Positions 1 to 64,000 of a stretch of 64,000 nucleotides of DNA are shown here, piece by piece. The number at the start of each line of letters is the position of its first letter. Position 1 is the stretch's first letter. The stretch lies in contig NZ_KB897908.1 in NCBI RefSeq assembly GCF_000377205.1, positions 186,001 through 250,000 on the forward strand, written 5' to 3'. The notes under the pieces are model-generated. The model worked only from the letters and a program-made list of their open reading frames with translations, did no database searches and had not been told where the DNA came from. A program made the position numbers and the translations under genes. The DNA is from Thioalkalivibrio sp. ALJ3. Its GTDB lineage: Bacteria; Pseudomonadota; Gammaproteobacteria; Ectothiorhodospirales; Ectothiorhodospiraceae.

Positions 1-562
1 GCCAGAATTCGAACAGTTCGGGTTGCAGGCGGTAGCCGATCCAGGCGGGGTCCCGCGGGATCGCGCCTTCCGGGTATTGCTTCTCCAGTGCGTGAACGCG
101 GGCCTCGAGTTCGGCGCGCGTGCCGATGGGCTGGCTCTGGATCGACGCGGCTGCGGCCAGCTGGCTGGCGCGCGGGCGCTGGGCGAAGTAGTCATCCGCG
201 GCCTCGGCGGGCAGGGCGGTTACGCTGCCTTCGACGCGAATCTGGCGCTCGGTCTCGGGCCAGTAGAACAGGAGTGCGGCGCGCGGGTTCTCGGTGAGGT
301 CCTGGCCCTTGCGGCTGCGGGAGTCGGTGTACCAGCAGAGGTCATCGCCTTCCACGTGTTTGAGCAGAACGGTTCGCGCGGACGGCTGGCCGTCGGCGTC
401 GGCGGTGGCGAGGATCATCGCGGTGGGGTCCGGGTTTCCGGCTTCGTGCGCGTCTTTCAGCCAGCGGTCGAGCAGGGTCAGCGGATTGTCGAGCAGGTCG
501 CGGCGGTGGAGTTCGCCCTGGGTGTAGTCGCGGCGGGTGTGGCGGTGGTCGGTGGGGCTCAT
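1..562 (-). CDS. pdxH: Pyridoxamine/pyridoxine 5'-phosphate oxidase, 3' end beyond the window
   Basis: FMN enzyme that oxidises pyridoxamine or pyridoxine 5'-phosphate to pyridoxal 5'-phosphate in the cytoplasm. The reverse strand reads from an ATG at 562 without a stop to base 1, giving 187 visible residues. The family hallmarks are present: an N-terminal RRDYTQGEL segment, the substrate/FMN stretch SARTVLLKHV, the ENPRAALLFYWPE strand and QIRVEGSV. The usual length is about 210-218 residues, so roughly 25-30 C-terminal residues lie outside the window. It is divergent from the CDGSH/GltS gene, with 130 bases between the starts. Family assignment is firm; the end cannot be seen. Confidence 0.93.
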   Translation of the reverse strand, partial: MSPTDHRHTRRDYTQGELHRRDLLDNPLTLLDRWLKDAHEAGNPDPTAMILATADADGQPSARTVLLKHVEGDDLCWYTDSRSRKGQDLTENPRAALLFYWPETERQIRVEGSVTALPAEAADDYFAQRPRASQLAAAASIQSQPIGTRAELEARVHALEKQYPEGAIPRDPAWIGYRLQPELFEFW

Positions 563-692
563 CGGGTCTCCCGGTGGCGTTTACAACCATGATAATGGCA
601 GCTGTCTCGGACGGCACGGGAAATTTGCAGTGCCTTTTTTGTCACAGGGACATTGCACATTCCCGTGTGTACCTAACAGCAAGGAGCGGAAG

Positions 693-2249
693 ATGGCTGG
701 AGCGAAGATCGCGGCGGTAGAACCCAAGGGTGTCGAGCTCAAGAAGGGGGAGGAGTACTACTTCTGCCGCTGCGGGCGATCAAAGGACCAGCCGTTCTGT
801 GACGGCTCGCACGAGGGTACGGGGCTTGAGCCCATCGCCTTTACTCCCAAGGAAGACGGCGAGGCGTTTCTTTGCCAGTGCAAGCAGTCGGGTGATCTTC
901 CGTATTGCGACGGCACGCACCAGCAGTTCGACGAGGACGATATTGGCACCGAGCCGGAGTCAAAGGGCGAATCGGACCAGGATGAAGGTAACGAGGCGCC
1001 GGACCCGAGCAATACCGAGACGGAGCCGCATGTCGAGTTGATCCATCGCATGGCCCGTTCGGGGCTGGACGAGGTGGGCCACTACGGGCCGACGGTGGCG
1101 ATGGGCGTTCCGCGCAGCCGGCTCCCGATCTGGGACGACCTGCAACTGCTGGTGGCGCAGCTGGCGAGCCGGCCGCTGCCGGACGGCGCGCCGGTCGAGA
1201 CGGGCCTGGTGATTGGGCCGGAGGCCAAGCGGCCGCTGCAACTGGATATCCCGATGCTGGTGTCGGATATGAGCTTTGGCGCGTTGTCGCGCGAGGCGAA
1301 GATTGCGCTGGCGCGCGGCGCGGAGCAGGCCGGCACGGGGATCTGCTCCGGCGAGGGTGGGATGCTCGACGCCGAACAAGCGGAGAACTCGCGCTATCTG
1401 TTCGAATTGGGCCCGGCACGGTTTGGCTATTCCGAAGAGGTGCTGGAACAGGTGCAGGCCTTCCACTTCAAGGCCGGTCAGGCGGCCAAAACGGGCGTCG
1501 GCGGTGTGCTGCCGGGGGCGAAGGTGAGTGACGAGATCGCTCGGGTGCGCGGGATCGACGCGGGACAGGATGCGCTCTCTCCGCCGAGCCTGGACGGGTT
1601 CGAGACGCCCTCGGATTATCGTCGATTTGCGGCCGAGGTACGGGAAAAGACCGGGGGCATTCCCGTCGGCTTCAAGCTGTCGGCCAACCATATCGAGGCG
1701 GATCTGGCCTTTGCCCTGGAGGCGGGGGCGGACTACGTGATCCTGGACGGTCGCGGTGGGGGGACCGGCGCCTCGCCCGCGCTGCTGCGCGATCACATCA
1801 GTGTGCCCACGATCCCGGCGCTGGGCCGTGCGCGGCGCTTCCTGGATGCCAATGGCGCCAGTGGCCGGGTCACGTTGCTGGTGACGGGTGGGCTGCGTAC
1901 ACCCGCAGACTTCGTGAAGGCCCTGGCGCTGGGGGCGGACGGCATTGCGCTGGCGAATGCCGCGATCCAGGCGGTGGGCTGTGTGGGTGCGCGGATCTGC
2001 CACACGAACCGCTGCCCGACGGGCGTGGCGACACAGGACCCGAAGCTGCGCGCGCGGCTCGATGCCCAGGAGGGTGGGGAGCGGCTGGGCCGCTTCCTGC
2101 GGGCCTCGACCGAGTTGATGTGTGTGCTGTCGCGGGCCTGCGGCCACAGCCGCCTGGAGGACTTCGGCCCGAACGACCTGACGACGTTCGACCGCGAACT
2201 GGCGCAACTGGCGGGCATTCAGTACGCCGGGGTGTACCCGAAGTCCTGA
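693..2249 (+). CDS. Two CDGSH iron-sulfur domains fused to a glutamate synthase-type FMN domain
   Basis: A 518-residue fusion. Residues about 20-80 hold two CDGSH-type [2Fe-2S] sites with the C-x-C-x8-C-x3-H pattern: C25, C27, C36, H40 and C61, C63, C72, H76 (the second reads CDGTH). An acidic linker (about 80-112) follows, then a glutamate-synthase-like FMN barrel from about 140 to 500, with SGEGGM, the glycine-rich DGRGGGTGASP loop and the C-x5-C-x4-C pattern that binds a [3Fe-4S] cluster in GltS. No glutamine amidotransferase domain is present, so this is not a complete GltB. The start at 693 follows AAGGAG at 681-685. It probably moves electrons or acts as an ammonia-dependent or other oxidoreductase; the substrate is unknown. 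Confidence 0.85.
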   Translation: MAGAKIAAVEPKGVELKKGEEYYFCRCGRSKDQPFCDGSHEGTGLEPIAFTPKEDGEAFLCQCKQSGDLPYCDGTHQQFDEDDIGTEPESKGESDQDEGNEAPDPSNTETEPHVELIHRMARSGLDEVGHYGPTVAMGVPRSRLPIWDDLQLLVAQLASRPLPDGAPVETGLVIGPEAKRPLQLDIPMLVSDMSFGALSREAKIALARGAEQAGTGICSGEGGMLDAEQAENSRYLFELGPARFGYSEEVLEQVQAFHFKAGQAAKTGVGGVLPGAKVSDEIARVRGIDAGQDALSPPSLDGFETPSDYRRFAAEVREKTGGIPVGFKLSANHIEADLAFALEAGADYVILDGRGGGTGASPALLRDHISVPTIPALGRARRFLDANGASGRVTLLVTGGLRTPADFVKALALGADGIALANAAIQAVGCVGARICHTNRCPTGVATQDPKLRARLDAQEGGERLGRFLRASTELMCVLSRACGHSRLEDFGPNDLTTFDRELAQLAGIQYAGVYPKS

Positions 2250-2350
2250 CTGGGTGCGTGCAGGTCGGCGCGGCGAGCCGCGTTAGCATGGGTTATCGCG
2301 GGTAATCGTGCGGCTACGTAGCATTGCGGGACCCTTTAGCGGAGTCCCGC

Positions 2351-2779
2351 ATGCTATTTCCCGATGTCCGTGCGAGCCATGATCGCTGCACACGAACCGA
2401 TGCCTTCCTGCGCCACTTCCGACTGTTGTTGATGGCGTCGGACCCGCGGATCCCCGAAGTGTTTGGCGACAGCGGGCCCGCGCGTCAGGAGCACATCCTC
2501 AACGAATCGGTGTTGGCGGCACTGGACTTTGCCGAGCGTCGCAGCGACGGACGGGCCCCGGTACATACGATGGCCATGGTTCATGGTGCCAATGGCCGTG
2601 TGCCGGTGGAGCCTGCACTGAATGACTGCTGGGTGAATTCCCTGATCGAGGCGGCTCGGGATACCGACCCCGAGTGGCGCGATGAGCTGGAGATGCGCTG
2701 GCGCGCGGCGACCGCTCCGACGGTGGATCTGTTCTCCCAGTTGCACTGGGCCGGTACCATAGCCAGCGAGGGGCGTTGA
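2351..2779 (+). CDS. Small single-domain globin-like protein
   Basis: The 142-residue product has a globin pattern: an A/B-helix region ending in FLRHFRLLLMASDPRIPEVF, a helix that carries the proximal-type H78 (VHGANGR), then the G/H-helix run WVNSLIEAARDTDP and WRAATAPTVDLF. These match the group of small bacterial globins whose ends read W..SL..A....DP...W. It probably binds heme b and senses or carries O2 or NO, but that is inferred from the family. The ATG at 2351 was chosen over an upstream in-frame alternative at 2324 because GGAG lies at 2341-2344, six bases before it. It stands alone between the CDGSH fusion and the YgiQ gene. Confidence 0.6.
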   Translation: MLFPDVRASHDRCTRTDAFLRHFRLLLMASDPRIPEVFGDSGPARQEHILNESVLAALDFAERRSDGRAPVHTMAMVHGANGRVPVEPALNDCWVNSLIEAARDTDPEWRDELEMRWRAATAPTVDLFSQLHWAGTIASEGR

Positions 2780-2825
2780 CCTGTTCACAAGGCTGTATTG
2801 AAGTCGGTCGCGTCAAGCGAAATTT

Positions 2826-2853
2826 CGGCCCCGCAGGCGCCGGGGCCGTTTGA
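2826..2853 (+). terminator. Possible weak intrinsic terminator after the globin gene
   Basis: A perfect 7-bp stem, CGGCCCC at 2826-2832 with GGGGCCG at 2842-2848, has a 9-base loop and is followed by TTTGATCT. The T tract is short, so termination may be weak. Confidence 0.35.
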
Positions 2854-2922
2854 TCTGGCGTCAATTCCGGCGTGTAATGCGCGGGTTTGAATTCACCGGT
2901 CCCGCGCCGGGAGCCCGAGCCC

Positions 2923-5199
2923 ATGTCTGCTGTCCCCGATTTCCCGCCTTCGCTGTTTGCGCGCAAGCCCTATTGGGCCAAGCGCTTCGGCACCGCCCCG
3001 TTTCTGCCGACCACCCGCGAGGAGATGGACGACCTCGGCTGGGACAGCTGCGACATCGTGCTGGTCACGGGGGACGCCTATGTGGATCACCCGAGTTTCG
3101 GCATGGCGATCATCGGGCGGCTGCTGGAGGCACAGGGCTTTCGCGTCGGCATCATCGCGCAGCCGGACTGGACCTCTGCCGAGCCGTTCCGCGCGCTGGG
3201 TCGCCCCAATCTGTTCTTCGGCGTCACCGCCGGCAATATGGACTCGATGGTCAACCACTACACGGCTGACCGAAAGATCCGCTCCAACGACGCCTATACC
3301 CCCGGGGATGTGCACGGCCACCGGCCGGACCGGGCGGTGATTGTCTACGCCCAGCGCGCCCGCGAGGCGTACAAGGACGTGCCGGTGGTCGCCGGCGGCA
3401 TCGAGGCGAGCCTGCGCCGCATCGCCCACTACGACTACTGGCAGGACAAGGTTCGCCGTTCGGTGCTGCTGGACTCGCGCGCCGACATCCTGCTGTTCGG
3501 CAATGCCGAGCGCGCCCTGGTCGAACTGGCCCATCGTGTGGCCGCCGGCGAGCACCCGCGGGAGATCACCGACCTGCGGGGTACCGCGTTCCTGCGCGAT
3601 GCGGTGCCGGGCGGTTATGTGGAGCTGGACTCCAGCGAAGTCGATACCCCGGGGCCGGTGGATGCCAACCCGGACCCCTACGCGATGGTCTCGCCGTCGA
3701 CCTGTGCCGACGCCGAAACGAAGCAGGAACCGAAGAGTGCCACCGAGGAGGGCGGCGCTCAGGTCGTTCGCTTCCACCGCGACATCCCGCGTGGTACGCC
3801 GCGAGACCTGACCGTCATCCGCATCCCGGCCTTTGAACAGGTCAAAGGCGACTCCGTGCTGTACGCCCATGCCTCCCGCGTGCTGCATCTGGAGACCAAC
3901 CCGGGCAATGCCCGCGCCATCGTGCAGCGCCATGGCGACAAGGAGGTGTGGCTGAACCCGCCGCCGATCCCCCTGACCACCGCGGAGATGGATGCGGTAT
4001 TCGACCTGCCGTATGCCCGCGCGCCGCATCCCTCCTATGGCGATGCGCGCATCCCGGCCTGGGAGATGATCCGCTTCTCGGTGAACATCATGCGCGGCTG
4101 TTTCGGCGGCTGTACGTTCTGCTCGATCACCGAGCACGAGGGTCGCATCATCCAGAGTCGCTCCGAGGAGAGCGTGCTCAAGGAGATCGAGGAAATCCGC
4201 GACAAGGTCGACGGCTTTACCGGCGTGGTCTCCGATCTCGGCGGGCCGACCGCGAACATGTACCGTCTGGCCTGCAAGGACCCGGAGATCGAGCGCAGCT
4301 GCCGCCGGCTGTCCTGTGTCTATCCCGGCATCTGCAAGAACCTCGATACCGATCACACGCCGCTGGTGAACCTCTACCGCAAGGCGCGGGCGCTGCCCGG
4401 GATCAAGAAGATCCTGATCGCGTCGGGCCTGCGCTACGACCTGGCCGTGGAGTCACCGGAGTATGTGAAGGAGCTGGTTACCCACCATGTGGGAGGCTAC
4501 CTGAAGATTGCGCCGGAACATACGGAATCTGGACCGCTTTCTCGCATGATGAAGCCGGGCATGGGTGCCTACGACCGCTTCAAGGCGATGTTCGAGAAAT
4601 ACTCGAAGCAGGCGGGCAAGGAGCAGTACCTGATCCCGTATTTCATCGCCGCGCACCCGGGTACGTCCGACGAGGACATGCTGAACCTTGCGCTGTGGCT
4701 CAAGCGGCACAACTTCCGCGCCGATCAGGTGCAGGCCTTTCTGCCAAGCCCGATGGCGCTCGCGACCGCGATGTGGCACTCCGGGCGTGATCCGCTACGG
4801 GGCATCAAGCGCAAAGCGGGGGACCGGGTGCCGGTCGCGCGCGGCGCACGGGCGCGGCGCCTGCACAAGGCGTTCCTGCGCTATCATGATCCGAACAACT
4901 GGCCCCTGTTGCGCGATGCGCTCAAGCGCATGGGTCGCGCGGATCTGATCGGCAATGGCAAGCATCACCTGATCCCCACCTGGCAGCCGGCCGGCACCGG
5001 CCAGGGTACGGGCGGGGCTCGGCCCGCCACCGGCGGCCGTGTGACCCGCGGCGGCAAGGCCCTGAAAAAACGCGGCCAGACCTTCCAGACCCAGCACAAG
5101 GGCGTGGAGACCGCCGCCCGCCCGGCAGGCCCCGGCCCGAAGAAGGGCCCGCCCCGGGCCAAATCCCGCCCCGGCAAGCGCCGACCGCAGCGCCCGTAG
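2923..5199 (+). CDS. YgiQ family radical SAM protein
   Basis: A 758-residue cytoplasmic protein of the YgiQ family (UPF0313), function unknown. An N-terminal domain with [12 protein letters not shown] and [16 protein letters not shown] precedes the radical SAM core. The core carries the cluster motif C-x3-C-x2-C in [18 protein letters not shown] at about residues 396-402, with later core segments such as SGLRYDL and LKIAPEHTE. The last 90 residues are Lys/Arg/Pro/Gly rich and look disordered. The ATG at 2923 was preferred to an in-frame TTG at 2887, because family members begin shortly before the [12 protein letters not shown] segment. A monocistronic unit is likely. Confidence 0.93.
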
Positions 5200-5224
5200 A
5201 CTCCATCTCCGCTGCTCGAATTGC

Positions 5225-5293
5225 GTAGGAGGCCAGCCCTCTGGCCGATGGAGCATGTCCGACACCCGATCGGCCAGAGGGCTGGCCTCCTAC
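5225..5293. repeat. 69-bp REP-like palindrome, copy 1
   Basis: The left arm 5225-5249 (GTAGGAGGCCAGCCCTCTGG then CCGAT) is a perfect 25-bp inverted repeat of 5269-5293, with a 19-base loop. A second copy lies 171 bases downstream with the same size and layout. It resembles the extragenic palindromes (REP/BIME) of pseudomonads and relatives in its GTAGGAG start and GC-rich stem. Confidence 0.85.
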
Positions 5294-5464
5294 AGGGGCG
5301 CGTAGGGCCGGGTCGGGGAATGCCCTTATTCTGGCCGTTGGGGGTGTCGACCCTTGCCATCCTGCCGCCATGACCCGCGGTCCTGGTCATCGTGTTGCTC
5401 TGCCTCCCCGGCATCCCGGATAGCCGCTGCACGGTTGTTGGGGCGTCGGGAGAGAAAATGTCTT

Positions 5465-5533
5465 GTAGGAGGCCAGCCCCCTGGCCGATGGGGTCTGTCC
5501 GGCATCCAATCGGCCAGGGGGCTGGCCTCCTAC
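5465..5533. repeat. 69-bp REP-like palindrome, copy 2
   Basis: Arms 5465-5489 and 5509-5533 pair over 25 bp with a 19-base loop. Compared with copy 1, one stem position changes from T-A to C-G on both arms (CCCTCTGG/CCAGAGGG against CCCCCTGG/CCAGGGGG), so the stem remains perfect. The loops are related but not identical. Confidence 0.85.
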
Positions 5534-5545
5534 GGGGGGCGGCGG

Positions 5546-6355
5546 TTAGCCCTCCTGGGGCTGGCGGTGCGGGCGGGGTGCCGGTTCGGGCACATGGCCC
5601 TCCAGGGACAGGTGCAGGCCGGTGTGTTCCGGATCGGTGGTGTCGAGCAGGTAGAGGTAGGGGCCGACGACGTCTTCCGGGCGTGGCAGCTTCTCGGCGT
5701 TTTCGGCGGGGTAGTGGCTGGCGCGGAAGCGCGAGCGCACGGGGCCGGTGTCGATGCCGTTCACATGGATGAAGTGCTTTTCGTTGCGGTGCTCGCGCGC
5801 GAGGATGTCGATCAGCGCGTCCTGCGCGGCCTTGGCCATGCCGAAGGCGCCCCAGAAGGCCTTGCGGCAGTCCTGGGTGGAGACGACCAGGCTGCCGTGC
5901 GGGCTGGCCTCCAGCAGTGGCAGTACCGCCTGGGCGAGGAAGAACGGGCCGTGCAGGTTTGTGTTGATGACCTTGAACCACAGCTCGGGGTCGTATCCCT
6001 TCAGTGGCGTCAGCGTCCCGGCCCAGCCGGCGTGCAGCACCAGCCCGTCCAGGCGCCCGAGGGAGTCGCGGATGTTCTCGGCCAGGTCGCCGTAGTCCTT
6101 GACCGTGGCACCCTCCAGGTTGAGCGGATAGATGGCCGGCTGCGGGTGGCCTTCCTGCTCGATCAGGTCGTAGGTCTTCTCCAGCCCCTTGATGTCCTTG
6201 TCCAGCAGCACGACGATCGCGCCCGCCGCCGCGCAGGCCTGCGCGATCGCACGCCCGATGCCCGCGGCCGCGCCGGTTACCAGGATCACGCGGTCGTTGA
6301 AGGCACCCGGCTCCGGGCGATAGTCCAGCAGGGCGGGGATGTCGATATCGGTCAA
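5546..6355 (-). CDS. YciK-like short-chain dehydrogenase/reductase with Tyr to Phe at the catalytic site
   Basis: A 269-residue classical SDR. The cofactor loop TGAAAGIGRA lies at about residues 26-35, followed by LHAGWAG in place of the NNAG motif. The closest family is E. coli YciK, judged by the shared FWGAF..AK, RASHYPAENAEKL and YLYLLDTTDPEHTG segments. The active-site Tyr of the Y-x3-K motif is Phe here (GAFGMAK, codon TTC), while the Lys is kept. The TTG start at 6355 overlaps the hpnE stop (TTGA), so the gene is translated after hpnE. Its substrate is unknown. The loss of Tyr suggests altered chemistry or a non-catalytic role. Confidence 0.8.
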   Translation of the reverse strand: MTDIDIPALLDYRPEPGAFNDRVILVTGAAAGIGRAIAQACAAAGAIVVLLDKDIKGLEKTYDLIEQEGHPQPAIYPLNLEGATVKDYGDLAENIRDSLGRLDGLVLHAGWAGTLTPLKGYDPELWFKVINTNLHGPFFLAQAVLPLLEASPHGSLVVSTQDCRKAFWGAFGMAKAAQDALIDILAREHRNEKHFIHVNGIDTGPVRSRFRASHYPAENAEKLPRPEDVVGPYLYLLDTTDPEHTGLHLSLEGHVPEPAPRPHRQPQEG

Positions 6356-7686
6356 GGCAGGGTCTCCAGTAGCTTGTGGGCTGATTCTAATCCAGACCGC
6401 ACGGCGGCTTCGAGGGTCGAAGGCAGGCCCGGCGTCACATAGTCGCCAGCCAGGAACAGTCCGGGCCAGGGGGTGCCGGCTACCGGGCGCAATGCGTCCA
6501 GATCGACGCGGGCATCGATGGTGGCGCGTTTCTCGCACACCACACGACCGGCCTGGGCCATTCCCAGTTCGGGGAAGGTTCGTTCCAGTTCTTCCGCGAT
6601 CCGACGCCAACGCTCCTCTGCCGTCATCGCCGGCAGGTCGTCCGCTGTGGAGATTACGACGGCCAGCCAGTTCGGCTCGCCGGCCACCTGGCGGGGAATA
6701 AGCCATTGTCCGTGCTGGTCGAGGAGTCCCTGTAGCGGTGGGCGTTCCAGGAGGGGGGCCGGGTAGCGCAGGTATACCGTGCAGATGCTGCGCTCGCCCA
6801 TGGCCATCAGGGCCCGATGGTGGGGTTGTAGCTCGGGGGCTTTGGGCAGGAGTCGAGCGGCTGCGCTGGGCGACGTGGCGATGATCACCGCGTTGGCATG
6901 GGTGACGCGGTGGTTGCGGTCACGGAGCTGGTAGCGGGCCTCGGCGCCCCCGGATTCGATGGCGGCAATGCGCCGTCCGGTCTCGACCGTGGCACCGCGC
7001 TCGCGCAGTTCGCGCAGGGCGGGTTCCGGGTACAGCGATCCCAGCGGTTGGGTCGGGATAAGTAGCCGGGCGTCGTCCGGCCCGTGGTTCAGGGCCAGGC
7101 GCAGCACGTTCTGGAAGATCTGCGCCGAGGCGCTGCGGATTGGCGTGTTCATGACCGCGAGGCACAGCGGTTCCCAGAGCTGACGGATCAGCGTGTCCGG
7201 CTGATGGCGCGCCTGCAGCCATTCGAGTACGTCAACGTCCTCCTCCAGCGGCCGATGCAGGATCGAGGCCGCCCCCAGCAGGGCCGGGAGGCGTCTGTGC
7301 AGCGGGATGCCCGCAAGGCTTTGCCACAGGGCACTGGCGAGGGTCGGCAGGCGTGGCGAGTGGGGCTCCAGGGCAAAGGCCGGGTGAGGGCGGCCCGGTG
7401 CATGCATGCGCAGACCGAACGGCAGGGCCACGAAGGTGCGCTCCGGGTCGGTGCCGACCGAGCGCAGCTGTTCCAGGGTGGCGTGACAGGCGCCGACCAG
7501 CACGTGCTGGCCGTTGTCCAGTTCCGCACCGTCGCGGTCCAGGCTGCGGGCGCGCCCGCCTGCGTTTGCGGCGGCCTCGATCAGGTGGACCGCGATGCCG
7601 GCCCGGGCGAGGGTCAGCGCGGCGGTCAGGCCGGCCCAGCCGGCGCCGAGCACGACGACCGGATGCGATGCGGGAACGGCGGCCAT
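6352..7686 (-). CDS. hpnE: Hydroxysqualene dehydroxylase HpnE
   Basis: An FAD-dependent amine-oxidase-fold protein of 444 residues. HpnE reduces hydroxysqualene to squalene, the last step of the HpnC/HpnD/HpnE route. The N-terminal dinucleotide motif VVVLGAGWAGLTAAL (residues 10-24) is followed by GGRARS and DNGQHVLVGA, the usual pattern of this family, and a C-terminal GLFLAGDYVTPGLPSTLEAAV binds FAD. It lies 13 bases downstream of hpnD on the same strand and overlaps the SDR gene by 4 bases, which suggests an hpnD-hpnE-SDR operon. Confidence 0.92.
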   Translation of the reverse strand: MAAVPASHPVVVLGAGWAGLTAALTLARAGIAVHLIEAAANAGGRARSLDRDGAELDNGQHVLVGACHATLEQLRSVGTDPERTFVALPFGLRMHAPGRPHPAFALEPHSPRLPTLASALWQSLAGIPLHRRLPALLGAASILHRPLEEDVDVLEWLQARHQPDTLIRQLWEPLCLAVMNTPIRSASAQIFQNVLRLALNHGPDDARLLIPTQPLGSLYPEPALRELRERGATVETGRRIAAIESGGAEARYQLRDRNHRVTHANAVIIATSPSAAARLLPKAPELQPHHRALMAMGERSICTVYLRYPAPLLERPPLQGLLDQHGQWLIPRQVAGEPNWLAVVISTADDLPAMTAEERWRRIAEELERTFPELGMAQAGRVVCEKRATIDARVDLDALRPVAGTPWPGLFLAGDYVTPGLPSTLEAAVRSGLESAHKLLETLP

Positions 7687-7699
7687 GGGGCGGGCGGGG

Positions 7700-8557
7700 T
7701 CAGCCCGCGCGGCGGTATTCGCGCTTCAGGCGGCGCGCGGTGCGCCAGGCGATCCACAGCTTGCGGATCGGGGTCAGCCGCACGCGGTGCTCCAGCACGC
7801 GATAGCCGTCGTCCTGGATCTCGTCGAGCAGGGTGCGGTAGATCGCGGCCATGATCAGGCCCGGGCGCTGGGCGTAGCGGTCCTCGGCGGGCAGGTGCTC
7901 CTCCGCGCGCTGGTAGTAGCGGCGGGCCCGTTCGGCCTGCTCGGTGAACAGGGCACGATGGCGGTCGTCCGTGACATTGACCTGAAATTCCTCGGGCTTT
8001 ACGCCGTGCTTTTTCAGTTCGTCCATCGGGATGTAGACCCGGCCGCGCATCGCGTCTTCATGGACATCACGCAGGATGTTGGTCAGCTGCAGGGCCATCC
8101 CCAGGTCATGCGCGTATTTCAGCGTGCGCCGATCCGAGAAGCCGAAGATATGGGCGGACAGGATCCCGACCACGCTGGCCGCGCGGTAGCAGTACAGCGA
8201 CAGCGTGGTGAAATCCGGGTAGCTGTCGTAGTCGAGGTCCATCTGCATGCCGTCGATGATCTCGTCGAAATACTCGCGGCTGAGATCGAACGGCGCCAGA
8301 TGCGGCTGCAGGGCCTGGGTGATCGGGTGGCGTGGCTGGTGGTCGAACAGGCGCTCGATCTCCTCGCGCCACCACTGGAGCTTGGTGCGCGCCACGCTTT
8401 CCTCGCTGACCTCGTCGACGATGTCGTCCACCTCGCGGCAGAAGGCGTACAGCGCGGTGATCGCACGGCGCCGGTCGGGCTCCAGGAACCGGAATGCGTA
8501 GTAGAAGCTGGAGCCGCTCTTCGCGGCCTTCTCCTCGCAATATTCGTCGGGGGACAT
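7700..8557 (-). CDS. hpnD: Presqualene diphosphate synthase HpnD
   Basis: A 285-residue trans-isoprenyl diphosphate synthase of the squalene/phytoene synthase family. It joins two farnesyl diphosphates head to head to give presqualene diphosphate. The first Asp-rich motif is DDIVDE (residues 44-49) and the second is in LQLTNILRDVHEDA, followed by the typical GRVYIP. The length fits the family. HpnD is distinguished from HpnC by the LEPDRRRAITALYAFCREVDD opening. It is the first gene of the minus-strand operon with hpnE and is divergent from hemN, with 182 bases between the starts. Confidence 0.92.
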   Translation of the reverse strand: MSPDEYCEEKAAKSGSSFYYAFRFLEPDRRRAITALYAFCREVDDIVDEVSEESVARTKLQWWREEIERLFDHQPRHPITQALQPHLAPFDLSREYFDEIIDGMQMDLDYDSYPDFTTLSLYCYRAASVVGILSAHIFGFSDRRTLKYAHDLGMALQLTNILRDVHEDAMRGRVYIPMDELKKHGVKPEEFQVNVTDDRHRALFTEQAERARRYYQRAEEHLPAEDRYAQRPGLIMAAIYRTLLDEIQDDGYRVLEHRVRLTPIRKLWIAWRTARRLKREYRRAG

Positions 8558-8646
8558 ACGCGCTCGGGATCGGGGTACCGTCTTGGGATGGCAAGGCTAG
8601 CACAGCGGGCCCGGGATGCGGATGGCGGCGGTGATCGAAGCCACGT

Positions 8647-8660
8647 TTGACATACATCAA
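8647..8660 (+). promoter_or_regulatory. FNR/Anr-type box upstream of hemN
   Basis: TTGACATACATCAA matches the FNR/Anr consensus TTGAT-N4-ATCAA except for one base in the first half-site. It lies 79 bases before the hemN start. In several proteobacteria hemN is activated by FNR or Anr under low oxygen. The box is also upstream of hpnD on the other strand and could affect both. Confidence 0.6.
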
Positions 8661-8739
8661 CCGTGCCCAGCTGGAGGGCGCGTAGGGTGAGGGTGTCAGG
8701 GTGGCGCAAGGGGCCCGCCCTCCCGATGCGGAGAGCCGT

Positions 8740-10125
8740 ATGGAACAGCGTCTGGTATTCGATCCCGAGGTGTTGCGTCGCTATGACGTGAGCGGCCCTC
8801 GCTACACGTCCTACCCCACGGCGCCGCAGTTCCACGAGGGGTTCGACGCGCAGGCCTATGTGCGGGTGGCTCAAGAGACGAATGCCGAAGGGGCGGGGCG
8901 TCCGCTGTCGCTCTATGTCCACGTGCCCTTCTGCGACACGGTGTGTTTCTACTGTGCCTGCAACAAGGTGATTACCGGCAATTATCGGCGGGCGACGAAC
9001 TATCTGGACTCGCTGGAACAGGAGATCACCCTGCAGGGCGAGTTGTTCGATCGGGACCGGCCGGTGCGGCAGTTGCACTTCGGGGGCGGGACACCGACCT
9101 ACCTGTCCGACGAAGACCTGACCCGCGTCATGAAGACCCTGGGCCGGCATTTCACGCTGGAGACCGGTCCGGAGCGGGAATTCTCGATCGAGATCGATCC
9201 GCGTGCCGTGCGGCCCGGTACCCTGCCGCTTCTCGCGTCGCTGGGCTTTAACCGCATCAGTGTCGGGGTGCAGGATGTCGATCCTGCCGTGCAGAAGGCC
9301 GTCAACCGCATCCAGCCGTTCGAGGTCACCGAGCAGGTGGTACGCCAGGCGCGCGAGCACGGGTTTGTCTCCACCAACCTGGATCTGATCTACGGACTGC
9401 CCCTGCAGACGGTGGACACGTTCTCGGCGACACTGGACCGCGTGTTGGAACTGCGCCCTGAGCGGCTGGCCGTTTACAACTACGCGCACCTGCCGGAGCT
9501 GTTCAAGACGCAGCGCCAGATCCGCGACGGCGACCTTCCGCCGGCCACGGAGCGGCTCGCGATCCTCGAGATGACCATCCAGCGCCTGACCGACGCAGGG
9601 TACGTGTACATCGGCATGGATCACTTTGCGCTGCCCGATGACGAACTCGCGATCGCCCAGCGCGCGGGCACGCTGCAGCGAAACTTCCAGGGCTACTCGA
9701 CGCGCGCCGAATACGACCTCGTCGCGCTGGGGCCCACCGCCATCGGCAAGATCGGGGACAGCTACAGCCAGAACCTGCGCGAGGCCGATGCCTATCAGGA
9801 ACGGCTGGCAGCCGGCCAACTGCCCGTGTTCCGCGGCCTGGAGCTGGGCGAGGACGACCGTCTGCGGCGCTCTGTGATCAGCGAGCTGATGTGCCACTCC
9901 AGAGTCGATTTCGGCGGCATTGAGGACGCATTCGGCATCGACTTCCGGGAGACCTTCGGCGATGCCCTGAACCGCCTGGCCGAGATGGAGGCCGACGGCC
10001 TGGTCACCATCGGCAGCGATTGCCTGGAGGTCCAGCCACGCGGCCGGCTCCTGCTGCGCAACATCGCCATGGCCTTCGACGCCTATTTGCACCGTGAAGA
10101 GCGGCGTTACTCCAAGGTGGTTTGA
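8740..10125 (+). CDS. hemN: Oxygen-independent coproporphyrinogen III dehydrogenase
   Basis: A radical SAM enzyme of 461 residues that decarboxylates coproporphyrinogen III to protoporphyrinogen IX without O2, in heme synthesis. The N-terminal RYDVSGPRYTSYPTAPQFHE segment is typical of true HemN rather than HemW. The cluster motif reads C-x3-C-x2-C-x-C in PFCDTVCFYCACNK, followed by HFGGGTPTYL and NRISVGVQDVDP. The C-terminal part includes GYSTRAEYDLVALGPTAIG. ATG 8740 was chosen over an upstream in-frame position because HemN proteins begin just before this point. An FNR-like box precedes it. Confidence 0.95.
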   Translation: MEQRLVFDPEVLRRYDVSGPRYTSYPTAPQFHEGFDAQAYVRVAQETNAEGAGRPLSLYVHVPFCDTVCFYCACNKVITGNYRRATNYLDSLEQEITLQGELFDRDRPVRQLHFGGGTPTYLSDEDLTRVMKTLGRHFTLETGPEREFSIEIDPRAVRPGTLPLLASLGFNRISVGVQDVDPAVQKAVNRIQPFEVTEQVVRQAREHGFVSTNLDLIYGLPLQTVDTFSATLDRVLELRPERLAVYNYAHLPELFKTQRQIRDGDLPPATERLAILEMTIQRLTDAGYVYIGMDHFALPDDELAIAQRAGTLQRNFQGYSTRAEYDLVALGPTAIGKIGDSYSQNLREADAYQERLAAGQLPVFRGLELGEDDRLRRSVISELMCHSRVDFGGIEDAFGIDFRETFGDALNRLAEMEADGLVTIGSDCLEVQPRGRLLLRNIAMAFDAYLHREERRYSKVV

Positions 10126-10194
10126 CCAGTGGTTGACGTTTCGACAGCGTTGGCGAAAGCTTGAGGTTCATGAACCGGCAACAGGGACGTTCCG

Positions 10195-10416
10195 GTGAAG
10201 ACAACACGTTACTTCGAGACCGTACGTGTGCGGCCCGATCGCCGCAACATCAAGGACACATGGATCGAGGCCGCGATCGATCACCCCATCCGGGAAGAAG
10301 TGCAAGGCGATGGTCGTATCCGCCGATGGGCCCGGATCGATGAAGCGGATGGCCGCTATCTTCGCGTGGTGTTGCTTCCTGACGGTGTGACGGTCCACAA
10401 CGCCTTTTTGATCTAG
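10195..10416 (+). CDS. Small toxin-like protein, partner of the downstream DUF2283 gene
   Basis: A 73-residue basic protein starting with GTG at 10195, preceded by AGGGA at 10183-10187. It has motifs EVQGDGRIRRWARI and RYLRVVLLPDGVTVHNAF. I recognise this pattern from small uncharacterised proteins encoded beside DUF2283 genes and regard it as a putative toxin of a type II-like pair, which is inference. Its TAG stop (10414-10416) is the left CTAG edge of the inserted palindromic element. Without the element, the stop would be followed after 10 bases by the start of the DUF2283 gene. Confidence 0.6.
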   Translation: MKTTRYFETVRVRPDRRNIKDTWIEAAIDHPIREEVQGDGRIRRWARIDEADGRYLRVVLLPDGVTVHNAFLI

Positions 10417-10686
10417 GGAAACACTGATTAATGTACACACTCGCGTTGGTACCCCAGGTTTTCCGAGACCAGGCGCGGTGCGCAGCCGGTAGTGGTTCTA
10501 CCGGCAAGGACCGCAACGCAGGATCGGGGAACCTGGGGTGCCAACCCCGAAGGGGCTCGGCCGCTTTTGCGCGCGCACGGCGTTGCGGTTCCCTTGTGCA
10601 GAATGACTGCACGGCGGTCACCGCGCCTTGTTCGCACGCAAAAGCGACTCGAGCGCGAGCGTGTACATTGATCAGTGTTTCCCTAG
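10413..10686 (-). mobile_element. MITE-like palindromic element, copy A (274 bp)
   Basis: Terminal inverted repeats of 33 bp (10413-10445 with 10654-10686, 31 of 33 pairing) begin CTAGGGAAACACTGATTAAT. The inside is the reverse complement of copy B (20354-20641). One arm is 10445-10466 with 10524-10545 and carries an apical hairpin GCCGGTAG/CTACCGGC at 10485-10505. The other arm includes CGCTTTTGCG and the hairpin GTGCAG/CTGCAC. Both borders are CTAG, consistent with duplication of TA. No reading frame of note lies inside. It separates the toxin-like gene from its DUF2283 partner. Confidence 0.85.
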
Positions 10687-10696
10687 GGTTCAAGCC

Positions 10697-10894
10697 ATGA
10701 AGCTCCAGTACTTCGCGGATACCGACACGCTGTACATCGAATTCCGGGGCGAGAACGTGGCCGAGACCCGTTCCCTGGACGAGAATACGACACTGGATGT
10801 GGACGCCCAGGGCGAGGTCTGCGCGATCACCTTCGAACATGCCAGTGAGCGTACCGACCTGCAGCACTTGACCGTTGAGGGTATAGCGGCCTGA
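10697..10894 (+). CDS. DUF2283 family small protein, probable antitoxin-like partner
   Basis: A 65-residue protein with the DUF2283 signature: a start like MKLQYFADTDTLYIEF, then E.R.LDENTTLDVDAQGEVCAITFEHAS. DUF2283 proteins are often the second gene of toxin-antitoxin-like pairs. The ATG at 10697 follows AGGG at 10685-10688, which lies at the junction of the inserted element and flanking DNA, so the ribosome site is retained. The gene is now 280 bases from its likely partner and may have lost cotranscription or gained a new upstream sequence. Confidence 0.75.
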   Translation: MKLQYFADTDTLYIEFRGENVAETRSLDENTTLDVDAQGEVCAITFEHASERTDLQHLTVEGIAA

Positions 10895-10914
10895 ACGGGG
10901 CGTTTAGGCCGCTT

Positions 10915-11784
10915 TCAGCGCTTGCGGCGGCGGGGGCGCAGGCTGTGGGCGAGGATGATCCAGGCGTCGCGGGCGCGCAGGCGCGGGCGGGCGAAGACGT
11001 CGTCCTGCTGGCGCAGGCGCCAGAGTACGCGGGCGCCGCCGTTGATGATCGCGCGGATCTCCAGGCCCATGCGTCCGCGCAGCATGCCGCCGAGCGGTGC
11101 CCCGGCGCGCAGCAGGCGGTCGGCGCGGGCGTACTGGAACTGCATCAGGTTGCGTAACGGAAAGGTTGTCTGGCCGGCCGCGATCATCTCCTCGCTGACG
11201 CCGTACTGCGCCATCTCGTCCTTTGGCAGGTAGATCCGGTTGTTCTCGGTGATGTCCTGGTGCAGGTCCTGATAGAAGTTGATCAGCTGCAGCGCGGAGC
11301 AGACCGCGTCGGAGTAGCCGATCATCTCCTCGGTCGGGTTGCCATCGAGGTACAGCATCAGCCGCCCGACCGGGTTGGCGGAGCGGCGGCAGTACTCCAT
11401 GACCTCGCCAAAGGTGGCGTAGCGTGTCTGTTCCAGATCCTGGATGAAGGCGTCGACCAGATCGACGAACGGGGCGGCGGGCAGGCTGAAGCGCTGCCGT
11501 GCATCGGCCAGCGCGATCCATTCCGGTTCGGATTCCGCGGCGGGGCTTTCGAGGATCTGCACGCGCTCCTGCATTGCGATCAGGTCGGCCCGCCGCTCGT
11601 CGACCGGTCGTTGGTCCTCGTCGGCGAGATCGTCGGCATCGCGGGCGAAGCAGTAGATCGCGGCGACCGGCCCGCGCAGGCGCGCGGGCAACAGCCAGGA
11701 GGCGACCGGGAAGTTCTCGTAGTGCGCCGCCGCACGGCGCCGGCAGTGGCGGTAGGCGGCGCGGATGTCGGGGTGGCCCGCCAT
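10915..11784 (-). CDS. hpnC: Hydroxysqualene synthase HpnC
   Basis: A 289-residue squalene/phytoene synthase family protein. HpnC converts presqualene diphosphate to hydroxysqualene, between HpnD and HpnE. The first Asp-rich motif is in CFARDADDLADE (residues 45-56), the second in LQLINFYQDLHQDITENNRIYLP. The HYENFPVASWLLPARLR opening is typical of HpnC. It is separated from hpnD/hpnE by hemN and the small-gene pair, and it lies 5 bases downstream of rmuC on the same strand, so it may be cotranscribed with rmuC. Confidence 0.9.
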   Translation of the reverse strand: MAGHPDIRAAYRHCRRRAAAHYENFPVASWLLPARLRGPVAAIYCFARDADDLADEDQRPVDERRADLIAMQERVQILESPAAESEPEWIALADARQRFSLPAAPFVDLVDAFIQDLEQTRYATFGEVMEYCRRSANPVGRLMLYLDGNPTEEMIGYSDAVCSALQLINFYQDLHQDITENNRIYLPKDEMAQYGVSEEMIAAGQTTFPLRNLMQFQYARADRLLRAGAPLGGMLRGRMGLEIRAIINGGARVLWRLRQQDDVFARPRLRARDAWIILAHSLRPRRRKR

Positions 11785-11789
11785 GCGGC

Positions 11790-13139
11790 TTAGTCCCGCG
11801 AACCCGTGTCCGGGCCGTTATCGTCGTTCGACTCGTCGTCCGGACGATCCGTGTCATGGCCCTGATCGACGGGCTGGCGCGCGCGATTATTCAGGGTGTC
11901 CGGTGTTTCGGGGCTCTTGCGCGCGCGGATGCCCAGTTCCTGGAAGCGGCGGGCGCTCGGCATGACCTGGCGCTCCAGGCTGCCCACGGTCTTGTTGTAG
12001 GCGTCAGTGCTTTGATCCAGTGCTTTGCCGAGGCGCGCCAGGTGTTCGGTCATGGTGCCCAGGCGGTGAGAGAGCTCCGCCCCGAGGTCCCGAATCTCCA
12101 GCGCGTGCTCGGTCAGCTGCGCCTGCTGCCAGCCGTACTCGACCGTGCGCAGCAGGGCGATCAGCGTGCTCGGGGTGGCGAGCAGCACCTGGCGCTCCAG
12201 CGCGTATTCCAGCAGACCGGGTTCGTGTTCCAGCGCGGCGGCAAGGAACGGGTCGCCAGGCAGGAACAGCACGGCGAACTCGGGGGACTGCTCGACGCTG
12301 GCCCAGTATTGCTTGCTGGAGAGCTCGGTAACACGCGAGCGCAGGTGTTGGGCATGACGCTTGAAGGCCGCTGCGCGCGGCTCCGGGTCAGCCGCGGCGA
12401 CGGCGTCGAGATAGGCATCCAGGGGGGTCTTGGCGTCCACGACCAGGGCGCGATTGCCGGGCATGTGGACCAGCAGGTCCGGGCGCTGGCGGCCGCCGTC
12501 GCCGTCCAGCGCCGGTTGTTCGGTGAAGTCGCAGTGCGCCGAGAGCCCGGCCAGTTCCACCGCGCGCTTGAGGGTCAGCTCGCCCCAGCGCCCGCGCACC
12601 CCGGGACGCGACAGGGCCTGCACCAGGTTGTGGGCCTCGCGCTGGAGCGTGGCGTTGTCCGAGCTAAGGCGCTGGATCTGTTCATTCAGTGCGGCGAAGG
12701 CCTGTGCCCGCGAGCGCTCCATCGCGTTGATCTCGGCCTCGGTCTTGCCCAGCGTCTCGCGGATGGGCTTGAGCATTGCCTCGACCTTGTTCTCCGAGCG
12801 CTCGATCTCGTTCTGGCCCTCGCTGAGCTTCTGCGACAGGATCGACTGGGCCAGACGCAGGAACTGGTTGGAGTTGGCCTCCAGCGCCTCGTTGGCGAGC
12901 GCCGAGAAGGAGCGGTCGAGTTCCTGGCGCGCGGTCTCGAAGCTCTGGCGCAGGTCCTCACGGCGCTGTTCGGCAGCTTCGAGTTCGGCCTCCAGGCGGG
13001 CATTGCGCGTCTGCAGATCGCCCACGCGGCGATTGAGGCGCAGGCCGGCCAGGGCATAGCCGAGCACCAGCCCGACCAGCAGGGCGGCACCGAGGGCGGT
13101 CCAGGCGGTGAGGGGGAGTGCGGTCAGCTCGCCAGCCAT
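11790..13139 (-). CDS. rmuC: RmuC family DNA recombination protein
   Basis: A 449-residue protein with one N-terminal membrane segment (about 10-31), a long coiled coil (about 35-125) and a RmuC nuclease-like domain (about 130-400). The domain contains GVRGRWGELTLKRAVELAG, the DLLVHMPGNRALVVDAKTPL segment and FLPGDPFLAAALE. RmuC limits recombination at inverted repeats in E. coli, which is of interest given the palindromes here. The C-terminal 45 residues are acidic and low in complexity. The start overlaps the end of gph by 16 bases. Confidence 0.92.
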   Translation of the reverse strand: MAGELTALPLTAWTALGAALLVGLVLGYALAGLRLNRRVGDLQTRNARLEAELEAAEQRREDLRQSFETARQELDRSFSALANEALEANSNQFLRLAQSILSQKLSEGQNEIERSENKVEAMLKPIRETLGKTEAEINAMERSRAQAFAALNEQIQRLSSDNATLQREAHNLVQALSRPGVRGRWGELTLKRAVELAGLSAHCDFTEQPALDGDGGRQRPDLLVHMPGNRALVVDAKTPLDAYLDAVAAADPEPRAAAFKRHAQHLRSRVTELSSKQYWASVEQSPEFAVLFLPGDPFLAAALEHEPGLLEYALERQVLLATPSTLIALLRTVEYGWQQAQLTEHALEIRDLGAELSHRLGTMTEHLARLGKALDQSTDAYNKTVGSLERQVMPSARRFQELGIRARKSPETPDTLNNRARQPVDQGHDTDRPDDESNDDNGPDTGSRD

Positions 13140-13810
13140 TGCGGGCCTGCCTTGGCCTGGTGCCAGTGCCAGAAGTCGTCCGGTTGATCGAGGGCACCGT
13201 CAGCCCCCCAGCTGTCCGGGTCCTGGGTGGCGTCGATGTAGCCCCAGCGCGCGATCAGGGTGGCCATGCCGGCGGCGCGACCGGCCGCGATATCGCGTTC
13301 GGCGTCGCCCCAGTAGCAGTGCTGTTCGGGCGCGAGCCCCGTCTGCCGTGCGGCCAGCCACATGGGCTCGGGGTCCGGCTTGCGTTGCGGGAGGGTGTCG
13401 CCGCTGACGATCGCGGCCAGTCTGGGCGTCAGGCCCAGGGCGTCCAGGAGCGGCTCGGTCAGCCAGGCGGGCTTGTTGGTCACCACACCAAGCGGCCAGC
13501 CGCGCTGTGCGCAGGCGTCCAGCACCTGGTCCAGCCCGGGAAAGAGGCTGGTGTCGACGCACAGATCGCGAGCGTAGATCTCGAGGTAGCGCTGCTTGAG
13601 GGTCTCGCGGCGCGCACCCTCGACATCCGGAAAGCCCAGCTGCACGAGGGCCTGGGACCCGTGCGAAACGTGATTGCGCACCGCCTCGAACGGCAGTGGC
13701 GGGCGATCGTTTTCAGCCAGCAGCACGGTCAGCGCGGCATGCATGTCCGGGGCCGTGTCGAGCAGGGTCCCGTCCAGGTCGAACAGGACCCCGCGGAGTT
13801 CGCGGCTCAT
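13124..13810 (-). CDS. gph: Phosphoglycolate phosphatase, HAD family
   Basis: A 228-residue HAD phosphatase. Motif I is FDLDGTLLDT with Asp 11 and Asp 13, the Thr motif lies in GVVTNKP, and the C-terminal motifs are KPDPEPM and YWGDAERDI. It hydrolyses 2-phosphoglycolate, which arises in DNA repair and from Rubisco oxygenation; related family members also act on N-acetylmuramic acid phosphate. The ATG overlaps the ubiG stop (ATGA). The mtaD-ubiG-gph order is common in gammaproteobacteria and supports the call. Confidence 0.9.
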   Translation of the reverse strand: MSRELRGVLFDLDGTLLDTAPDMHAALTVLLAENDRPPLPFEAVRNHVSHGSQALVQLGFPDVEGARRETLKQRYLEIYARDLCVDTSLFPGLDQVLDACAQRGWPLGVVTNKPAWLTEPLLDALGLTPRLAAIVSGDTLPQRKPDPEPMWLAARQTGLAPEQHCYWGDAERDIAAGRAAGMATLIARWGYIDATQDPDSWGADGALDQPDDFWHWHQAKAGPQWLAS

Positions 13811-14550
13811 GGAGTCTCGCTGTCGCTGTCCGGGCGGCGCGCGGCCATCAGGTAGTTGACGTCCGTGCGCGGGACCAGCCGATAGCGGCCGGACAGCGGC
13901 GAGTAGGTGAGCCCCGTCATGTCGACGACCTCGAAGCGGTGCTTGCGCAGGACCGCGCCCAGTTCCGAGGGCCGGATAAAGCGGCTGAACTCGTGCGTGC
14001 CAGTGGGCAGCAGGCGCAGCACGTATTCGGCACCGACGATCGCCTCGGCGAACGCGCGAGGGGTGCGGTTGATGGTCGAGAGGAACAGCCAGCCACCCGG
14101 GCGTACCAGCTTGACCAGGGCGTCGATGACCGCCTCGGGATCGGGCACGTGTTCCAGCATCTCCAGGCAGGTGACCACATCGTAGTCGCCTGCATGATGC
14201 TCGGCATGGGCCTCGGCGGTTGTGTGCAGGTAGTGGATCTCCAGCCCGGAGTCGTGTGCGTGCTCGCGCGCGACTTCCAGATGCTCGGCCCCGGCATCGA
14301 GGGCGGTCACCTGTGCGCCGCGTACCGCCATCGCCTCGGACAGGATGCCCGCGCCACAGCCGACATCCAGCACCTTTTTGCCGGCCAGATCGGCGTGCTG
14401 GTCGATCCATTCCAGGCGCAGGGGGTTGATCGCATGGAGGGTGGCAAAGGCGCCGTTCGGGTCCCACCACTCGTGTGCCCGGTGCGTGAACTTGTGCAGT
14501 TCGGCGTGATCGACGTTTTCGCCAGTACTGGCGTGGGATTCGCGGGTCAT
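13807..14550 (-). CDS. ubiG: Ubiquinone biosynthesis O-methyltransferase
   Basis: A 247-residue SAM-dependent methyltransferase that carries out both O-methylations of ubiquinone synthesis. Motif I is KVLDVGCGAGILSEAMA and the post-I region is ALDAGAEHLEVA. The CLEMLEHVPDP, LFLSTINRTPRA and FIRPSEL segments are UbiG hallmarks. ATG 14550 was chosen because GAG precedes it by six bases; an ATG six bases further upstream (14556) is possible. The gene follows mtaD by 11 bases and overlaps gph by 4. Confidence 0.94.
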   Translation of the reverse strand: MTRESHASTGENVDHAELHKFTHRAHEWWDPNGAFATLHAINPLRLEWIDQHADLAGKKVLDVGCGAGILSEAMAVRGAQVTALDAGAEHLEVAREHAHDSGLEIHYLHTTAEAHAEHHAGDYDVVTCLEMLEHVPDPEAVIDALVKLVRPGGWLFLSTINRTPRAFAEAIVGAEYVLRLLPTGTHEFSRFIRPSELGAVLRKHRFEVVDMTGLTYSPLSGRYRLVPRTDVNYLMAARRPDSDSETP

Positions 14551-14561
14551 GATCATCTCGA

Positions 14562-15899
14562 TTACGCGGCCAGTTCGCGCTGGATTTCCAGCACGCGCGC
14601 GCCCCATTCGCGGGCCTCGGCCTGGAGCTCGTCCAGGTCCAGCGTAAGCAGTTCCCGATCCCTGAGCAATGGCCGCCCGGCGACGTGGACGTCGGTTACG
14701 GCCTCGCGGGTGGCGGCGTAGACGATCTGTGCGGCGGGTTCGTGCATGGGCTGAAGTTCGATGGCGCGAAGGTCGATGCTGATCACGTCGGCCTGCTTGC
14801 CGGGCTCCAGGCTCCCGATGCGGTCGGCCAGGCCCAGTGCACGGGCGCTGCCCAGCGTGGCCATCTCCAGTGCGGCGGTGGCGGGGAGGGCCGAGGCATC
14901 GCCACTGACGCCCTTGGCCAGCAACGCCGCCGTGCGTATCTCCCCGATCATGTCGAGATCGTTGTTGGAAGCGGTGCCATCGGTGCCCAGCCCCACGTTC
15001 ACGCCGGCGCCCAGTAGTTCGGCGGCCGGACAAAAACCGGAGGCGAGTTTCAGGTTGGATTCCGGGCAGTGCGCTACTGACACGGGACGCCCTTGAAGCA
15101 ACTCGCGGTCCTGTGCACTGACCTGGGTCATGTGTACGGCGATGAACGGCTGGTCCAGCAGACCCAGGCGCGCCAGGCGGGCCAGCGGCCGCTCGCCGTG
15201 GTCGCGTTCGGCATCGGCGGTTTCGCCGGCAGTCTCGTGTACATGCATGTGGATAGGGACGGCCAGTTCGCGGGCGCGCTGCGCCACGCGCTGCAGGCTC
15301 TCGTCCCCCACGGTGTAGGGGGCATGTGGCGCGACGGTGTAGTGAATGCGGTCGTGGTGCTGCCAGTTATCGACGACTTCGGCGCCCCGCTGGAAGTACT
15401 CGTCCGTCGTCTGGGCCCAGGGTGTGGGGAAGTCAAACACCGTCAGGCCCAGTGCAGCACGGATGCCGGATTCGTCGACCACGCGCGCGGCGTCGTCGAC
15501 GAACAGGTACATATCGCTGAAGCAGGTGGTCCCGCCGCGCAGCATCTCGGCGATGGAGAGGCGCGTGCCCGCCCGCACGAACTCGGGTGAGAGCAGACGG
15601 CCTTCGGCGGGCCAGATGTAACGCTTGAGCCACTCCATGAGCGGACGGTCGCTGCCCAACCCGCGCAACAGGCTCATGCCCGAATGCGTATGCACGTTGA
15701 CCAGGCCCGGAATCAGGGCATGGCCTTCGCGGTGCAGGTGTTCGGCATCGGGGTGTTGCGCGAGGGCTTCCTCACGCGGCAGCAGGGCCTCGATGAGTCC
15801 GTCGCGAATGACCAGCGCGTGATTGGCGAGCACCGTGTCGCGCGGGATCACCGGAAGAATCTGCGAGGCACTGAGGACCAGTGTTTGGGGTGTCGACAT
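14562..15899 (-). CDS. mtaD: 5-Methylthioadenosine/S-adenosylhomocysteine deaminase, TRZ/ATZ family
   Basis: A 445-residue amidohydrolase. The metal ligands are seen in GLVNVHTHSG (H70, H72), HMHVHETAGE, AVHMTQ and GLGTDGTASNND. Placement before ubiG and gph is typical of the TRZ/ATZ hydrolase of gammaproteobacteria, which deaminates methylthioadenosine and/or S-adenosylhomocysteine. SAH is the by-product of UbiG, which gives the operon a simple logic. Exact substrate preference is not shown by sequence. ATG 15899 starts the operon. Confidence 0.88.
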   Translation of the reverse strand: MSTPQTLVLSASQILPVIPRDTVLANHALVIRDGLIEALLPREEALAQHPDAEHLHREGHALIPGLVNVHTHSGMSLLRGLGSDRPLMEWLKRYIWPAEGRLLSPEFVRAGTRLSIAEMLRGGTTCFSDMYLFVDDAARVVDESGIRAALGLTVFDFPTPWAQTTDEYFQRGAEVVDNWQHHDRIHYTVAPHAPYTVGDESLQRVAQRARELAVPIHMHVHETAGETADAERDHGERPLARLARLGLLDQPFIAVHMTQVSAQDRELLQGRPVSVAHCPESNLKLASGFCPAAELLGAGVNVGLGTDGTASNNDLDMIGEIRTAALLAKGVSGDASALPATAALEMATLGSARALGLADRIGSLEPGKQADVISIDLRAIELQPMHEPAAQIVYAATREAVTDVHVAGRPLLRDRELLTLDLDELQAEAREWGARVLEIQRELAA

Positions 15900-15943
15900 G
15901 AGAGGCCAGACCGAGGGGGTTCGGCCGCGCATGGTACCCCAAA

Positions 15944-15964
15944 GGGGCGCCCCGGGGCGCCCCC
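15944..15964 (-). terminator. Possible terminator downstream of wrbA
   Basis: GGGGCGCC repeated in inverted form around CCGG gives a strong GC stem between wrbA and mtaD. On the minus strand it is followed by CTTTGG, a short T run. It could end wrbA transcription before mtaD; the weak T tract lowers confidence. Confidence 0.35.
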
Positions 15965-15970
15965 GTGTTT

Positions 15971-16591
15971 CTATGCCGCCTGGCGCCCTAGGGCCTGCGC
16001 GCGGGCGATTTCGGCGACGTGCCGGCCCTGGGAGGCGGCCATCGCGAGTTCGTTCTCGCTTGGCTGACGCGAGCCATCGCCATCGGCCAGGGTGGTGGCG
16101 CCGTAGGGGGTGCCGCCGCTGATCTCGCTCATGTCGAGCAGGCGTTTCTCGCTGTAAGGCAGCCCCACAATGGTCATGCCGTAGTGCATCAGGTTGACGA
16201 TGGTCGAGACCAGTGTGGTCTCCTGGCCGCCGTGTTGCGAGGCGGTCGAGCTGAATGCCGAGCCGATCTTGCCGACCAGCTTGTCGCCAAACCACAGCGC
16301 GCCGGTTTGATCGAGGAAGTTGGCCATCTGCGCGCACATGCGGCCGTAACGGGTCGGGGTGCCGATGATGACTGCATCATACTCCGCCAGTTCTTCTGGC
16401 TTGGCGATGGGGGCGGCCTGGTCAAGTTTGGCCCCGGCCTGTTTGGCGACTTCCTCGGGCATCAGCTCCGGGACGCGCTTGATCGTCACCTCGGTGCCGG
16501 AGACCTCGCGGGCGCCGCGGGCGACGGCCTCGGCCATCTGTTCGATGTGACCCCAGGTGGAGTAATACAGAATCAGGACTTTGGTGCTCAT
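15971..16591 (-). CDS. wrbA: NAD(P)H:quinone oxidoreductase, WrbA type IV
   Basis: A 206-residue flavodoxin-fold FMN protein that reduces quinones by two electrons, protecting against semiquinone stress. The FMN-phosphate loop is [12 protein letters not shown] near the N-terminus, then [14 protein letters not shown] and the [14 protein letters not shown] segment. The length matches E. coli WrbA (198) and close relatives. ATG at 16591. It stands alone between mtaD and the GGDEF/EAL gene, all on the minus strand. Confidence 0.94.
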
Positions 16592-16667
16592 GGAATCAAC
16601 CTCGTGGGTGCATTGACTGTCCCAGAGTAATTCCTGTCAAAGCGAACGAAAATGCCTTTTATACGGC

Positions 16668-19490
16668 TTATCGATTCGATTTAATCGAATCGATTTGGGG
16701 CCGTAAAGTGGGCTCCAGGCTCACGGGGGATGCGGCGAGCACGGCAGTTTCCAACCCTTCGAGGTCTCCTGGGTAACCGTACAGGAACCCCTGGAAGTGG
16801 CGGCAGCCCAGACCGAACAGGAAGGCGCGCTGCTCGTCGGTTTCGACACCTTCGGCAATGACGTCCAGATCCAGCGTGTGGGCGAGATTGACGACCATCT
16901 GGGCGATCGCGGCGTCGTTCGGGTCGTCCAGTACGTCCCGTACGAATGACTGGTCGATCTTGAGCTGCGACAGCGGAAGTCGCTTGAGGTAGGCAAGGGA
17001 GGAATAACCGGTGCCGAAGTCGTCGAGGGCGAATTCGACCCCCAGCAGCCGCAGATCGTCGATATGGGAGACGACCGTGTCGACATCCTCAAGCAGCATG
17101 CTCTCGGTCAGTTCGAGCTTCAGGCGGCTGGCCGGGGCGCCAGTCTCCTGCAGCATCGTGTGCAGATCCTGGACGAACTGCTTGTGGCGAAACTGCCGAG
17201 CGCTGACATTGACGGAAAGGGTGAGTTTGCGGAACGCAGCAGAATGCTGCCATGCGGCAAGCCGCTCACAGGCGGTACGCAGTACCTGGCGCCCGATGGG
17301 AACGATCAGACCCGTTTGCTCCGCGACGGGGATAAACACGGTAGGGGCGATTTCGCCCCGCTGCGGATGCGGCCAGCGCAGTAGCAACTCGGCGCCGATC
17401 ACATGTCCATCGGCTTCCACTTGAGGTTGGTAGGCCACGGTGAATCCGTCGTGGTCGAGTGCCTGGCGCAGTTCGCTCTCCAGTTCGAAGCGGGCCTCCA
17501 CGGCTCGATGCAGCTCGGGGTCGTAGAAACGTACCGTGTTGCGCCCGGCGTTCTTCGCGCGATACATGGCCAGGTCCGCCTGCTTGAGGACCTCCTCCAC
17601 GCCGAGGCTGCGGCCACTGAAGAGCGTGGCGCCAATGCTGGGGGTGACATGCCGGTTCTGACCTGCGAGCTCGAAAGGTTCGCGCAGGAGGTTGATCAGC
17701 TTGCGTCCGACCGCCTCCGCTTCGGTGGCGGCCCTGGCCGGATCCGGGTGGAGGTCGTTGAGAATGATCACGAACTCGTCGCCACCCAGGCGCGCCAGCG
17801 TGTCGGCTTCGCGCACGGAATTTGCCATGCGACGTGCGACCTGCCGCAGCAGGTCATCGCCAACCGCATGGCCCAGGGTATCGTTGATGTCCTTGAAGTT
17901 GTCCAGGTCGATGAACAGAACAGCACCATGCTGGCCTGTGCGAGCCGTGTTCGCGAGTGCCTGGCCCAGCCGGTCATGCAGCAGTGTACGGTTGGGAAGT
18001 CCGGTCAATCCATCGAAGAAGGCAAGGCGGCGAATCTCCTCCTCGGCCTCCTTGCGGTCGGAAATATCCATCATGGTGCCGAACATGGCCATGACCTGGC
18101 CATCGTCATCGAAGCGGGCACTGGCGTAGACGCTGACCCAGCGATGGCCGCCGTCGTGGGTGCGCAGCCGGATCTCTTCGGACTGCGCGTGGGTGCCCCC
18201 TTCGAGCAGGGTGGCGCAGAAGCTTTGCGCGTCGTCGCGGTCGTGTGGGACCACGTAGTTGCATAGCGGTTCGCCCAAGGTCTCTTCCACTGGAAAGCCG
18301 GTCATGGCTTCCCATGCCGGGTTCAGGAGCGTCCATCGGCCATCGGCATCGGTGCGGAAGATCACCTCGGAGATGTGGTTGACGACGTCCTTGTAGCGGT
18401 TCTCGCTTTCCTTCAGGGCCGCGGTGGCGCGCCGGTGGGCAGTGATGTCCAGCGTGAGGCCGCGGAGACTGCGGCGGTTCCCTGAATCATCGGCCCAGGA
18501 GAGGATGTCGCGCAGCCAGATCCATTGCCCGTTGCGGTGGGCGAAACGGTAGTCCACCACCTTGGGACCGGCACCGGGTTCGCGCGCCGCCTCGCGAACA
18601 CGGGGCAGATCGGCCGGGTGGATATGCCGCGCGCGGAGCTCGCCGCGGCCCAGGTTGCGCGAGGGAAAGCCCAGCAGCTTGCGTGTATCCCCCGCAACGA
18701 ACTCCCATTCATGGCTGTCAGGGTTGGCTTCCCACAGGATGGCGTTGGCCCCGCCCAGCATCGATTCCAGTCGGGCCACGGACCGGTTCAGCTGCTGGTT
18801 TTGCTGTTGCAGGGTCGATTGAGTGGTACCCAGATGGGCTGCCATGTCGTTGAACGTCAGGGCCAGATCGCCGAATTCGTCGCGCGAGTCGATACGCACT
18901 CGATGGTCCAGGTGTCCGGCCTCCAGTGCCTTGCTCCCTTGCAACAGCAGACGCAGGCGCCGGGTCATCATCAGGGCGAACAGGATGGCCGCGAGGATCG
19001 ACAGCCCCAGCACGCCCAGGGCCAGCAGAACATTGCGTTCCAGGAGGTTCGCCGAGAGCTGCTCGATTGCCTCGGTGGAGTAGCCGACGGCCACTGAGCC
19101 AAGGGGTTGATCGGAAAGCTCGATACTGCGGGCGATTTCGACCTGGCCGGCCTCTCTGCGTACGCCTTGCTCGACCGCGGGAAGGTGGTCCGGTGCGACG
19201 CCGACCGAGGCCAGGGGGCGATCGCTGGCGTCGAGTACCACTGCGTACAGCACGTTCGAGTCGTCGGCCAGCAGGCCGAGCAGATCCTGCAGCATCGCGG
19301 GGTCCGCATAGGCCAGGCCGGGAGTGAGGGCCGACCCCAGCAGCCGGCTTTGCTGTTCCGCGGTGCGTTCCAGTACTTCCTGCTGATTCTGCTGGACTTG
19401 GGTGATGCCGCTAAAGAGCAAAGCCCCGACCATCACGACCTGGATCGCGACGGTCCCGATGATGATCTGCCAGGCGACGTTCAGGCGCAT
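16668..19490 (-). CDS. Membrane PAS-GGDEF-EAL cyclic di-GMP enzyme
   Basis: A 940-residue inner-membrane protein. Domain order: TM1 (about 7-29), a periplasmic sensor region (30-150), TM2 (153-176), HAMP (175-228), two PAS domains (about 245-355 and 360-480), GGDEF (485-660) and EAL (675-920). The cyclase motif GGDEF is intact at 569-573. The phosphodiesterase domain has E701-L-L-L-R in place of the usual EALxR, which keeps the catalytic Glu and Arg, plus DDFGTGYSS (823-831) and EGVE (880-883). Both activities are therefore possible. It probably responds to a periplasmic or redox signal; the signal is unknown. Confidence 0.92.
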   Translation of the reverse strand: MRLNVAWQIIIGTVAIQVVMVGALLFSGITQVQQNQQEVLERTAEQQSRLLGSALTPGLAYADPAMLQDLLGLLADDSNVLYAVVLDASDRPLASVGVAPDHLPAVEQGVRREAGQVEIARSIELSDQPLGSVAVGYSTEAIEQLSANLLERNVLLALGVLGLSILAAILFALMMTRRLRLLLQGSKALEAGHLDHRVRIDSRDEFGDLALTFNDMAAHLGTTQSTLQQQNQQLNRSVARLESMLGGANAILWEANPDSHEWEFVAGDTRKLLGFPSRNLGRGELRARHIHPADLPRVREAAREPGAGPKVVDYRFAHRNGQWIWLRDILSWADDSGNRRSLRGLTLDITAHRRATAALKESENRYKDVVNHISEVIFRTDADGRWTLLNPAWEAMTGFPVEETLGEPLCNYVVPHDRDDAQSFCATLLEGGTHAQSEEIRLRTHDGGHRWVSVYASARFDDDGQVMAMFGTMMDISDRKEAEEEIRRLAFFDGLTGLPNRTLLHDRLGQALANTARTGQHGAVLFIDLDNFKDINDTLGHAVGDDLLRQVARRMANSVREADTLARLGGDEFVIILNDLHPDPARAATEAEAVGRKLINLLREPFELAGQNRHVTPSIGATLFSGRSLGVEEVLKQADLAMYRAKNAGRNTVRFYDPELHRAVEARFELESELRQALDHDGFTVAYQPQVEADGHVIGAELLLRWPHPQRGEIAPTVFIPVAEQTGLIVPIGRQVLRTACERLAAWQHSAAFRKLTLSVNVSARQFRHKQFVQDLHTMLQETGAPASRLKLELTESMLLEDVDTVVSHIDDLRLLGVEFALDDFGTGYSSLAYLKRLPLSQLKIDQSFVRDVLDDPNDAAIAQMVVNLAHTLDLDVIAEGVETDEQRAFLFGLGCRHFQGFLYGYPGDLEGLETAVLAASPVSLEPTLRPQIDSIKSNR

Positions 19491-19765
19491 GCAGGCCCCG
19501 TAGACCCGTCAGAACGGGCACGGCGCGGCATGACGCAGTGCAGCTTGGATTCGAGTGGGAGATGGAACATGGTCCGTCCGTAGGCGCCCGTGTTGACCGG
19601 GCTTCAGCGCCTGCAAGGTCCATTATGCTACCTGAATGGAGGATGACTTTCCTCACACGGAGGCATGATGCCCGACCGTTGGCGCTCCCCGATTCGCCGT
19701 CCAGGGATCCGTGCTGGGGATGGCCCTGGACGGCGGGTGTCGTCTGATCGCGGGGTGTCGTCTCC
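19491..19765. other. Intergenic region with a 12-bp inverted repeat
   Basis: 275 bases between doxX and the GGDEF/EAL gene, both on the minus strand. CGCCGTCCAGGG at 19695-19706 pairs perfectly with 19724-19735 over a 17-base loop, but no T tract follows on either strand. The region must hold the promoter of the GGDEF/EAL gene; I could not assign -35 and -10 boxes with confidence. No gene is seen. Confidence 0.5.
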
Positions 19766-20158
19766 CTAGTAGCGGTTGATGGCGAGGCGGCCGGGGCCGG
19801 TCAGGGCCAGGGCGATTGCCGAGAACAGGAACATGGCCTGCAGTTCGATGGCCCAGCCGCCGTGCTGGGTCAACTGAACAACCTCGTCCGCATGGGCGAG
19901 ACCGATGGCGAACAGCATGTTCACTGCGATCAGCACGGCACCGATGCGCGCATACAGACCAATGATCAACAGGACCGGTGCCAGCACCTCGCCAATATAG
20001 GCACCGTAGGCAAGTATCCCCGGCAGGCCAGCGCCGGCCAGCATGCCTTCGATGTGCCCGACACCGCCAGAGATCTTGTCGATCCCGTGGAGCAGGATCA
20101 TTACGCCCAGGGCCAGGCGCAGAATGAGCTTGCCACTATCGTCCAGTATGTTGTCCAT
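19766..20158 (-). CDS. DoxX family membrane protein
   Basis: A 130-residue protein with four predicted membrane segments, the DoxX fold: LILRLALGVMILLHGIDKI, the GHIEGMLAGAGLPGILAYGAY segment, VLAPVLLIIGLYARIGAVL and a last helix near FLFSAIALAL. DoxX proteins are linked to redox or sulfur metabolism in different bacteria; the exact role here is unknown. The ATG at 20158 has AAGGAGA upstream and overlaps the 3' end of the interrupted PhnD-like gene by 23 bases. Its transcription may now depend on whatever passes the inserted element. Confidence 0.85.
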   Translation of the reverse strand: MDNILDDSGKLILRLALGVMILLHGIDKISGGVGHIEGMLAGAGLPGILAYGAYIGEVLAPVLLIIGLYARIGAVLIAVNMLFAIGLAHADEVVQLTQHGGWAIELQAMFLFSAIALALTGPGRLAINRY

Positions 20159-21394
20159 CCGTGGTCTCCTTGTAAGTGGATGGTGGGTGGGTATCCGGTG
20201 AGGAAACGGGCTGTTCTTTGTCCTCGAGCAGGCCCGCGAGCCGCGAAAAATCGTCCGGGCCGGCGGCATCGAAGCCCCGTTCGTGTCGAATCGCCTGCAG
20301 AAGCGCGCGTCCGTCTGGAGTATCCGACAGCCGCTCGAATTTCCCCTGCAAGTCTAGGGAGACGCTGATTTAATCACACGTCCGCGCTCGAGTCGCTTTT
20401 GCGTGCGAACAAGGCGCGGTGACTGCCGTGCAGTCATTCTGCACAAGGGAACCGCAACGCCGTTCCCACGCAAAAGCGGCCGAGCCCCTGCTTTCAATGG
20501 CTTGTGGGGTTGGCGCCCCCTGTTCCCCGATCCTGCGTTGCGCCGCTTGCGGGTAGAACCACTACCCGCTGCACGACGCGCCTTGTCTCGGAAAACAGGG
20601 GGCACCAACGCGGACGTGCGATTAAATCAGCGTCTCCCTAGATCATCGCTGCGCGCACGTTGGTGGAGCACAACCGTGAAGCCGGGGAAACTCTCCGACT
20701 GAGCGATGATGCGGGCCAGAGTGCCGTCGGCGAGGGCGATCAGTCGTGCGGTGTCGACCGTCTCTTCACGCGGTTGCAGGGCGACCCCGTCGATCACCAC
20801 CACACTTGCGTCGGCCAGGCCCAGCAGCATGGCCGATGTGGCTCCCTGGTGGTGCGGGAACTCCAGGTATTCGACTGCTGGCTCATTGGGCGCAAATTCG
20901 ATCTCCAGGAGGGTGCGCGCCAGGGTGGCGCCTATGCTGTGGCGGAAGGGTGTGGCCAGTGTGGTGCCTTCAAGGTCAGTCAGACTCCTGATCGCGCTGT
21001 CAGCGGGGGCGACGATCACAATGGCGAAGATATCTCTTGAGCGTGCGACGGGCGCATAGGGCCCGGCCGCGTCGAGCAGGGGCACCACATGGGGGGCGAC
21101 GATGGCGATTTCGTAGCGTTCGTCGTGGAGGCGCTCAATGAACTGTGACAAATCCCGGGATGACTCCAGAAACACGGGGTCGCCGCGCTCTTCGGCGATC
21201 CAGTCGCGCAAGGGCGCATAGCGTTCGAACAGTACGGGCGGGCTGGCGAAGGGCTGCACACCCAGGGTCCATGTGTCGGCGGTGACCGGGGATGCCATCA
21301 GGAGTGTGAGCAGGATTGTGAGGCAAGCCCCCACCCGCCGCGAACGCACGGCAAATCGGCATGACGACCAAACGCGTGGCCCGGGGGCTCGCAT
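20136..21394 (-). pseudogene. PhnD-like periplasmic binding protein gene interrupted by palindromic element
   Basis: The 5' part (21394 to about 20642) encodes a signal peptide (cleavage likely after ASPVTA) and a mature type 2 periplasmic binding domain of the phosphate/phosphonate (PhnD-like) kind: LGVQPFASPPVLFERYAPL, IAIVAPHVVPLLDAAG, TTLATPFRHSIGATLAR. The current frame runs into copy B and stops after 255 residues. The 3' part (20353-20136) encodes KFERLSDTPDGRALLQAI and more, the C-terminal helices of the same family. Joining the two across a single CTAG gives one uninterrupted 324-residue frame. The 255-residue product is probably non-functional; no transporter genes adjoin it, so it may have been a sensory binding protein. 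Confidence 0.85.
20354..20641 (+). mobile_element. MITE-like palindromic element, copy B (288 bp)
   Basis: Terminal inverted repeats of 33 bp (20354-20386 with 20609-20641, 32 of 33 pairing) begin CTAGGGAGACGCTGATTTAA. Arm 1: core stem 20394-20405 with 20467-20478 and apical hairpin GTGCAG/CTGCAC at 20428-20444. Arm 2: stem 20509-20530 with 20588-20609 (19 of 22 pairing) and hairpin GCGGGTAG/CTACCCGC at 20549-20569 with loop AACCA. CTAG flanks both sides and the target gene reads through when one copy is removed. It encodes no protein of note. Confidence 0.88.
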
Positions 21395-21632
21395 GCGCCT
21401 CCTCCCTGCGGCTGCTCGTCTTGCTATCCATAGCGCGTATCGAGGGGCCTGTCCATCATGTGTCAACAACTTGGCGGAGTGGCCGCGGGCTCCCCGCGTG
21501 GCCTGACGGGATTTCGTTAACGAGAACGTTGAATGGTCTTCTCCCGTGGGTGGCGGGGAGCTGGCGCTAATCTTGCATGAGGCCTCCGGCATGCAGATCA
21601 CCGTGTCGACGGACACGGCCGGAGGAATGGAC

Positions 21633-22694
21633 ATGAACGTATTCGATCGCGTGGCGGAGGCCCTTCTCGCCATGCTGCAGGATTTGACACCCCTGACGGT
21701 CATCGGCGCTTTTTCGCTGTTGCTGTTCGGGCTGTTTCTCGTGGCGTTGATGGCCCTGGCCCTGCGTCGAGCGCCCGCCCTGCAGGGCGCCGCGCCCGCG
21801 TTGCTGACCACATTGGGGATCCTCGGTACGTTCCTTGGTGTTGCCATCGGGCTGATCGATTTCGACGCCGCTCGGGTGGAAGCGAGCATCCCGGCATTGC
21901 TGGAGGGCCTGAAGCTCGCCTTCGTGACCAGCATCGTGGGTCTCCTGCTGGCGGCGGTATTGCGCGTTCTGCAGGTGATGATGCCGGCCCCGGACGCGGT
22001 CCCGGGTGGTGGGGTGGACCCTCAAGCCAGCGATGACCCCGAACGTGTGCTGGCCGAGCAGCGCGACGCCACACGGGCCCTGCTACAGGCGGTGCAGCGC
22101 ATGGATCGCCGTCTGGATGATCGGTTGAAAGATCAACACCACGAGCTGAAGCAGAGCCTGGAGGGGCTGGCGGATCGCATGAGCGAGCTCAGCAGCGGGC
22201 ATCTGGTGGCCGCGCTGGAGCAGGTGATTCGCGATTTCAACGACCGTCTGGGCGAGCAGTTCGGCGAGAACTTCCGCCGACTGGACGACTCCGTGGCGCG
22301 GCTGGTGGACTGGCAGGATCGCTACCGCGAGCAGATGGATACCCTGCACCGGGCGTTCGACCAGGCGCGGGAGGGCGTCGAACAGAGCGAAGGTGCGCTG
22401 GAGCGTCTGACTGGACAGGCGCTGAAGATTACCCGGCATGTCGAAGAGCAGGATGCGACGCTGTCCAGTCTGCGGCGGGAGACGGTGGAGCTGGAGGCCC
22501 TGTTGAGTGCCATCGCCGCGCTGCGTGATCGAGCCACCGAGGCTTTCCCCGCAATGGATGCACGGTTGGAGGCGATGCTGGAGAGCATCGAGAGCGCCGT
22601 GCAGTCCGGGCGTGCGGCCGAGTCGCGCTGGCGGGGCGAGGCATTCGCAGTGGGTGTGGCCACCCCGGCCGACACCTTGGGGGCGCGGTCGTGA
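21633..22694 (+). CDS. ZorA/MotA/ExbB-like proton channel protein with coiled-coil tail
   Basis: A 353-residue inner-membrane protein. Three membrane segments (about 22-45, 55-75, 92-113) carry the MotA/TolQ/ExbB core with LLTTLGILGTFLGVAIGL and GLKLAFVTSIVGLLLAAV. A long Glu/Arg-rich coiled coil fills residues 130-330. This layout matches ZorA-type channel proteins. The start at 21633 is set by GGAGG at 21621-21625; upstream in-frame starts lack such a site. Its stop overlaps the start of the OmpA-domain gene (GTGA). It probably forms an ion-driven motor or force-transmitting complex with that partner; the purpose is unknown. Confidence 0.8.
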   Translation: MNVFDRVAEALLAMLQDLTPLTVIGAFSLLLFGLFLVALMALALRRAPALQGAAPALLTTLGILGTFLGVAIGLIDFDAARVEASIPALLEGLKLAFVTSIVGLLLAAVLRVLQVMMPAPDAVPGGGVDPQASDDPERVLAEQRDATRALLQAVQRMDRRLDDRLKDQHHELKQSLEGLADRMSELSSGHLVAALEQVIRDFNDRLGEQFGENFRRLDDSVARLVDWQDRYREQMDTLHRAFDQAREGVEQSEGALERLTGQALKITRHVEEQDATLSSLRRETVELEALLSAIAALRDRATEAFPAMDARLEAMLESIESAVQSGRAAESRWRGEAFAVGVATPADTLGARS

Positions 22695-23443
22695 TCCTGC
22701 GCTGGCTGTTGCAGCGCCGCGCACGTGCCCGCGGCACATCGCACGAGGCGGATCAGGGCTCGCACTGGCTGGCGGTGGCGGACCTGATGGCCGCGTTGAT
22801 GATGATCTTCCTGTTCCTGGCGCTGTTGCACATGGTGCAGGTCGAGCGCTCCAGTGCGGCCCATGCCGAGGTACGCAACGAGGCCTCCGCTTTGCGCGCG
22901 GCGATCTATTCGGTGCTGGAGGAGGAGTTCCGCGATGACCTGCCGCGCTGGAATGCGGAACTCGACCGCGACACACTGACGCTGCGTTTCCGCGAGCCGG
23001 AGGTCTTGTTCGAGCGTAGTTCCGCGAGTATCCGGCCGCGCTTCGAGGCGATCCTGGACGACTTCATGCCGCGCTACGCGGAGCAGTTGCGCCCGTTTGC
23101 CGACGTGATCCGCGAGGTGCGCATCGAGGGGCATACCTCCAGCGAATGGGCGGGTAGCGACGATGCGATCGATGCCTATTTCGGCAATATGGACCTGAGC
23201 CAGCGGCGTACCCGGGCGGTGCTCGAGCATGCCTATCGGCTCGAGCCACTGCAGGAAGATGACTGGTTCCGTTCGCGGGTGGCGGCGGTAGGCTTGTCGT
23301 CCTCGCGGCGGGTGCTGGATGCGGATGGACGGGAAGACCGCGAGGCCTCGCGGCGGGTGGAGTTCAGCGTCCTGACGGACTTCGAGGCGCGTCTGCTCGG
23401 AGCGCCGGACGCGCCTGCGCCGGTGGAGGCGCGGGCACGGTAG
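22691..23443 (+). CDS. ZorB/MotB-like OmpA-domain stator protein
   Basis: A 250-residue protein with one N-terminal membrane helix (WLAVADLMAALMMIFLFLAL). It carries an Asp at position 31, where MotB/ExbD/ZorB proteins have their proton-carrying Asp. A periplasmic helical linker leads to an OmpA-like peptidoglycan-binding domain, seen as VRIEGHTSSEW, LSQRRTRAVL and a closing EASRRVEFSVL. The GTG start at 22691 overlaps the stop of the channel gene, so the two are made together. No zorC, zorD or zorE lies beside it; the next gene is glnD on the other strand. Confidence 0.8.
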   Translation: MILRWLLQRRARARGTSHEADQGSHWLAVADLMAALMMIFLFLALLHMVQVERSSAAHAEVRNEASALRAAIYSVLEEEFRDDLPRWNAELDRDTLTLRFREPEVLFERSSASIRPRFEAILDDFMPRYAEQLRPFADVIREVRIEGHTSSEWAGSDDAIDAYFGNMDLSQRRTRAVLEHAYRLEPLQEDDWFRSRVAAVGLSSSRRVLDADGREDREASRRVEFSVLTDFEARLLGAPDAPAPVEARAR

Positions 23444-23449
23444 CCTGGT

Positions 23450-26131
23450 TCAGATGGCCTCGAGCAGGGCGCGGCGGAGTTGCTCTTGCTGCGTGGGCTC
23501 GAGTGGCCCCTGGTCGTTACGCGCCAGCAGGAAGCTGTCTTCCACCTGCTCGCCGGCGGTGGCGATTCGGGCCGTGCGTACGTCGATCGCGTGTGCGGCC
23601 AGGACATGGCCGATGGTCGACAGCAGTCCAGGACGGTCGAGCGCGCGCAGGCGCATGCGCGTGGCCTGCCCGCTGGAGGCAGGTTCGAATTCGATTCGGG
23701 TATCCACATCGAAATGTTTCAGGCGACGCGGTAGCTGGCGGCTGACGGGGGTGTTCTCGCCATCGGTGCGGGTGAGCTCGTTGGCCAGGTATTGGCGGAT
23801 TTCGTCACTGCGGTAGCCAGCGTCCACGGTCTGCCCGCCACCACTCTCGAGTACCAGGAAGGTGTCCAGCGTACGCCCCCCGGCTGTGGTGATGATGCGG
23901 GCGTCGACGATGTCGAGGCCCAGCTGGGTCAGCGCACTGGTGATCCGGGCAAACAGGTAGGGGTGGTCTTCGGCATAGACGAAGATCTCGGTGCTGCCGC
24001 GCGAGGTCTTGGGGCGTACCAGGATCAATGGCAGGTCGTCGGCTTTCAGTGGCAGCAGTGCCTGTCCGTGCCAGGCGACCTCGTCGGCGGAGTGGCGGAG
24101 GAAGTACTCGTCGTCGAGTTCGTCCCACAGGGCCTCCGCCTCGCCTGTGCCGAAGCCGCGATCCTCGAGCAGTTGCAGTGCCTCGCCGCGGGTTTCGCGG
24201 ATCTGTGCGTCCATGTTCGGCGCCTCGTCGAGCCCGCGTTCCAGGACGTTGCCTGTCGCGTGGTAGAGGGTCTGCAGCAGCGAGTCCTTCCAGCTGTTCC
24301 ACAGTTCCGGATTGGTGCCACGGATATCGGCGATGGTCAGCAGGTACAGGAAGTCGAGGCGTTCTCGGGTGTGGACCTCGCGGGCGAAGGCCAGTACGAC
24401 ATCGGGATCGGAGATGTCCTTGCGCTGGGCGGTGAGGGACATCAGGAGGTGGGAGCGCACCAGCCAGGCCACCAGCCCGGCGTCTTCGTCCGACAGGCCG
24501 TGCTGCTGGCAGAAGTGCAGGGCATCGTGGGCGCCCAGCTCCGAGTGGTCGCCGCCGCGGCCCTTGGCGATGTCATGAAACAGGGCTGCCAGCACCAGCC
24601 GTTCGGGGCGCTCCAGTTCCGTATGGATGCGGTGGGCCAGCGGCTGCTCGTGGGCAAACTCTGGCAAAGCCAGCCGGCGGGCGTTGCGCACCACGTTGAG
24701 GGTGTGTTCGTCGACCGTGTAGGCGTGGAACAGGTCGTACTGCATACGCCCGATGATGCGCCCGAAGGCGGGGAGGTAGTTGCCCAGCACACCATAACGG
24801 TTCATGCGGCGCAGCTGGCTGGTAATTCCGCGGGGTGCGCGCAGGATGTCCATAAACAGCGCACGGCAGACGGGGTTGCGGCGGAAGTGCCCGTCGATCA
24901 GATGTCGGTGGGCGCGGATCAGGCGGATGGTCGAGGCGCGGATACCCTGGATCTCCGGGTGCTCCTGCAGCAGGCGAAAGACCTCCAGCAGAGCCGGTGG
25001 GTAGATCATGAAGACCTGGTCATGTGCCGCTTCCAGATAGCCGCCGCGCACCTGGAAGCGCTGATGGATGCGGGCCGGGTCCTGCAGGGCCTGTGGATCA
25101 TCGAGGATGGCTTCGTTGAAGTGCTGCAGCAGCAGTTCGTTGAGTCGTTCCAGATCGTTGATCGTGCGGAAGTAGCGCTGCATGAACTGCTCGACCGCAC
25201 GGTTGTGGTTCTGGTCCACGAAGCCGAATGTGTTGGCCAGCTGGCGCTGCAGGTCGAACAGCAACCGATCCTCGCGGCGCCCGGCCAGCATGTGCAGGGC
25301 GAAGCGCACCCTCCAGAGAAAGCTCTGGCCCTCCAGCATCTCGTGAAGCTCGCCCTCGCGCAGGAAGCCCAGCGACACCAGCTCTTCGATGCGTTCGGCG
25401 CCGTAGTGGCGCTTGGTCACCCAGCCGATCATCTGGATGTCGCGCAGCCCGCCGGGACCTTCCTTCACATTGGGTTCCAGGCGGTAGCCGGTTTCCCCGA
25501 AGCGGCGATGCCGGGCCTGTTGTTCCGCGAGCTTGGCGGCGTAGAAACTGCGCGAATCCCAGATGTGATCGGAGTCGATTGCGGCGCGAAAATCGTTGAA
25601 CAGGCTCAAATTTCCGCTTAAGTAGCGTGATTCGATCAGGTTGGTTGCGACCGTGATGTCGTCGTGGGCCTCGCGGGTGCAGTCCTTGATGCTGCGTACG
25701 CTGTGGCCGACTTCGATTCCGATATCCCAGAGGAAGGTGACGAACGCGCTGATGCGGTCGAACACCTCGCGGTCTGTGGTGTCATCAATGACGATCTGCA
25801 GGTCGATGTCGGAGGCGGGGTGCAGCTCGCCGCGTCCGTAACCGCCGACCGCAACCAGACAAAGGCGGTCGTCGTCGGCCAGCCCCTGTTGGGCCCAGAT
25901 GAGCTTGAGCATTTCGTCAATGCGTCGGGCATGGCCGAGGATCAGTTCCTCGATCGGCATCCCGTCGCGAAAGCCCTGGTACTGCTGTTCGAGGATGGCG
26001 CGGCGGCGATCCCGGAACAAGGAGATGTTCCCGGGGTTACGGCTCAGATGCTGGTAGTCCTCGCCCCAGTCCGGGGAGAACGCAGGGCTGTCCGCCTCGC
26101 TGGGCGTGTCACCGGCGGGCAGGGTGGTCAT
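23450..26131 (-). CDS. glnD: Bifunctional [protein-PII] uridylyltransferase/uridylyl-removing enzyme
   Basis: An 893-residue nitrogen sensor that uridylylates PII (GlnB/GlnK) under low glutamine and removes UMP under high glutamine. The nucleotidyltransferase motif is in GGYGRGELHPASDIDLQIV. An HD domain has LFHDIAKGRGGDHSELGAHDA, and two C-terminal ACT domains bind glutamine (the first with DIVDARIITTAGGRTLDTF, the second near ALDRPGLLSTIGHVLA). Length and order match E. coli GlnD (890). It starts 1 base after the map stop, so map-glnD is one operon. Confidence 0.96.
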   Translation of the reverse strand: MTTLPAGDTPSEADSPAFSPDWGEDYQHLSRNPGNISLFRDRRRAILEQQYQGFRDGMPIEELILGHARRIDEMLKLIWAQQGLADDDRLCLVAVGGYGRGELHPASDIDLQIVIDDTTDREVFDRISAFVTFLWDIGIEVGHSVRSIKDCTREAHDDITVATNLIESRYLSGNLSLFNDFRAAIDSDHIWDSRSFYAAKLAEQQARHRRFGETGYRLEPNVKEGPGGLRDIQMIGWVTKRHYGAERIEELVSLGFLREGELHEMLEGQSFLWRVRFALHMLAGRREDRLLFDLQRQLANTFGFVDQNHNRAVEQFMQRYFRTINDLERLNELLLQHFNEAILDDPQALQDPARIHQRFQVRGGYLEAAHDQVFMIYPPALLEVFRLLQEHPEIQGIRASTIRLIRAHRHLIDGHFRRNPVCRALFMDILRAPRGITSQLRRMNRYGVLGNYLPAFGRIIGRMQYDLFHAYTVDEHTLNVVRNARRLALPEFAHEQPLAHRIHTELERPERLVLAALFHDIAKGRGGDHSELGAHDALHFCQQHGLSDEDAGLVAWLVRSHLLMSLTAQRKDISDPDVVLAFAREVHTRERLDFLYLLTIADIRGTNPELWNSWKDSLLQTLYHATGNVLERGLDEAPNMDAQIRETRGEALQLLEDRGFGTGEAEALWDELDDEYFLRHSADEVAWHGQALLPLKADDLPLILVRPKTSRGSTEIFVYAEDHPYLFARITSALTQLGLDIVDARIITTAGGRTLDTFLVLESGGGQTVDAGYRSDEIRQYLANELTRTDGENTPVSRQLPRRLKHFDVDTRIEFEPASSGQATRMRLRALDRPGLLSTIGHVLAAHAIDVRTARIATAGEQVEDSFLLARNDQGPLEPTQQEQLRRALLEAI

Positions 26132-26132
26132 C

Positions 26133-26918
26133 TCAGGCCGCGAGTTCCTGCGGGGGCGTTTCGTCCTTGCGCATGGTCAGTATTTCATAGCCGTCGGCGG
26201 TCACCAGGATGGTGTGTTCCCACTGCGCGGACGGGCTGTGATCCTTGGTCACCGCAGTCCAGCCATCGGCGAGGATGCGGGTATGCCGGCGCCCCGCGTT
26301 GACCATCGGCTCGATGGTGAAGCACATGCCTTCCTCGAGCTTGAGGCCGGTCCCCGGCTTGCCGTAGTGCAGCACCTGCGGGTCTTCGTGGAAACCGCGA
26401 CCGATGCCATGGCCGCAGAACTCGCGCACCACCGAGCAGCGCTGGCCTTCGGCATACTGCTGGATCGCATGCCCGATATCGCCGAGGGTGGCGCCGGGGC
26501 GCACCTGCTGGATGCCGAGATACATGCTGGTGCGGGCGACGTCGATCACGCGCTGGGCCTGGATGCTGGGTTTGCCGATCACGAACATTCGCGATGTGTC
26601 GCCGTGAAAACCGTTCTTGATCACCGTGATGTCGATATTGAGGATGTCGCCGTTTTTCAGTTTGCGATCGCCCGGGATGCCGTGACACACCTGATGGTTG
26701 ACCGAGGTGCAGATCGACTTGGGGAAGCCGCGGTAATTGAGCGGGGCGGGGATCGCATCTTGGGTGTTCACGATGTAGTCGTGGCAGATGCGGTCCAACT
26801 CGCCGGTGGTGACCCCGGCCTGGACGTGTGGCTCGATCATCTCCAGGACCTCGGCGGCCAGACGGCCGGCGACGCGCATGTGTTCGATCTCTTCAGGGGT
26901 CTTGATGGATACGGGCAT
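26133..26918 (-). CDS. map: Methionine aminopeptidase, type I
   Basis: A 261-residue metalloprotease that removes the N-terminal Met from new proteins. The metal ligands appear in ILNIDITV, FHGDTSRMF, CGHGIGRGFHEDP, MCFTIEPM and WEHTILV. The length fits E. coli Map (264). The ATG at 26918 matches the usual MPVSIKTPEEI start. It is divergent from rpsB, with 292 bases between them, the standard gammaproteobacterial arrangement. Confidence 0.96.
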   Translation of the reverse strand: MPVSIKTPEEIEHMRVAGRLAAEVLEMIEPHVQAGVTTGELDRICHDYIVNTQDAIPAPLNYRGFPKSICTSVNHQVCHGIPGDRKLKNGDILNIDITVIKNGFHGDTSRMFVIGKPSIQAQRVIDVARTSMYLGIQQVRPGATLGDIGHAIQQYAEGQRCSVVREFCGHGIGRGFHEDPQVLHYGKPGTGLKLEEGMCFTIEPMVNAGRRHTRILADGWTAVTKDHSPSAQWEHTILVTADGYEILTMRKDETPPQELAA

Positions 26919-27001
26919 GAGGGCTCCGGTCGAGACCTGTGAGCGGCGTCGCGCGGTGTCTTCGGGAGCCGGCGACACGGCGCCAAACAGGGCCCGGACA
27001 G

Positions 27002-27031
27002 TTGGTTCGAGTCAGCGTCCTATGCTATAAA
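27002..27031 (+). promoter_or_regulatory. Likely sigma-70 promoter of the rpsB operon
   Basis: TTGGTT at 27002-27007 and TATAAA at 27026-27031 are separated by 18 bases, followed by a GC-rich stretch as in stringent-type ribosomal promoters. Transcription would begin near 27038 and give a leader of about 170 bases before rpsB. In gammaproteobacteria this leader is where S2 represses its own synthesis; I did not fold it. Confidence 0.55.
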
Positions 27032-27210
27032 GCGCGCGCCTCGCTGGCAATTCGGCGGGGCCGTGAGGCGGCCAACAGGCGGCGTTCTCGCGAACCTTAA
27101 TCCACACACGCATCGACACGGTCTGTCGGGTGCCTGCCAGGAGGCTTCGGTCTCGTGCCGGGTTTCAGATCGGGATGCGTGGAGGCTCAACCCGTTACAG
27201 GAGAAACCTC

Positions 27211-27993
27211 ATGTCCCTCGTGACTATGCGACAGATGCTGGAAGCCGGTGTCCATTTCGGCCACCAGACGCGCTACTGGCATCCCAAGATGGCCCCGTAC
27301 ATCTTCGGGGAACGCAACAAGATTCATATCATCAACCTCGAGAAGTCCCTGCCGATGTTCAACGACGCGTTGAACTTCCTTGGCAAGATCGCCGCGGACG
27401 GCGGCAAGATCATGTTCGTCGGTACCAAGCGCTCCGCGCGTGACGTGGTCGCCGAAGAGGCCCGTCGTTGCGGCATGCCCCATGTGTCCCATCGCTGGCT
27501 GGGCGGCATGCTGACCAACTTCAGTACGGTCAAGCAGTCGATCAAGCGCCTGAAGGACCTGGAGACCATGGACGCCGATGGCAGCTTCGAGGTGCTGAAC
27601 AAGCGCGAAGCACTGACCCGCCGCCGGGAAAAGGACAAGCTCGAGCGCAGCCTGGGCGGCATCAAGGACATGAACCGCATGCCGGATGCGATGTTCGTGA
27701 TCGATGTCGGCTACGAGAAGATCGCGGTTGCCGAGGCGAAGAAGCGCGGTATCCCGGTCGTGGCGGTGGTCGATTCCAACCACTCGCCGGAAGGCGTGGA
27801 CTACGTGATCCCGGGCAACGATGACGCGATGCGGGCGATCCAGCTGTACGTGGCTGCGATCGCCGACACGATCATCGAGGCCAAGGGCGCGGTGACCACG
27901 GGCGGCGTGTCCGAGGACGAGTTCGCGGGCTCGGATGCCGCAACCGACGGTGGCGCCGAATCCAGCGAGGCGGCTCCGGCCAACCCGGCCTGA
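27211..27993 (+). CDS. rpsB: 30S ribosomal protein S2
   Basis: The 260-residue S2 protein. It begins [19 protein letters not shown] and includes KHIINLEK-like [30 protein letters not shown] and [24 protein letters not shown]. The C-terminal tail after about residue 235 is acidic and low in complexity, longer than in E. coli (241 residues). CAGGAG precedes the ATG at 27211. It heads the translation-envelope operon with tsf, pyrH and frr. Confidence 0.97.
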
Positions 27994-28047
27994 GTCGGCC
28001 TCAGGCTCGATGCGTGTGATCGCGCTCGGGCTGGTTGAACGCAAGGG

Positions 28048-28073
28048 CCGGCTGCAGATTGCCACGCAGCCGG
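28048..28073 (+). promoter_or_regulatory. Stem-loop between rpsB and tsf
   Basis: CCGGCTGC at 28048-28055 pairs perfectly with GCAGCCGG at 28066-28073, with a 10-base loop and ATTTTT about 15 bases later. It may reduce or tune transcription from rpsB into tsf. The distance to the T run makes it a poor classical terminator. Confidence 0.35.
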
Positions 28074-28106
28074 TCCGATTGACGAATTTTTCAGGAGTAC
28101 ATCCCG

Positions 28107-28979
28107 ATGCAGATTACTGCTGCCCAAGTTAAAGAACTGCGCGAGCGCACCGGCGCCGGCATGATGGAGTGCAAGAAGGCACTGACCGAGACCGGCGGTG
28201 ACCTCGAGGCCGCCGTGGAGGCCATGCGCAAGTCCGGTATGGCCAAGGCCGACAAGAAGGCCGGTCGTGTGGCCGCCGAAGGCCGGGTCGAGATCGTCAC
28301 CGAGGGCAACAAGAAGGCCGTGCTGGTGGAGATCAACTGCGAGACCGACTTTGTCGGTAACGACGACAACTTCCGCGCCTTTGCCGCTCGCTGTGCCCAG
28401 GTCGCGCTGAATTCGGGCGCGGATGACGTTGAGGCCCTGATGGCCGAAACCGTCGATGGCCAGAACCTCGAGGAGCACCGGACCCAGCTGATCGCGAAGG
28501 TTGGCGAGAACGTCCAGGTGCGCCGCTTTGATCGGCTGCAGGCCGAAGACGCGCTGGGCTTTTACCAGCACGGCGCCCGGATTGGCGTCGTGGTCAGCCT
28601 GAAGGGGGGCGACGAGGCCCTCGCGAAGGATGTCGCCATGCACATCGCGGCTTCGAAGCCGGTATGCGTGGATGAGACCGGCGTGCCGCAGGATCTGCTC
28701 GACAAGGAGCGCGCGATCTTCAAGGCCCAGGCCGAGGAGTCGGGCAAGCCGGAGAACATCATCGAGAAGATGATCGAAGGCCGCATTCGCAAGTACCTCG
28801 CCGAGATCACCCTGGTCGGTCAGCCGTTTGTGAAGGACCCCGATCAGACCGTTGGCCAGCTGCTGGAATCGAAGGGCGCCTCGGTGGCCGGTTTCCTGCG
28901 CTACGAGGTGGGCGAAGGCATTGAGAAGAAAAAAGAGAACTTCGCCGAAGAAGTGATGGCTCAGGCCCGCGGGGCCTGA
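28107..28979 (+). CDS. tsf: Translation elongation factor Ts
   Basis: A 290-residue nucleotide exchange factor for EF-Tu. The N-terminal UBA-like domain has [25 protein letters not shown] and the core includes [12 protein letters not shown], with [13 protein letters not shown] later. The length is close to E. coli (283). CAGGAG lies 9-14 bases before the ATG. It follows rpsB by 113 bases in the same operon. Confidence 0.97.
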
Positions 28980-29007
28980 TTCGCCAGATCGCTTTCGCGT
29001 AGACTCC

Positions 29008-29060
29008 CGGTGCGGGCGCGGGACGCGCTCGCACCGGCCCCGGCCGGAATCCGGCCATCC
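29008..29060 (+). promoter_or_regulatory. Paired stem-loops in the tsf-pyrH spacer
   Basis: CCGGTGCG at 29008-29015 pairs with CGCACCGG at 29031-29038 around an inner GCGC pair, and GGCCGG/CCGGCC follows with an AAT loop. No T tract is present. They may be RNA processing or stability structures; this is a description, not a demonstrated function. Confidence 0.3.
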
Positions 29061-29100
29061 ACATGGCAGGCGCAGGACCCGAGCCCGATAAAGGAGCCCA

Positions 29101-29838
29101 ATGAGTCAGGACAGGCAGCCCGCGTACAGGCGCATCCTTCTGAAGTTGAGCGGGGAGGCCCTGATGGGCCAGCACTCCTACGGGGTGGACCCGGATGTCC
29201 TGGCGCAAGTCGCCGAAGAGGTGTCGGAGCTTTCGAGCATGGGTGTCGAGGTCGGCATCGTGATCGGAGGGGGCAACATCTTTCGTGGCGCCGGTCTCGC
29301 CCAGGGCGGCATGGACCGTGTCACGGGTGACCACATGGGCATGCTGGCCACGGTGATCAATGCCCTGGCCATTCAGGATGCGATCGAGCGCGCGGGCCGT
29401 TTTTCCCGCGTGATGTCGGCCATCCGCATCAACCAGGTCTGTGAAGACTACATCCGACGCCGCGCCGTGCGTCACCTGGAAAAGGGCCGTATCGTGGTTT
29501 TTGCCGCGGGGACTGGCAACCCGTTCTTTACGACGGACTCCGCCGCTGCACTGCGCGCCATCGAAATCAATGCCGAGTTGATGATCAAGGCCACCAAGGT
29601 GGATGGGGTCTATGATTCGGACCCGATGACGCGAAAGGATGCGCGCAGGTTCGAACGCCTGACGTTCGACGATGCGCTGGAGCGGCGGCTGGGCGTAATG
29701 GATACGACCGCGCTGGTCATGTGCCGCGACAACGGCCTGCCGATCCGCGTGATGAACATGTTTGCTAAAGGGGATCTCCGTCGGCTGGTGATGGGCGAGC
29801 CGGTGGGGACCCTGGTCGAGGGATCCCGAGATGACTGA
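29101..29838 (+). CDS. pyrH: Uridylate kinase
   Basis: A 245-residue hexameric UMP kinase (UMP to UDP) of the amino acid kinase fold. Motifs: [13 protein letters not shown] near the N-terminus, [28 protein letters not shown] and [12 protein letters not shown]. The length fits the family. The stop lies inside frr (8-base overlap), a coupling typical of pyrH-frr. Confidence 0.97.
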
Positions 29839-30388
29839 CGCCACGATCAAGGACGCACGCCAGCGGATGGACAAGAGCATCGAGGCGCTGCGCAACGAAT
29901 TGGCCAAGATTCGCACGGGGCGCGCGCACCCCAGTCTGCTCGAACATGTGCATGTCGACTACTACGGCATGGAAGTTCCGATCAATCAGGTGGCGAACAT
30001 CAACGCCGAAGACTCGCGCACGCTGGCCGTGGTCCCCTACGAGAAGGACATGGTCGCCAAGGTGGAAAAGGCGATCATGACCTCCGACCTGGGGTTGAAT
30101 CCGGCCAGCATGGGCACGGTGATCCGCGTTCCGCTGCCGGCGCTGACGGAAGAACGCCGCCGTGACCTGGTCAAGGTGGTCAGGGCCGAGGCCGAGAATG
30201 CGCGCGTTGCAGTGCGCAACATCCGGCGCGACGCGAACAACACCTTCAAGCAGGCGGTGAAGGACAAGGAGATCTCGGAAGACGACGAGCACAAGGCCCA
30301 GGAACAGGTGCAGAAGCTCACCGACGATCACATCGCCAAGATCGACGCATTGCTCGAGGACAAGGAAGCCGAGTTGATGGAAGTCTGA
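29831..30388 (+). CDS. frr: Ribosome recycling factor
   Basis: A 185-residue protein that, with EF-G, splits the ribosome after termination. It has the family sequence with [29 protein letters not shown] and a long helix near [20 protein letters not shown], and it is the family's exact usual length (185). The ATG at 29831 overlaps the pyrH end. It is followed by uppS after 14 bases. Confidence 0.97.
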
Positions 30389-30402
30389 CCGGCCATCCAG
30401 CC

Positions 30403-31155
30403 ATGCCGGTTACCTCCGCTACCGATCCCGCACTGCCCGGCCACGTTGCCGTCATCATGGATGGCAACGGGCGCTGGGCCCAGGCCCGTGGACTGGACCG
30501 CTCCGCAGGGCACCGCGAGGGGCTGGAGGCGACGCGTCGGGCCGTGCGCTATTACGCCGAACACGGTGTCCATACCCTGACGCTGTTTGCCTTCAGCAGT
30601 GAGAACTGGGGCCGGCCCCGTGCCGAGGTCGAGGCCCTCTTTGAACTGTTCGTTTCGGCCATCGAGGCGGAACTGCCCGAGCTAGTGGAGCGTGGCATTC
30701 GCCTGCGGTTTATTGGCGACCGCGCCACCTTTCCCCCAACCCTGCAGGGGCGCATGGACGAGGCCGAGGTGGCCACGGCCGGCAATGACGGCATGTGTCT
30801 GGTGGTGGCGCTGGGTTATGGCGGCCGGTGGGATATCCTCCAGGCGGCACGGCGCTGGGCGGCCAAGGGTGGATCGGAGCACGATGGCAATGCCGAGGCG
30901 GCCTTCGCGGCCGAGCTGAGTACCGCCGGTCTGAGCGACGTGGACCTGCTGATCCGCACCGGGGGAGAGCAGCGCATCAGCAATTTTCTCTTGTGGCAGG
31001 CAGCCTATGCCGAAGTCCTGTTTCTCGAGACCTACTGGCCGGATGTGGGCGAGAAAGATTTCGAGCGCAGTCTCGCCTGGTATGCGCGACGGCAGCGACG
31101 CTTTGGTTGTGTACCCGCCGGGAAGCCCTCGGCCAGTGAGGTTCCCGGTGCTTAA
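30403..31155 (+). CDS. uppS: Undecaprenyl diphosphate synthase
   Basis: A 250-residue cis-prenyltransferase that makes the C55 lipid carrier for cell wall and O-antigen synthesis. The catalytic Asp lies in VAVIMDGNGRWAQARG, followed by AGHREGLEATRR, FAFSSENWGRP and DLLIRTGGEQRISNFLLWQ. The C-terminus overlaps the cdsA start. Length is typical. Confidence 0.96.
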   Translation: MPVTSATDPALPGHVAVIMDGNGRWAQARGLDRSAGHREGLEATRRAVRYYAEHGVHTLTLFAFSSENWGRPRAEVEALFELFVSAIEAELPELVERGIRLRFIGDRATFPPTLQGRMDEAEVATAGNDGMCLVVALGYGGRWDILQAARRWAAKGGSEHDGNAEAAFAAELSTAGLSDVDLLIRTGGEQRISNFLLWQAAYAEVLFLETYWPDVGEKDFERSLAWYARRQRRFGCVPAGKPSASEVPGA

Positions 31156-31981
31156 GACCCGCGTGGTGACGGCTGCCGCGATCGGGTTGCCCGCGCTGGC
31201 GCTGATTGCGTTCGGGCCCAACTGGGCGGTGCTGGCGCTGATCGCGGCCGCGATTGGGCTGGCCACCTGGGAATGGGGTGAGTTGACCGGATTGCACGCG
31301 GCCTGGGAACGCGGGGTGCTGGTGACTCTGGTCGTCGCTCCGCTGGTTGCGCTGGGCATTACGCTGGCGCAGCCGATGCATCTGGTGGTGCTCCTGTTCG
31401 CGGTACTGTGGTGGCTTCTGATCGTGTTGGCGCTGCCGTTCTACCGCTCGGGGGTCGATGGCCGTGGGCCGCGGCCCAAACTGCTCACCGTTGCGGCAGT
31501 TCTTACGCTGGTGCCGGCGGGAATGGCCATGGTGTGGCTGCACGCGCTGGCGCCCTTGCTGGTGGTGTACCTGATCGTTTTGGTGGGGCTGGCCGATACC
31601 GGCGCCTATTTCGCTGGCAGGGCCTTCGGGCGTAACGCACTGGCTCCGCATATCAGCCCGGGGAAGACGCGCGAGGGCCTTCTTGGCGGACTGGCCGCCG
31701 CGTTCGCATGGTCCGTCGTGGTGGCCGGTATCTGGGGCCTTGTGCCCATGGATGCACTGGTGTTCGTGCTGCTGTCGGTGCTGATTGCCCTGGTGTCGGT
31801 GGTGGGTGACCTGTTCGAGAGTATCCTCAAGCGCCAGGCAGGGGCGAAGGACAGCGGTTCCTTGCTGCCCGGCCACGGGGGTATTCTGGATCGAATCGAC
31901 AGCCTGATCGCGGCGGCTCCGATCTTCCTGGCCGGTTTGCTGTGGCTGGCCTTGTTGCCCGCCCTCGGGCCCGAGGCTTGA
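31148..31981 (+). CDS. cdsA: Phosphatidate cytidylyltransferase
   Basis: A 277-residue membrane enzyme that makes CDP-diacylglycerol from phosphatidate and CTP. Multiple hydrophobic segments precede the signature FESILKRQAGAKDSGSLLPG followed by HGGILDRIDS at the C-terminal end. The GTG at 31148 was chosen because GAGG lies six bases before it; an in-frame GTG at 31136 is possible. It overlaps the end of uppS by 8 bases. Confidence 0.94.
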   Translation: MLKTRVVTAAAIGLPALALIAFGPNWAVLALIAAAIGLATWEWGELTGLHAAWERGVLVTLVVAPLVALGITLAQPMHLVVLLFAVLWWLLIVLALPFYRSGVDGRGPRPKLLTVAAVLTLVPAGMAMVWLHALAPLLVVYLIVLVGLADTGAYFAGRAFGRNALAPHISPGKTREGLLGGLAAAFAWSVVVAGIWGLVPMDALVFVLLSVLIALVSVVGDLFESILKRQAGAKDSGSLLPGHGGILDRIDSLIAAAPIFLAGLLWLALLPALGPEA

Positions 31982-32003
31982 AAACTCGCAGGTGTAGCAC
32001 GTT

Positions 32004-33209
32004 ATGACCCCCACGCGGATCACCATACTCGGTTCCACCGGCAGCATTGGCGTCAGCACGCTGGATGTGGTGTCGCGTCAGCCGGATCGCTTTCATGTCC
32101 ATGCCCTGACCGCCCATCGCAATGTCGAACGGTTGAAGGAACAGTGCCTGGAGGTACGGCCTCGTGTGGCCGTGGTGGCCGAGGAGACGGCCGCGAGCGA
32201 GCTTCAGCGCGAACTGGAGGCGGCTGGATGTGCCACTGAAGTGCGAGCGGGGCCCGAGGCCCTGGCCGAGGTGGCGGCGGCCCCGGAGGTCGATGCGGTG
32301 ATGGCCGCCATTGTCGGAGCGGCCGGGCTGCTGCCGACTCTGGCAGCGGCCGAGGCTGGAAAGCGCGTGCTGCTGGCCAACAAGGAAGCACTGGTGATGT
32401 CCGGCGCGCTGCTGATCGACGCCGTGCGCCGTTCGGGGGCCTGCCTGCTGCCGATCGACAGTGAGCACAACGCCATTTTTCAGTGCTTGCCGACCGGTTA
32501 CGTTTGCGCCGACGCCGTGACGCCCCATGGGGCCGAACGGATCTGGCTGACGGCCTCGGGCGGCCCATTCCGTGATCGCCCTCTCGATACGTTCGATCAC
32601 ATTACGCCGGAAGAAGCCTGCGCCCACCCGAACTGGGAAATGGGGCGCAAGATCTCGGTGGATTCCGCGACCATGATGAACAAGGGGCTGGAGGTGATCG
32701 AGGCCTGCTGGCTGTTCGCGGTCGAGCCTTCGGCGATTCAGGTGGTGCTGCACCCGCAAAGCATCGTGCACTCCATGGTCGCGTACAACGACGGGTCGGT
32801 GCTCGCGCAAATGGGCAACCCCGACATGCGCACCCCGATTGCGCATGCGCTGGCATGGCCCGACCGGGTGGCGTCGGGGGTGTCTGCGCTGGATTTGCTG
32901 AGCGTCGGGCCCCTGGAGTTCCGCCACCCCGAACCGGAACGGTTCCCGGCGTTGGGGCTCGCTTATCGAGCCATGGAGCGAGGGGGAACCGCCACTGCGG
33001 TGCTGAATGCGGCGAACGAGGTCGCGGTGGAGGCCTTTTTGTCAGGCCGTCTAGCATTCAGTGACATCGCGGTGGTGATCGAGCGAACACTGGAAGCGCT
33101 GTCGGCCGAGGTTGCTGATTCCCTCGAGCGTGTGCTCGCAGCGGATACGGAGGCGCGGGCCCATGCCGGCAGCGAGATCGGGCGTCTGCAGCGCCAGGCA
33201 GTGTCATGA
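32004..33209 (+). CDS. dxr: 1-Deoxy-D-xylulose 5-phosphate reductoisomerase
   Basis: A 401-residue enzyme of the MEP isoprenoid pathway converting DXP to MEP with NADPH. Motifs: [17 protein letters not shown] (NADPH loop), [25 protein letters not shown] and [18 protein letters not shown]. The MEP genes ispD and ispF are also in this window. The stop overlaps the rseP ATG. Confidence 0.97.
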
Positions 33210-34567
33210 CGCTGCTGACCAGTCTGCTGGCGTTCGCCGTGGCCATCGGCGTTCTGGTGACGGTGCACGAGTATGGTCATTACCTTGCGGCCCGCGCAAT
33301 GGGCGTCAAGGTGCTGCGTTTTTCGGTCGGTTTCGGTCGCCCCCTGTTGAGTCGCCGGATTGGGCGGGACCGCACGGAGTTCGTCGTGGCCGCGCTGCCC
33401 CTGGGCGGGTATGTGAAGATGCTCGACGAGCGCGAGGGCGATGTAGCGCCCGAGGAGCTGGATCGGGCTTTCAACAACAAGGGGCTGAAGGCACGTACGT
33501 TTATTGTGTCCGCCGGTCCGCTGGCGAATTTCCTGTTCGCGATTGTCGCCTACGCCGCGATGTTCATGATCGGCGTCGGGGGTGTACGCCCGGTGGTCGG
33601 GGAGATTGCTCCGGAGAGTCCGGCAGCGGTCGCCGGTCTGGAGCGCGGCGAGGAGATTCTCGCGGTGGGTGGCCGCTCGGTACGCGACTGGGAGCAGACG
33701 AACCTGCGTCTGCTTGACCACGCCGTGCGGGGTGATACGGTGCCGGTTCTCGTGCGTGATCGCGATGGTCGTGAGGTGGAACGAACGCTGGATCTGCGGG
33801 ATCGCCAGGCGATTCTGGGCCAGGGCCAGTTCCTGGAACAGGTTGGGTTGGCGCCCTACCGTCCCGCACTGGAGCCCAGGATTGGACAGATCGAGTCGGG
33901 CAGCCCGGCCGCGTCGGCGGGACTCGAGCCCGGTGATCGCATTCTTGCGGTTGATGGGGACGCGATCGACGACTGGAACGAGTGGGTGCGTCGTATTCAG
34001 GCCAGCCCGGAGCGTGAACAGGTGGTACAGGTTGACCGTGCCGGCCAGACGCTCGAGTTGCGGGTGACACCCGATGCGGTTGCAACCAATGGCGAGACGA
34101 TAGGACGTATCGGCGCTGGGGTCGATCCCGATCAGCCGGCAGCACGCGAGATGGCTGTACTGGTGCGCCAGGGCCCCATGGAGGCCATGGTATCGGGTGT
34201 GGCCCGCACCTGGGATGTCTCGATACTGACGGTCGGCATTCTCTGGCGCATGGTGACCGGGGAGGCGTCGGTCAAAAATATTAGCGGACCGGTTACCATA
34301 GCCGAGTTTGCGGGTACGACCGCGGTGATCGGGATTTCGGCCTTTCTGGGTTTTCTGGCGCTGGTAAGTGTCTCGCTCGGGATCATTAACTTGTTGCCGA
34401 TCCCGCTACTGGATGGTGGCCACCTGCTGTATTACGCGGTGGAGGCGGTAAAGGGGAGTCCGGTCTCCGAGCGCGCCCAGATTATCGGGCAGCAGTTCGG
34501 AATCCTCGCGATTGCCGGGTTGATGTTGCTGGCCCTCTACAACGATTTGACACGTCTGTTCGGGTGA
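33206..34567 (+). CDS. rseP: Intramembrane zinc metalloprotease RseP (site-2 protease)
   Basis: A 453-residue inner-membrane protease that releases sigma-E by cutting RseA after DegS. The zinc motif HExxH is in [12 protein letters not shown], the second site in [12 protein letters not shown], and two PDZ domains fill about residues 115-290 (each with a GLE.GD/E.ILAVGG-type turn). Length and layout match E. coli RseP (450). It overlaps dxr by 4 bases and is followed by bamA. Confidence 0.96.
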
Positions 34568-34599
34568 CCCCGAAACAGCCCTTCTGATTGGCGGAAAGC

Positions 34600-36942
34600 A
34601 TGTCGCGAAACAGCTTGAGAGCAATGGCCCTGGTCGGCCTTATGGGTCTGGCGGGTACGGCCTGGGCCCAGACCTACCAGATCGAGGACATCGAGATCGA
34701 GGGGCTGGAACGGATTACCGCAGGGACGGCACTCAGCTATCTGCCAGTCGAAGTGGGCGATACCTTCGACGAAAGTCAGAGCCCGGAGATCATCCGCGAG
34801 ATGTTCCAGACAGGGTTCTTCGATGACGTGGAGATCGCGCGGCGCGGAAACGTGCTGGTGGTGATTGTCTCGGAACGTCCGGCGATCAACCAGATCAACT
34901 TTTCCGGGAACCGCGACATCCCGGACGACGGCCTGCGCGAGGCGCTGGAGGCGGCCGGGCTGCGCAGTGGCCGGGTGTTCAACCGGACGATGTTGGACCG
35001 AATAGAGAGCGAGCTGCGTCAGCAGTATTTCGCACGCGGTCGCTACAACGTCGATGTCGATGTTGAGGTCATTGACCTGCCGCGCAACCGCGTGGATATC
35101 GAAATCGATATCGCCGAGGGCCCTGTGGCCCGTATCCAGCAGGTCAATGTGGTGGGCAACGAGACCTTCACTGACCGCCAGCTGACCCGCCGCTTTGATT
35201 CGGGCGTACCCCGCTGGTGGGCGTTCTTCAGCCGCCGCGATCACTATTCCCGCGAGAAGCTGTCGGGCGATCTCGAGAAGCTGCGTTCGCACTATCTCGA
35301 CGAGGGCTTTCTCGAGTTCGATATCGATTCTACCCAGGTGACGCTTACGCCCGATCGCCGCGACCTGTTCATCACCATTAACGTCGACGAGGGGGAGCGC
35401 TATACGGTCACCGGCTTCGACCTGGCCGGGGATTTCGTGGTCTCGCGCGACGAACTGGAGGAACTGGTCGATATCGATGTCGGCGAACCCTTCTCCCGCA
35501 GCCAGGTGACGGAGTCGGCCGAACGGATCACCAATCGGTTGATGCAGGACGGGTATGCGTTTGCCAATGTCAATCCCGTGCCGGATGTTGACGAGGACAG
35601 CCGCGAGGTCGATATCACCTTCTTCATCGATCCGGGTCCGCGCGTGTATGTGCGCCGTATCCAGATCACTGGTAACAAGAACACCGAAGAGCGGGTCTAT
35701 CGTCGCGAGCTGCGGCAGATGGAAAGCTCCTGGTACAACGGGGCGCTGATCGAGCGCTCGCGTGTGCGGCTCCAGCGCCTGCCATTCGTGCAGAGCGTGA
35801 ACGTGGAGACGCAGCGTGTGCCAGGTACCGATGACGAGGTGGATCTGAACATTACGATTACCGAGCAGCAATCCGGCGCCCTGACACTGGGGGCAGGTTT
35901 CTCGCAGAACCAGGGCGTTCTGCTGACGGCGGGGCTGCAGCAGGACAACTTCCTGGGAACCGGGAATCGCTTTAATGCGGAGGTCAGCACCAGTCGGGTC
36001 AACCAGATCTTCCGCATGAGCGTGACCAATCCGCATTTCACCCCGGCCGGGGCCAGTCGCGGGTTCTCCGTCTTCTATCGCAAGATTGATGCAGAGCGGG
36101 CGAACATCTCGCGCTACTCCTCGAACCGCTACGGGTTTGACGTGAGCTATGGGATCCCGCTGTCGGAATTCGACCGGATCCGGATTGCACCTGGATTCGA
36201 ACACATCGATATCGATACGGTTGACCGCGATGGGCGGCGGGGAAGCCCGGACGAGATCTTCGCGGAAGTCGACGAATTCGGGAGTTCCGCCAACTTCTAC
36301 AAGATCGAGACAAGTTACATCCACGACACGCGGGATCGCACTACGTTTGCGACCCAGGGTCGGCGACACCGTATTGGCCTGGAAGTGGCGGTGCCCGGTA
36401 GTGATCGGGAGTTCTACAAGCTCACTTACTCGGGTGAGGAGATCTTCCGTTTATCGGACCGTTACTCGTTCAGTCTTTCGGGTGGCATCGCCTACGCGGA
36501 CGGGTACGGCGGGTCGGAGCTGCCGTTCTATGAACGCCTGTTCGCCGGTGGTATCCGATCGGTGCGTGGCTACGAAGACAACCGTTTGGGCGATCAGCGC
36601 GAGTTGCGCGAATTCGACGGTGAATTGAGGCCCGCCACGCGGGACTCCAACGACGACCCGTACGGCGGCCGGTTCCGTACCACGATCTCGGGCGAGTTGT
36701 TCTACCCGATGCCGTTTGCGGCCGACAACGATGCGGTACGCATGAGTACCTTTGTCGACGCGGGTAATGTATTCAACGATCCGGGCGACTGGGATGCCGG
36801 TGAACTGCGGGCCTCCGCAGGGTTTGCGATCACATGGTTCTCGCCGGTGGGACCACTCAGTTTCAGTGTTGCGGAGCCGCTGAACGACCAGCCGGAAGAC
36901 GATATTCAGCGCTTCCAGTTCCTGCTGGGGGCGTCCTTCTGA
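34600..36942 (+). CDS. bamA: Outer membrane protein assembly factor BamA
   Basis: A 780-residue Omp85 protein with signal peptide (cleavage likely after GTAWA), five POTRA domains (about 24-425) and a 16-strand barrel. The conserved loop-6 motif appears as IRSVRGYEDNRLG and the protein ends in Phe (LLGASF), as for a barrel-closing strand. ATG 34600 was preferred over a TTG at 34588. It catalyses insertion of barrel proteins into the outer membrane. Confidence 0.96.
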   Translation: MSRNSLRAMALVGLMGLAGTAWAQTYQIEDIEIEGLERITAGTALSYLPVEVGDTFDESQSPEIIREMFQTGFFDDVEIARRGNVLVVIVSERPAINQINFSGNRDIPDDGLREALEAAGLRSGRVFNRTMLDRIESELRQQYFARGRYNVDVDVEVIDLPRNRVDIEIDIAEGPVARIQQVNVVGNETFTDRQLTRRFDSGVPRWWAFFSRRDHYSREKLSGDLEKLRSHYLDEGFLEFDIDSTQVTLTPDRRDLFITINVDEGERYTVTGFDLAGDFVVSRDELEELVDIDVGEPFSRSQVTESAERITNRLMQDGYAFANVNPVPDVDEDSREVDITFFIDPGPRVYVRRIQITGNKNTEERVYRRELRQMESSWYNGALIERSRVRLQRLPFVQSVNVETQRVPGTDDEVDLNITITEQQSGALTLGAGFSQNQGVLLTAGLQQDNFLGTGNRFNAEVSTSRVNQIFRMSVTNPHFTPAGASRGFSVFYRKIDAERANISRYSSNRYGFDVSYGIPLSEFDRIRIAPGFEHIDIDTVDRDGRRGSPDEIFAEVDEFGSSANFYKIETSYIHDTRDRTTFATQGRRHRIGLEVAVPGSDREFYKLTYSGEEIFRLSDRYSFSLSGGIAYADGYGGSELPFYERLFAGGIRSVRGYEDNRLGDQRELREFDGELRPATRDSNDDPYGGRFRTTISGELFYPMPFAADNDAVRMSTFVDAGNVFNDPGDWDAGELRASAGFAITWFSPVGPLSFSVAEPLNDQPEDDIQRFQFLLGASF

Positions 36943-36961
36943 GCGTGAGGAGCAAGAAACG

Positions 36962-37498
36962 ATGAGTCAGCGCAGTGGGACCATGAAGGGCGGCGCCCTG
37001 GTGCTGTCCGCCGTACTCTTGTTGGCTGGCTGGCTGGCTATCCCCGCACAGGCCGGGGCCCAGAACGTGGCGTTCGTGACGATGAACCGGATCCTGGAGG
37101 ATTCGCCGCAGGCCGAGCAGGCCATGCGCGAACTGGAGCGGGAGTTCTCGCCGCGGGACGCCGAGTTGGTGGCCGAGCGCGAAGAACTGCAGCGCATGCG
37201 TGACCGGCTCGAGCGGGACGGCGACATGATGAACCCCTCCGAACGGGCCGATCTCGAGCGCGAGTTCTCCCAGCGTTCCCGTGAGTTCCGCCGCGCACAG
37301 GAGAGCTTCAGCGAGGACCTGAACGTTCGACGCAACGAAGAACTTTCCCGCCTGCAGCGGCGCATCAACGATGCGATCGTGGAACTTGCGCGCGAACGCG
37401 AGATCGACGTCATCCTGACCGAACGCAACGTGCTCTACGCCAGCGACCGGGTCGACATCACGGACGATATCCTTGCCGCAATGCAGCGTGACGACTGA
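36962..37498 (+). CDS. skp: Periplasmic chaperone Skp/OmpH
   Basis: A 178-residue secreted chaperone for outer-membrane proteins. A signal peptide (cleavage likely after AGA near residue 33) precedes [18 protein letters not shown] long charged coiled coil with [11 protein letters not shown] follows, then the C-terminal [14 protein letters not shown] strand. Position between bamA and lpxD is standard. Its end overlaps the proposed lpxD start. Confidence 0.93.
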
Positions 37499-38504
37499 TC
37501 GGGTGATCACCGCCGGGGAGCTGGCCGAGTACGTGACCGGCGAGCTCGCCGGGCCGCCCGATATCCCGTTGCGGGGCCTTTCGACCCTGGCTCAGGCCGG
37601 GCCGGCGGACGTGGCCTTTGTCACGGATCCCGAACGCTATCGGGATGCCCTGGAGCGGACCGAAGCCGGCTGTGTCCTGGTGCCCCGATCAGGCGTCGCG
37701 TGGATCGGTAGGCAGCCACGAGCATGGATTGCCGTCGATGACCCCTACCGTGCCTACGGGCTGGTCTCCCGCTGGTTTGGTGCCGGGCGCCGGACGGTTG
37801 TTCCGGGTATCGATCCGAGCGCGCGCGTGCATCCGGACGCGCGCGTCGCTGCCGATGCGGAGTTGGGGCCCGGCGTGGTGATTGGCGCCGGTTGTCGGAT
37901 CGGCGCGGGTGTGGTGATTGGCGCACACAGCGTGCTGGGCGAGCGGGTCGAGTTGGGGGAGGGGAGCTATCTGCATCCTCGGGTCAGCCTGCTGGATGAG
38001 GTGAAGGTCGGCCGACGAGCCATCATCCACAGCGGCGCGGTGCTGGGTGCGGACGGCTTTGGATTCGCGGCGGGGGCGGACTCCACCTGGGAGAAAATCG
38101 AGCAGCTGGGTGATGTCCGCGTGGGGGACGACGTGGAGATCGGGGCGAATTCCACCATCGACCGCGGGTCGCTGGAGTCCACGCGGATCGGCAACGGAGT
38201 CAAGATCGACAACCTGGTTCATGTTGCCCATAACGTTCAGATTGGCGACCATACGGCCATAGCCGGGTGCGTGGGGATTGCTGGTAGCGCCCGCATCGGG
38301 GCGCATTGCGCCATTGGGGGCGGGGTCGGGATTCTCGGCCACCTCACCATCGCCGATCGGGTGACACTGCACGCGATGACACTCGTCACGCGCTCTATCG
38401 ATCAGCCTGGTGAGTATGCATCCGGTGTGCCTCACCAGGAAGCTCGGTTGTGGAACCGAATGCTGGCGCGGCTGCGTCGGCTTGCCCGGACACGGGATGC
38501 ATGA
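37488..38504 (+). CDS. lpxD: UDP-3-O-acylglucosamine N-acyltransferase
   Basis: A 338-residue trimeric acyltransferase of lipid A synthesis. An N-terminal uridine-binding domain (FVTDPERY) is followed by a left-handed beta helix of hexapeptide repeats (about 105-290) with the catalytic His region [10 protein letters not shown] and a helical C-terminal tail. The start is uncertain: GTG 37488 (used here, overlapping skp) or GTG 37503; neither has a strong ribosome site. With gnnA/gnnB present its acceptor sugar is probably the 3-amino analogue. Confidence 0.93.
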
Positions 38505-38570
38505 GTCCTGCTTGCGTTGGAGTCGTCCTTTGGTCTCGGCTCATCAGAATCAACAAAAAAGGAATGCCGC

Positions 38571-39029
38571 GTGGATGACTTCAATGTCCAGGAGATCATG
38601 CGCTATCTGCCGCATCGATATCCGTTTCTCATGGTCGACCGGGTACTGGAGTGGGAGGCCGGCGCCTACCTGACCGGTATCAAGAACGTCAGTATCAACG
38701 AGCCCTATTTTCAGGGTCACTTCCCGATCAAGCCGGTGATGCCCGGGGTCCTGATTCTTGAGGCGCTGGCGCAGGCCACCGGCCTCCTGGCGTTCAAGAC
38801 CGAAGAGGCGCGCAACGAGAATCAGGACAAGCAACAGCTGTATCTGTTCGTGGGCATCGACGAGGCACGTTTCCGGCGCCAGGTGGTGCCCGGCGATCAA
38901 CTCCACCTGCGTGTTGATCTCAAGCGCACCATGCGCGGTATCTGGCGCTTTGATGCGGTCGCCCGTGTGGGTGACGACGTTTGTGCCACGGCCCAGCTGA
39001 TGTGTTCCGGGCAGGAAATCCCCTCGTGA
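38571..39029 (+). CDS. fabZ: 3-Hydroxyacyl-[acyl-carrier-protein] dehydratase FabZ
   Basis: A 152-residue hot-dog fold dehydratase of fatty acid synthesis. The catalytic His is in [20 protein letters not shown] and the Glu follows in the same helix (ILEALAQ). The N-terminus [14 protein letters not shown] is typical. GTG at 38571 has AAAAAAGGA upstream. Its stop overlaps the lpxA GTG (GTGA). It balances membrane lipid against lipid A by competing for hydroxyacyl-ACP. Confidence 0.96.
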
Positions 39030-39808
39030 TCGACCCGCGGGCCGACGTACATCCGAGCGCGGAGCTGGACTCCTCGGTCGAGGTCGGGCCTTTCAGCGTG
39101 ATTGGCCCGAATGTGCGTATCGGGGCCGGTACCCGTGTGGGGCCTCATGTAGTGATTCGGGGCCCCACCGAGATCGGTCGCGAGAACCGCATTTTCCAGT
39201 TCTCCTCGATCGGTGAGGAACCCCAGGACACGAGCTACAAGGGCGAGCCGACGCGGCTGGTGATCGGAGATCGCAACGTGATCCGCGAATCCGTCACGCT
39301 GCATCGGGGCACCGAGAAAGGGCTGGGCGAGACCGTGATCGGGCACGACAATCTGATCATGGCCTATGTGCATATCGCGCACGACTGCACCATCGGCAAC
39401 AAGATCATCTTTTCCAACGCGACCTCGCTGGCCGGCCATGTCGAGATTCAGGACAACGTGACACTGGGCGGCTTTACCCTGGTGCACCAGTTCTGTCGCG
39501 TGGGAACCTTTGCCTTCACCAGCATGGGGGCGGCGCTGAACCGCGACCTGCCTCCGTACTGTCTGGCCAGCGGCAACTATGCGCGGCTAATCGGAATCAA
39601 CAAGGTTGGGCTGCGCCGCAATGGCTTCTCCAACGAGGCGATCCAGGCGCTGCATCGTGTGTTTATTCTGGGTATGCGCGGCCGGGCCGGTCGCGAGCGA
39701 CATCTCGAGACGATGTTCGACGAAACGGACGTTCCGGAGGTGCGCAACCTGATCGGCTTCGTGCGCAATAGCCAGCGGGGCATTCTCCGTGGCGGGCGGC
39801 CGCACTAG
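39026..39808 (+). CDS. lpxA: Acyl-[ACP]-UDP-GlcNAc (or 3-amino analogue) acyltransferase
   Basis: A 260-residue left-handed beta helix trimer, the first enzyme of lipid A synthesis. The hexapeptide repeats run from [13 protein letters not shown] to about residue 185 and the catalytic His lies in [12 protein letters not shown]. The C-terminal helices follow. With gnnA and gnnB nearby it is likely to acylate the amino sugar UDP-GlcNAc3N; sequence alone does not prove this preference. The TAG stop is the start of a CTAGGGAGAACACTG stretch resembling the palindromic element ends. Confidence 0.95.
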
Positions 39809-39819
39809 GGAGAACACTG
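39805..39819 (+). repeat. Possible solo end of the palindromic element at the lpxA stop
   Basis: CTAGGGAGAACACTG differs from the end of copy A (CTAGGGAAACACTG) by one inserted base. It begins at the TAG stop of lpxA, as the element ends do at 10413 and 63186. No second half is present here. It may be a relic or a chance match. Confidence 0.35.
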
Positions 39820-39828
39820 CGTGCGAGT

Positions 39829-40983
39829 TCAGCCTGCGGAGAGGTGCCCCTGGCTGAGCAGCTCCCGGGCCATTTCCGCGATGCGGTGATCGGCCCCACC
39901 GTCCCCCAGGCGCTCGCGAATCGAGGCCAGGGATTCCCGCATCGCACCGAGCCGCTCCGGGTGCCGGAGCAGGTCGAGCGCATCCGACGCGAGGCGTTCG
40001 GGGTTGGCCTGGCGTTGAAGGTATTCCGGTACCAGTCGTTCCCCCGCGACGATATTAACCAGGGCGATATTTTCCAGGCTGACCAGCCGCGAAAAGACCG
40101 CATGACTGAGGCCGCCCATCCGGTAGAACACCAGCATGGGTGCCTGGAGCAGACCGGCCTCCAGCGTGGCCGTGCCCGAGGCGATCAGCAACAGATCGGC
40201 GTCCGCCATCAGCGCATGTGTTCCATCCTCTCCGGAAATGAATGAGATCGGCAGGCCGTCGCGCGGGGCCAGCGCATCCAGGCGTGTATCGTCGACACCG
40301 GGTGCCAGCGCGACGACGAAGTGCAGCGAGGGGTCTTCCTGGTGCATGCGTTGCACGGTTTCGACCAGTAGTGGCCAGTGGCGTTTGAGTTCCCCGCTCC
40401 GGCTGCCGGGCAGGAGCCCGATCACGCGCGCGTCCTCGGCAACGGAGATCCGTTCGGCCAGGCGCACCGAGGGTGGCTGCACCCGGTCCACCAGCGGATT
40501 GCCGACGTAGCGCACCGGGACGCCGGCGCGTTCGTAGATGTCGGTTTCGAAAGGAAACAGTACCGCCATTGCGTCCACGCACCGCTGAATTCGGCGGATA
40601 CGGCCGGATCGCCAGGCCCACAACTGGGGGCTCACGTAGAACAGGACGCGGATACCCAGGCGCCGCGCATGGGCCGCCAGGCGCAGGTTGAATTCGACGT
40701 AGTCGACCAGGACCAGCAGGTCCGGACGGTTATTCTCCAGGTGGGTACACATGCGCCGGAACAGCCGCAGCAGGCGCGGGTAGTTCACCAGCACGTCGAC
40801 GAGTCCGACCACGGCCAGATCCTCGACATCGATCAGCGTCTCGACGCCCGCGGCGCGCATCTGCGCGCCCCCCATGCCGGAGTAGCGCACTTCGGGCTCC
40901 AGGGACGCCAGTTCGCGAACCAGTCCGGCACCGAGGGCATCGCCGGAGCTCTCTCCGGCGCAGATGACCACGTGGCGTTCCAT
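39829..40983 (-). CDS. lpxB: Lipid A disaccharide synthase
   Basis: A 384-residue glycosyltransferase that joins UDP-diacyl-glucosamine and lipid X. Motifs: ICAGESSGDALGAGL near the N-terminus, YVSPQLWAWRSGRI, GLLPGSRSGELKRHWP and the ASGTATLEAGLL sugar-nucleotide site. It is on the opposite strand from lpxA, convergent with it across 20 bases, which is unusual since lpxA-lpxB normally read in one direction. It lies 20 bases after gnnB, so gnnA-gnnB-lpxB form one operon. Confidence 0.95.
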   Translation of the reverse strand: MERHVVICAGESSGDALGAGLVRELASLEPEVRYSGMGGAQMRAAGVETLIDVEDLAVVGLVDVLVNYPRLLRLFRRMCTHLENNRPDLLVLVDYVEFNLRLAAHARRLGIRVLFYVSPQLWAWRSGRIRRIQRCVDAMAVLFPFETDIYERAGVPVRYVGNPLVDRVQPPSVRLAERISVAEDARVIGLLPGSRSGELKRHWPLLVETVQRMHQEDPSLHFVVALAPGVDDTRLDALAPRDGLPISFISGEDGTHALMADADLLLIASGTATLEAGLLQAPMLVFYRMGGLSHAVFSRLVSLENIALVNIVAGERLVPEYLQRQANPERLASDALDLLRHPERLGAMRESLASIRERLGDGGADHRIAEMARELLSQGHLSAG

Positions 40984-41003
40984 GGGGCCGGGCCTTGCCC
41001 CGA

Positions 41004-42101
41004 CTAGGCCAGGGAACGCCGGATCGTGGCGCAGATCGTCTCGATCTGTTCGTCCTCGAGCTCGGGGAAGACCGGCAGGGAGAGGCAGCGCGCTGCGACC
41101 GACTCCGTGACCGGGAGACTTTCCGGCAGGTTCGGCAGGTCCACGAAGGCTTTTTGCTGGTGCAGCGGGACCGGGTAGTAGATCGCGTGCGCAATCTCGG
41201 CCTCCTTCAGGGCCTGCATGATCGCGTCGCGATGATCGGTCAGCAGCGTGTACTGGTGGTAGACATGTGTGCCGATCCCGTCCTCGTGCGGAGTCTGCAC
41301 CGGCAGGCCCTCCAGCCCCTTGCGGTAACTGGCGGCGACGCGGCGGCGCTGGGCGTTGTATTCGTCGATGTGCGGCAGTTTTACGCGCAGGATCGCCGCC
41401 TGCATCTCGTCCAGGCGGCTGTTGTAGCCCACCTCGTCGTGGTAGTACCGCTCGCTGGAGCCATGGTTGCGCAGCCGCTTCAGGGCCTCGGCGGAGGTCG
41501 GGCAGCTGGTCGTGACCAAGCCACCGTCGCCGAAGGCCCCAAGGTTCTTCGACGGGAAAAACGAGAAGCAGCCAAAGGCACTGGCGGACCCGGTCTGTGC
41601 ACCGTCGATGGCGGCACCAAAGGACTGGGCGCAATCCTCGACGATGAGCAGCTTGTGGCGTTCGGCGATGGCTTGCAGGCGCGGCAGGTCCGCTGGCTGT
41701 CCGAACAGATGCACGGGGATGATGGCCTTGGTGCGCTCGGTGATCGCGGCTTCCACCTGTTCCGGGTCGATGTTGAAGGTGTCGGGATCGATGTCCACGA
41801 ACACGGGGTCGGCCCCGACATAGCGAATCGCCTCGGCGGTGGCGATAAAGGTGAACGGCGTGGTGATGACCTCATCACCCGGGCCTATACCCCCGGCGGC
41901 AAGGGCCAGGTGCAGTGCATCCGTCCCCGAGGCACAGGTGATTGCGTGGTCCACCCCCAGATAGCGTGCCAGTTCATCTTCCAGCGTCTGGACATTCGGG
42001 CCCAGGATATAGCGGGCCCCGGCCAGGACCTCCTGCAGCGCGGCATCGATTTCAGGGCGCAGGCTCTGGTACTGGCGCTGCAGGTCGACCATCGGGATCA
42101 C
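41004..42101 (-). CDS. gnnB: Sugar nucleotide aminotransferase, GnnB-like
   Basis: A 365-residue PLP aminotransferase of the DegT/DnrJ/EryC1/StrS class. The PLP Lys lies in FSFFPSKNLGAFGDGG, the phosphate-binding region in ASGTDALHLAL and the Asp in IVEDCAQSFGA. Between gnnA and lpxB it fits GnnB of Acidithiobacillus ferrooxidans, which transaminates UDP-3-keto-GlcNAc to UDP-GlcNAc3N. GTG at 42101 overlaps the gnnA stop. The name rests on context plus class; other sugars are possible. Confidence 0.8.
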   Translation of the reverse strand: MIPMVDLQRQYQSLRPEIDAALQEVLAGARYILGPNVQTLEDELARYLGVDHAITCASGTDALHLALAAGGIGPGDEVITTPFTFIATAEAIRYVGADPVFVDIDPDTFNIDPEQVEAAITERTKAIIPVHLFGQPADLPRLQAIAERHKLLIVEDCAQSFGAAIDGAQTGSASAFGCFSFFPSKNLGAFGDGGLVTTSCPTSAEALKRLRNHGSSERYYHDEVGYNSRLDEMQAAILRVKLPHIDEYNAQRRRVAASYRKGLEGLPVQTPHEDGIGTHVYHQYTLLTDHRDAIMQALKEAEIAHAIYYPVPLHQQKAFVDLPNLPESLPVTESVAARCLSLPVFPELEDEQIETICATIRRSLA

Positions 42102-43111
42102 GGCTTGACTCCTGTGCGGGGGTTGTCGAGGTGGCTGTGGGGGCCATCGGCATGGCCCATCACATTGAGGTTCTGGTAGACGAGCGCGGTGATCTGGTCC
42201 GCGGTGGCCAGTGCCCGCTGTCCGTCGCGGCCACTGACTACAACCGGCCCTTCGCCACGCACGGCGGCCACGAAGGCGCGGATTTCCGCCAGCAGGGCAT
42301 CAGCCTCGTCGAACACGCTTTCGTCCCGGTGGATCTCGGGGGCGCCGGTCTCCGGGTCGAGCTCGCCAATGCGGTTCAGCGACAGGATGCGGTTCTGAAA
42401 GTCTACCGAGGCGTAGGCGTGCGACTGGAAGATGCGCATGCGGCGCTCGGACTTGTTGCTCACGCGCGAGGAGGTCACGTTCGCCACGCAGCCGTTGGCG
42501 AACTCCAGGCGGGCGTTGGCGATGTCAATGTCCTGCGTGAGCACGCGGGCGCCAGAGGCACGGACCTCGGTCAGCGGCGAATCCGTCAGGGACAGGATGA
42601 TGTCGATGTCGTGGATCATCAAATCCAGCACTACCGAGACGTCGGTCGCGCGGGGCTTGTAGGGCGCCAGGCGGTGCGATTCGATAAAGCGCGGATGCAG
42701 CGGATCGTCAGTCAGCCGGCGCAGAGCGGCATTGAAGCGCTCCAGATGACCGACCTGCAAGACGACACCCTTGGCCTCGGCCAGCCGATTCAGTTCTTCG
42801 GCTTGTTCCAGGGTAGCGGTGATCGGTTTTTCGACCAGAACATGGCACCCGGCGTCGAGAAAGTCCCGCGCGATGTCGTAGTGCAGGGTGGTCGGTGCGG
42901 CGATGGAAACCGCATCGACGCGGCCAAGTAGTTCGCGGTGATCGGTGACCGCGGCGCAGCCATGTTCGGCGGCGACACGCTCGGCGGTGGCGGCGTCGGC
43001 ATCGGCTACGGCGACCAGATCGGTGTCGGGCAGGGCGGCGTACTTGGCGGCATGCCACTTGCCAAGGTGACCGACGCCGATCGCGGCGCAGCGCAGGGGA
43101 TTCTGAGACAT
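42098..43111 (-). CDS. gnnA: Sugar nucleotide 3-dehydrogenase, GnnA-like (Gfo/Idh/MocA)
   Basis: A 337-residue NAD-dependent oxidoreductase. The Rossmann motif is AAIGVGHLGKWHAAKY and the catalytic-type motif is HVLVEKPITAT, followed by VLQVGHLERFNAA. In Acidithiobacillus ferrooxidans, GnnA oxidises the 3-OH of UDP-GlcNAc for GnnB. This gene lies directly before gnnB with a 4-base overlap, and lpxB follows. The organism is thus predicted to make a lipid A with amide-linked chains at position 3. ATG 43111 is the operon start. Confidence 0.8.
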   Translation of the reverse strand: MSQNPLRCAAIGVGHLGKWHAAKYAALPDTDLVAVADADAATAERVAAEHGCAAVTDHRELLGRVDAVSIAAPTTLHYDIARDFLDAGCHVLVEKPITATLEQAEELNRLAEAKGVVLQVGHLERFNAALRRLTDDPLHPRFIESHRLAPYKPRATDVSVVLDLMIHDIDIILSLTDSPLTEVRASGARVLTQDIDIANARLEFANGCVANVTSSRVSNKSERRMRIFQSHAYASVDFQNRILSLNRIGELDPETGAPEIHRDESVFDEADALLAEIRAFVAAVRGEGPVVVSGRDGQRALATADQITALVYQNLNVMGHADGPHSHLDNPRTGVKP

Positions 43112-43266
43112 GGGCGGGCTCGAGGTTCGTGGGGCGTGTGCTAGGATTTCCGGCGCTATTGTAACGGATCGCCCGGACCGCGCATGTCCGCGATCCATTC
43201 CCGCTATTGTCCAGGGAAACACGGGTGTCAGTGTTCCCTTGGTGTCCAGGCCCGATCGGGGGTTCG
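43112..43266. other. Divergent intergenic region between gnnA and rnhB with element-like ends
   Basis: 155 bases. AGGGAAACAC at 43213-43222 and TCAGTGTTCCCT at 43228-43239 resemble the two ends of the palindromic element with almost nothing between. A possible -10 for gnnA is TACAAT on the minus strand (43158-43163), without a good -35. No gene is seen. Confidence 0.4.
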
Positions 43267-43868
43267 ATGTCCGCAAACAGGGTGGCAAACGCTTGGGTCG
43301 CGGGCGTCGACGAAGTGGGGCGTGGCCCGCTGGCCGGGCCGGTGGTGGCGGCCGCGGTAATCCTGCCGGAGGGTTTCGAAGCACCGGGACTGACCGATTC
43401 CAAGAAGCTTTCGGCACGGCGCCGGCAGGCGCTGGATGTCGAGATTCGCGAACGGGCAGTGGCCTGGGCGCTGGGGCGGGCCGAGGCGGCCGAGATTGAC
43501 GCATTGAACATCCATTGCGCGACCCTGCTGGCGATGCAGCGCGCGGTGGCCGCATTGTCGCAGCCGCCTGATCACCTGCTGGTTGACGGCCGCTTCACAC
43601 CAGAGGGTCCCTGGAGCGCCGAGGCGATCGTCGGGGGGGATGGCTCCGTGGCGGCGATCAGTGCGGCGTCAATCATCGCCAAGGTGGCGCGTGACGCGGA
43701 GATGTCCGCCCTGCACGAGCGCTATCCCGACTACGGCTTCGATCGCCATGCAGGCTACCCGACGGCCTACCACCGCGACGCGCTGGCGCGCCTTGGGCCG
43801 TGTACGGAGCATCGCCGCAGCTTTGGGCCGGTGGCGCGGGCGCTGGCCGATGTCGCGGGGGAAGAGGC

Positions 43869-43872
<4 letters not shown>
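43267..43872 (+). CDS. rnhB: Ribonuclease HII
   Basis: A 201-residue enzyme that removes ribonucleotides from DNA-RNA hybrids and single ribonucleotides in DNA. The active-site motif is [21 protein letters not shown], with [10 protein letters not shown] and a further Asp in LLVDGR, and the C-terminal [11 protein letters not shown] segment. The ATG at 43267 fits the family. The stop overlaps the dnaE GTG. Confidence 0.95.
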
Positions 43873-47348
<3,476 letters not shown>

Positions 47349-47506
47349 AGGCGCCGAGTCCCGCGGAATCGGGCGGCCAGGAGGGACGCATGGTCCGGCC
47401 GCATCTTCGGGGACAGGTCTCGGTCGGTCTCGAATCGGCAGCGAAGTGCGGGGTAATTGGTTACAATTCCGCGCCTGACGCCCATCTTTCCGACGCGGGA
47501 CCCTGC

Positions 47507-48472
47507 ATGAATCCGGATTTTCTCGACTTCGAACAACCCATTGCCGAACTGGAAGCCAAGATTCGGGATCTGCGCTATGTGGGTGACGATGCCGAGGTCA
47601 ACATCCAGGAAGAGATCCAGCGCCTGGAGGAGAAGTGCCGTTCGCTGACGGAGAGCATCTTCGCCAAGCTGAGCCCCTGGCAGGTCGCGCAGATGTCGCG
47701 CCATCCGAAGCGCCCGTACACGTTGGACTATATCCCTCAGCTGTTCGACGAGTTCGAGGAGCTCCACGGTGACCGGACCTATGCGGATGACCCAGCGATT
47801 GTCGGTGGCGTGGCGCGCCTCGACGGGCGCCCGGTGATGATCATTGGCCACCAGAAGGGCCGCCAGACGCGCGAGAAGGTCTACCGCAACTTCGGGATGC
47901 CGCGCCCGGAGGGCTATCGCAAGGCCCTGCGACTGATGGAGACGGCCGAGCGCTTCCGGCTTCCGGTCCTCACGTTTATCGACACCCCGGGCGCCTATCC
48001 GGGCGTGGGTGCCGAGGAGCGCGGCCAGAGCGAGGCGATTGCCCGCAATCTGATGGTGATGGCGCGGCTGGATACGCCGATCATCGCGACCGTGATTGGC
48101 GAGGGCGGCTCGGGCGGCGCGCTGGCGATCGGGGTCGGGGATGCCACGCTGATGCTGCAGTACTCGACCTACTCGGTCATCTCACCGGAGGGTTGTGCCT
48201 CCATTCTCTGGAAGAGTGCCGAACGCGCGTCCGAGGCGGCGGAGGCGCTGGGTATTACCTCGCAGCGCCTGCACGATCTGGGGCTGGTCGATCGCATCGT
48301 CCCCGAGCCGCTGGGCGGCGCCCATCGCGATCCCGAGACGATGTCGGCGCAGTTGCGCTCGGCACTGCTGGAAACCCTCGATGGCCTGGAGGCGCTGGAC
48401 CCGGCCAAGCGGTTGGATCGGCGTTACCGCCGCCTGATGGACTACGGTGCCTTCCAGGAAGCCGCCTCCTGA
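47507..48472 (+). CDS. accA: Acetyl-CoA carboxylase carboxyltransferase subunit alpha
   Basis: A 321-residue subunit that, with AccD, transfers carboxyl from biotin to acetyl-CoA. Motifs: [15 protein letters not shown] at the start, [30 protein letters not shown] and [14 protein letters not shown]. The length matches the family (319). ATG 47507 is used; the ribosome site is weak (GGGA). It follows dnaE by 158 bases. Confidence 0.97.
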
Positions 48473-48509
48473 GACATCGGGCCGGGGGCCGGATCGCGCC
48501 CACCCGGTG

Positions 48510-49739
48510 ATGGTCGCCGTTCGGGCCTTTTTGCAGGATCACCCCGGTTCTACTTCCCTGCGGGTTGCCTTTAGCGGCGGCCGCGACTCCTCTGTTTTGC
48601 TGCATGCGCTCGCGCGATTGCGCCCTCAAGGGCTTGAGGCCTGGCATGTGAATCACGGTCTGCGACCGGATGCCGATGCGCAGGCGGCGTTCTGTGTGCG
48701 CGTTGCCGAGGTGCTGGATGTACCGCTGACCGTACGCAAGGTGACCGTTCTTGATGACGCCTCCGAGGGGCCGGAGGCTGCCGCGCGCCGTGCACGCTAC
48801 ACGGCCCTGCGCGAGGGCCTCGGGGGACGGGACCTGATCCTGACCGCCCAGCATGCCGACGACCAGGCTGAGACCTTCTTGCTCGCCGCGCTGCGCGGGA
48901 GCGGGCCGGAGGGCCTTCAGGGCATGCGGGCAATGCGTCGCGAAGGAGATACCTGGCTGGGGCGGCCGCTGCTGGAGGTCCCGGGCGAGGCCATCGCGGA
49001 CTACGCACGGACTTCGGGGCTCGGCTGGTACGACGATCCGAGCAATGAGGACACCCGCTTCGATCGCAATTTCCTGCGCCGCGAGATCCTCCCGCGGCTG
49101 GCGGAACGCTTCCCGGTTCATCAATCCCTGGCGCGCTGTGCCCGCTGGCAGCAGGAGGCTGTCGACCGACTGGCGAGTCTGGATGAGCAACTCCCCGATG
49201 ACGCCCCGTTGCCTGTTGCTGCGTTGGCGGGTCTGGATGCGGCAGAGCGGCGGGCACGGATGCGAGCATGGTTGCGCGCACAGGGCCTAAGTCCCCCGGG
49301 GCACGCCCGGCTGGAAGAGTACTGCCGACAACTGGAAACCCATGCGCCGGATCGCAGTCCCGAGCTGCGCTGGGCGGGCGGCTGGATGGGTGTCTATCGG
49401 GGCATGATCCACACCCAAGCCCCTGGTGCGAATCCACCCGGGCCGGGTGACGTAACCCCCTGGCCACCGGGGCAAGCGCGCCTGACACTCGCGGACGGCC
49501 GCGTGCTGGAGCGCGCGGCGCTGAGCGCTTTGGGTGTGGACCCTCTGGAAGAGTTGGAGATTGGTTATCGCGCAGGAGGCGAAACGGTCGTGACTCCGGC
49601 GGGGCGTCGACCCTTGAAAAAGCTGCTGCAGGAGAGGGGTGTTCCACCATGGGAGCGCGAACGTCTGCCGCTGGTGATGCGGCGATCGGACAGGCACGTC
49701 GTGGCCATTGTCTGGCGGGATGGGGCATTGGGACTCTGA
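48510..49739 (+). CDS. tilS: tRNA(Ile)-lysidine synthetase
   Basis: A 409-residue ATP-dependent enzyme that makes lysidine-34 in tRNA-Ile2, changing AUG to AUA reading. The ATP loop is AFSGGRDSSVLLHALAR, followed by VNHGLRPDA, LTAQHADDQAETFLLAALRG and the C-terminal PAGRRPLKKLLQERGVPPWER typical of TilS-C. The ATG at 48510 is preceded by an adjacent in-frame GTG. It follows accA by 37 bases. Confidence 0.94.
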   Translation: MVAVRAFLQDHPGSTSLRVAFSGGRDSSVLLHALARLRPQGLEAWHVNHGLRPDADAQAAFCVRVAEVLDVPLTVRKVTVLDDASEGPEAAARRARYTALREGLGGRDLILTAQHADDQAETFLLAALRGSGPEGLQGMRAMRREGDTWLGRPLLEVPGEAIADYARTSGLGWYDDPSNEDTRFDRNFLRREILPRLAERFPVHQSLARCARWQQEAVDRLASLDEQLPDDAPLPVAALAGLDAAERRARMRAWLRAQGLSPPGHARLEEYCRQLETHAPDRSPELRWAGGWMGVYRGMIHTQAPGANPPGPGDVTPWPPGQARLTLADGRVLERAALSALGVDPLEELEIGYRAGGETVVTPAGRRPLKKLLQERGVPPWERERLPLVMRRSDRHVVAIVWRDGALGL

Positions 49740-49853
49740 CGGTTGAGCGCCCCAGGATGGCGCGGCGCCCGACACTGTGGTTTCGGCGCAGTTGACGGGG
49801 CGATCGTAAAAGCCAATGCTTGAGCTTCGTCACGCTTTTTAGGGGCCCCAAGT

Positions 49854-50618
49854 GTGAGATCGATCAGTCGTCGGGTCGGAGAATGTGCCCAGGGGCTTGC
49901 GCTTGTGGTCGCGGTGCTGGGTATCGCATCGGCGCAGGCCGGAAGCCTCAACCTGGCCACCGAGAGTTATCCGCCATTCAACTTCGAGACGCCGGATGGC
50001 GAGCTCGACGGTATCTCCGTGCGCGTGATGAACCAGCTGCTCAAGGAGACCGGGATCGAGGCGGAGATCCGCTTGCTGCCCTGGAGTCGCGCCTACGCCG
50101 AAGCGCAGTCGAGCCCCGACACCTGCGTGTTTTCCACGACCCGCACGCCGGAGCGCGAAGAGCTGTTCGAGTGGGTCGGCCCTCTGGTGGAGAATCAGTG
50201 GCATGCCTATGCCCTTGAGGGCTCCGACGTCGCAGCGTACTCGCTCGAAGACCTGCACGACTATCGAGTGGGCGGTTACCGGGATGATGCCGTCGCGTTA
50301 TATGTCGAGGCACGGGGGATTGAGGTCGATACCGCCCCCAATGACCGACTGAATGCGCGTAAGCTCGCGGCCGACCGGATTGATGTCTGGGTCAGTGGCG
50401 AGCATCTCGCACCCTGGTACGCGCGTCTGGAAGAGATCGGCGAACTGCGCTCGCTGTTTGCCTTCAACGACACGGTGATGTCGCTCGCCTGCCACCGGGA
50501 TACCGATCGCGATCGGCTGGACCGCCTCCAGGTCGCGCTGGATGCCATGCGCGAGGATGGCCGCTACGCAGCGATCGTCAGTGATGTACTCGACAGTAAC
50601 GGAGGCGCGGATGACTGA
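49854..50618 (+). CDS. Periplasmic solute-binding protein (SBP family 3), first gene of the sia operon
   Basis: A 254-residue secreted protein. The signal peptide ends near ASAQA (about residue 28), followed by a family 3 (amino-acid type) binding domain with LATESYPPFNFETPDGELDG, IRLLPWSRAYAEAQ and FSTTRTPEREELFEW. GTG 49854 follows AGGGG at 49841-49845. No transporter permease or ATPase lies nearby. Its 8-base overlap with siaB suggests it supplies the extracellular signal for the Sia pathway; that is inference. The ligand is unknown. Confidence 0.85.
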   Translation: MRSISRRVGECAQGLALVVAVLGIASAQAGSLNLATESYPPFNFETPDGELDGISVRVMNQLLKETGIEAEIRLLPWSRAYAEAQSSPDTCVFSTTRTPEREELFEWVGPLVENQWHAYALEGSDVAAYSLEDLHDYRVGGYRDDAVALYVEARGIEVDTAPNDRLNARKLAADRIDVWVSGEHLAPWYARLEEIGELRSLFAFNDTVMSLACHRDTDRDRLDRLQVALDAMREDGRYAAIVSDVLDSNGGADD

Positions 50619-51204
50619 GTTCGCCACGCAGCGCGAAGCCGATCGGGGTGGCCTGATCGCCGAAGAGGTGCTGGACTTTCAGCGCAACATGACCCGGCGC
50701 GGCATCATCTTTTCGTTCACCGGCTATATCTCGGAAGGCATCCTGAAGGCGCTCGGCGACGCGCTGCGCCAGAAGATCCGGCTGGAGTCGACGGACAACA
50801 AGACCGTGAATAGGGTGTTCTCGGTGTTCGTCGAGCAGGTGCAGAACATCATCCGCTACTCGGCCGAACGCATCGAGCATGATGCAGAACCGCCGGTGGA
50901 ACTGAGCTCGGGAATGATTACCGTTGGTTCCGAAAAAGGCCGGTTTTTCGTGATTTGCGGCAATATCATCGCCCGCGAAGACGCCGATACTCTGGGCGGG
51001 CGGCTCCGCGAGTTGCAGGGGATGGACCCGGAAGCCCTGAGGCGGTTCTACAAGGAAAAGCTCCGCGAGCCGCCGGACGAGGGCAGTAAAGGCGCCAGCA
51101 TCGGGCTGATCGAGATCGCGCGCCGTGCGAGCGAGCCGATCCAGTTCGATTTCGAGCACCTCTCCGACGCGTATTCCTATTTTGTACTGAAGGCCTATAT
51201 CTGA
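50611..51204 (+). CDS. siaB: SiaB family protein kinase
   Basis: A 197-residue protein of the SiaB family (GHKL-like kinase). In Pseudomonas aeruginosa SiaB phosphorylates SiaC and so holds back the diguanylate cyclase SiaD. Recognisable parts are GIIFSFTGYISEGILKALGD, FVEQVQNIIRYSAERI and KGASIGLIEIARRAS. The ATG at 50611 lies inside the end of the binding protein gene. The stop shares an A with the siaC start (TGATG), so synthesis is coupled. Confidence 0.85.
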   Translation: MTEFATQREADRGGLIAEEVLDFQRNMTRRGIIFSFTGYISEGILKALGDALRQKIRLESTDNKTVNRVFSVFVEQVQNIIRYSAERIEHDAEPPVELSSGMITVGSEKGRFFVICGNIIAREDADTLGGRLRELQGMDPEALRRFYKEKLREPPDEGSKGASIGLIEIARRASEPIQFDFEHLSDAYSYFVLKAYI

Positions 51205-51596
51205 TGGCAGCATTGGACCCCATTCGACACGAGGCAACGGACCGCACCCCGGAGGTCCTGTTCGATTTCGCGGCGGGGCAATATCGCATCGCCGGCGAGT
51301 CCTATCCGGAGGACGCCGCGAGCTTCTATGGGCCCCTAACCCAGGGGTTGCGTCAGGCGGTCGAGGAGCGGGCCAGCGAGTCGCTGGAGTTCAGCGTCGA
51401 GATGATCTACTTCAACAGCTCGACCGCGAAGGCCCTGATGAACCTTTTCCAGATCCTTGAGGACGCCGCGGAGGCCGGCATGAGTGTACGGATCAATTGG
51501 TGCTACCACGAGGATGACGAGACGATGGAAGAGTTCGGCGAGGACTTTTCCGAGGACTTTGCCCACGCTGACTACCGTATGTGCCCGACATCATGA
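51204..51596 (+). CDS. siaC: SiaC family (DUF1987) regulatory phosphoprotein
   Basis: A 130-residue DUF1987 protein. The phosphorylation-site motif YFNSSTAKAL places Thr 74 where P. aeruginosa SiaC has its phosphorylated Thr (T68). Unphosphorylated SiaC binds and activates SiaD in the known system. A VRINWCYHEDDETMEEFGEDF segment closes the fold. It overlaps siaB and siaD by a few bases. Confidence 0.88.
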   Translation: MAALDPIRHEATDRTPEVLFDFAAGQYRIAGESYPEDAASFYGPLTQGLRQAVEERASESLEFSVEMIYFNSSTAKALMNLFQILEDAAEAGMSVRINWCYHEDDETMEEFGEDFSEDFAHADYRMCPTS

Positions 51597-52465
51597 ACGC
51601 CTCTCGCGACTCCAAACAGCCAGTGACGATGCCGCCCACCTCAGGCGACGGCGACGATCCGGAATCCCTTGCCGACTTTTCGCTGTTCGAGCAGGAAAAA
51701 CAGATTATGCAGCGCTCCGAGCAGATGCTGGAGGCGCTGGATGACGTGGCCGAAGGCGTGCGTATGCTGGCCAAGGCCTACTCCGAGGGATACCGCATTC
51801 AGCGCCGCATGATGCGTATGAGCGACCGCATGCAGCTGGATCTGCAGGCCGCGAACCGCCAGCTGCGCGAGCAGGCCACCCATCTGGAGCAGCTCAACTG
51901 CGCGCTGTCGGACGAGGTGCGCGAGCGCGAACGCCTGACGGTGGAGCTTGAGCGCCTGGCGCTGGAAGATGCCCTAACCGGGCTGTTCTCTCGCCGCCGG
52001 GTGATCGACTGCGTGGAAGGTCTGGCCGAGACCGTGGGCGACCAGACCCGTTCCATCACCGTGATGATGCTCGACCTCGACGACTTCAAGGCCCTGAATG
52101 ACACACACGGCCATGCGGCCGGAGATTACGCCCTGCAGAGCTTCGCCGATATCCTGCGCGGGGAGCTCGGCGCCGATCAGTACGCCGGGCGCATGGGGGG
52201 CGAGGAGTTTCTGGTGGTGGCCGCGGATCTCGATTTCGATGGGGCCGTGACTCTGGCAGAGCGCATTCGTACCAGTGTCGAGGAGACAATCCCGCGCTGG
52301 AACGACCAGCCGCTTCACCTCGAGGTTTCCATTGGGCTGGTGGTCACGACCGAGCGCTGGCCGGACGCCGGGGCACTGGTCGCCGCGGCGGATGATCTGC
52401 TCTACCGCGCGAAGAACAAAGGCCGTAACCGCGTCGAGGTCCAGTTCCACGGCGAGCCTGCATGA
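51593..52465 (+). CDS. siaD: SiaD-type diguanylate cyclase
   Basis: A 290-residue cytoplasmic enzyme making c-di-GMP. The N-terminal half (about 25-110) is a coiled coil with EQATHLEQLNCALSDEV. The GGDEF domain (about 120-285) has LALEDALTGLFSRR, the active motif GGEEF and a GRNRVEV end. A signature inhibitory RxxD site is not obvious. ATG 51593 overlaps the siaC stop (ATGA), and the stop overlaps siaA (ATGA). SiaC is its likely activator. Confidence 0.9.
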   Translation: MNASRDSKQPVTMPPTSGDGDDPESLADFSLFEQEKQIMQRSEQMLEALDDVAEGVRMLAKAYSEGYRIQRRMMRMSDRMQLDLQAANRQLREQATHLEQLNCALSDEVRERERLTVELERLALEDALTGLFSRRRVIDCVEGLAETVGDQTRSITVMMLDLDDFKALNDTHGHAAGDYALQSFADILRGELGADQYAGRMGGEEFLVVAADLDFDGAVTLAERIRTSVEETIPRWNDQPLHLEVSIGLVVTTERWPDAGALVAAADDLLYRAKNKGRNRVEVQFHGEPA

Positions 52466-54138
52466 CGGAGTCCGGACCGGCGCGCAGCCGCAGCCTGGTC
52501 GCCAAACTGGCGCTTGCGACCCTGCTGGTTGCGCTCGCGCTCAGCCTGCTGGCGAGCGCCTATGTGATCGCGGCCGACTCGCGAGCCTTTCACGCCGAAA
52601 CCCTGGAACAGATTGACCGGCTGCAACGGCTGGTTGCGCCTCCGGCGGCCGAGGCGGCCTACCAGTTGAATGCGGATCAGGCCGAATCGCTGGTGGCGGG
52701 GCTGCAGGCCTTTGACGAGATCCATCGCGCCGAGATCCTCGACGACTTTGGGCGCACCCTGGCCGAGGTGGAACGCGAGGGGGGTGGCGCCTCCTGGCTG
52801 GGAGAGCGTCTGTTCGGCGCCGATCGTCAGCACGAGCGCGAATTGCTCCACCCGGATCTGCGCGAGACCAATGGCGCGGTCGGCACGTTGCGCGTGGAGC
52901 TTGCCCCCGATGTCCTGGCGGCTGCCCTGGTCGAGCGCCTGCGCAACAGCGTAATCACCAGCGTGGTACAGGCGCTGATCGTCTCGCTCGTGGTCGTGCT
53001 GCTGTTCTACGGCCTGATGCTGCGTCCGATGCTGCGCATCTCCCGGGCCGTGGCGGGTACCGACCCCGACCGCCCGGCCCAGTGGCCGCGGCCCGAAATG
53101 GGGCATCACGCCAACGACGAACTGGGGGCCCTGGACCGGTCGCTGGATCGGCTCCTGCATGCCTTTCAGCAGGGTCTCGATGCCCGCGACGGCGCGCGGG
53201 GCGAACTGAAGGCCCTGAACGAGGACCTGGAACGTCGAGTGGTCGAACGAACCCGCGAACTGGAGGCGGAGAAGCAGGAAACGGAACGTGCGCTGGCACG
53301 GGTGGACGAGGCCAACCGCGAGCTCGAGCGCAGCAATCGGCTCGTCGTGGAGAGTATTCGCTACGCACGGCGCATCCAGACGGCGATGCTTCCGGACAAG
53401 CACGCCCTGGACGGGCACCTGGACGAAGTACAGGTCTACTGGGAGCCGCTGCATCTGGTCGGGGGCGACTACTTCTGGCTGGAAGCCATCGACGGGCGCA
53501 GCGTACTGGTCGCGGCGGACTGCACCGGGCATGGCGTCCCGGGTGCGTTTATTACCCTGGTGCTGGCTTCCGCGCTGGATCGCATCCTGCATGAACACCG
53601 GCTGCTGGAGCCGTCGGCAATCCTGCGCGAGATGGATCGCCTGGTGCGCTCGCGCCTGCGCCAGGACGGCCAGGACTCCGATTCCGATGACGGGCTGGAG
53701 GCGGCAGTCTGCGTCTATGATCCGGATGGCCGGACATTGAACTTTGCCGGTGTGGGGCTTCCGCTCATCATTGATCGCGGGGGAGAGGTTGAGGAGATTC
53801 GCGGCGTTCGTGGCGGTCTGGGGTATCGCAGCCTCGAGCCTGCGCAGCCGGTGGATCACGTGGTGTCGGTGGAACCCGGCATGGAATTCTTCCTGATTAC
53901 CGACGGAGCCCACGACCATGTGGGTGGCGAGCCGCCGCGACTGTTCGGGCGCCGGCGTCTGCGCCAGGTGTTGGCGGAAAAGTCCCCGCGTGACCTGAGC
54001 GCCAAGATCGACTCCGTGGTCCGGGTGCTGGAGGATTATCGCGGCGGCGAACCGCGGCGTGACGACATGACGCTGGTGGCCTTTCGGCCGCTTCCACCCA
54101 ATGCGCAAAGTGTGCTTCGCGAGGCCACCGCCGATTGA
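52462..54138 (+). CDS. siaA: SiaA-type membrane PP2C phosphatase
   Basis: A 558-residue inner-membrane protein. TM1 (about 13-35), a periplasmic region (40-160), TM2 (164-186), HAMP (187-245), a coiled coil (245-310) and a SpoIIE/PP2C phosphatase domain (about 320-545) with GGDYFWLEAIDGR, AADCTGHGVPGAF and RRDDMTLVAF. In P. aeruginosa SiaA removes phosphate from SiaC and so switches on SiaD. Here it is the last gene of the operon, not the first. Confidence 0.9.
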   Translation: MTESGPARSRSLVAKLALATLLVALALSLLASAYVIAADSRAFHAETLEQIDRLQRLVAPPAAEAAYQLNADQAESLVAGLQAFDEIHRAEILDDFGRTLAEVEREGGGASWLGERLFGADRQHERELLHPDLRETNGAVGTLRVELAPDVLAAALVERLRNSVITSVVQALIVSLVVVLLFYGLMLRPMLRISRAVAGTDPDRPAQWPRPEMGHHANDELGALDRSLDRLLHAFQQGLDARDGARGELKALNEDLERRVVERTRELEAEKQETERALARVDEANRELERSNRLVVESIRYARRIQTAMLPDKHALDGHLDEVQVYWEPLHLVGGDYFWLEAIDGRSVLVAADCTGHGVPGAFITLVLASALDRILHEHRLLEPSAILREMDRLVRSRLRQDGQDSDSDDGLEAAVCVYDPDGRTLNFAGVGLPLIIDRGGEVEEIRGVRGGLGYRSLEPAQPVDHVVSVEPGMEFFLITDGAHDHVGGEPPRLFGRRRLRQVLAEKSPRDLSAKIDSVVRVLEDYRGGEPRRDDMTLVAFRPLPPNAQSVLREATAD

Positions 54139-54177
54139 GCCGACAGGGGCTCTCTGGTAGCATTTCGGCCGATTTGA

Positions 54178-55902
<1,725 letters not shown>

Positions 55903-55953
55903 CTACGCTTCGCGGCTGGTCCCGTGAGGGTCGGTCGCCGGACAGGACAGAGC

Positions 55954-56796
55954 ATGCAGCTTTGTGGTTTTGAAATCGGCCTCGATCGGCCCTTTTTTCT
56001 GATTGCCGGCCCGTGCGTTATCGAATCCGAGGCGATGGCCCTGGACACCGCGGGTGCGCTCAAGGCGATCACCGACGAGCTGGGTATCCCGTTTATCTAC
56101 AAGTCCTCGTTCGACAAGGCGAATCGCTCCTCGACGAAGAGCTTCCGTGGTCTGGGGATGGATGAGGGCCTGCGCATCCTGGAACAGGTGAAGCAGCAAC
56201 TGGGCGTCCCGGTGCTGACCGATGTCCACGAGGACACGCCGCTGGAGGAGGTTGCGGCCGTGGTGGACGTGCTGCAAACACCCGCGTTCCTTTGCCGGCA
56301 GACGAACTTCATCCAGAACGTCGCGCGCCAGGGGCGCCCGGTGAACATCAAGAAGGGCCAGTTCCTGGCGCCCTGGGATATGGGCAATGTTGTAGACAAG
56401 GCGCGCGAGGCGGGCAATGACCAGATCATGGTCTGCGAACGCGGCGTCTCCTTCGGCTACAACACACTGATCTCGGACATGCGGGGTCTGGCCCAGATGC
56501 GCCAGACCGGCTGCCCGGTGGTGTTCGACGCCACGCATTCGGTCCAGCAGCCGGGCGGGCAGGGCGCGAGCTCCGGGGGCCAGCGCGAATACGTGCCCGT
56601 GCTGGCGCGGGCCGCCGTCGCCTCCGGGGTGTCGGGTCTGTTCATGGAGACCCACCCGGACCCGGAGCACGCACTCTCCGATGGGCCCAATGCCTGGCCG
56701 CTGCAGCGCATGGCGGAGCTGCTGACCACGCTCAAGGCGCTGGATGCGGCCACCAAGGCCCAGCCGTTTGCCGAGGCCGAGTACGGGCTGGGTTGA
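55954..56796 (+). CDS. kdsA: 3-Deoxy-D-manno-octulosonate 8-phosphate synthase
   Basis: A 280-residue aldolase that joins PEP and arabinose 5-phosphate for the Kdo sugar of LPS core. Motifs: [50 protein letters not shown] and [14 protein letters not shown] 55954 follows GGACAGGA. Family length is 280-284. Confidence 0.97.
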
Positions 56797-56828
56797 GGCA
56801 CGATTACAGATTCAAGAGTTTCGTTTAA

Positions 56829-58157
<1,329 letters not shown>

Positions 58158-58313
58158 GGCGGCGGTTGCGTCGTTTGCCACGTCCGGGGTTCACAGCCTG
58201 CGGGGCGGTTCCTGTGCCCCACGACGAATGGGCCGTAGAATGCCGGGCATGGAAGCTCGACTCTCTCCCTTGCGGCTGGCCGAGGCGGCCGGTCGCGGTC
58301 GCGGGAATCGCTG

Positions 58314-58721
58314 ATGCGCGGGTTGCTGATCGGTCTGGCCGTGGTGCTGCTGCTGTTGCAGTGGCCGCTGTGGCTGGGCGAGGGCAGCTGGCGCGATGTG
58401 CGCGACCTGCGCAAGCAGGTAGAGGAGCAGCGCGCGGCCAATGCCGAGCTGGAACAGCGCAATCAGGCGCTGGAGGCCGAGGTACAGGACCTGCGTACCG
58501 GCACCGATGCAGTGGAAGAACGCGCGCGTCGCGACCTGGGCATGATCCGCGAAGACGAAATCTTCTTCTTCGTGGTTGGCGAGGACGACGACCGGCGCCC
58601 GGTGCCAGAGCCGCTGCCGGATCCGGCGCGGGACGTGTCCCCGGGGCCTGCCGAGATCCCGGACCGCGAGCGCGAGCCGGCAACCGATACGCTGCCACCC
58701 GAGGATCCGTTTGATGGCTGA
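58314..58721 (+). CDS. ftsB: Cell division protein FtsB
   Basis: A 135-residue bitopic protein of the FtsQBL divisome complex. One N-terminal membrane helix (about 3-21), a coiled coil (about 29-60), then ERARRDLGMIREDEIFF, the conserved FtsB segment. A C-terminal acidic and Pro-rich tail of about 45 residues makes it longer than E. coli FtsB (103). The ispD ATG lies inside its end. Confidence 0.92.
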   Translation: MRGLLIGLAVVLLLLQWPLWLGEGSWRDVRDLRKQVEEQRAANAELEQRNQALEAEVQDLRTGTDAVEERARRDLGMIREDEIFFFVVGEDDDRRPVPEPLPDPARDVSPGPAEIPDREREPATDTLPPEDPFDG

Positions 58722-59463
58722 TCCCGACGCAACCAGTTCCTCCACGGAACCCGCCTACTGGGCTCTGATTCCGGCCGCTGGTGTGGGCCGGCGCATGGGC
58801 TCGGACCGACCCAAGCAGTTCCTGACGCTGGGTTCGCGCACCATCCTCTCGCATACCCTGTCGATCTTTTTGGAGCACCCGCGCATTCGCGGTGTTGTCC
58901 TGGTACTAGGGCCGGATGTGGACCCGGACGCGCTGGATCTTCCGACGGCGGGCGGCCGCCTGTTCCGGGTAGCCGGTGGTGCCGAGCGGGCCGATTCGGT
59001 CCAGAACGGCCTCGATTTCCTGCAGGAGCGGGCTTCTCCCGACGACTGGGTGCTGGTGCACGATGCGGCGCGACCCTGCCTGCCACGCGCGGACCTGGAC
59101 CATTTGCTGCAATCGCTCCGGGATGATCCGGTAGGCGGTTTGCTGGCCACGCCCAGCACCGACACGGTCAAGTGGAGCGACGAGTATGGGCGGGTCGAGC
59201 GCACGCTGGAACGCGAGCGCGTCTGGCGTGCACTGACCCCGCAGATGTTTCGCCTGGGCATGTTGCGGGAGGCCAATCGGGCCGCACGCGAGGCTGGTCA
59301 CCCGGTTACCGACGAGGCCAGCGCGATCGAGTGGCATGGTGCCCGTCCGCGCCTGATCGAGGGCTCGATGATGAACATCAAGATCACCCGGGCCGAGGAT
59401 CTGGAGCTGGCCCAGCTGTACCTGATGCAACAGCGGCGTCTGGACGGGAGATTCCGGCCATGA
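58714..59463 (+). CDS. ispD: 2-C-Methyl-D-erythritol 4-phosphate cytidylyltransferase
   Basis: A 249-residue MEP-pathway enzyme. The CTP loop is [20 protein letters not shown], with [11 protein letters not shown] and the C-terminal [20 protein letters not shown] segment. It overlaps ftsB by 8 bases and ispF by 4 (ATGA). Together with dxr and ispF it gives most of the MEP branch in this window. Confidence 0.96.
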
Positions 59464-59956
59464 GCCGCATGCGCGTGGGACAGGGCTTCGACGTGCATGC
59501 CTTCGGGCCTGGCGAGCATCTGGTCCTGGGCGGTGTGCGCATCCCCTTCGATCACGGCTTTGTCGCGCATTCCGATGGCGACGTTCTGCTGCACGCGATC
59601 TGCGATGCCTTGTTCGGGGCCGCGGGGCTGGGAGATATCGGTCGCCACTTTCCCGATACCGACGAGCGCTTTCGTGGGGCGAACAGCCGCGATCTGCTGC
59701 GCGAGACCCTGCGTCGGGTCCAGGAGGCCGGCTGGCGTCCGGTGAACGTCGATGCGACCGTGATCGCACAGGCACCGAAGATGGCCCCGCATGTGGCGGC
59801 GATGGAGGACCACATTGCCGCGGACCTGGGGCTTGCGGCTGATTGCGTGAACGTCAAGGCGACGACCACCGAGCGCCTGGGCTTTACCGGACGCGGAGAA
59901 GGCGTGGCGGCCCAGGCAGTGGTGCTGCTGGAGCCTTATTCGGGGCTGATGCACGT

Positions 59957-59960
<4 letters not shown>
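59460..59960 (+). CDS. ispF: 2-C-Methyl-D-erythritol 2,4-cyclodiphosphate synthase
   Basis: A 166-residue trimeric zinc enzyme of the MEP pathway. Motifs: [11 protein letters not shown] (zinc Asp and His), [29 protein letters not shown] and [19 protein letters not shown] overlaps ispD. The following VOC gene overlaps by 4 bases, so it is cotranslated. Confidence 0.97.
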
Positions 59961-61910
<1,950 letters not shown>

Positions 61911-61929
61911 CGGGCGGGTGGCCTGGCCG

Positions 61930-62049
61930 GTGTGGGCAGGGGCTTCGCGGGCAGGCCCGCTCCCAGAGTGATCTGGGTGGCGCCGGATGTCGAAACCAGC
62001 GCTCTGCCCCCTGTGGGAGCCGCCCTGGCGGCGAAGTCCCTCCCAGAGT
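61930..62049. repeat. Inverted pair of REP-like sequences
   Basis: A first unit around GCGGGCAGGCCCGC (61948-61961) and a second around GCCGCCCTGGCGGC face each other. Read outward, both begin TGGGAGC and carry a GCGAAG(C/T)CCC tail, a pattern close to the REP sequences of pseudomonads. They lie between the convergent glpK and pirin genes and may act as a bidirectional terminator or mRNA stabiliser. Confidence 0.7.
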
Positions 62050-62065
62050 CAGCCCCTCTGCCTGA

Positions 62066-62914
62066 CTAGTTGATGCTGGCTGGCTCGGCCGCGAGCTGGC
62101 CGGACTGGTAGTCGCTGATCGCCTGCTCGATCTCGTCGGAGGTGTTCATCACGAACGGGCCGTAGTGGGCGATCGGTTCGCCCAGCGGGCGGCCCTTGAA
62201 CAGTAGCACCCGCGCATCCTGCTGTGCGATCAGGTGGATCTGCGTCTGTCCGCTCCAGGTGCCCAGCTGGCCGGTCTTCAGCCCGGTCAGTTCCCCGTCG
62301 TAGACGTAGGCGAGCACCCGATCGTCCAGCTGGACGGCCAGTGACAGGCGGTACCCGGCCGGCAGGCTGAGATCTGCCATGGCCGCGCTTTCGCCGATCT
62401 GTTCCAGCGGGCCTTCGGTATCCCCGGCGCTGGTCTGCCACGAACCGGCGATCGCCTTGAAGTGCAGCGGGCCGTCGTCTTCCGGCAAGTGACGCATCTC
62501 ATCGGCGCGCACGTCGCGGTAGCGCGGCGGGTCCATCTTGCGCCGTGCCGGCAGGTTCACCCAGAGCTGGAAGCCGTGCAGCCCGTCCGAGTCCAGCAGG
62601 GGCATCTCGGAGTGGATAACCCCGCGCCCGGCGCTCATCCACTGGGCCTCGCCGGCCTCCACACGGCCCTGGTTGCCCATCGAATCCTCGTGGGTCAGAC
62701 CGCCGTGGACGAGGTAGGTCAGCGTCTCGAAGCCGCGGTGCGGGTGGGAGGGAAAACCGCCGATGTAGTCCTCCCTGGCGCTGGCCTTCAGCTCGTCCAG
62801 CATCAGGAACGGATCGAGTCCCCCGTTAAAGTCGTGAATACGGCGAATCTTTACCCCGGCGCCATCCTGGGTCGGTTGAGCGGTGCGTACGGTGTCCGGG
62901 GGGGTCGGGTTCAT
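62066..62914 (-). CDS. Pirin family protein
   Basis: A 282-residue bicupin. The N-terminal cupin metal site reads HPHRGFETLTYLVHG then the HSE end of GRGVIHSE, with EAGEAQWMSAG between, the classic pirin signature. The C-terminal cupin contains VLLFKGRPLGEPIAHYGPFVMN. Pirins are iron proteins; some oxidise quercetin and others regulate partners, so the role here is open. ATG 62914 follows AAGGAGA. Standing alone on the minus strand. Confidence 0.92.
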   Translation of the reverse strand: MNPTPPDTVRTAQPTQDGAGVKIRRIHDFNGGLDPFLMLDELKASAREDYIGGFPSHPHRGFETLTYLVHGGLTHEDSMGNQGRVEAGEAQWMSAGRGVIHSEMPLLDSDGLHGFQLWVNLPARRKMDPPRYRDVRADEMRHLPEDDGPLHFKAIAGSWQTSAGDTEGPLEQIGESAAMADLSLPAGYRLSLAVQLDDRVLAYVYDGELTGLKTGQLGTWSGQTQIHLIAQQDARVLLFKGRPLGEPIAHYGPFVMNTSDEIEQAISDYQSGQLAAEPASIN

Positions 62915-63025
62915 GGCGGTCTCCTTCGCAACAAGGCCTGCACCATACCGACCATGAAAACAAAAGAAAATTGCACTGCGCCCTTTCATGGGGCGGTTTG
63001 CGACCGGAGGGGTATCCGCTGAGCG

Positions 63026-63189
63026 CTAGGGAGACGCTGATTGCATCACACGTCCGCGCTCGAGTCGCTTTTGCGTGCGAACAGGGCGCGGTGACCGCCG
63101 TGCAGCATTCTGCATAAGGGAGCCGCAACGCAGGATCGGGGAATTGGGGGTACCAACGCGGACGTGTGATGCAATCAGCGTCCCCCTAA
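63026..63189 (+). mobile_element. MITE-like palindromic element, copy C (164 bp, shortened)
   Basis: Terminal inverted repeats of 33 bp (63026-63058 with 63157-63189, 31 of 33 pairing) read CTAGGGAGACGCTGATTGCA, with GC in place of the TA of copy B on both sides. It keeps the first half of arm 1 and the outer part of arm 2, with the rest missing. The left border is CTAG and the right border CTAA. Its right edge supplies the TAG stop of the ABC ATPase gene. Confidence 0.85.
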
Positions 63190-63977
63190 TCGGGGCGTGG
63201 CATGAAAACCGGGTATCCGTCGATCTCGCCGACCCCCAGGGGCTGGTTGTACAGCCGTTCCAGCGCGGACGGCACCAGCATGGTTCGGGTGGGACCCCAG
63301 CAGGCCTTGCCGTCGGGGAACATCAGAAGCAGGTGATCGCAGTAGCGTACCGCCAGGTTCACGTCGTGCAGCACCAGGATTGCGGCGCGGTCGCCCCGGG
63401 CGATACGGCGTATGTGATCCAGCACCGCGATTTGATGATGCAGGTCGAGCTGGCTGGTGGGCTCGTCCAGCAGCAGGAGGCGCGGGTTCTGGGTGAGCAC
63501 GGTGGCGATGGCCAGGCGCTGGCGCTCGCCGCCGGACAGGGTGTCCACCAGGCGGTGCTCCAGCTCGGCTAGGTCCATCCGGGCCAGGGCGGCACGGGCC
63601 TGGGCGTAGTCCTCGGCGGTCTCGATGTCCCAGGGCCGCAGGTAGGGGTGGCGGCCGATCAGGGCCGTCTCCAGCACGGTCGCGGGGAATCCGTCGTGGT
63701 GCTTCTGGAAGACCAGGCCCAGTTCGCGCGCCAGCCGGGCGCGGGAGTATTCGGGGAGCGAACGGCCTTGCACATGGATCTCTCCCGTGCGGGCCGCGCG
63801 CAGCCCGGCCAGGGTATGAAGCAAGGTGCTTTTGCCAGCCCCATTCGGGCCGAGGATGCCCCAGCACTGTCCCGGATTGATGGTCAGTTCGATGGGCGAG
63901 CCGCTGGCGCGTTCCGGGATGTCGATAACCAGATCGTGGGTGGCCAGCAGGGTGTCAGGCCCCGGCGCCTCGTGCAC
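63186..63977 (-). CDS. ABC transporter ATPase for heme, iron-siderophore or B12 uptake (HmuV/FecE/BtuD type)
   Basis: A 263-residue ATPase. Walker A is GPNGAGKST, the Q loop in VFQKHHDG, the signature LSGGERQRLAIA, Walker B LLLLDEP and the switch His in VLHDVNLA. The VLETALIGRHPYL segment is typical of the iron/heme/cobalamin class. GTG 63977 is the first start in frame within the window, but no stop lies upstream of it, so the true start could be beyond the right edge. The TAG stop sits at the border of copy C. Transporter partners would be outside the window. Confidence 0.85.
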   Translation of the reverse strand: MHEAPGPDTLLATHDLVIDIPERASGSPIELTINPGQCWGILGPNGAGKSTLLHTLAGLRAARTGEIHVQGRSLPEYSRARLARELGLVFQKHHDGFPATVLETALIGRHPYLRPWDIETAEDYAQARAALARMDLAELEHRLVDTLSGGERQRLAIATVLTQNPRLLLLDEPTSQLDLHHQIAVLDHIRRIARGDRAAILVLHDVNLAVRYCDHLLLMFPDGKACWGPTRTMLVPSALERLYNQPLGVGEIDGYPVFMPRPD

Positions 63978-64000
63978 GCTCTCGGTGCTGGACGCGTGGG

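Follow-up and report, generated by a model that had tools for sequence, protein, structure and literature searches.

Why does a binding-protein gene of Thioalkalivibrio sp. ALJ3, a soda-lake sulfur bacterium, run into a short repeat and stop there, while a second open frame, apparently of the same protein family, begins on the far side of this repeat? An earlier note on the 64,000-nucleotide stretch of DNA analysed here (the window) had answered that a repeat, its copy B, was inserted into a once-intact gene. The following sections examine the gene, its orthologues, the element, and the consequences that the break may have had.

Reconstruction of the Interrupted Gene

The 5' part of the gene, which encodes a protein of the PF12974 (phosphonate-binding-like) family, occupies positions 20638–21394 on the reverse strand, from the ATG at 21394 through a CTAG, and scores 82.2 bits against this family. 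Its frame continues into copy B and ends there at a TGA (20627–20629, reverse strand) after 255 residues, of which the last three (GRR) are element-encoded and the remaining 252 are native. The element is flanked by two copies of a 4-bp target repeat, CTAG at 20638–20641 and CTAG at 20354–20357, and beyond the second one lies the 3' part of the gene (20136–20353, reverse strand). When only one CTAG is kept, both parts add up to 975 nt (757 + 218), corresponding to 324 codons and a stop, with the junction codons GAT CTA GAC TTG CAG and no further stop or frameshift along the reconstructed frame. The insertion site is the CTAG in codons 252–254, with the break at residue 253. All of this agrees with the earlier note: the end of the 5' frame inside the element was read directly, and the coordinates of the separate 3' frame (20353–20136), the in-phase junction, and the 975-base total were recomputed with the same outcome.

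The length of 324 residues given in that note holds in part. The similarity to the orthologue of Thioalkalivibrio sp. ALJ21 ends ~44 residues into the 3' piece, and the three nearest orthologues contain nothing that matches the last 27 residues of the frame, a tail whose final 23 nt overlap the start of a DoxX gene (20158). Judged from the sequence, 324 is a frame length rather than a proven protein length. More distant orthologues hold tails of varying length, and therefore this mismatch does not speak against a split gene.

Orthologues and the Undisturbed Site

A search of 58 genomes with the 5' piece gave matches in 20, the host included. Used as separate BLAST queries against the frames of 19 relatives (E < 1e-3), the 5' piece finds all 19 and the 3' piece 10, with the whole same-genus orthologue L038 giving a weak match to the latter (E 0.037). 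The comparison with close relatives that the earlier note had proposed places both pieces, without joining them, side by side on a single protein: residues 9–253 of the ALJ21 orthologue are covered by the 5' piece (E 1e-87, 52% identity) and residues 255–298 of it by the 3' piece (E 5e-8).

Orthologues all ending at about 255 residues, with the downstream frame absent, had been named as the pattern that would speak against an insertion. In the alignment of eleven whole-frame orthologues from the same genus (L032–L042), the insertion point is read through without a stop in every case; their stop-to-stop open frames range from 306 to 398 codons, and none of these intact orthologues is as short as 255 residues. 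An uninterrupted orthologue in a sister strain, also suggested as a check, exists together with the site itself: the undisturbed sequence predicted for the host, GATCTAGACTTGCAG, is present letter for letter in L033 (genome G029) and L034 (G001, i.e., ALJ21), and a near form, GTTCTAGAATTGGAG, occupies the same position in L032 (G025), while the remaining eight of the 11 orthologues differ from the prediction at the DNA level. The claim of an insertion into a once-intact gene, including its target site, is thus matched by the exact predicted sequence in the genomes of two relatives. The event is clear because related species keep the gene unbroken, and the split is not a matter of chance, since its pieces match adjoining parts of one orthologue and the predicted site exists in two relatives. 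The observation is confirmed, and its interpretation as a split gene is supported.

The notion that the gene always ended at about 255 residues, with an unrelated or chance 3' frame, can be given practically no credence: although the 3' piece alone has no Pfam match above the cut-off and reaches E < 1e-3 in just 10 of the 19 relatives, with little similarity in the distant ones, its first 44 residues match the orthologue C-terminus in the right place, and the junction DNA identical in two sister genomes already refutes this reading. Equally negligible is an assembly artefact joining two loci across a repeated element. At least eight of the 24 host contig ends (20 examined) do fall within copies of this element, but both sides of copy B hold adjoining parts of one gene and matching 4-bp repeats. 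Moreover, the outer genes on both sides keep the order of the relatives—GGDEF/EAL protein, DoxX, binding protein, MotA-like, OmpA-like, and GlnD in the host, G025, and ALJ21 alike—which speaks against a misjoined contig.

A second independent break was considered for G008, where the orthologue is split between L043 and L054, and was rejected: the contig there finishes in a long stretch of C, with no element end near it, so this split is an assembly fault.

Features of the Inserted Element and Its Target

Copy B (20358–20637, reverse strand) is 280 bp long and carries no transposase. Its perfect 18-bp inverted ends, GGAGACGCTGATTTAATC, lie at 20620–20637 (reverse strand), toward the 5' part of the gene, and at 20358–20375 (forward strand). 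An 84-residue frame inside it matches no Pfam family, the element has no match in Rfam or among plasmid records, and simple scans of positions 19400–21700 revealed no outward promoter or terminator in it. Two further copies are present in the window: copy A (10414–10686), with a second kind of end, GGAAACACTGATTAATGT, and copy C (63030–63185), a version of 156 bp that is internally shortened and keeps its ends.

Identical 4-bp flanks are found on 12 of the 17 clean host copies (11 CTAG and one TTAA), and the target duplication is therefore 4 bp rather than TA. In other genomes, seven of ten copies have identical 4-bp flanks, one of them being TTAG (G026). A TA target repeat, which is of the IS630/Tc1 kind, was ruled out; the TTAA host copy and the TTAG copy of G026 vary in the outer bases. 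CTAG itself occurs 19 times in the window against ~203 occurrences expected from base composition; it is about ten times rarer than predicted and is nonetheless the target of the element.

A link to IS5-family transposases is provided by the ends. In G021, the gene of an IS5-family transposase of 323 residues (PF01609 and PF05598) adjoins a terminus identical to the element end over 21 of 21 bp; the match involves a single end of a single IS, whose start coincides with the edge of its contig. The ISs of G029, of ~1.2 kb and with CTAG on their flanks, have one end that is identical to the element end at 19 of 22 positions (three differences). For the two ISs compared, the ends align with the element and the bodies are not shared. 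Transposases with PF01609 are encoded in 15 of the 30 genomes of the genus. Neither the Pfam model nor the protein query detected an autonomous element or transposase of this kind in the host assembly; these searches work, since the positive controls were matched (nine of 14 control genomes for the model; five of five other genus genomes, chosen as known holders, for the protein). A host transposase could be missing from the assembly, given the contig ends that lie within element copies.

The element thus shares its terminal repeats with IS5-family ISs, duplicates 4 bp of the CTAG/CTAA/TTAA kind, and has no transposase of its own, as is characteristic of IS5-type MITEs. MITEs often, though not necessarily, have their body in common with a parent IS, which is not the case for the two ISs compared here. 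On these sequence features, we conclude that it is a non-autonomous IS5-type MITE, presumably moved in trans. Like the MITEs mobilised by IS5 elements, it is short, lacks a transposase, has ends in common with an IS5-family IS from Thioalkalivibrio, and is flanked by a CTAG/TTAA repeat. Unlike them, it shares only the ends, and it exhibits a strongly folded body and two kinds of ends.

Abundance and Spread of the Element Family

The host genome yielded 104 first-look element candidates, of which 40 were scored; the corresponding listing has 62 rows, comprising these 40 places and 22 arm-to-arm rows. Eight of the 20 contig ends examined lie inside copies, and the repeat consequently fragments the host assembly. 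Six elements of 311 bp carry the same ends as copy B (host C2:197372, C2:311038, C3:230814, C3:269507, C4:30769, and C4:94421). Among 16 of the 17 clean copies—the one at a contig end being left aside—six, including copy B, lie in a frame that is open and in phase to either side, and the frames at three of these six look non-coding by eye.

Members of the family are found in 16 of the 30 genomes of the genus, host included, and in 17 of the 47 of the order, with a single match from beyond the genus (E 8.8e-4). Copies in G004, G022, and G024 share 97–98% identity with copy B, while the glnD genes of these genomes are 81–84% identical to that of the host. Near-identical copies despite such a divergence fit elements that were recently amplified, or passed between members of the genus, as far as sequence comparison can suggest. 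In G021 (C31:320454-321039), two copies lie head to tail, with the intervening bases common to both. No description of this abundant structured MITE family was found in the open-licence literature.

Other short repeats are present in this genus. REP/REPIN repeats of RAYT transposases are known from Thioalkalivibrio, being GTAG-tagged or RAYT-linked according to two reports (PMC3116915, PMC3733652). The element resembles them in its many short palindromic copies per genome and differs from them in its IS5-type ends and 4-bp target repeat. Two 74-nt palindromic repeats in the window (5225–5298 and 5465–5538), which start with GTAG and have CTAC near their end, resemble GTAG-type REP dimers and seem to form a set separate from the element.

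Fold of the Element

The predicted RNA fold of copy B has an energy of -198.5 kcal/mol, where shuffled sequences average -113 (z -15.8). A structure of 105 pairs was scored on 23 of the 30 host loci, the partial or contig-cut ones (L008, L011, L021, L022, L024, L028, and L030) being omitted: 98.6% of its cells are paired, compared with at most 47.8% in slid controls, figures that are flattered by the fact that the structure was taken from the same alignment on which it was scored. Two-sided changes occur at 22 of the 105 pairs, 14 in the outer stem and eight in the inner arms; the 14 in the outer stem count few events, since they mostly separate the two kinds of ends.

Among the host copies L002–L029, a single element body is combined with both GGAGACGCTGATTTAATC and GGAAACACTGATTAATGT. 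L010 combines a left arm of one end type (CCCCTGT) with a right arm of the other (CCTGGGG), a pattern that resembles the outcome of recombination.

The branched fold is kept through compensatory changes; arm-to-arm exchange in palindromic DNA could also produce such changes, so that a function in RNA need not follow from them. A broader scenario, which we put forward as speculative and rather improbable, is that the body, in which two branched arms extend from a long stem, is selected as an RNA or ssDNA fold, that its ends have been switched between two IS5-type kinds, and that different transposases have carried one cargo across much of the genus.

The Binding Protein and the Part That Is Lost

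The 5' piece matches PF12974 (Phosphonate-bd) with its 82.2 bits against a cut-off of 27, over profile positions 2–203 of 242, and the intact ALJ21 orthologue with 108.6 bits over positions 2–242 of 242; positions 204–242, i.e., 39 profile positions, are therefore those lost from the 5' piece. The 3' piece alone matches no Pfam family above the cut-off. The earlier description of the protein as PhnD-like stands in a loose sense, through PF12974, and does not extend to PhnD itself, since the PhnD equivalog TIGR03431 gives 15.9 bits for the 5' piece and 23.7 for the orthologue L033, far below its cut-off of 261.1 bits.

The C-terminal helices that had been attributed to the 3' frame have their counterpart in the predicted model of the ALJ21 orthologue, where helices at 255–264, 266–274, and 286–297 all follow the break at residue 253; this model, built on a seven-sequence alignment, is of middling confidence (mean pLDDT 74). 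Going by this model, the product of 255 residues, 252 native ones followed by GRR, lacks three C-terminal helices and is probably non-functional.

PtxB, ArrX, PhnD, XAC2383, and AioX are among the fold matches of the ALJ21 model. PtxB, PhnD, ArrX, and AioX have the PF12974 family and the predicted fold in common with the binding protein, and its sequence profile matches PtxB and ArrX. It is, however, ~12–21% identical to the solved structures, and its gene has a c-di-GMP sensor protein nearby, whereas none of the examined neighbours encodes an ABC transporter.

Gene Neighbourhood and Selection

Downstream of the interrupted gene lie the DoxX-family gene (19766–20158, reverse strand), whose first 23 nt coincide with the last 23 nt of the interrupted frame, and the gene of a HAMP/PAS/GGDEF/EAL c-di-GMP sensor protein (16668–19490, reverse strand), in which a CHASE8 domain scores just at the cut-off. 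The GGDEF/EAL protein gene stays near the binding-protein gene in relatives; DoxX was not found between them in L123, L124, and L126.

XAC2383-XAC2382 of Xanthomonas citri is a comparable pair of a periplasmic receptor and a diguanylate cyclase. XAC2383, listed as a PF12974 protein in PMC10942540, is a fold match of the protein described here, whose gene is likewise near that of a GGDEF protein in relatives. In contrast to the Xanthomonas pair, DoxX lies in between in several genomes, and the putative partner is a HAMP/PAS/GGDEF/EAL protein. By this analogy and from its gene neighbourhood, the binding protein may act in the periplasm as a sensor for the GGDEF/EAL protein encoded nearby; no PhnD/GGDEF pairing was found in the literature covered.

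The binding protein is 52–57% identical to its orthologues in G025 and ALJ21, where the neighbours reach 88–98% (window positions 16668–26131). The dN/dS of the 5' part is 0.24–0.28 against G025, G029, and G001, and 0.17–0.23 among those three, values that are rough because dS is 1.4–1.6 in the host comparisons, near saturation. As a rough estimate, they point to purifying selection on the gene for most of its history, before the break. G020, the relative whose glnD is most similar to that of the host (90% identical), has no binding-protein gene between DoxX and MotA-like, although the order is otherwise kept (L148, G020:C60:12000-24000), and the gene is therefore dispensable. We conclude that it is a dispensable, fast-changing gene that was broken in the host fairly recently.

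Two readings of its fate bear on these data. It is possible, if tentative, that the gene was already unused and that the insertion struck a gene in the course of being lost: its absence from G020 and its low conservation relative to its neighbours would agree with this, whereas the lack of any other stop or frameshift across the 324 codons and a dN/dS of ~0.25 argue against it. It is quite unlikely that the shortened protein of 255 residues still works, with the element providing a new short C-terminus and the insertion being tolerated. The sequence is intact to residue 252, without another stop or frameshift, and dN/dS is well below 1, but the product falls short by 39 profile positions and three predicted helices, all 11 intact orthologues are longer, and G020 manages without the gene.

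Proposed Mechanism and Significance

The explanation that we hold to be almost certain is that a 280-bp IS5-type MITE was inserted into a CTAG of the binding-protein gene and duplicated it, with inactivation of the gene as the expected outcome. An IS5-family transposase once present in the lineage would have moved the MITE in trans into the CTAG of codons 252–254, duplicating these 4 bp. The truncated product would have lost its three C-terminal helices and, with them, probably its function. If the gene does encode the sensing partner of the GGDEF/EAL protein, this strain would have lost that input.

The insertion mechanism itself is ordinary. As a clean natural knock-out with a known undisturbed state in sister species, the locus gives the exact boundaries of the element and its 4-bp target rule. 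It also points to a fast-changing periplasmic binding protein near a c-di-GMP enzyme, interrupted in one Thioalkalivibrio species and lost from a close relative of it, and to a very abundant family of structured MITEs in Thioalkalivibrio.

What the first reader, a model, noticed from the sequence alone, without database searches (positions are those of the whole stretch)
20354..20641. Family of dispersed palindromic elements with a conserved two-arm fold and matched base changes
Three copies (10413-10686, 20354-20641, 63026-63189) share 33-bp terminal inverted repeats; the two full copies have two internal hairpin arms. The copies differ, yet stem differences are matched on both sides. Arm 2 reads GCGCCCCCTGTT in copy B and GCACCCCAGGTT in copy A, with three changes all compensated opposite. 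The apical hairpin is GCGGGTAG/CTACCCGC in B and GCCGGTAG/CTACCGGC in A, with the AACCA loop kept. The outer stem reads TGATTTAATC, TGATTGCATC or TGATTAATG with matching partners. This means the fold is maintained, by selection on RNA or single-stranded DNA or by self-templated repair. No transposase is encoded, so a helper enzyme elsewhere is expected.
Basis: partly seen in the sequence, partly recalled or inferred. Interest (0 to 1): 0.78.

Follow-up and report, generated by a model that had tools for sequence, protein, structure and literature searches.

The report
IS5-type MITE with self-matched ends
The three copies are members of a real mobile repeat family, about 60 per genome in the soda-lake bacterium Thioalkalivibrio; the family appears to borrow an IS5-type transposase found in sister species, and its matched base changes look like ends copied from each other at the DNA level rather than a preserved RNA shape.

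Summary
Confirmed and extended. The window copies belong to a family of mostly 261-345 bp non-coding elements, about 60 per genome, restricted to Thioalkalivibrio (121 ends against 0 control matches in this genome). They are MITEs. They sit in 4-bp YTAR duplications (CTAG, TTAA, CTAA), and precise empty sites exist in congeners, including for copies A and C. The predicted helper was found: a 1.2-kb IS5-family element in five congeners has the same ends and target. It was not detected in this genome.

The fold is real (z about -16), but covariation is confined mainly to the outer stem: there the true partner is the best-correlated column in 32 of 36 tests; arm 1 gives 0 of 10. The 'compensated' arm-2 changes are one subfamily split or blocks that move together. 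All 164 two-ended copies carry two left-type or two right-type IS ends (105 LL, 59 RR, 0 LR), whereas the IS is LR. Wobble counts show no consistent strand. This favours self-templated end copying in DNA over RNA selection.

Unexpectedly, at orthologous loci the ends stay with the locus (2% divergence) while hairpin modules differ as often as between random copies. Ectopic gene conversion is inferred; long reads should check this.

The parts
10413..10686 (-). Copy A, full-length, LL-type ends, no 15-bp modules; flanked by CTAG at 10413-10416 and 10683-10686
   Evidence: Sequence; fold; end typing; empty site in three congeners
20354..20641 (+). Copy B, full-length, RR-type ends, long middle-hairpin module; flanked by CTAG at 20354-20357 and 20638-20641
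   Evidence: Sequence; folds; 97-98% identical copies elsewhere in the genome
63026..63189 (+). Copy C, internally deleted derivative (RR ends, arm 2 mostly lost); flanks CTAG 63026-63029 and CTAA 63186-63189
   Evidence: Sequence; clean empty site in congener G001 reading ...gcggctcCCTAGtcaggg...
20357..20385 (+). Left half of the outer stem of copy B (29 bp; first 18-20 bp resemble an IS end)
   Evidence: Consensus pairing; covariation
20610..20638 (+). Right half of the outer stem of copy B
   Evidence: Consensus pairing; covariation
20386..20485 (+). Arm 1 of copy B; site of optional hairpin module I (absent here)
   Evidence: no covariation
20485..20509 (+). Middle hairpin of copy B, long form of module II
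20509..20609 (+). Arm 2 of copy B, with the apical GCGGGTAG-AACCA-CTACCCGC hairpin; site of module III (absent here)
   Evidence: block exchange at orthologous loci
10414..10416 (+). TAG stop codon of the 73-aa ORF 10195-10416, contained in the target duplication of copy A
   Evidence: 31 of 122 neighbouring gene 3' ends lie at this position in the sampled copies

Best explanation
These are MITEs mobilised in trans by an IS5-family transposase that inserts into YTAR sites (shown: matching ends, matching target, empty sites; inferred: that this transposase moves them). The family arose from an element with one left and one right IS end. Hairpin fold-back copying of one end onto the other produced two palindromic subfamilies, LL and RR, and still occasionally spreads a change from one end to the other (end symmetry shown; copying mechanism inferred). 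The hairpin arms inside are not kept paired by compensation. They are exchanged in blocks between copies while the ends stay with their locus, most simply by ectopic gene conversion anchored in the shared ends (pattern shown on draft assemblies; mechanism inferred). No RNA function is needed to explain the fold.
For: Family and restriction. Target duplication: 46/164 CTAG/CTAG, 16/164 TTAA/TTAA. Empty sites: copies A and C, and loci L007 (CTAG, exact), L014, L028, L037, L047. Helper: DUF772+DDE_Tnp_1, NF033581 IS5 (319 bits, cut-off 140), 1202 bp with the same ends; known IS5 target is C(A/T)A(G/A), 4 bp (PMC11677980). Ends: 105 LL, 59 RR, 0 LR, against IS copies LR. Of 68 minority letters at diagnostic end positions, 34 are on both ends. 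Outer stem partner rank 1 in 32/36 tests. In situ at orthologous loci: 3 two-sided changes, all Watson-Crick to Watson-Crick, against 16 one-sided, about 0.2 two-sided expected. Wobbles: arm 1 G.T 90, A.C 21; arm 2 G.T 33, A.C 81. Interior: ortholog pairs differ in modules in 27-50% of cases against 34-49% for random pairs, end type 0/17 against 47%. The observed/random ratio jumps from 0.03-0.14 to 0.8-1.2 at 30 bp inward.
Against: No helper or IS5-type transposase was detected in this genome, although near-identical copies suggest recent movement. A G.T mismatch in the outer stem survived at a locus where a nearby pair changed on both sides (L221/L187), so copying tracts must be short or selection is involved. 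Outer ends diverge about four times less than flanks (2.0-2.2% against 7.6-9.2%), which end copying alone does not predict; part of this is ascertainment, since elements were found by their ends. Arms, which should also template themselves, show no such correction. One of the six typed IS right ends is ambiguous by the same rule.
Confidence: 0.7

Rival explanations
1. The fold is maintained by selection on a transcribed RNA (for example as a 3' UTR stabiliser, terminator or RNase III site), because elements sit just past stop codons.
For: Very stable fold; 31 of 122 neighbouring gene ends use the target duplication as stop; outer stem conserved more than flanks; two outer positions (22, 24) prefer G.T over A.C (32:8 and 36:3).
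Against: Arm 1 shows no covariation and arms accumulate one-sided changes. Wobble preference is opposite in the two arms, so no one strand is favoured. No Rfam match even at E up to 5. The stop-codon position follows from the CTAG target.
Confidence: 0.15
2. Pure inheritance: both ends were identical in the founders, and all matching variants arose before transposition; nothing acts on pairing now.
For: Subfamily-diagnostic positions explain much of the covariation; ends are vertically inherited at orthologous loci.
Against: Founders with matching ends still need a matching event for each variant. Position 15 occurs as all four Watson-Crick pairs (74, 26, 25, 18 copies). Three two-sided changes occurred at fixed loci.
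Confidence: 0.2
3. The interior exchange is an artefact: short-read assemblers put the wrong copy's interior between correct flanks.
For: Most genomes are multi-contig drafts and contig ends fall inside copies; ends within reach of unique flank look stable while interiors look random.
Against: The jump occurs 30 bp inward, and a linked 3-base block 62-65 bp from the edge is exchanged, close enough for a typical read anchored in unique flank. Columns at the base of arm 2, some of them 130-157 bp from an edge, stay linked to the locus (ratio 0.16-0.31), opposite to a distance effect.
Confidence: 0.2
4. REP/REPIN or IS200/IS605-like elements moved as single-stranded hairpins.
For: Palindromic, intergenic, high copy; REPs (GTAG-1) were reported from Thioalkalivibrio sp. 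K90mix (PMC3733652).
Against: Four-base target duplication and a DDE-type IS with the same inverted ends do not fit a Y1/HUH mechanism, which leaves no duplication (general knowledge).
Confidence: 0.02

Closest known systems
IS5-family insertion sequences, IS5 group (E. coli IS5)
   Same: DDE transposase with DUF772, about 1.2 kb, about 16-bp imperfect inverted repeats, 4-bp C(A/T)A(G/A)-type target duplication
   Different: The window elements encode nothing, share only the outer 18-20 bp with the IS, and have two ends of one type
Bacterial MITEs (RUP, NEMIS, ERIC, Nezha, EFAR; listed in PMC3733652)
   Same: 70-300 bp, non-coding, terminal inverted repeats, strong fold, next to genes, can be mobilised by transposases that recognise their ends
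   Different: Strict LL or RR end symmetry with no LR copy; three independent optional hairpin modules; interior exchanged at fixed loci (not known to me for those families; not tested here)
Quasipalindrome correction by template switching (PMC8794818, PMC7202029)
   Same: Makes the two arms of an inverted repeat match in one event without selection on RNA
   Different: Here inferred across dispersed copies of a mobile element and restricted to its outer stem
REP elements of Thioalkalivibrio (GTAG-1, PMC3733652)
   Same: Palindromic repeats in the same genus
   Different: 20-40 bp, often RAYT-associated; different size and no DDE-type IS with the same ends

Membership tests
[quoted passage not shown]
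   164 two-ended copies of 158-345 bp, mostly 261-315 bp; window copies overlap only incidental ORFs
[quoted passage not shown]
[quoted passage not shown]
   IS5-family element in congeners with the same 16-18 bp ends
[quoted passage not shown]
   Needs a mobilisation assay
IS5 group of the IS5 family (helper) | Transposase of the IS5 family | tested here: met
   NF033581 transpos_IS5_4, 319 bits against cut-off 140; PF01609 and PF05598
IS5 group of the IS5 family (helper) | 4-bp YTAR / C(A/T)A(G/A) target duplication | tested here: met
   CTAG or TTAA flanks on IS and MITE copies; published consensus
Structured RNA family | Covariation throughout the consensus helices | tested here: not met
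   Outer stem 32/36, arm 1 0/10, arm 2 7/22 partner-rank tests
Structured RNA family | Match to a described family | tested here: not met
   No Rfam match at E up to 5
REP/REPIN | 20-40 bp palindromic unit without target duplication | tested here: not met
   Element length and 4-bp duplications; REP definition from PMC3733652

The most novel reading that the evidence does not exclude
A bacterial MITE family works as dispersed exchangeable cassettes: palindromic ends are kept identical to each other by self-templated copying and stay with their locus, while hairpin modules between them are reshuffled genus-wide by frequent short-tract ectopic gene conversion.
Probability: 0.45. Interest if true: 0.65.

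Novelty: new variant of a known kind. Interest (0 to 1): 0.5.

Why it matters
Covarying base pairs are usually read as proof of a functional RNA. This family offers a natural case where covariation can be traced to end-matching in DNA, with the asymmetric parent element and orthologous loci available as controls. It also offers about 60 dispersed copies per genome in which recombination between short repeats can be measured at fixed loci, in a genus where curated SbcC and SbcD models detect no hairpin nuclease.

Tried and rejected
PF01609 and the IS5 transposase were sought in the own genome without success. Similar DNA in plasmids, phages and viral contigs: none. Rfam: none for the element. 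RNAalifold on the full alignment broke up around the modules, so averaged pair probabilities were used. Nearest-copy pairs first suggested many one-step compensated changes in the outer stem; comparison of orthologous loci showed that interior exchange makes such nearest pairs false sisters, so the ortholog counts are the ones relied on. SbcCD-made breaks as the trigger of exchange: not supported, no genome of the genus reaches the curated cut-off for SbcC or SbcD. Arm 1 as an inverted duplicate of arm 2: suggestive only (local score 22, shuffle maximum 24). Several scripted 'element' calls at loci without a real element (for example L289, L317, L323, L352) were spurious and left out.

Full report
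What is there. Copies A (10413-10686), B (20354-20641) and C (63026-63189) are at the stated places. A and B fold into a long outer stem, two arms and a small middle hairpin, about 15 to 17 standard deviations better than shuffled sequence; B does so on both strands. In the whole genome (2.63 Mb, 12 contigs) the end motif CTAGGGARACRCTGATT occurs 121 times with up to two mismatches, against 0 for the reversed control. Several contigs begin or end inside a copy. The motif is confined to the genus: most congeners in one part of the genus carry tens of ends, and other genera essentially none. A genome-collection scan for the apical hairpin identifies the genus as Thioalkalivibrio, with one other hit (Sphingopyxis) that is about what chance predicts for that pattern (my estimate).

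It is a transposable element. Of 164 two-ended copies, 46 are flanked by CTAG/CTAG and 16 by TTAA/TTAA; many of the rest are one-base departures. CCAG next to GG is common, as expected if CTAGG decays towards CCAGG by very-short-patch repair (inference from general knowledge). Orthologous loci without the element show precise empty sites: for copy A in three congeners, for copy C in G001, and for several other own-genome copies. Locus L007 reads gacgcCTAGtcgat when empty and carries CTAG on both sides when occupied. Tandem copies share a single CTAG (L120). In 31 of 122 cases where a coding frame ends near an element, the stop codon lies in the duplication itself. CTAG contains a TAG stop on both strands, and the duplication restores it. 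Copy A does this to the 73-aa ORF 10195-10416. Gene calls here rest on codon-position G+C only.

The helper. No IS5-type transposase was detected in the own genome. In congeners, DUF772-containing transposases sit between the same ends: G029 has three identical 1202-bp copies, and G021, G012, G022 and G010 have others, some of them damaged. The protein is an IS5-family transposase (NF033581, 319 bits; PF01609, PF05598). E. coli IS5 also duplicates a 4-bp C(A/T)A(G/A) target (PMC11677980). That this enzyme moves the MITE is inferred.

End symmetry. The IS ends differ from each other after about 13-16 bp: the left end runs ...CTGATCAATGG and the right end ...CTGATTTAATCC or ...TTCG. Every MITE with two ends has two left-type or two right-type ends: 105 LL, 59 RR, none LR by the position rule, at most 1 of 164 by majority of diagnostic sites. 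Copy A is LL; B and C are RR. Both types share the same interior. The assignment to IS ends rests on only a few positions. The simplest history is one LR ancestor in which one end was copied over the other in either direction; that is what fold-back synthesis on a hairpin does (PMC8794818). Rarer letters at diagnostic end positions are on both ends in 34 of 68 cases.

Covariation, tested by helix. Structure was taken from pair probabilities averaged over 157 copies and both strands. For each variable paired column I ranked the true partner among all other variable columns, so that shared ancestry and linkage act as the control. Outer stem: partner ranked first in 32 of 36 tests. Arm 1: 0 of 10. 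At orthologous loci the outer stem shows 16 one-sided and 3 two-sided changes, the latter all Watson-Crick to Watson-Crick, where about 0.2 two-sided are expected; a fourth case is, at a locus where the interior was also replaced. Overall G.T and A.C counts are near equal (684, 611), and in nearest-copy comparisons G.T is favoured in arm 1 and A.C in arm 2, so neither strand behaves as the functional RNA. Paired and unpaired columns are equally variable.

Interior exchange. Copies come in lengths about 15 bp apart because three sites each carry an optional hairpin or loop module. All pairs of module sites show all four combinations. At orthologous loci with both flanks matching, end type never differs (0/17; 47% for random pairs), but module and tip states differ in 8/16, 7/18, 4/15, 5/12 and 5/12 pairs, close to random pairs at 34-49%. 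Divergence at such loci is 2% in the outer stem, 7-10% in the interior, 8-9% in flanks. The change from locus-bound to random occurs 30 bp inward on both sides, while the base of arm 2 stays locus-bound. Interiors are as different within as between genomes (9.6%, 10.1%). Ectopic gene conversion fits: both junctions must fall inside shared sequence, so the extreme ends are not replaced and LR hybrids are not formed (inference). Assembly error from short reads is the main doubt; the 30-bp onset and the non-monotonic profile argue against it but do not exclude it.

Host context. Curated SbcD and SbcC models reach their cut-off in no genome of the genus, which may explain tolerance of long palindromes and argues against SbcCD as the source of breaks. 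In E. coli, SbcCD cleaves hairpins at interrupted palindromes and the breaks are repaired by recombination (PMC4245961). Species with few copies carry a roughly 420-aa metallophosphoesterase with a partial SbcD match that copy-rich species seem to lack, but this follows clades and is only a lead.

Verdict. Observation confirmed; interpretation partly supported. A new MITE family of a known kind with two unusual properties, self-matched ends and exchangeable interiors. No description of it was found in the paper library. Selection on RNA is not excluded but nothing here requires it.

Noticed in passing
27085-27191: Rfam t44 RNA (RF00127), 68.9 bits, the only Rfam match at gathering threshold in the window.
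   Followed up: no
10195-10416 and about 10700-10894: Two small genes (73 aa, and a start reading MKLQYFADTDTLYIEF..., resembling DUF2283 by eye) are separated here by copy A without loss of coding sequence; three congeners have the same flanks joined.
   Followed up: partly
L120 449-1964 (G029): A MITE and an autonomous IS copy lie side by side sharing one CTAG, showing that both use the same target.
   Followed up: yes
genus-wide, G000-G029: No SbcC or SbcD above the curated cut-offs; a roughly 420-aa partial SbcD-like metallophosphoesterase is present mainly in species with few MITE copies.
   Followed up: partly
left and right flanks of many copies: CTAG flanks often appear as CCAG/CTGG next to the element's G run, the change expected of very-short-patch repair at CTAGG.
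   Followed up: no
L101 1440-1486: A 47-bp derivative consisting of almost nothing but the two ends.
   Followed up: no
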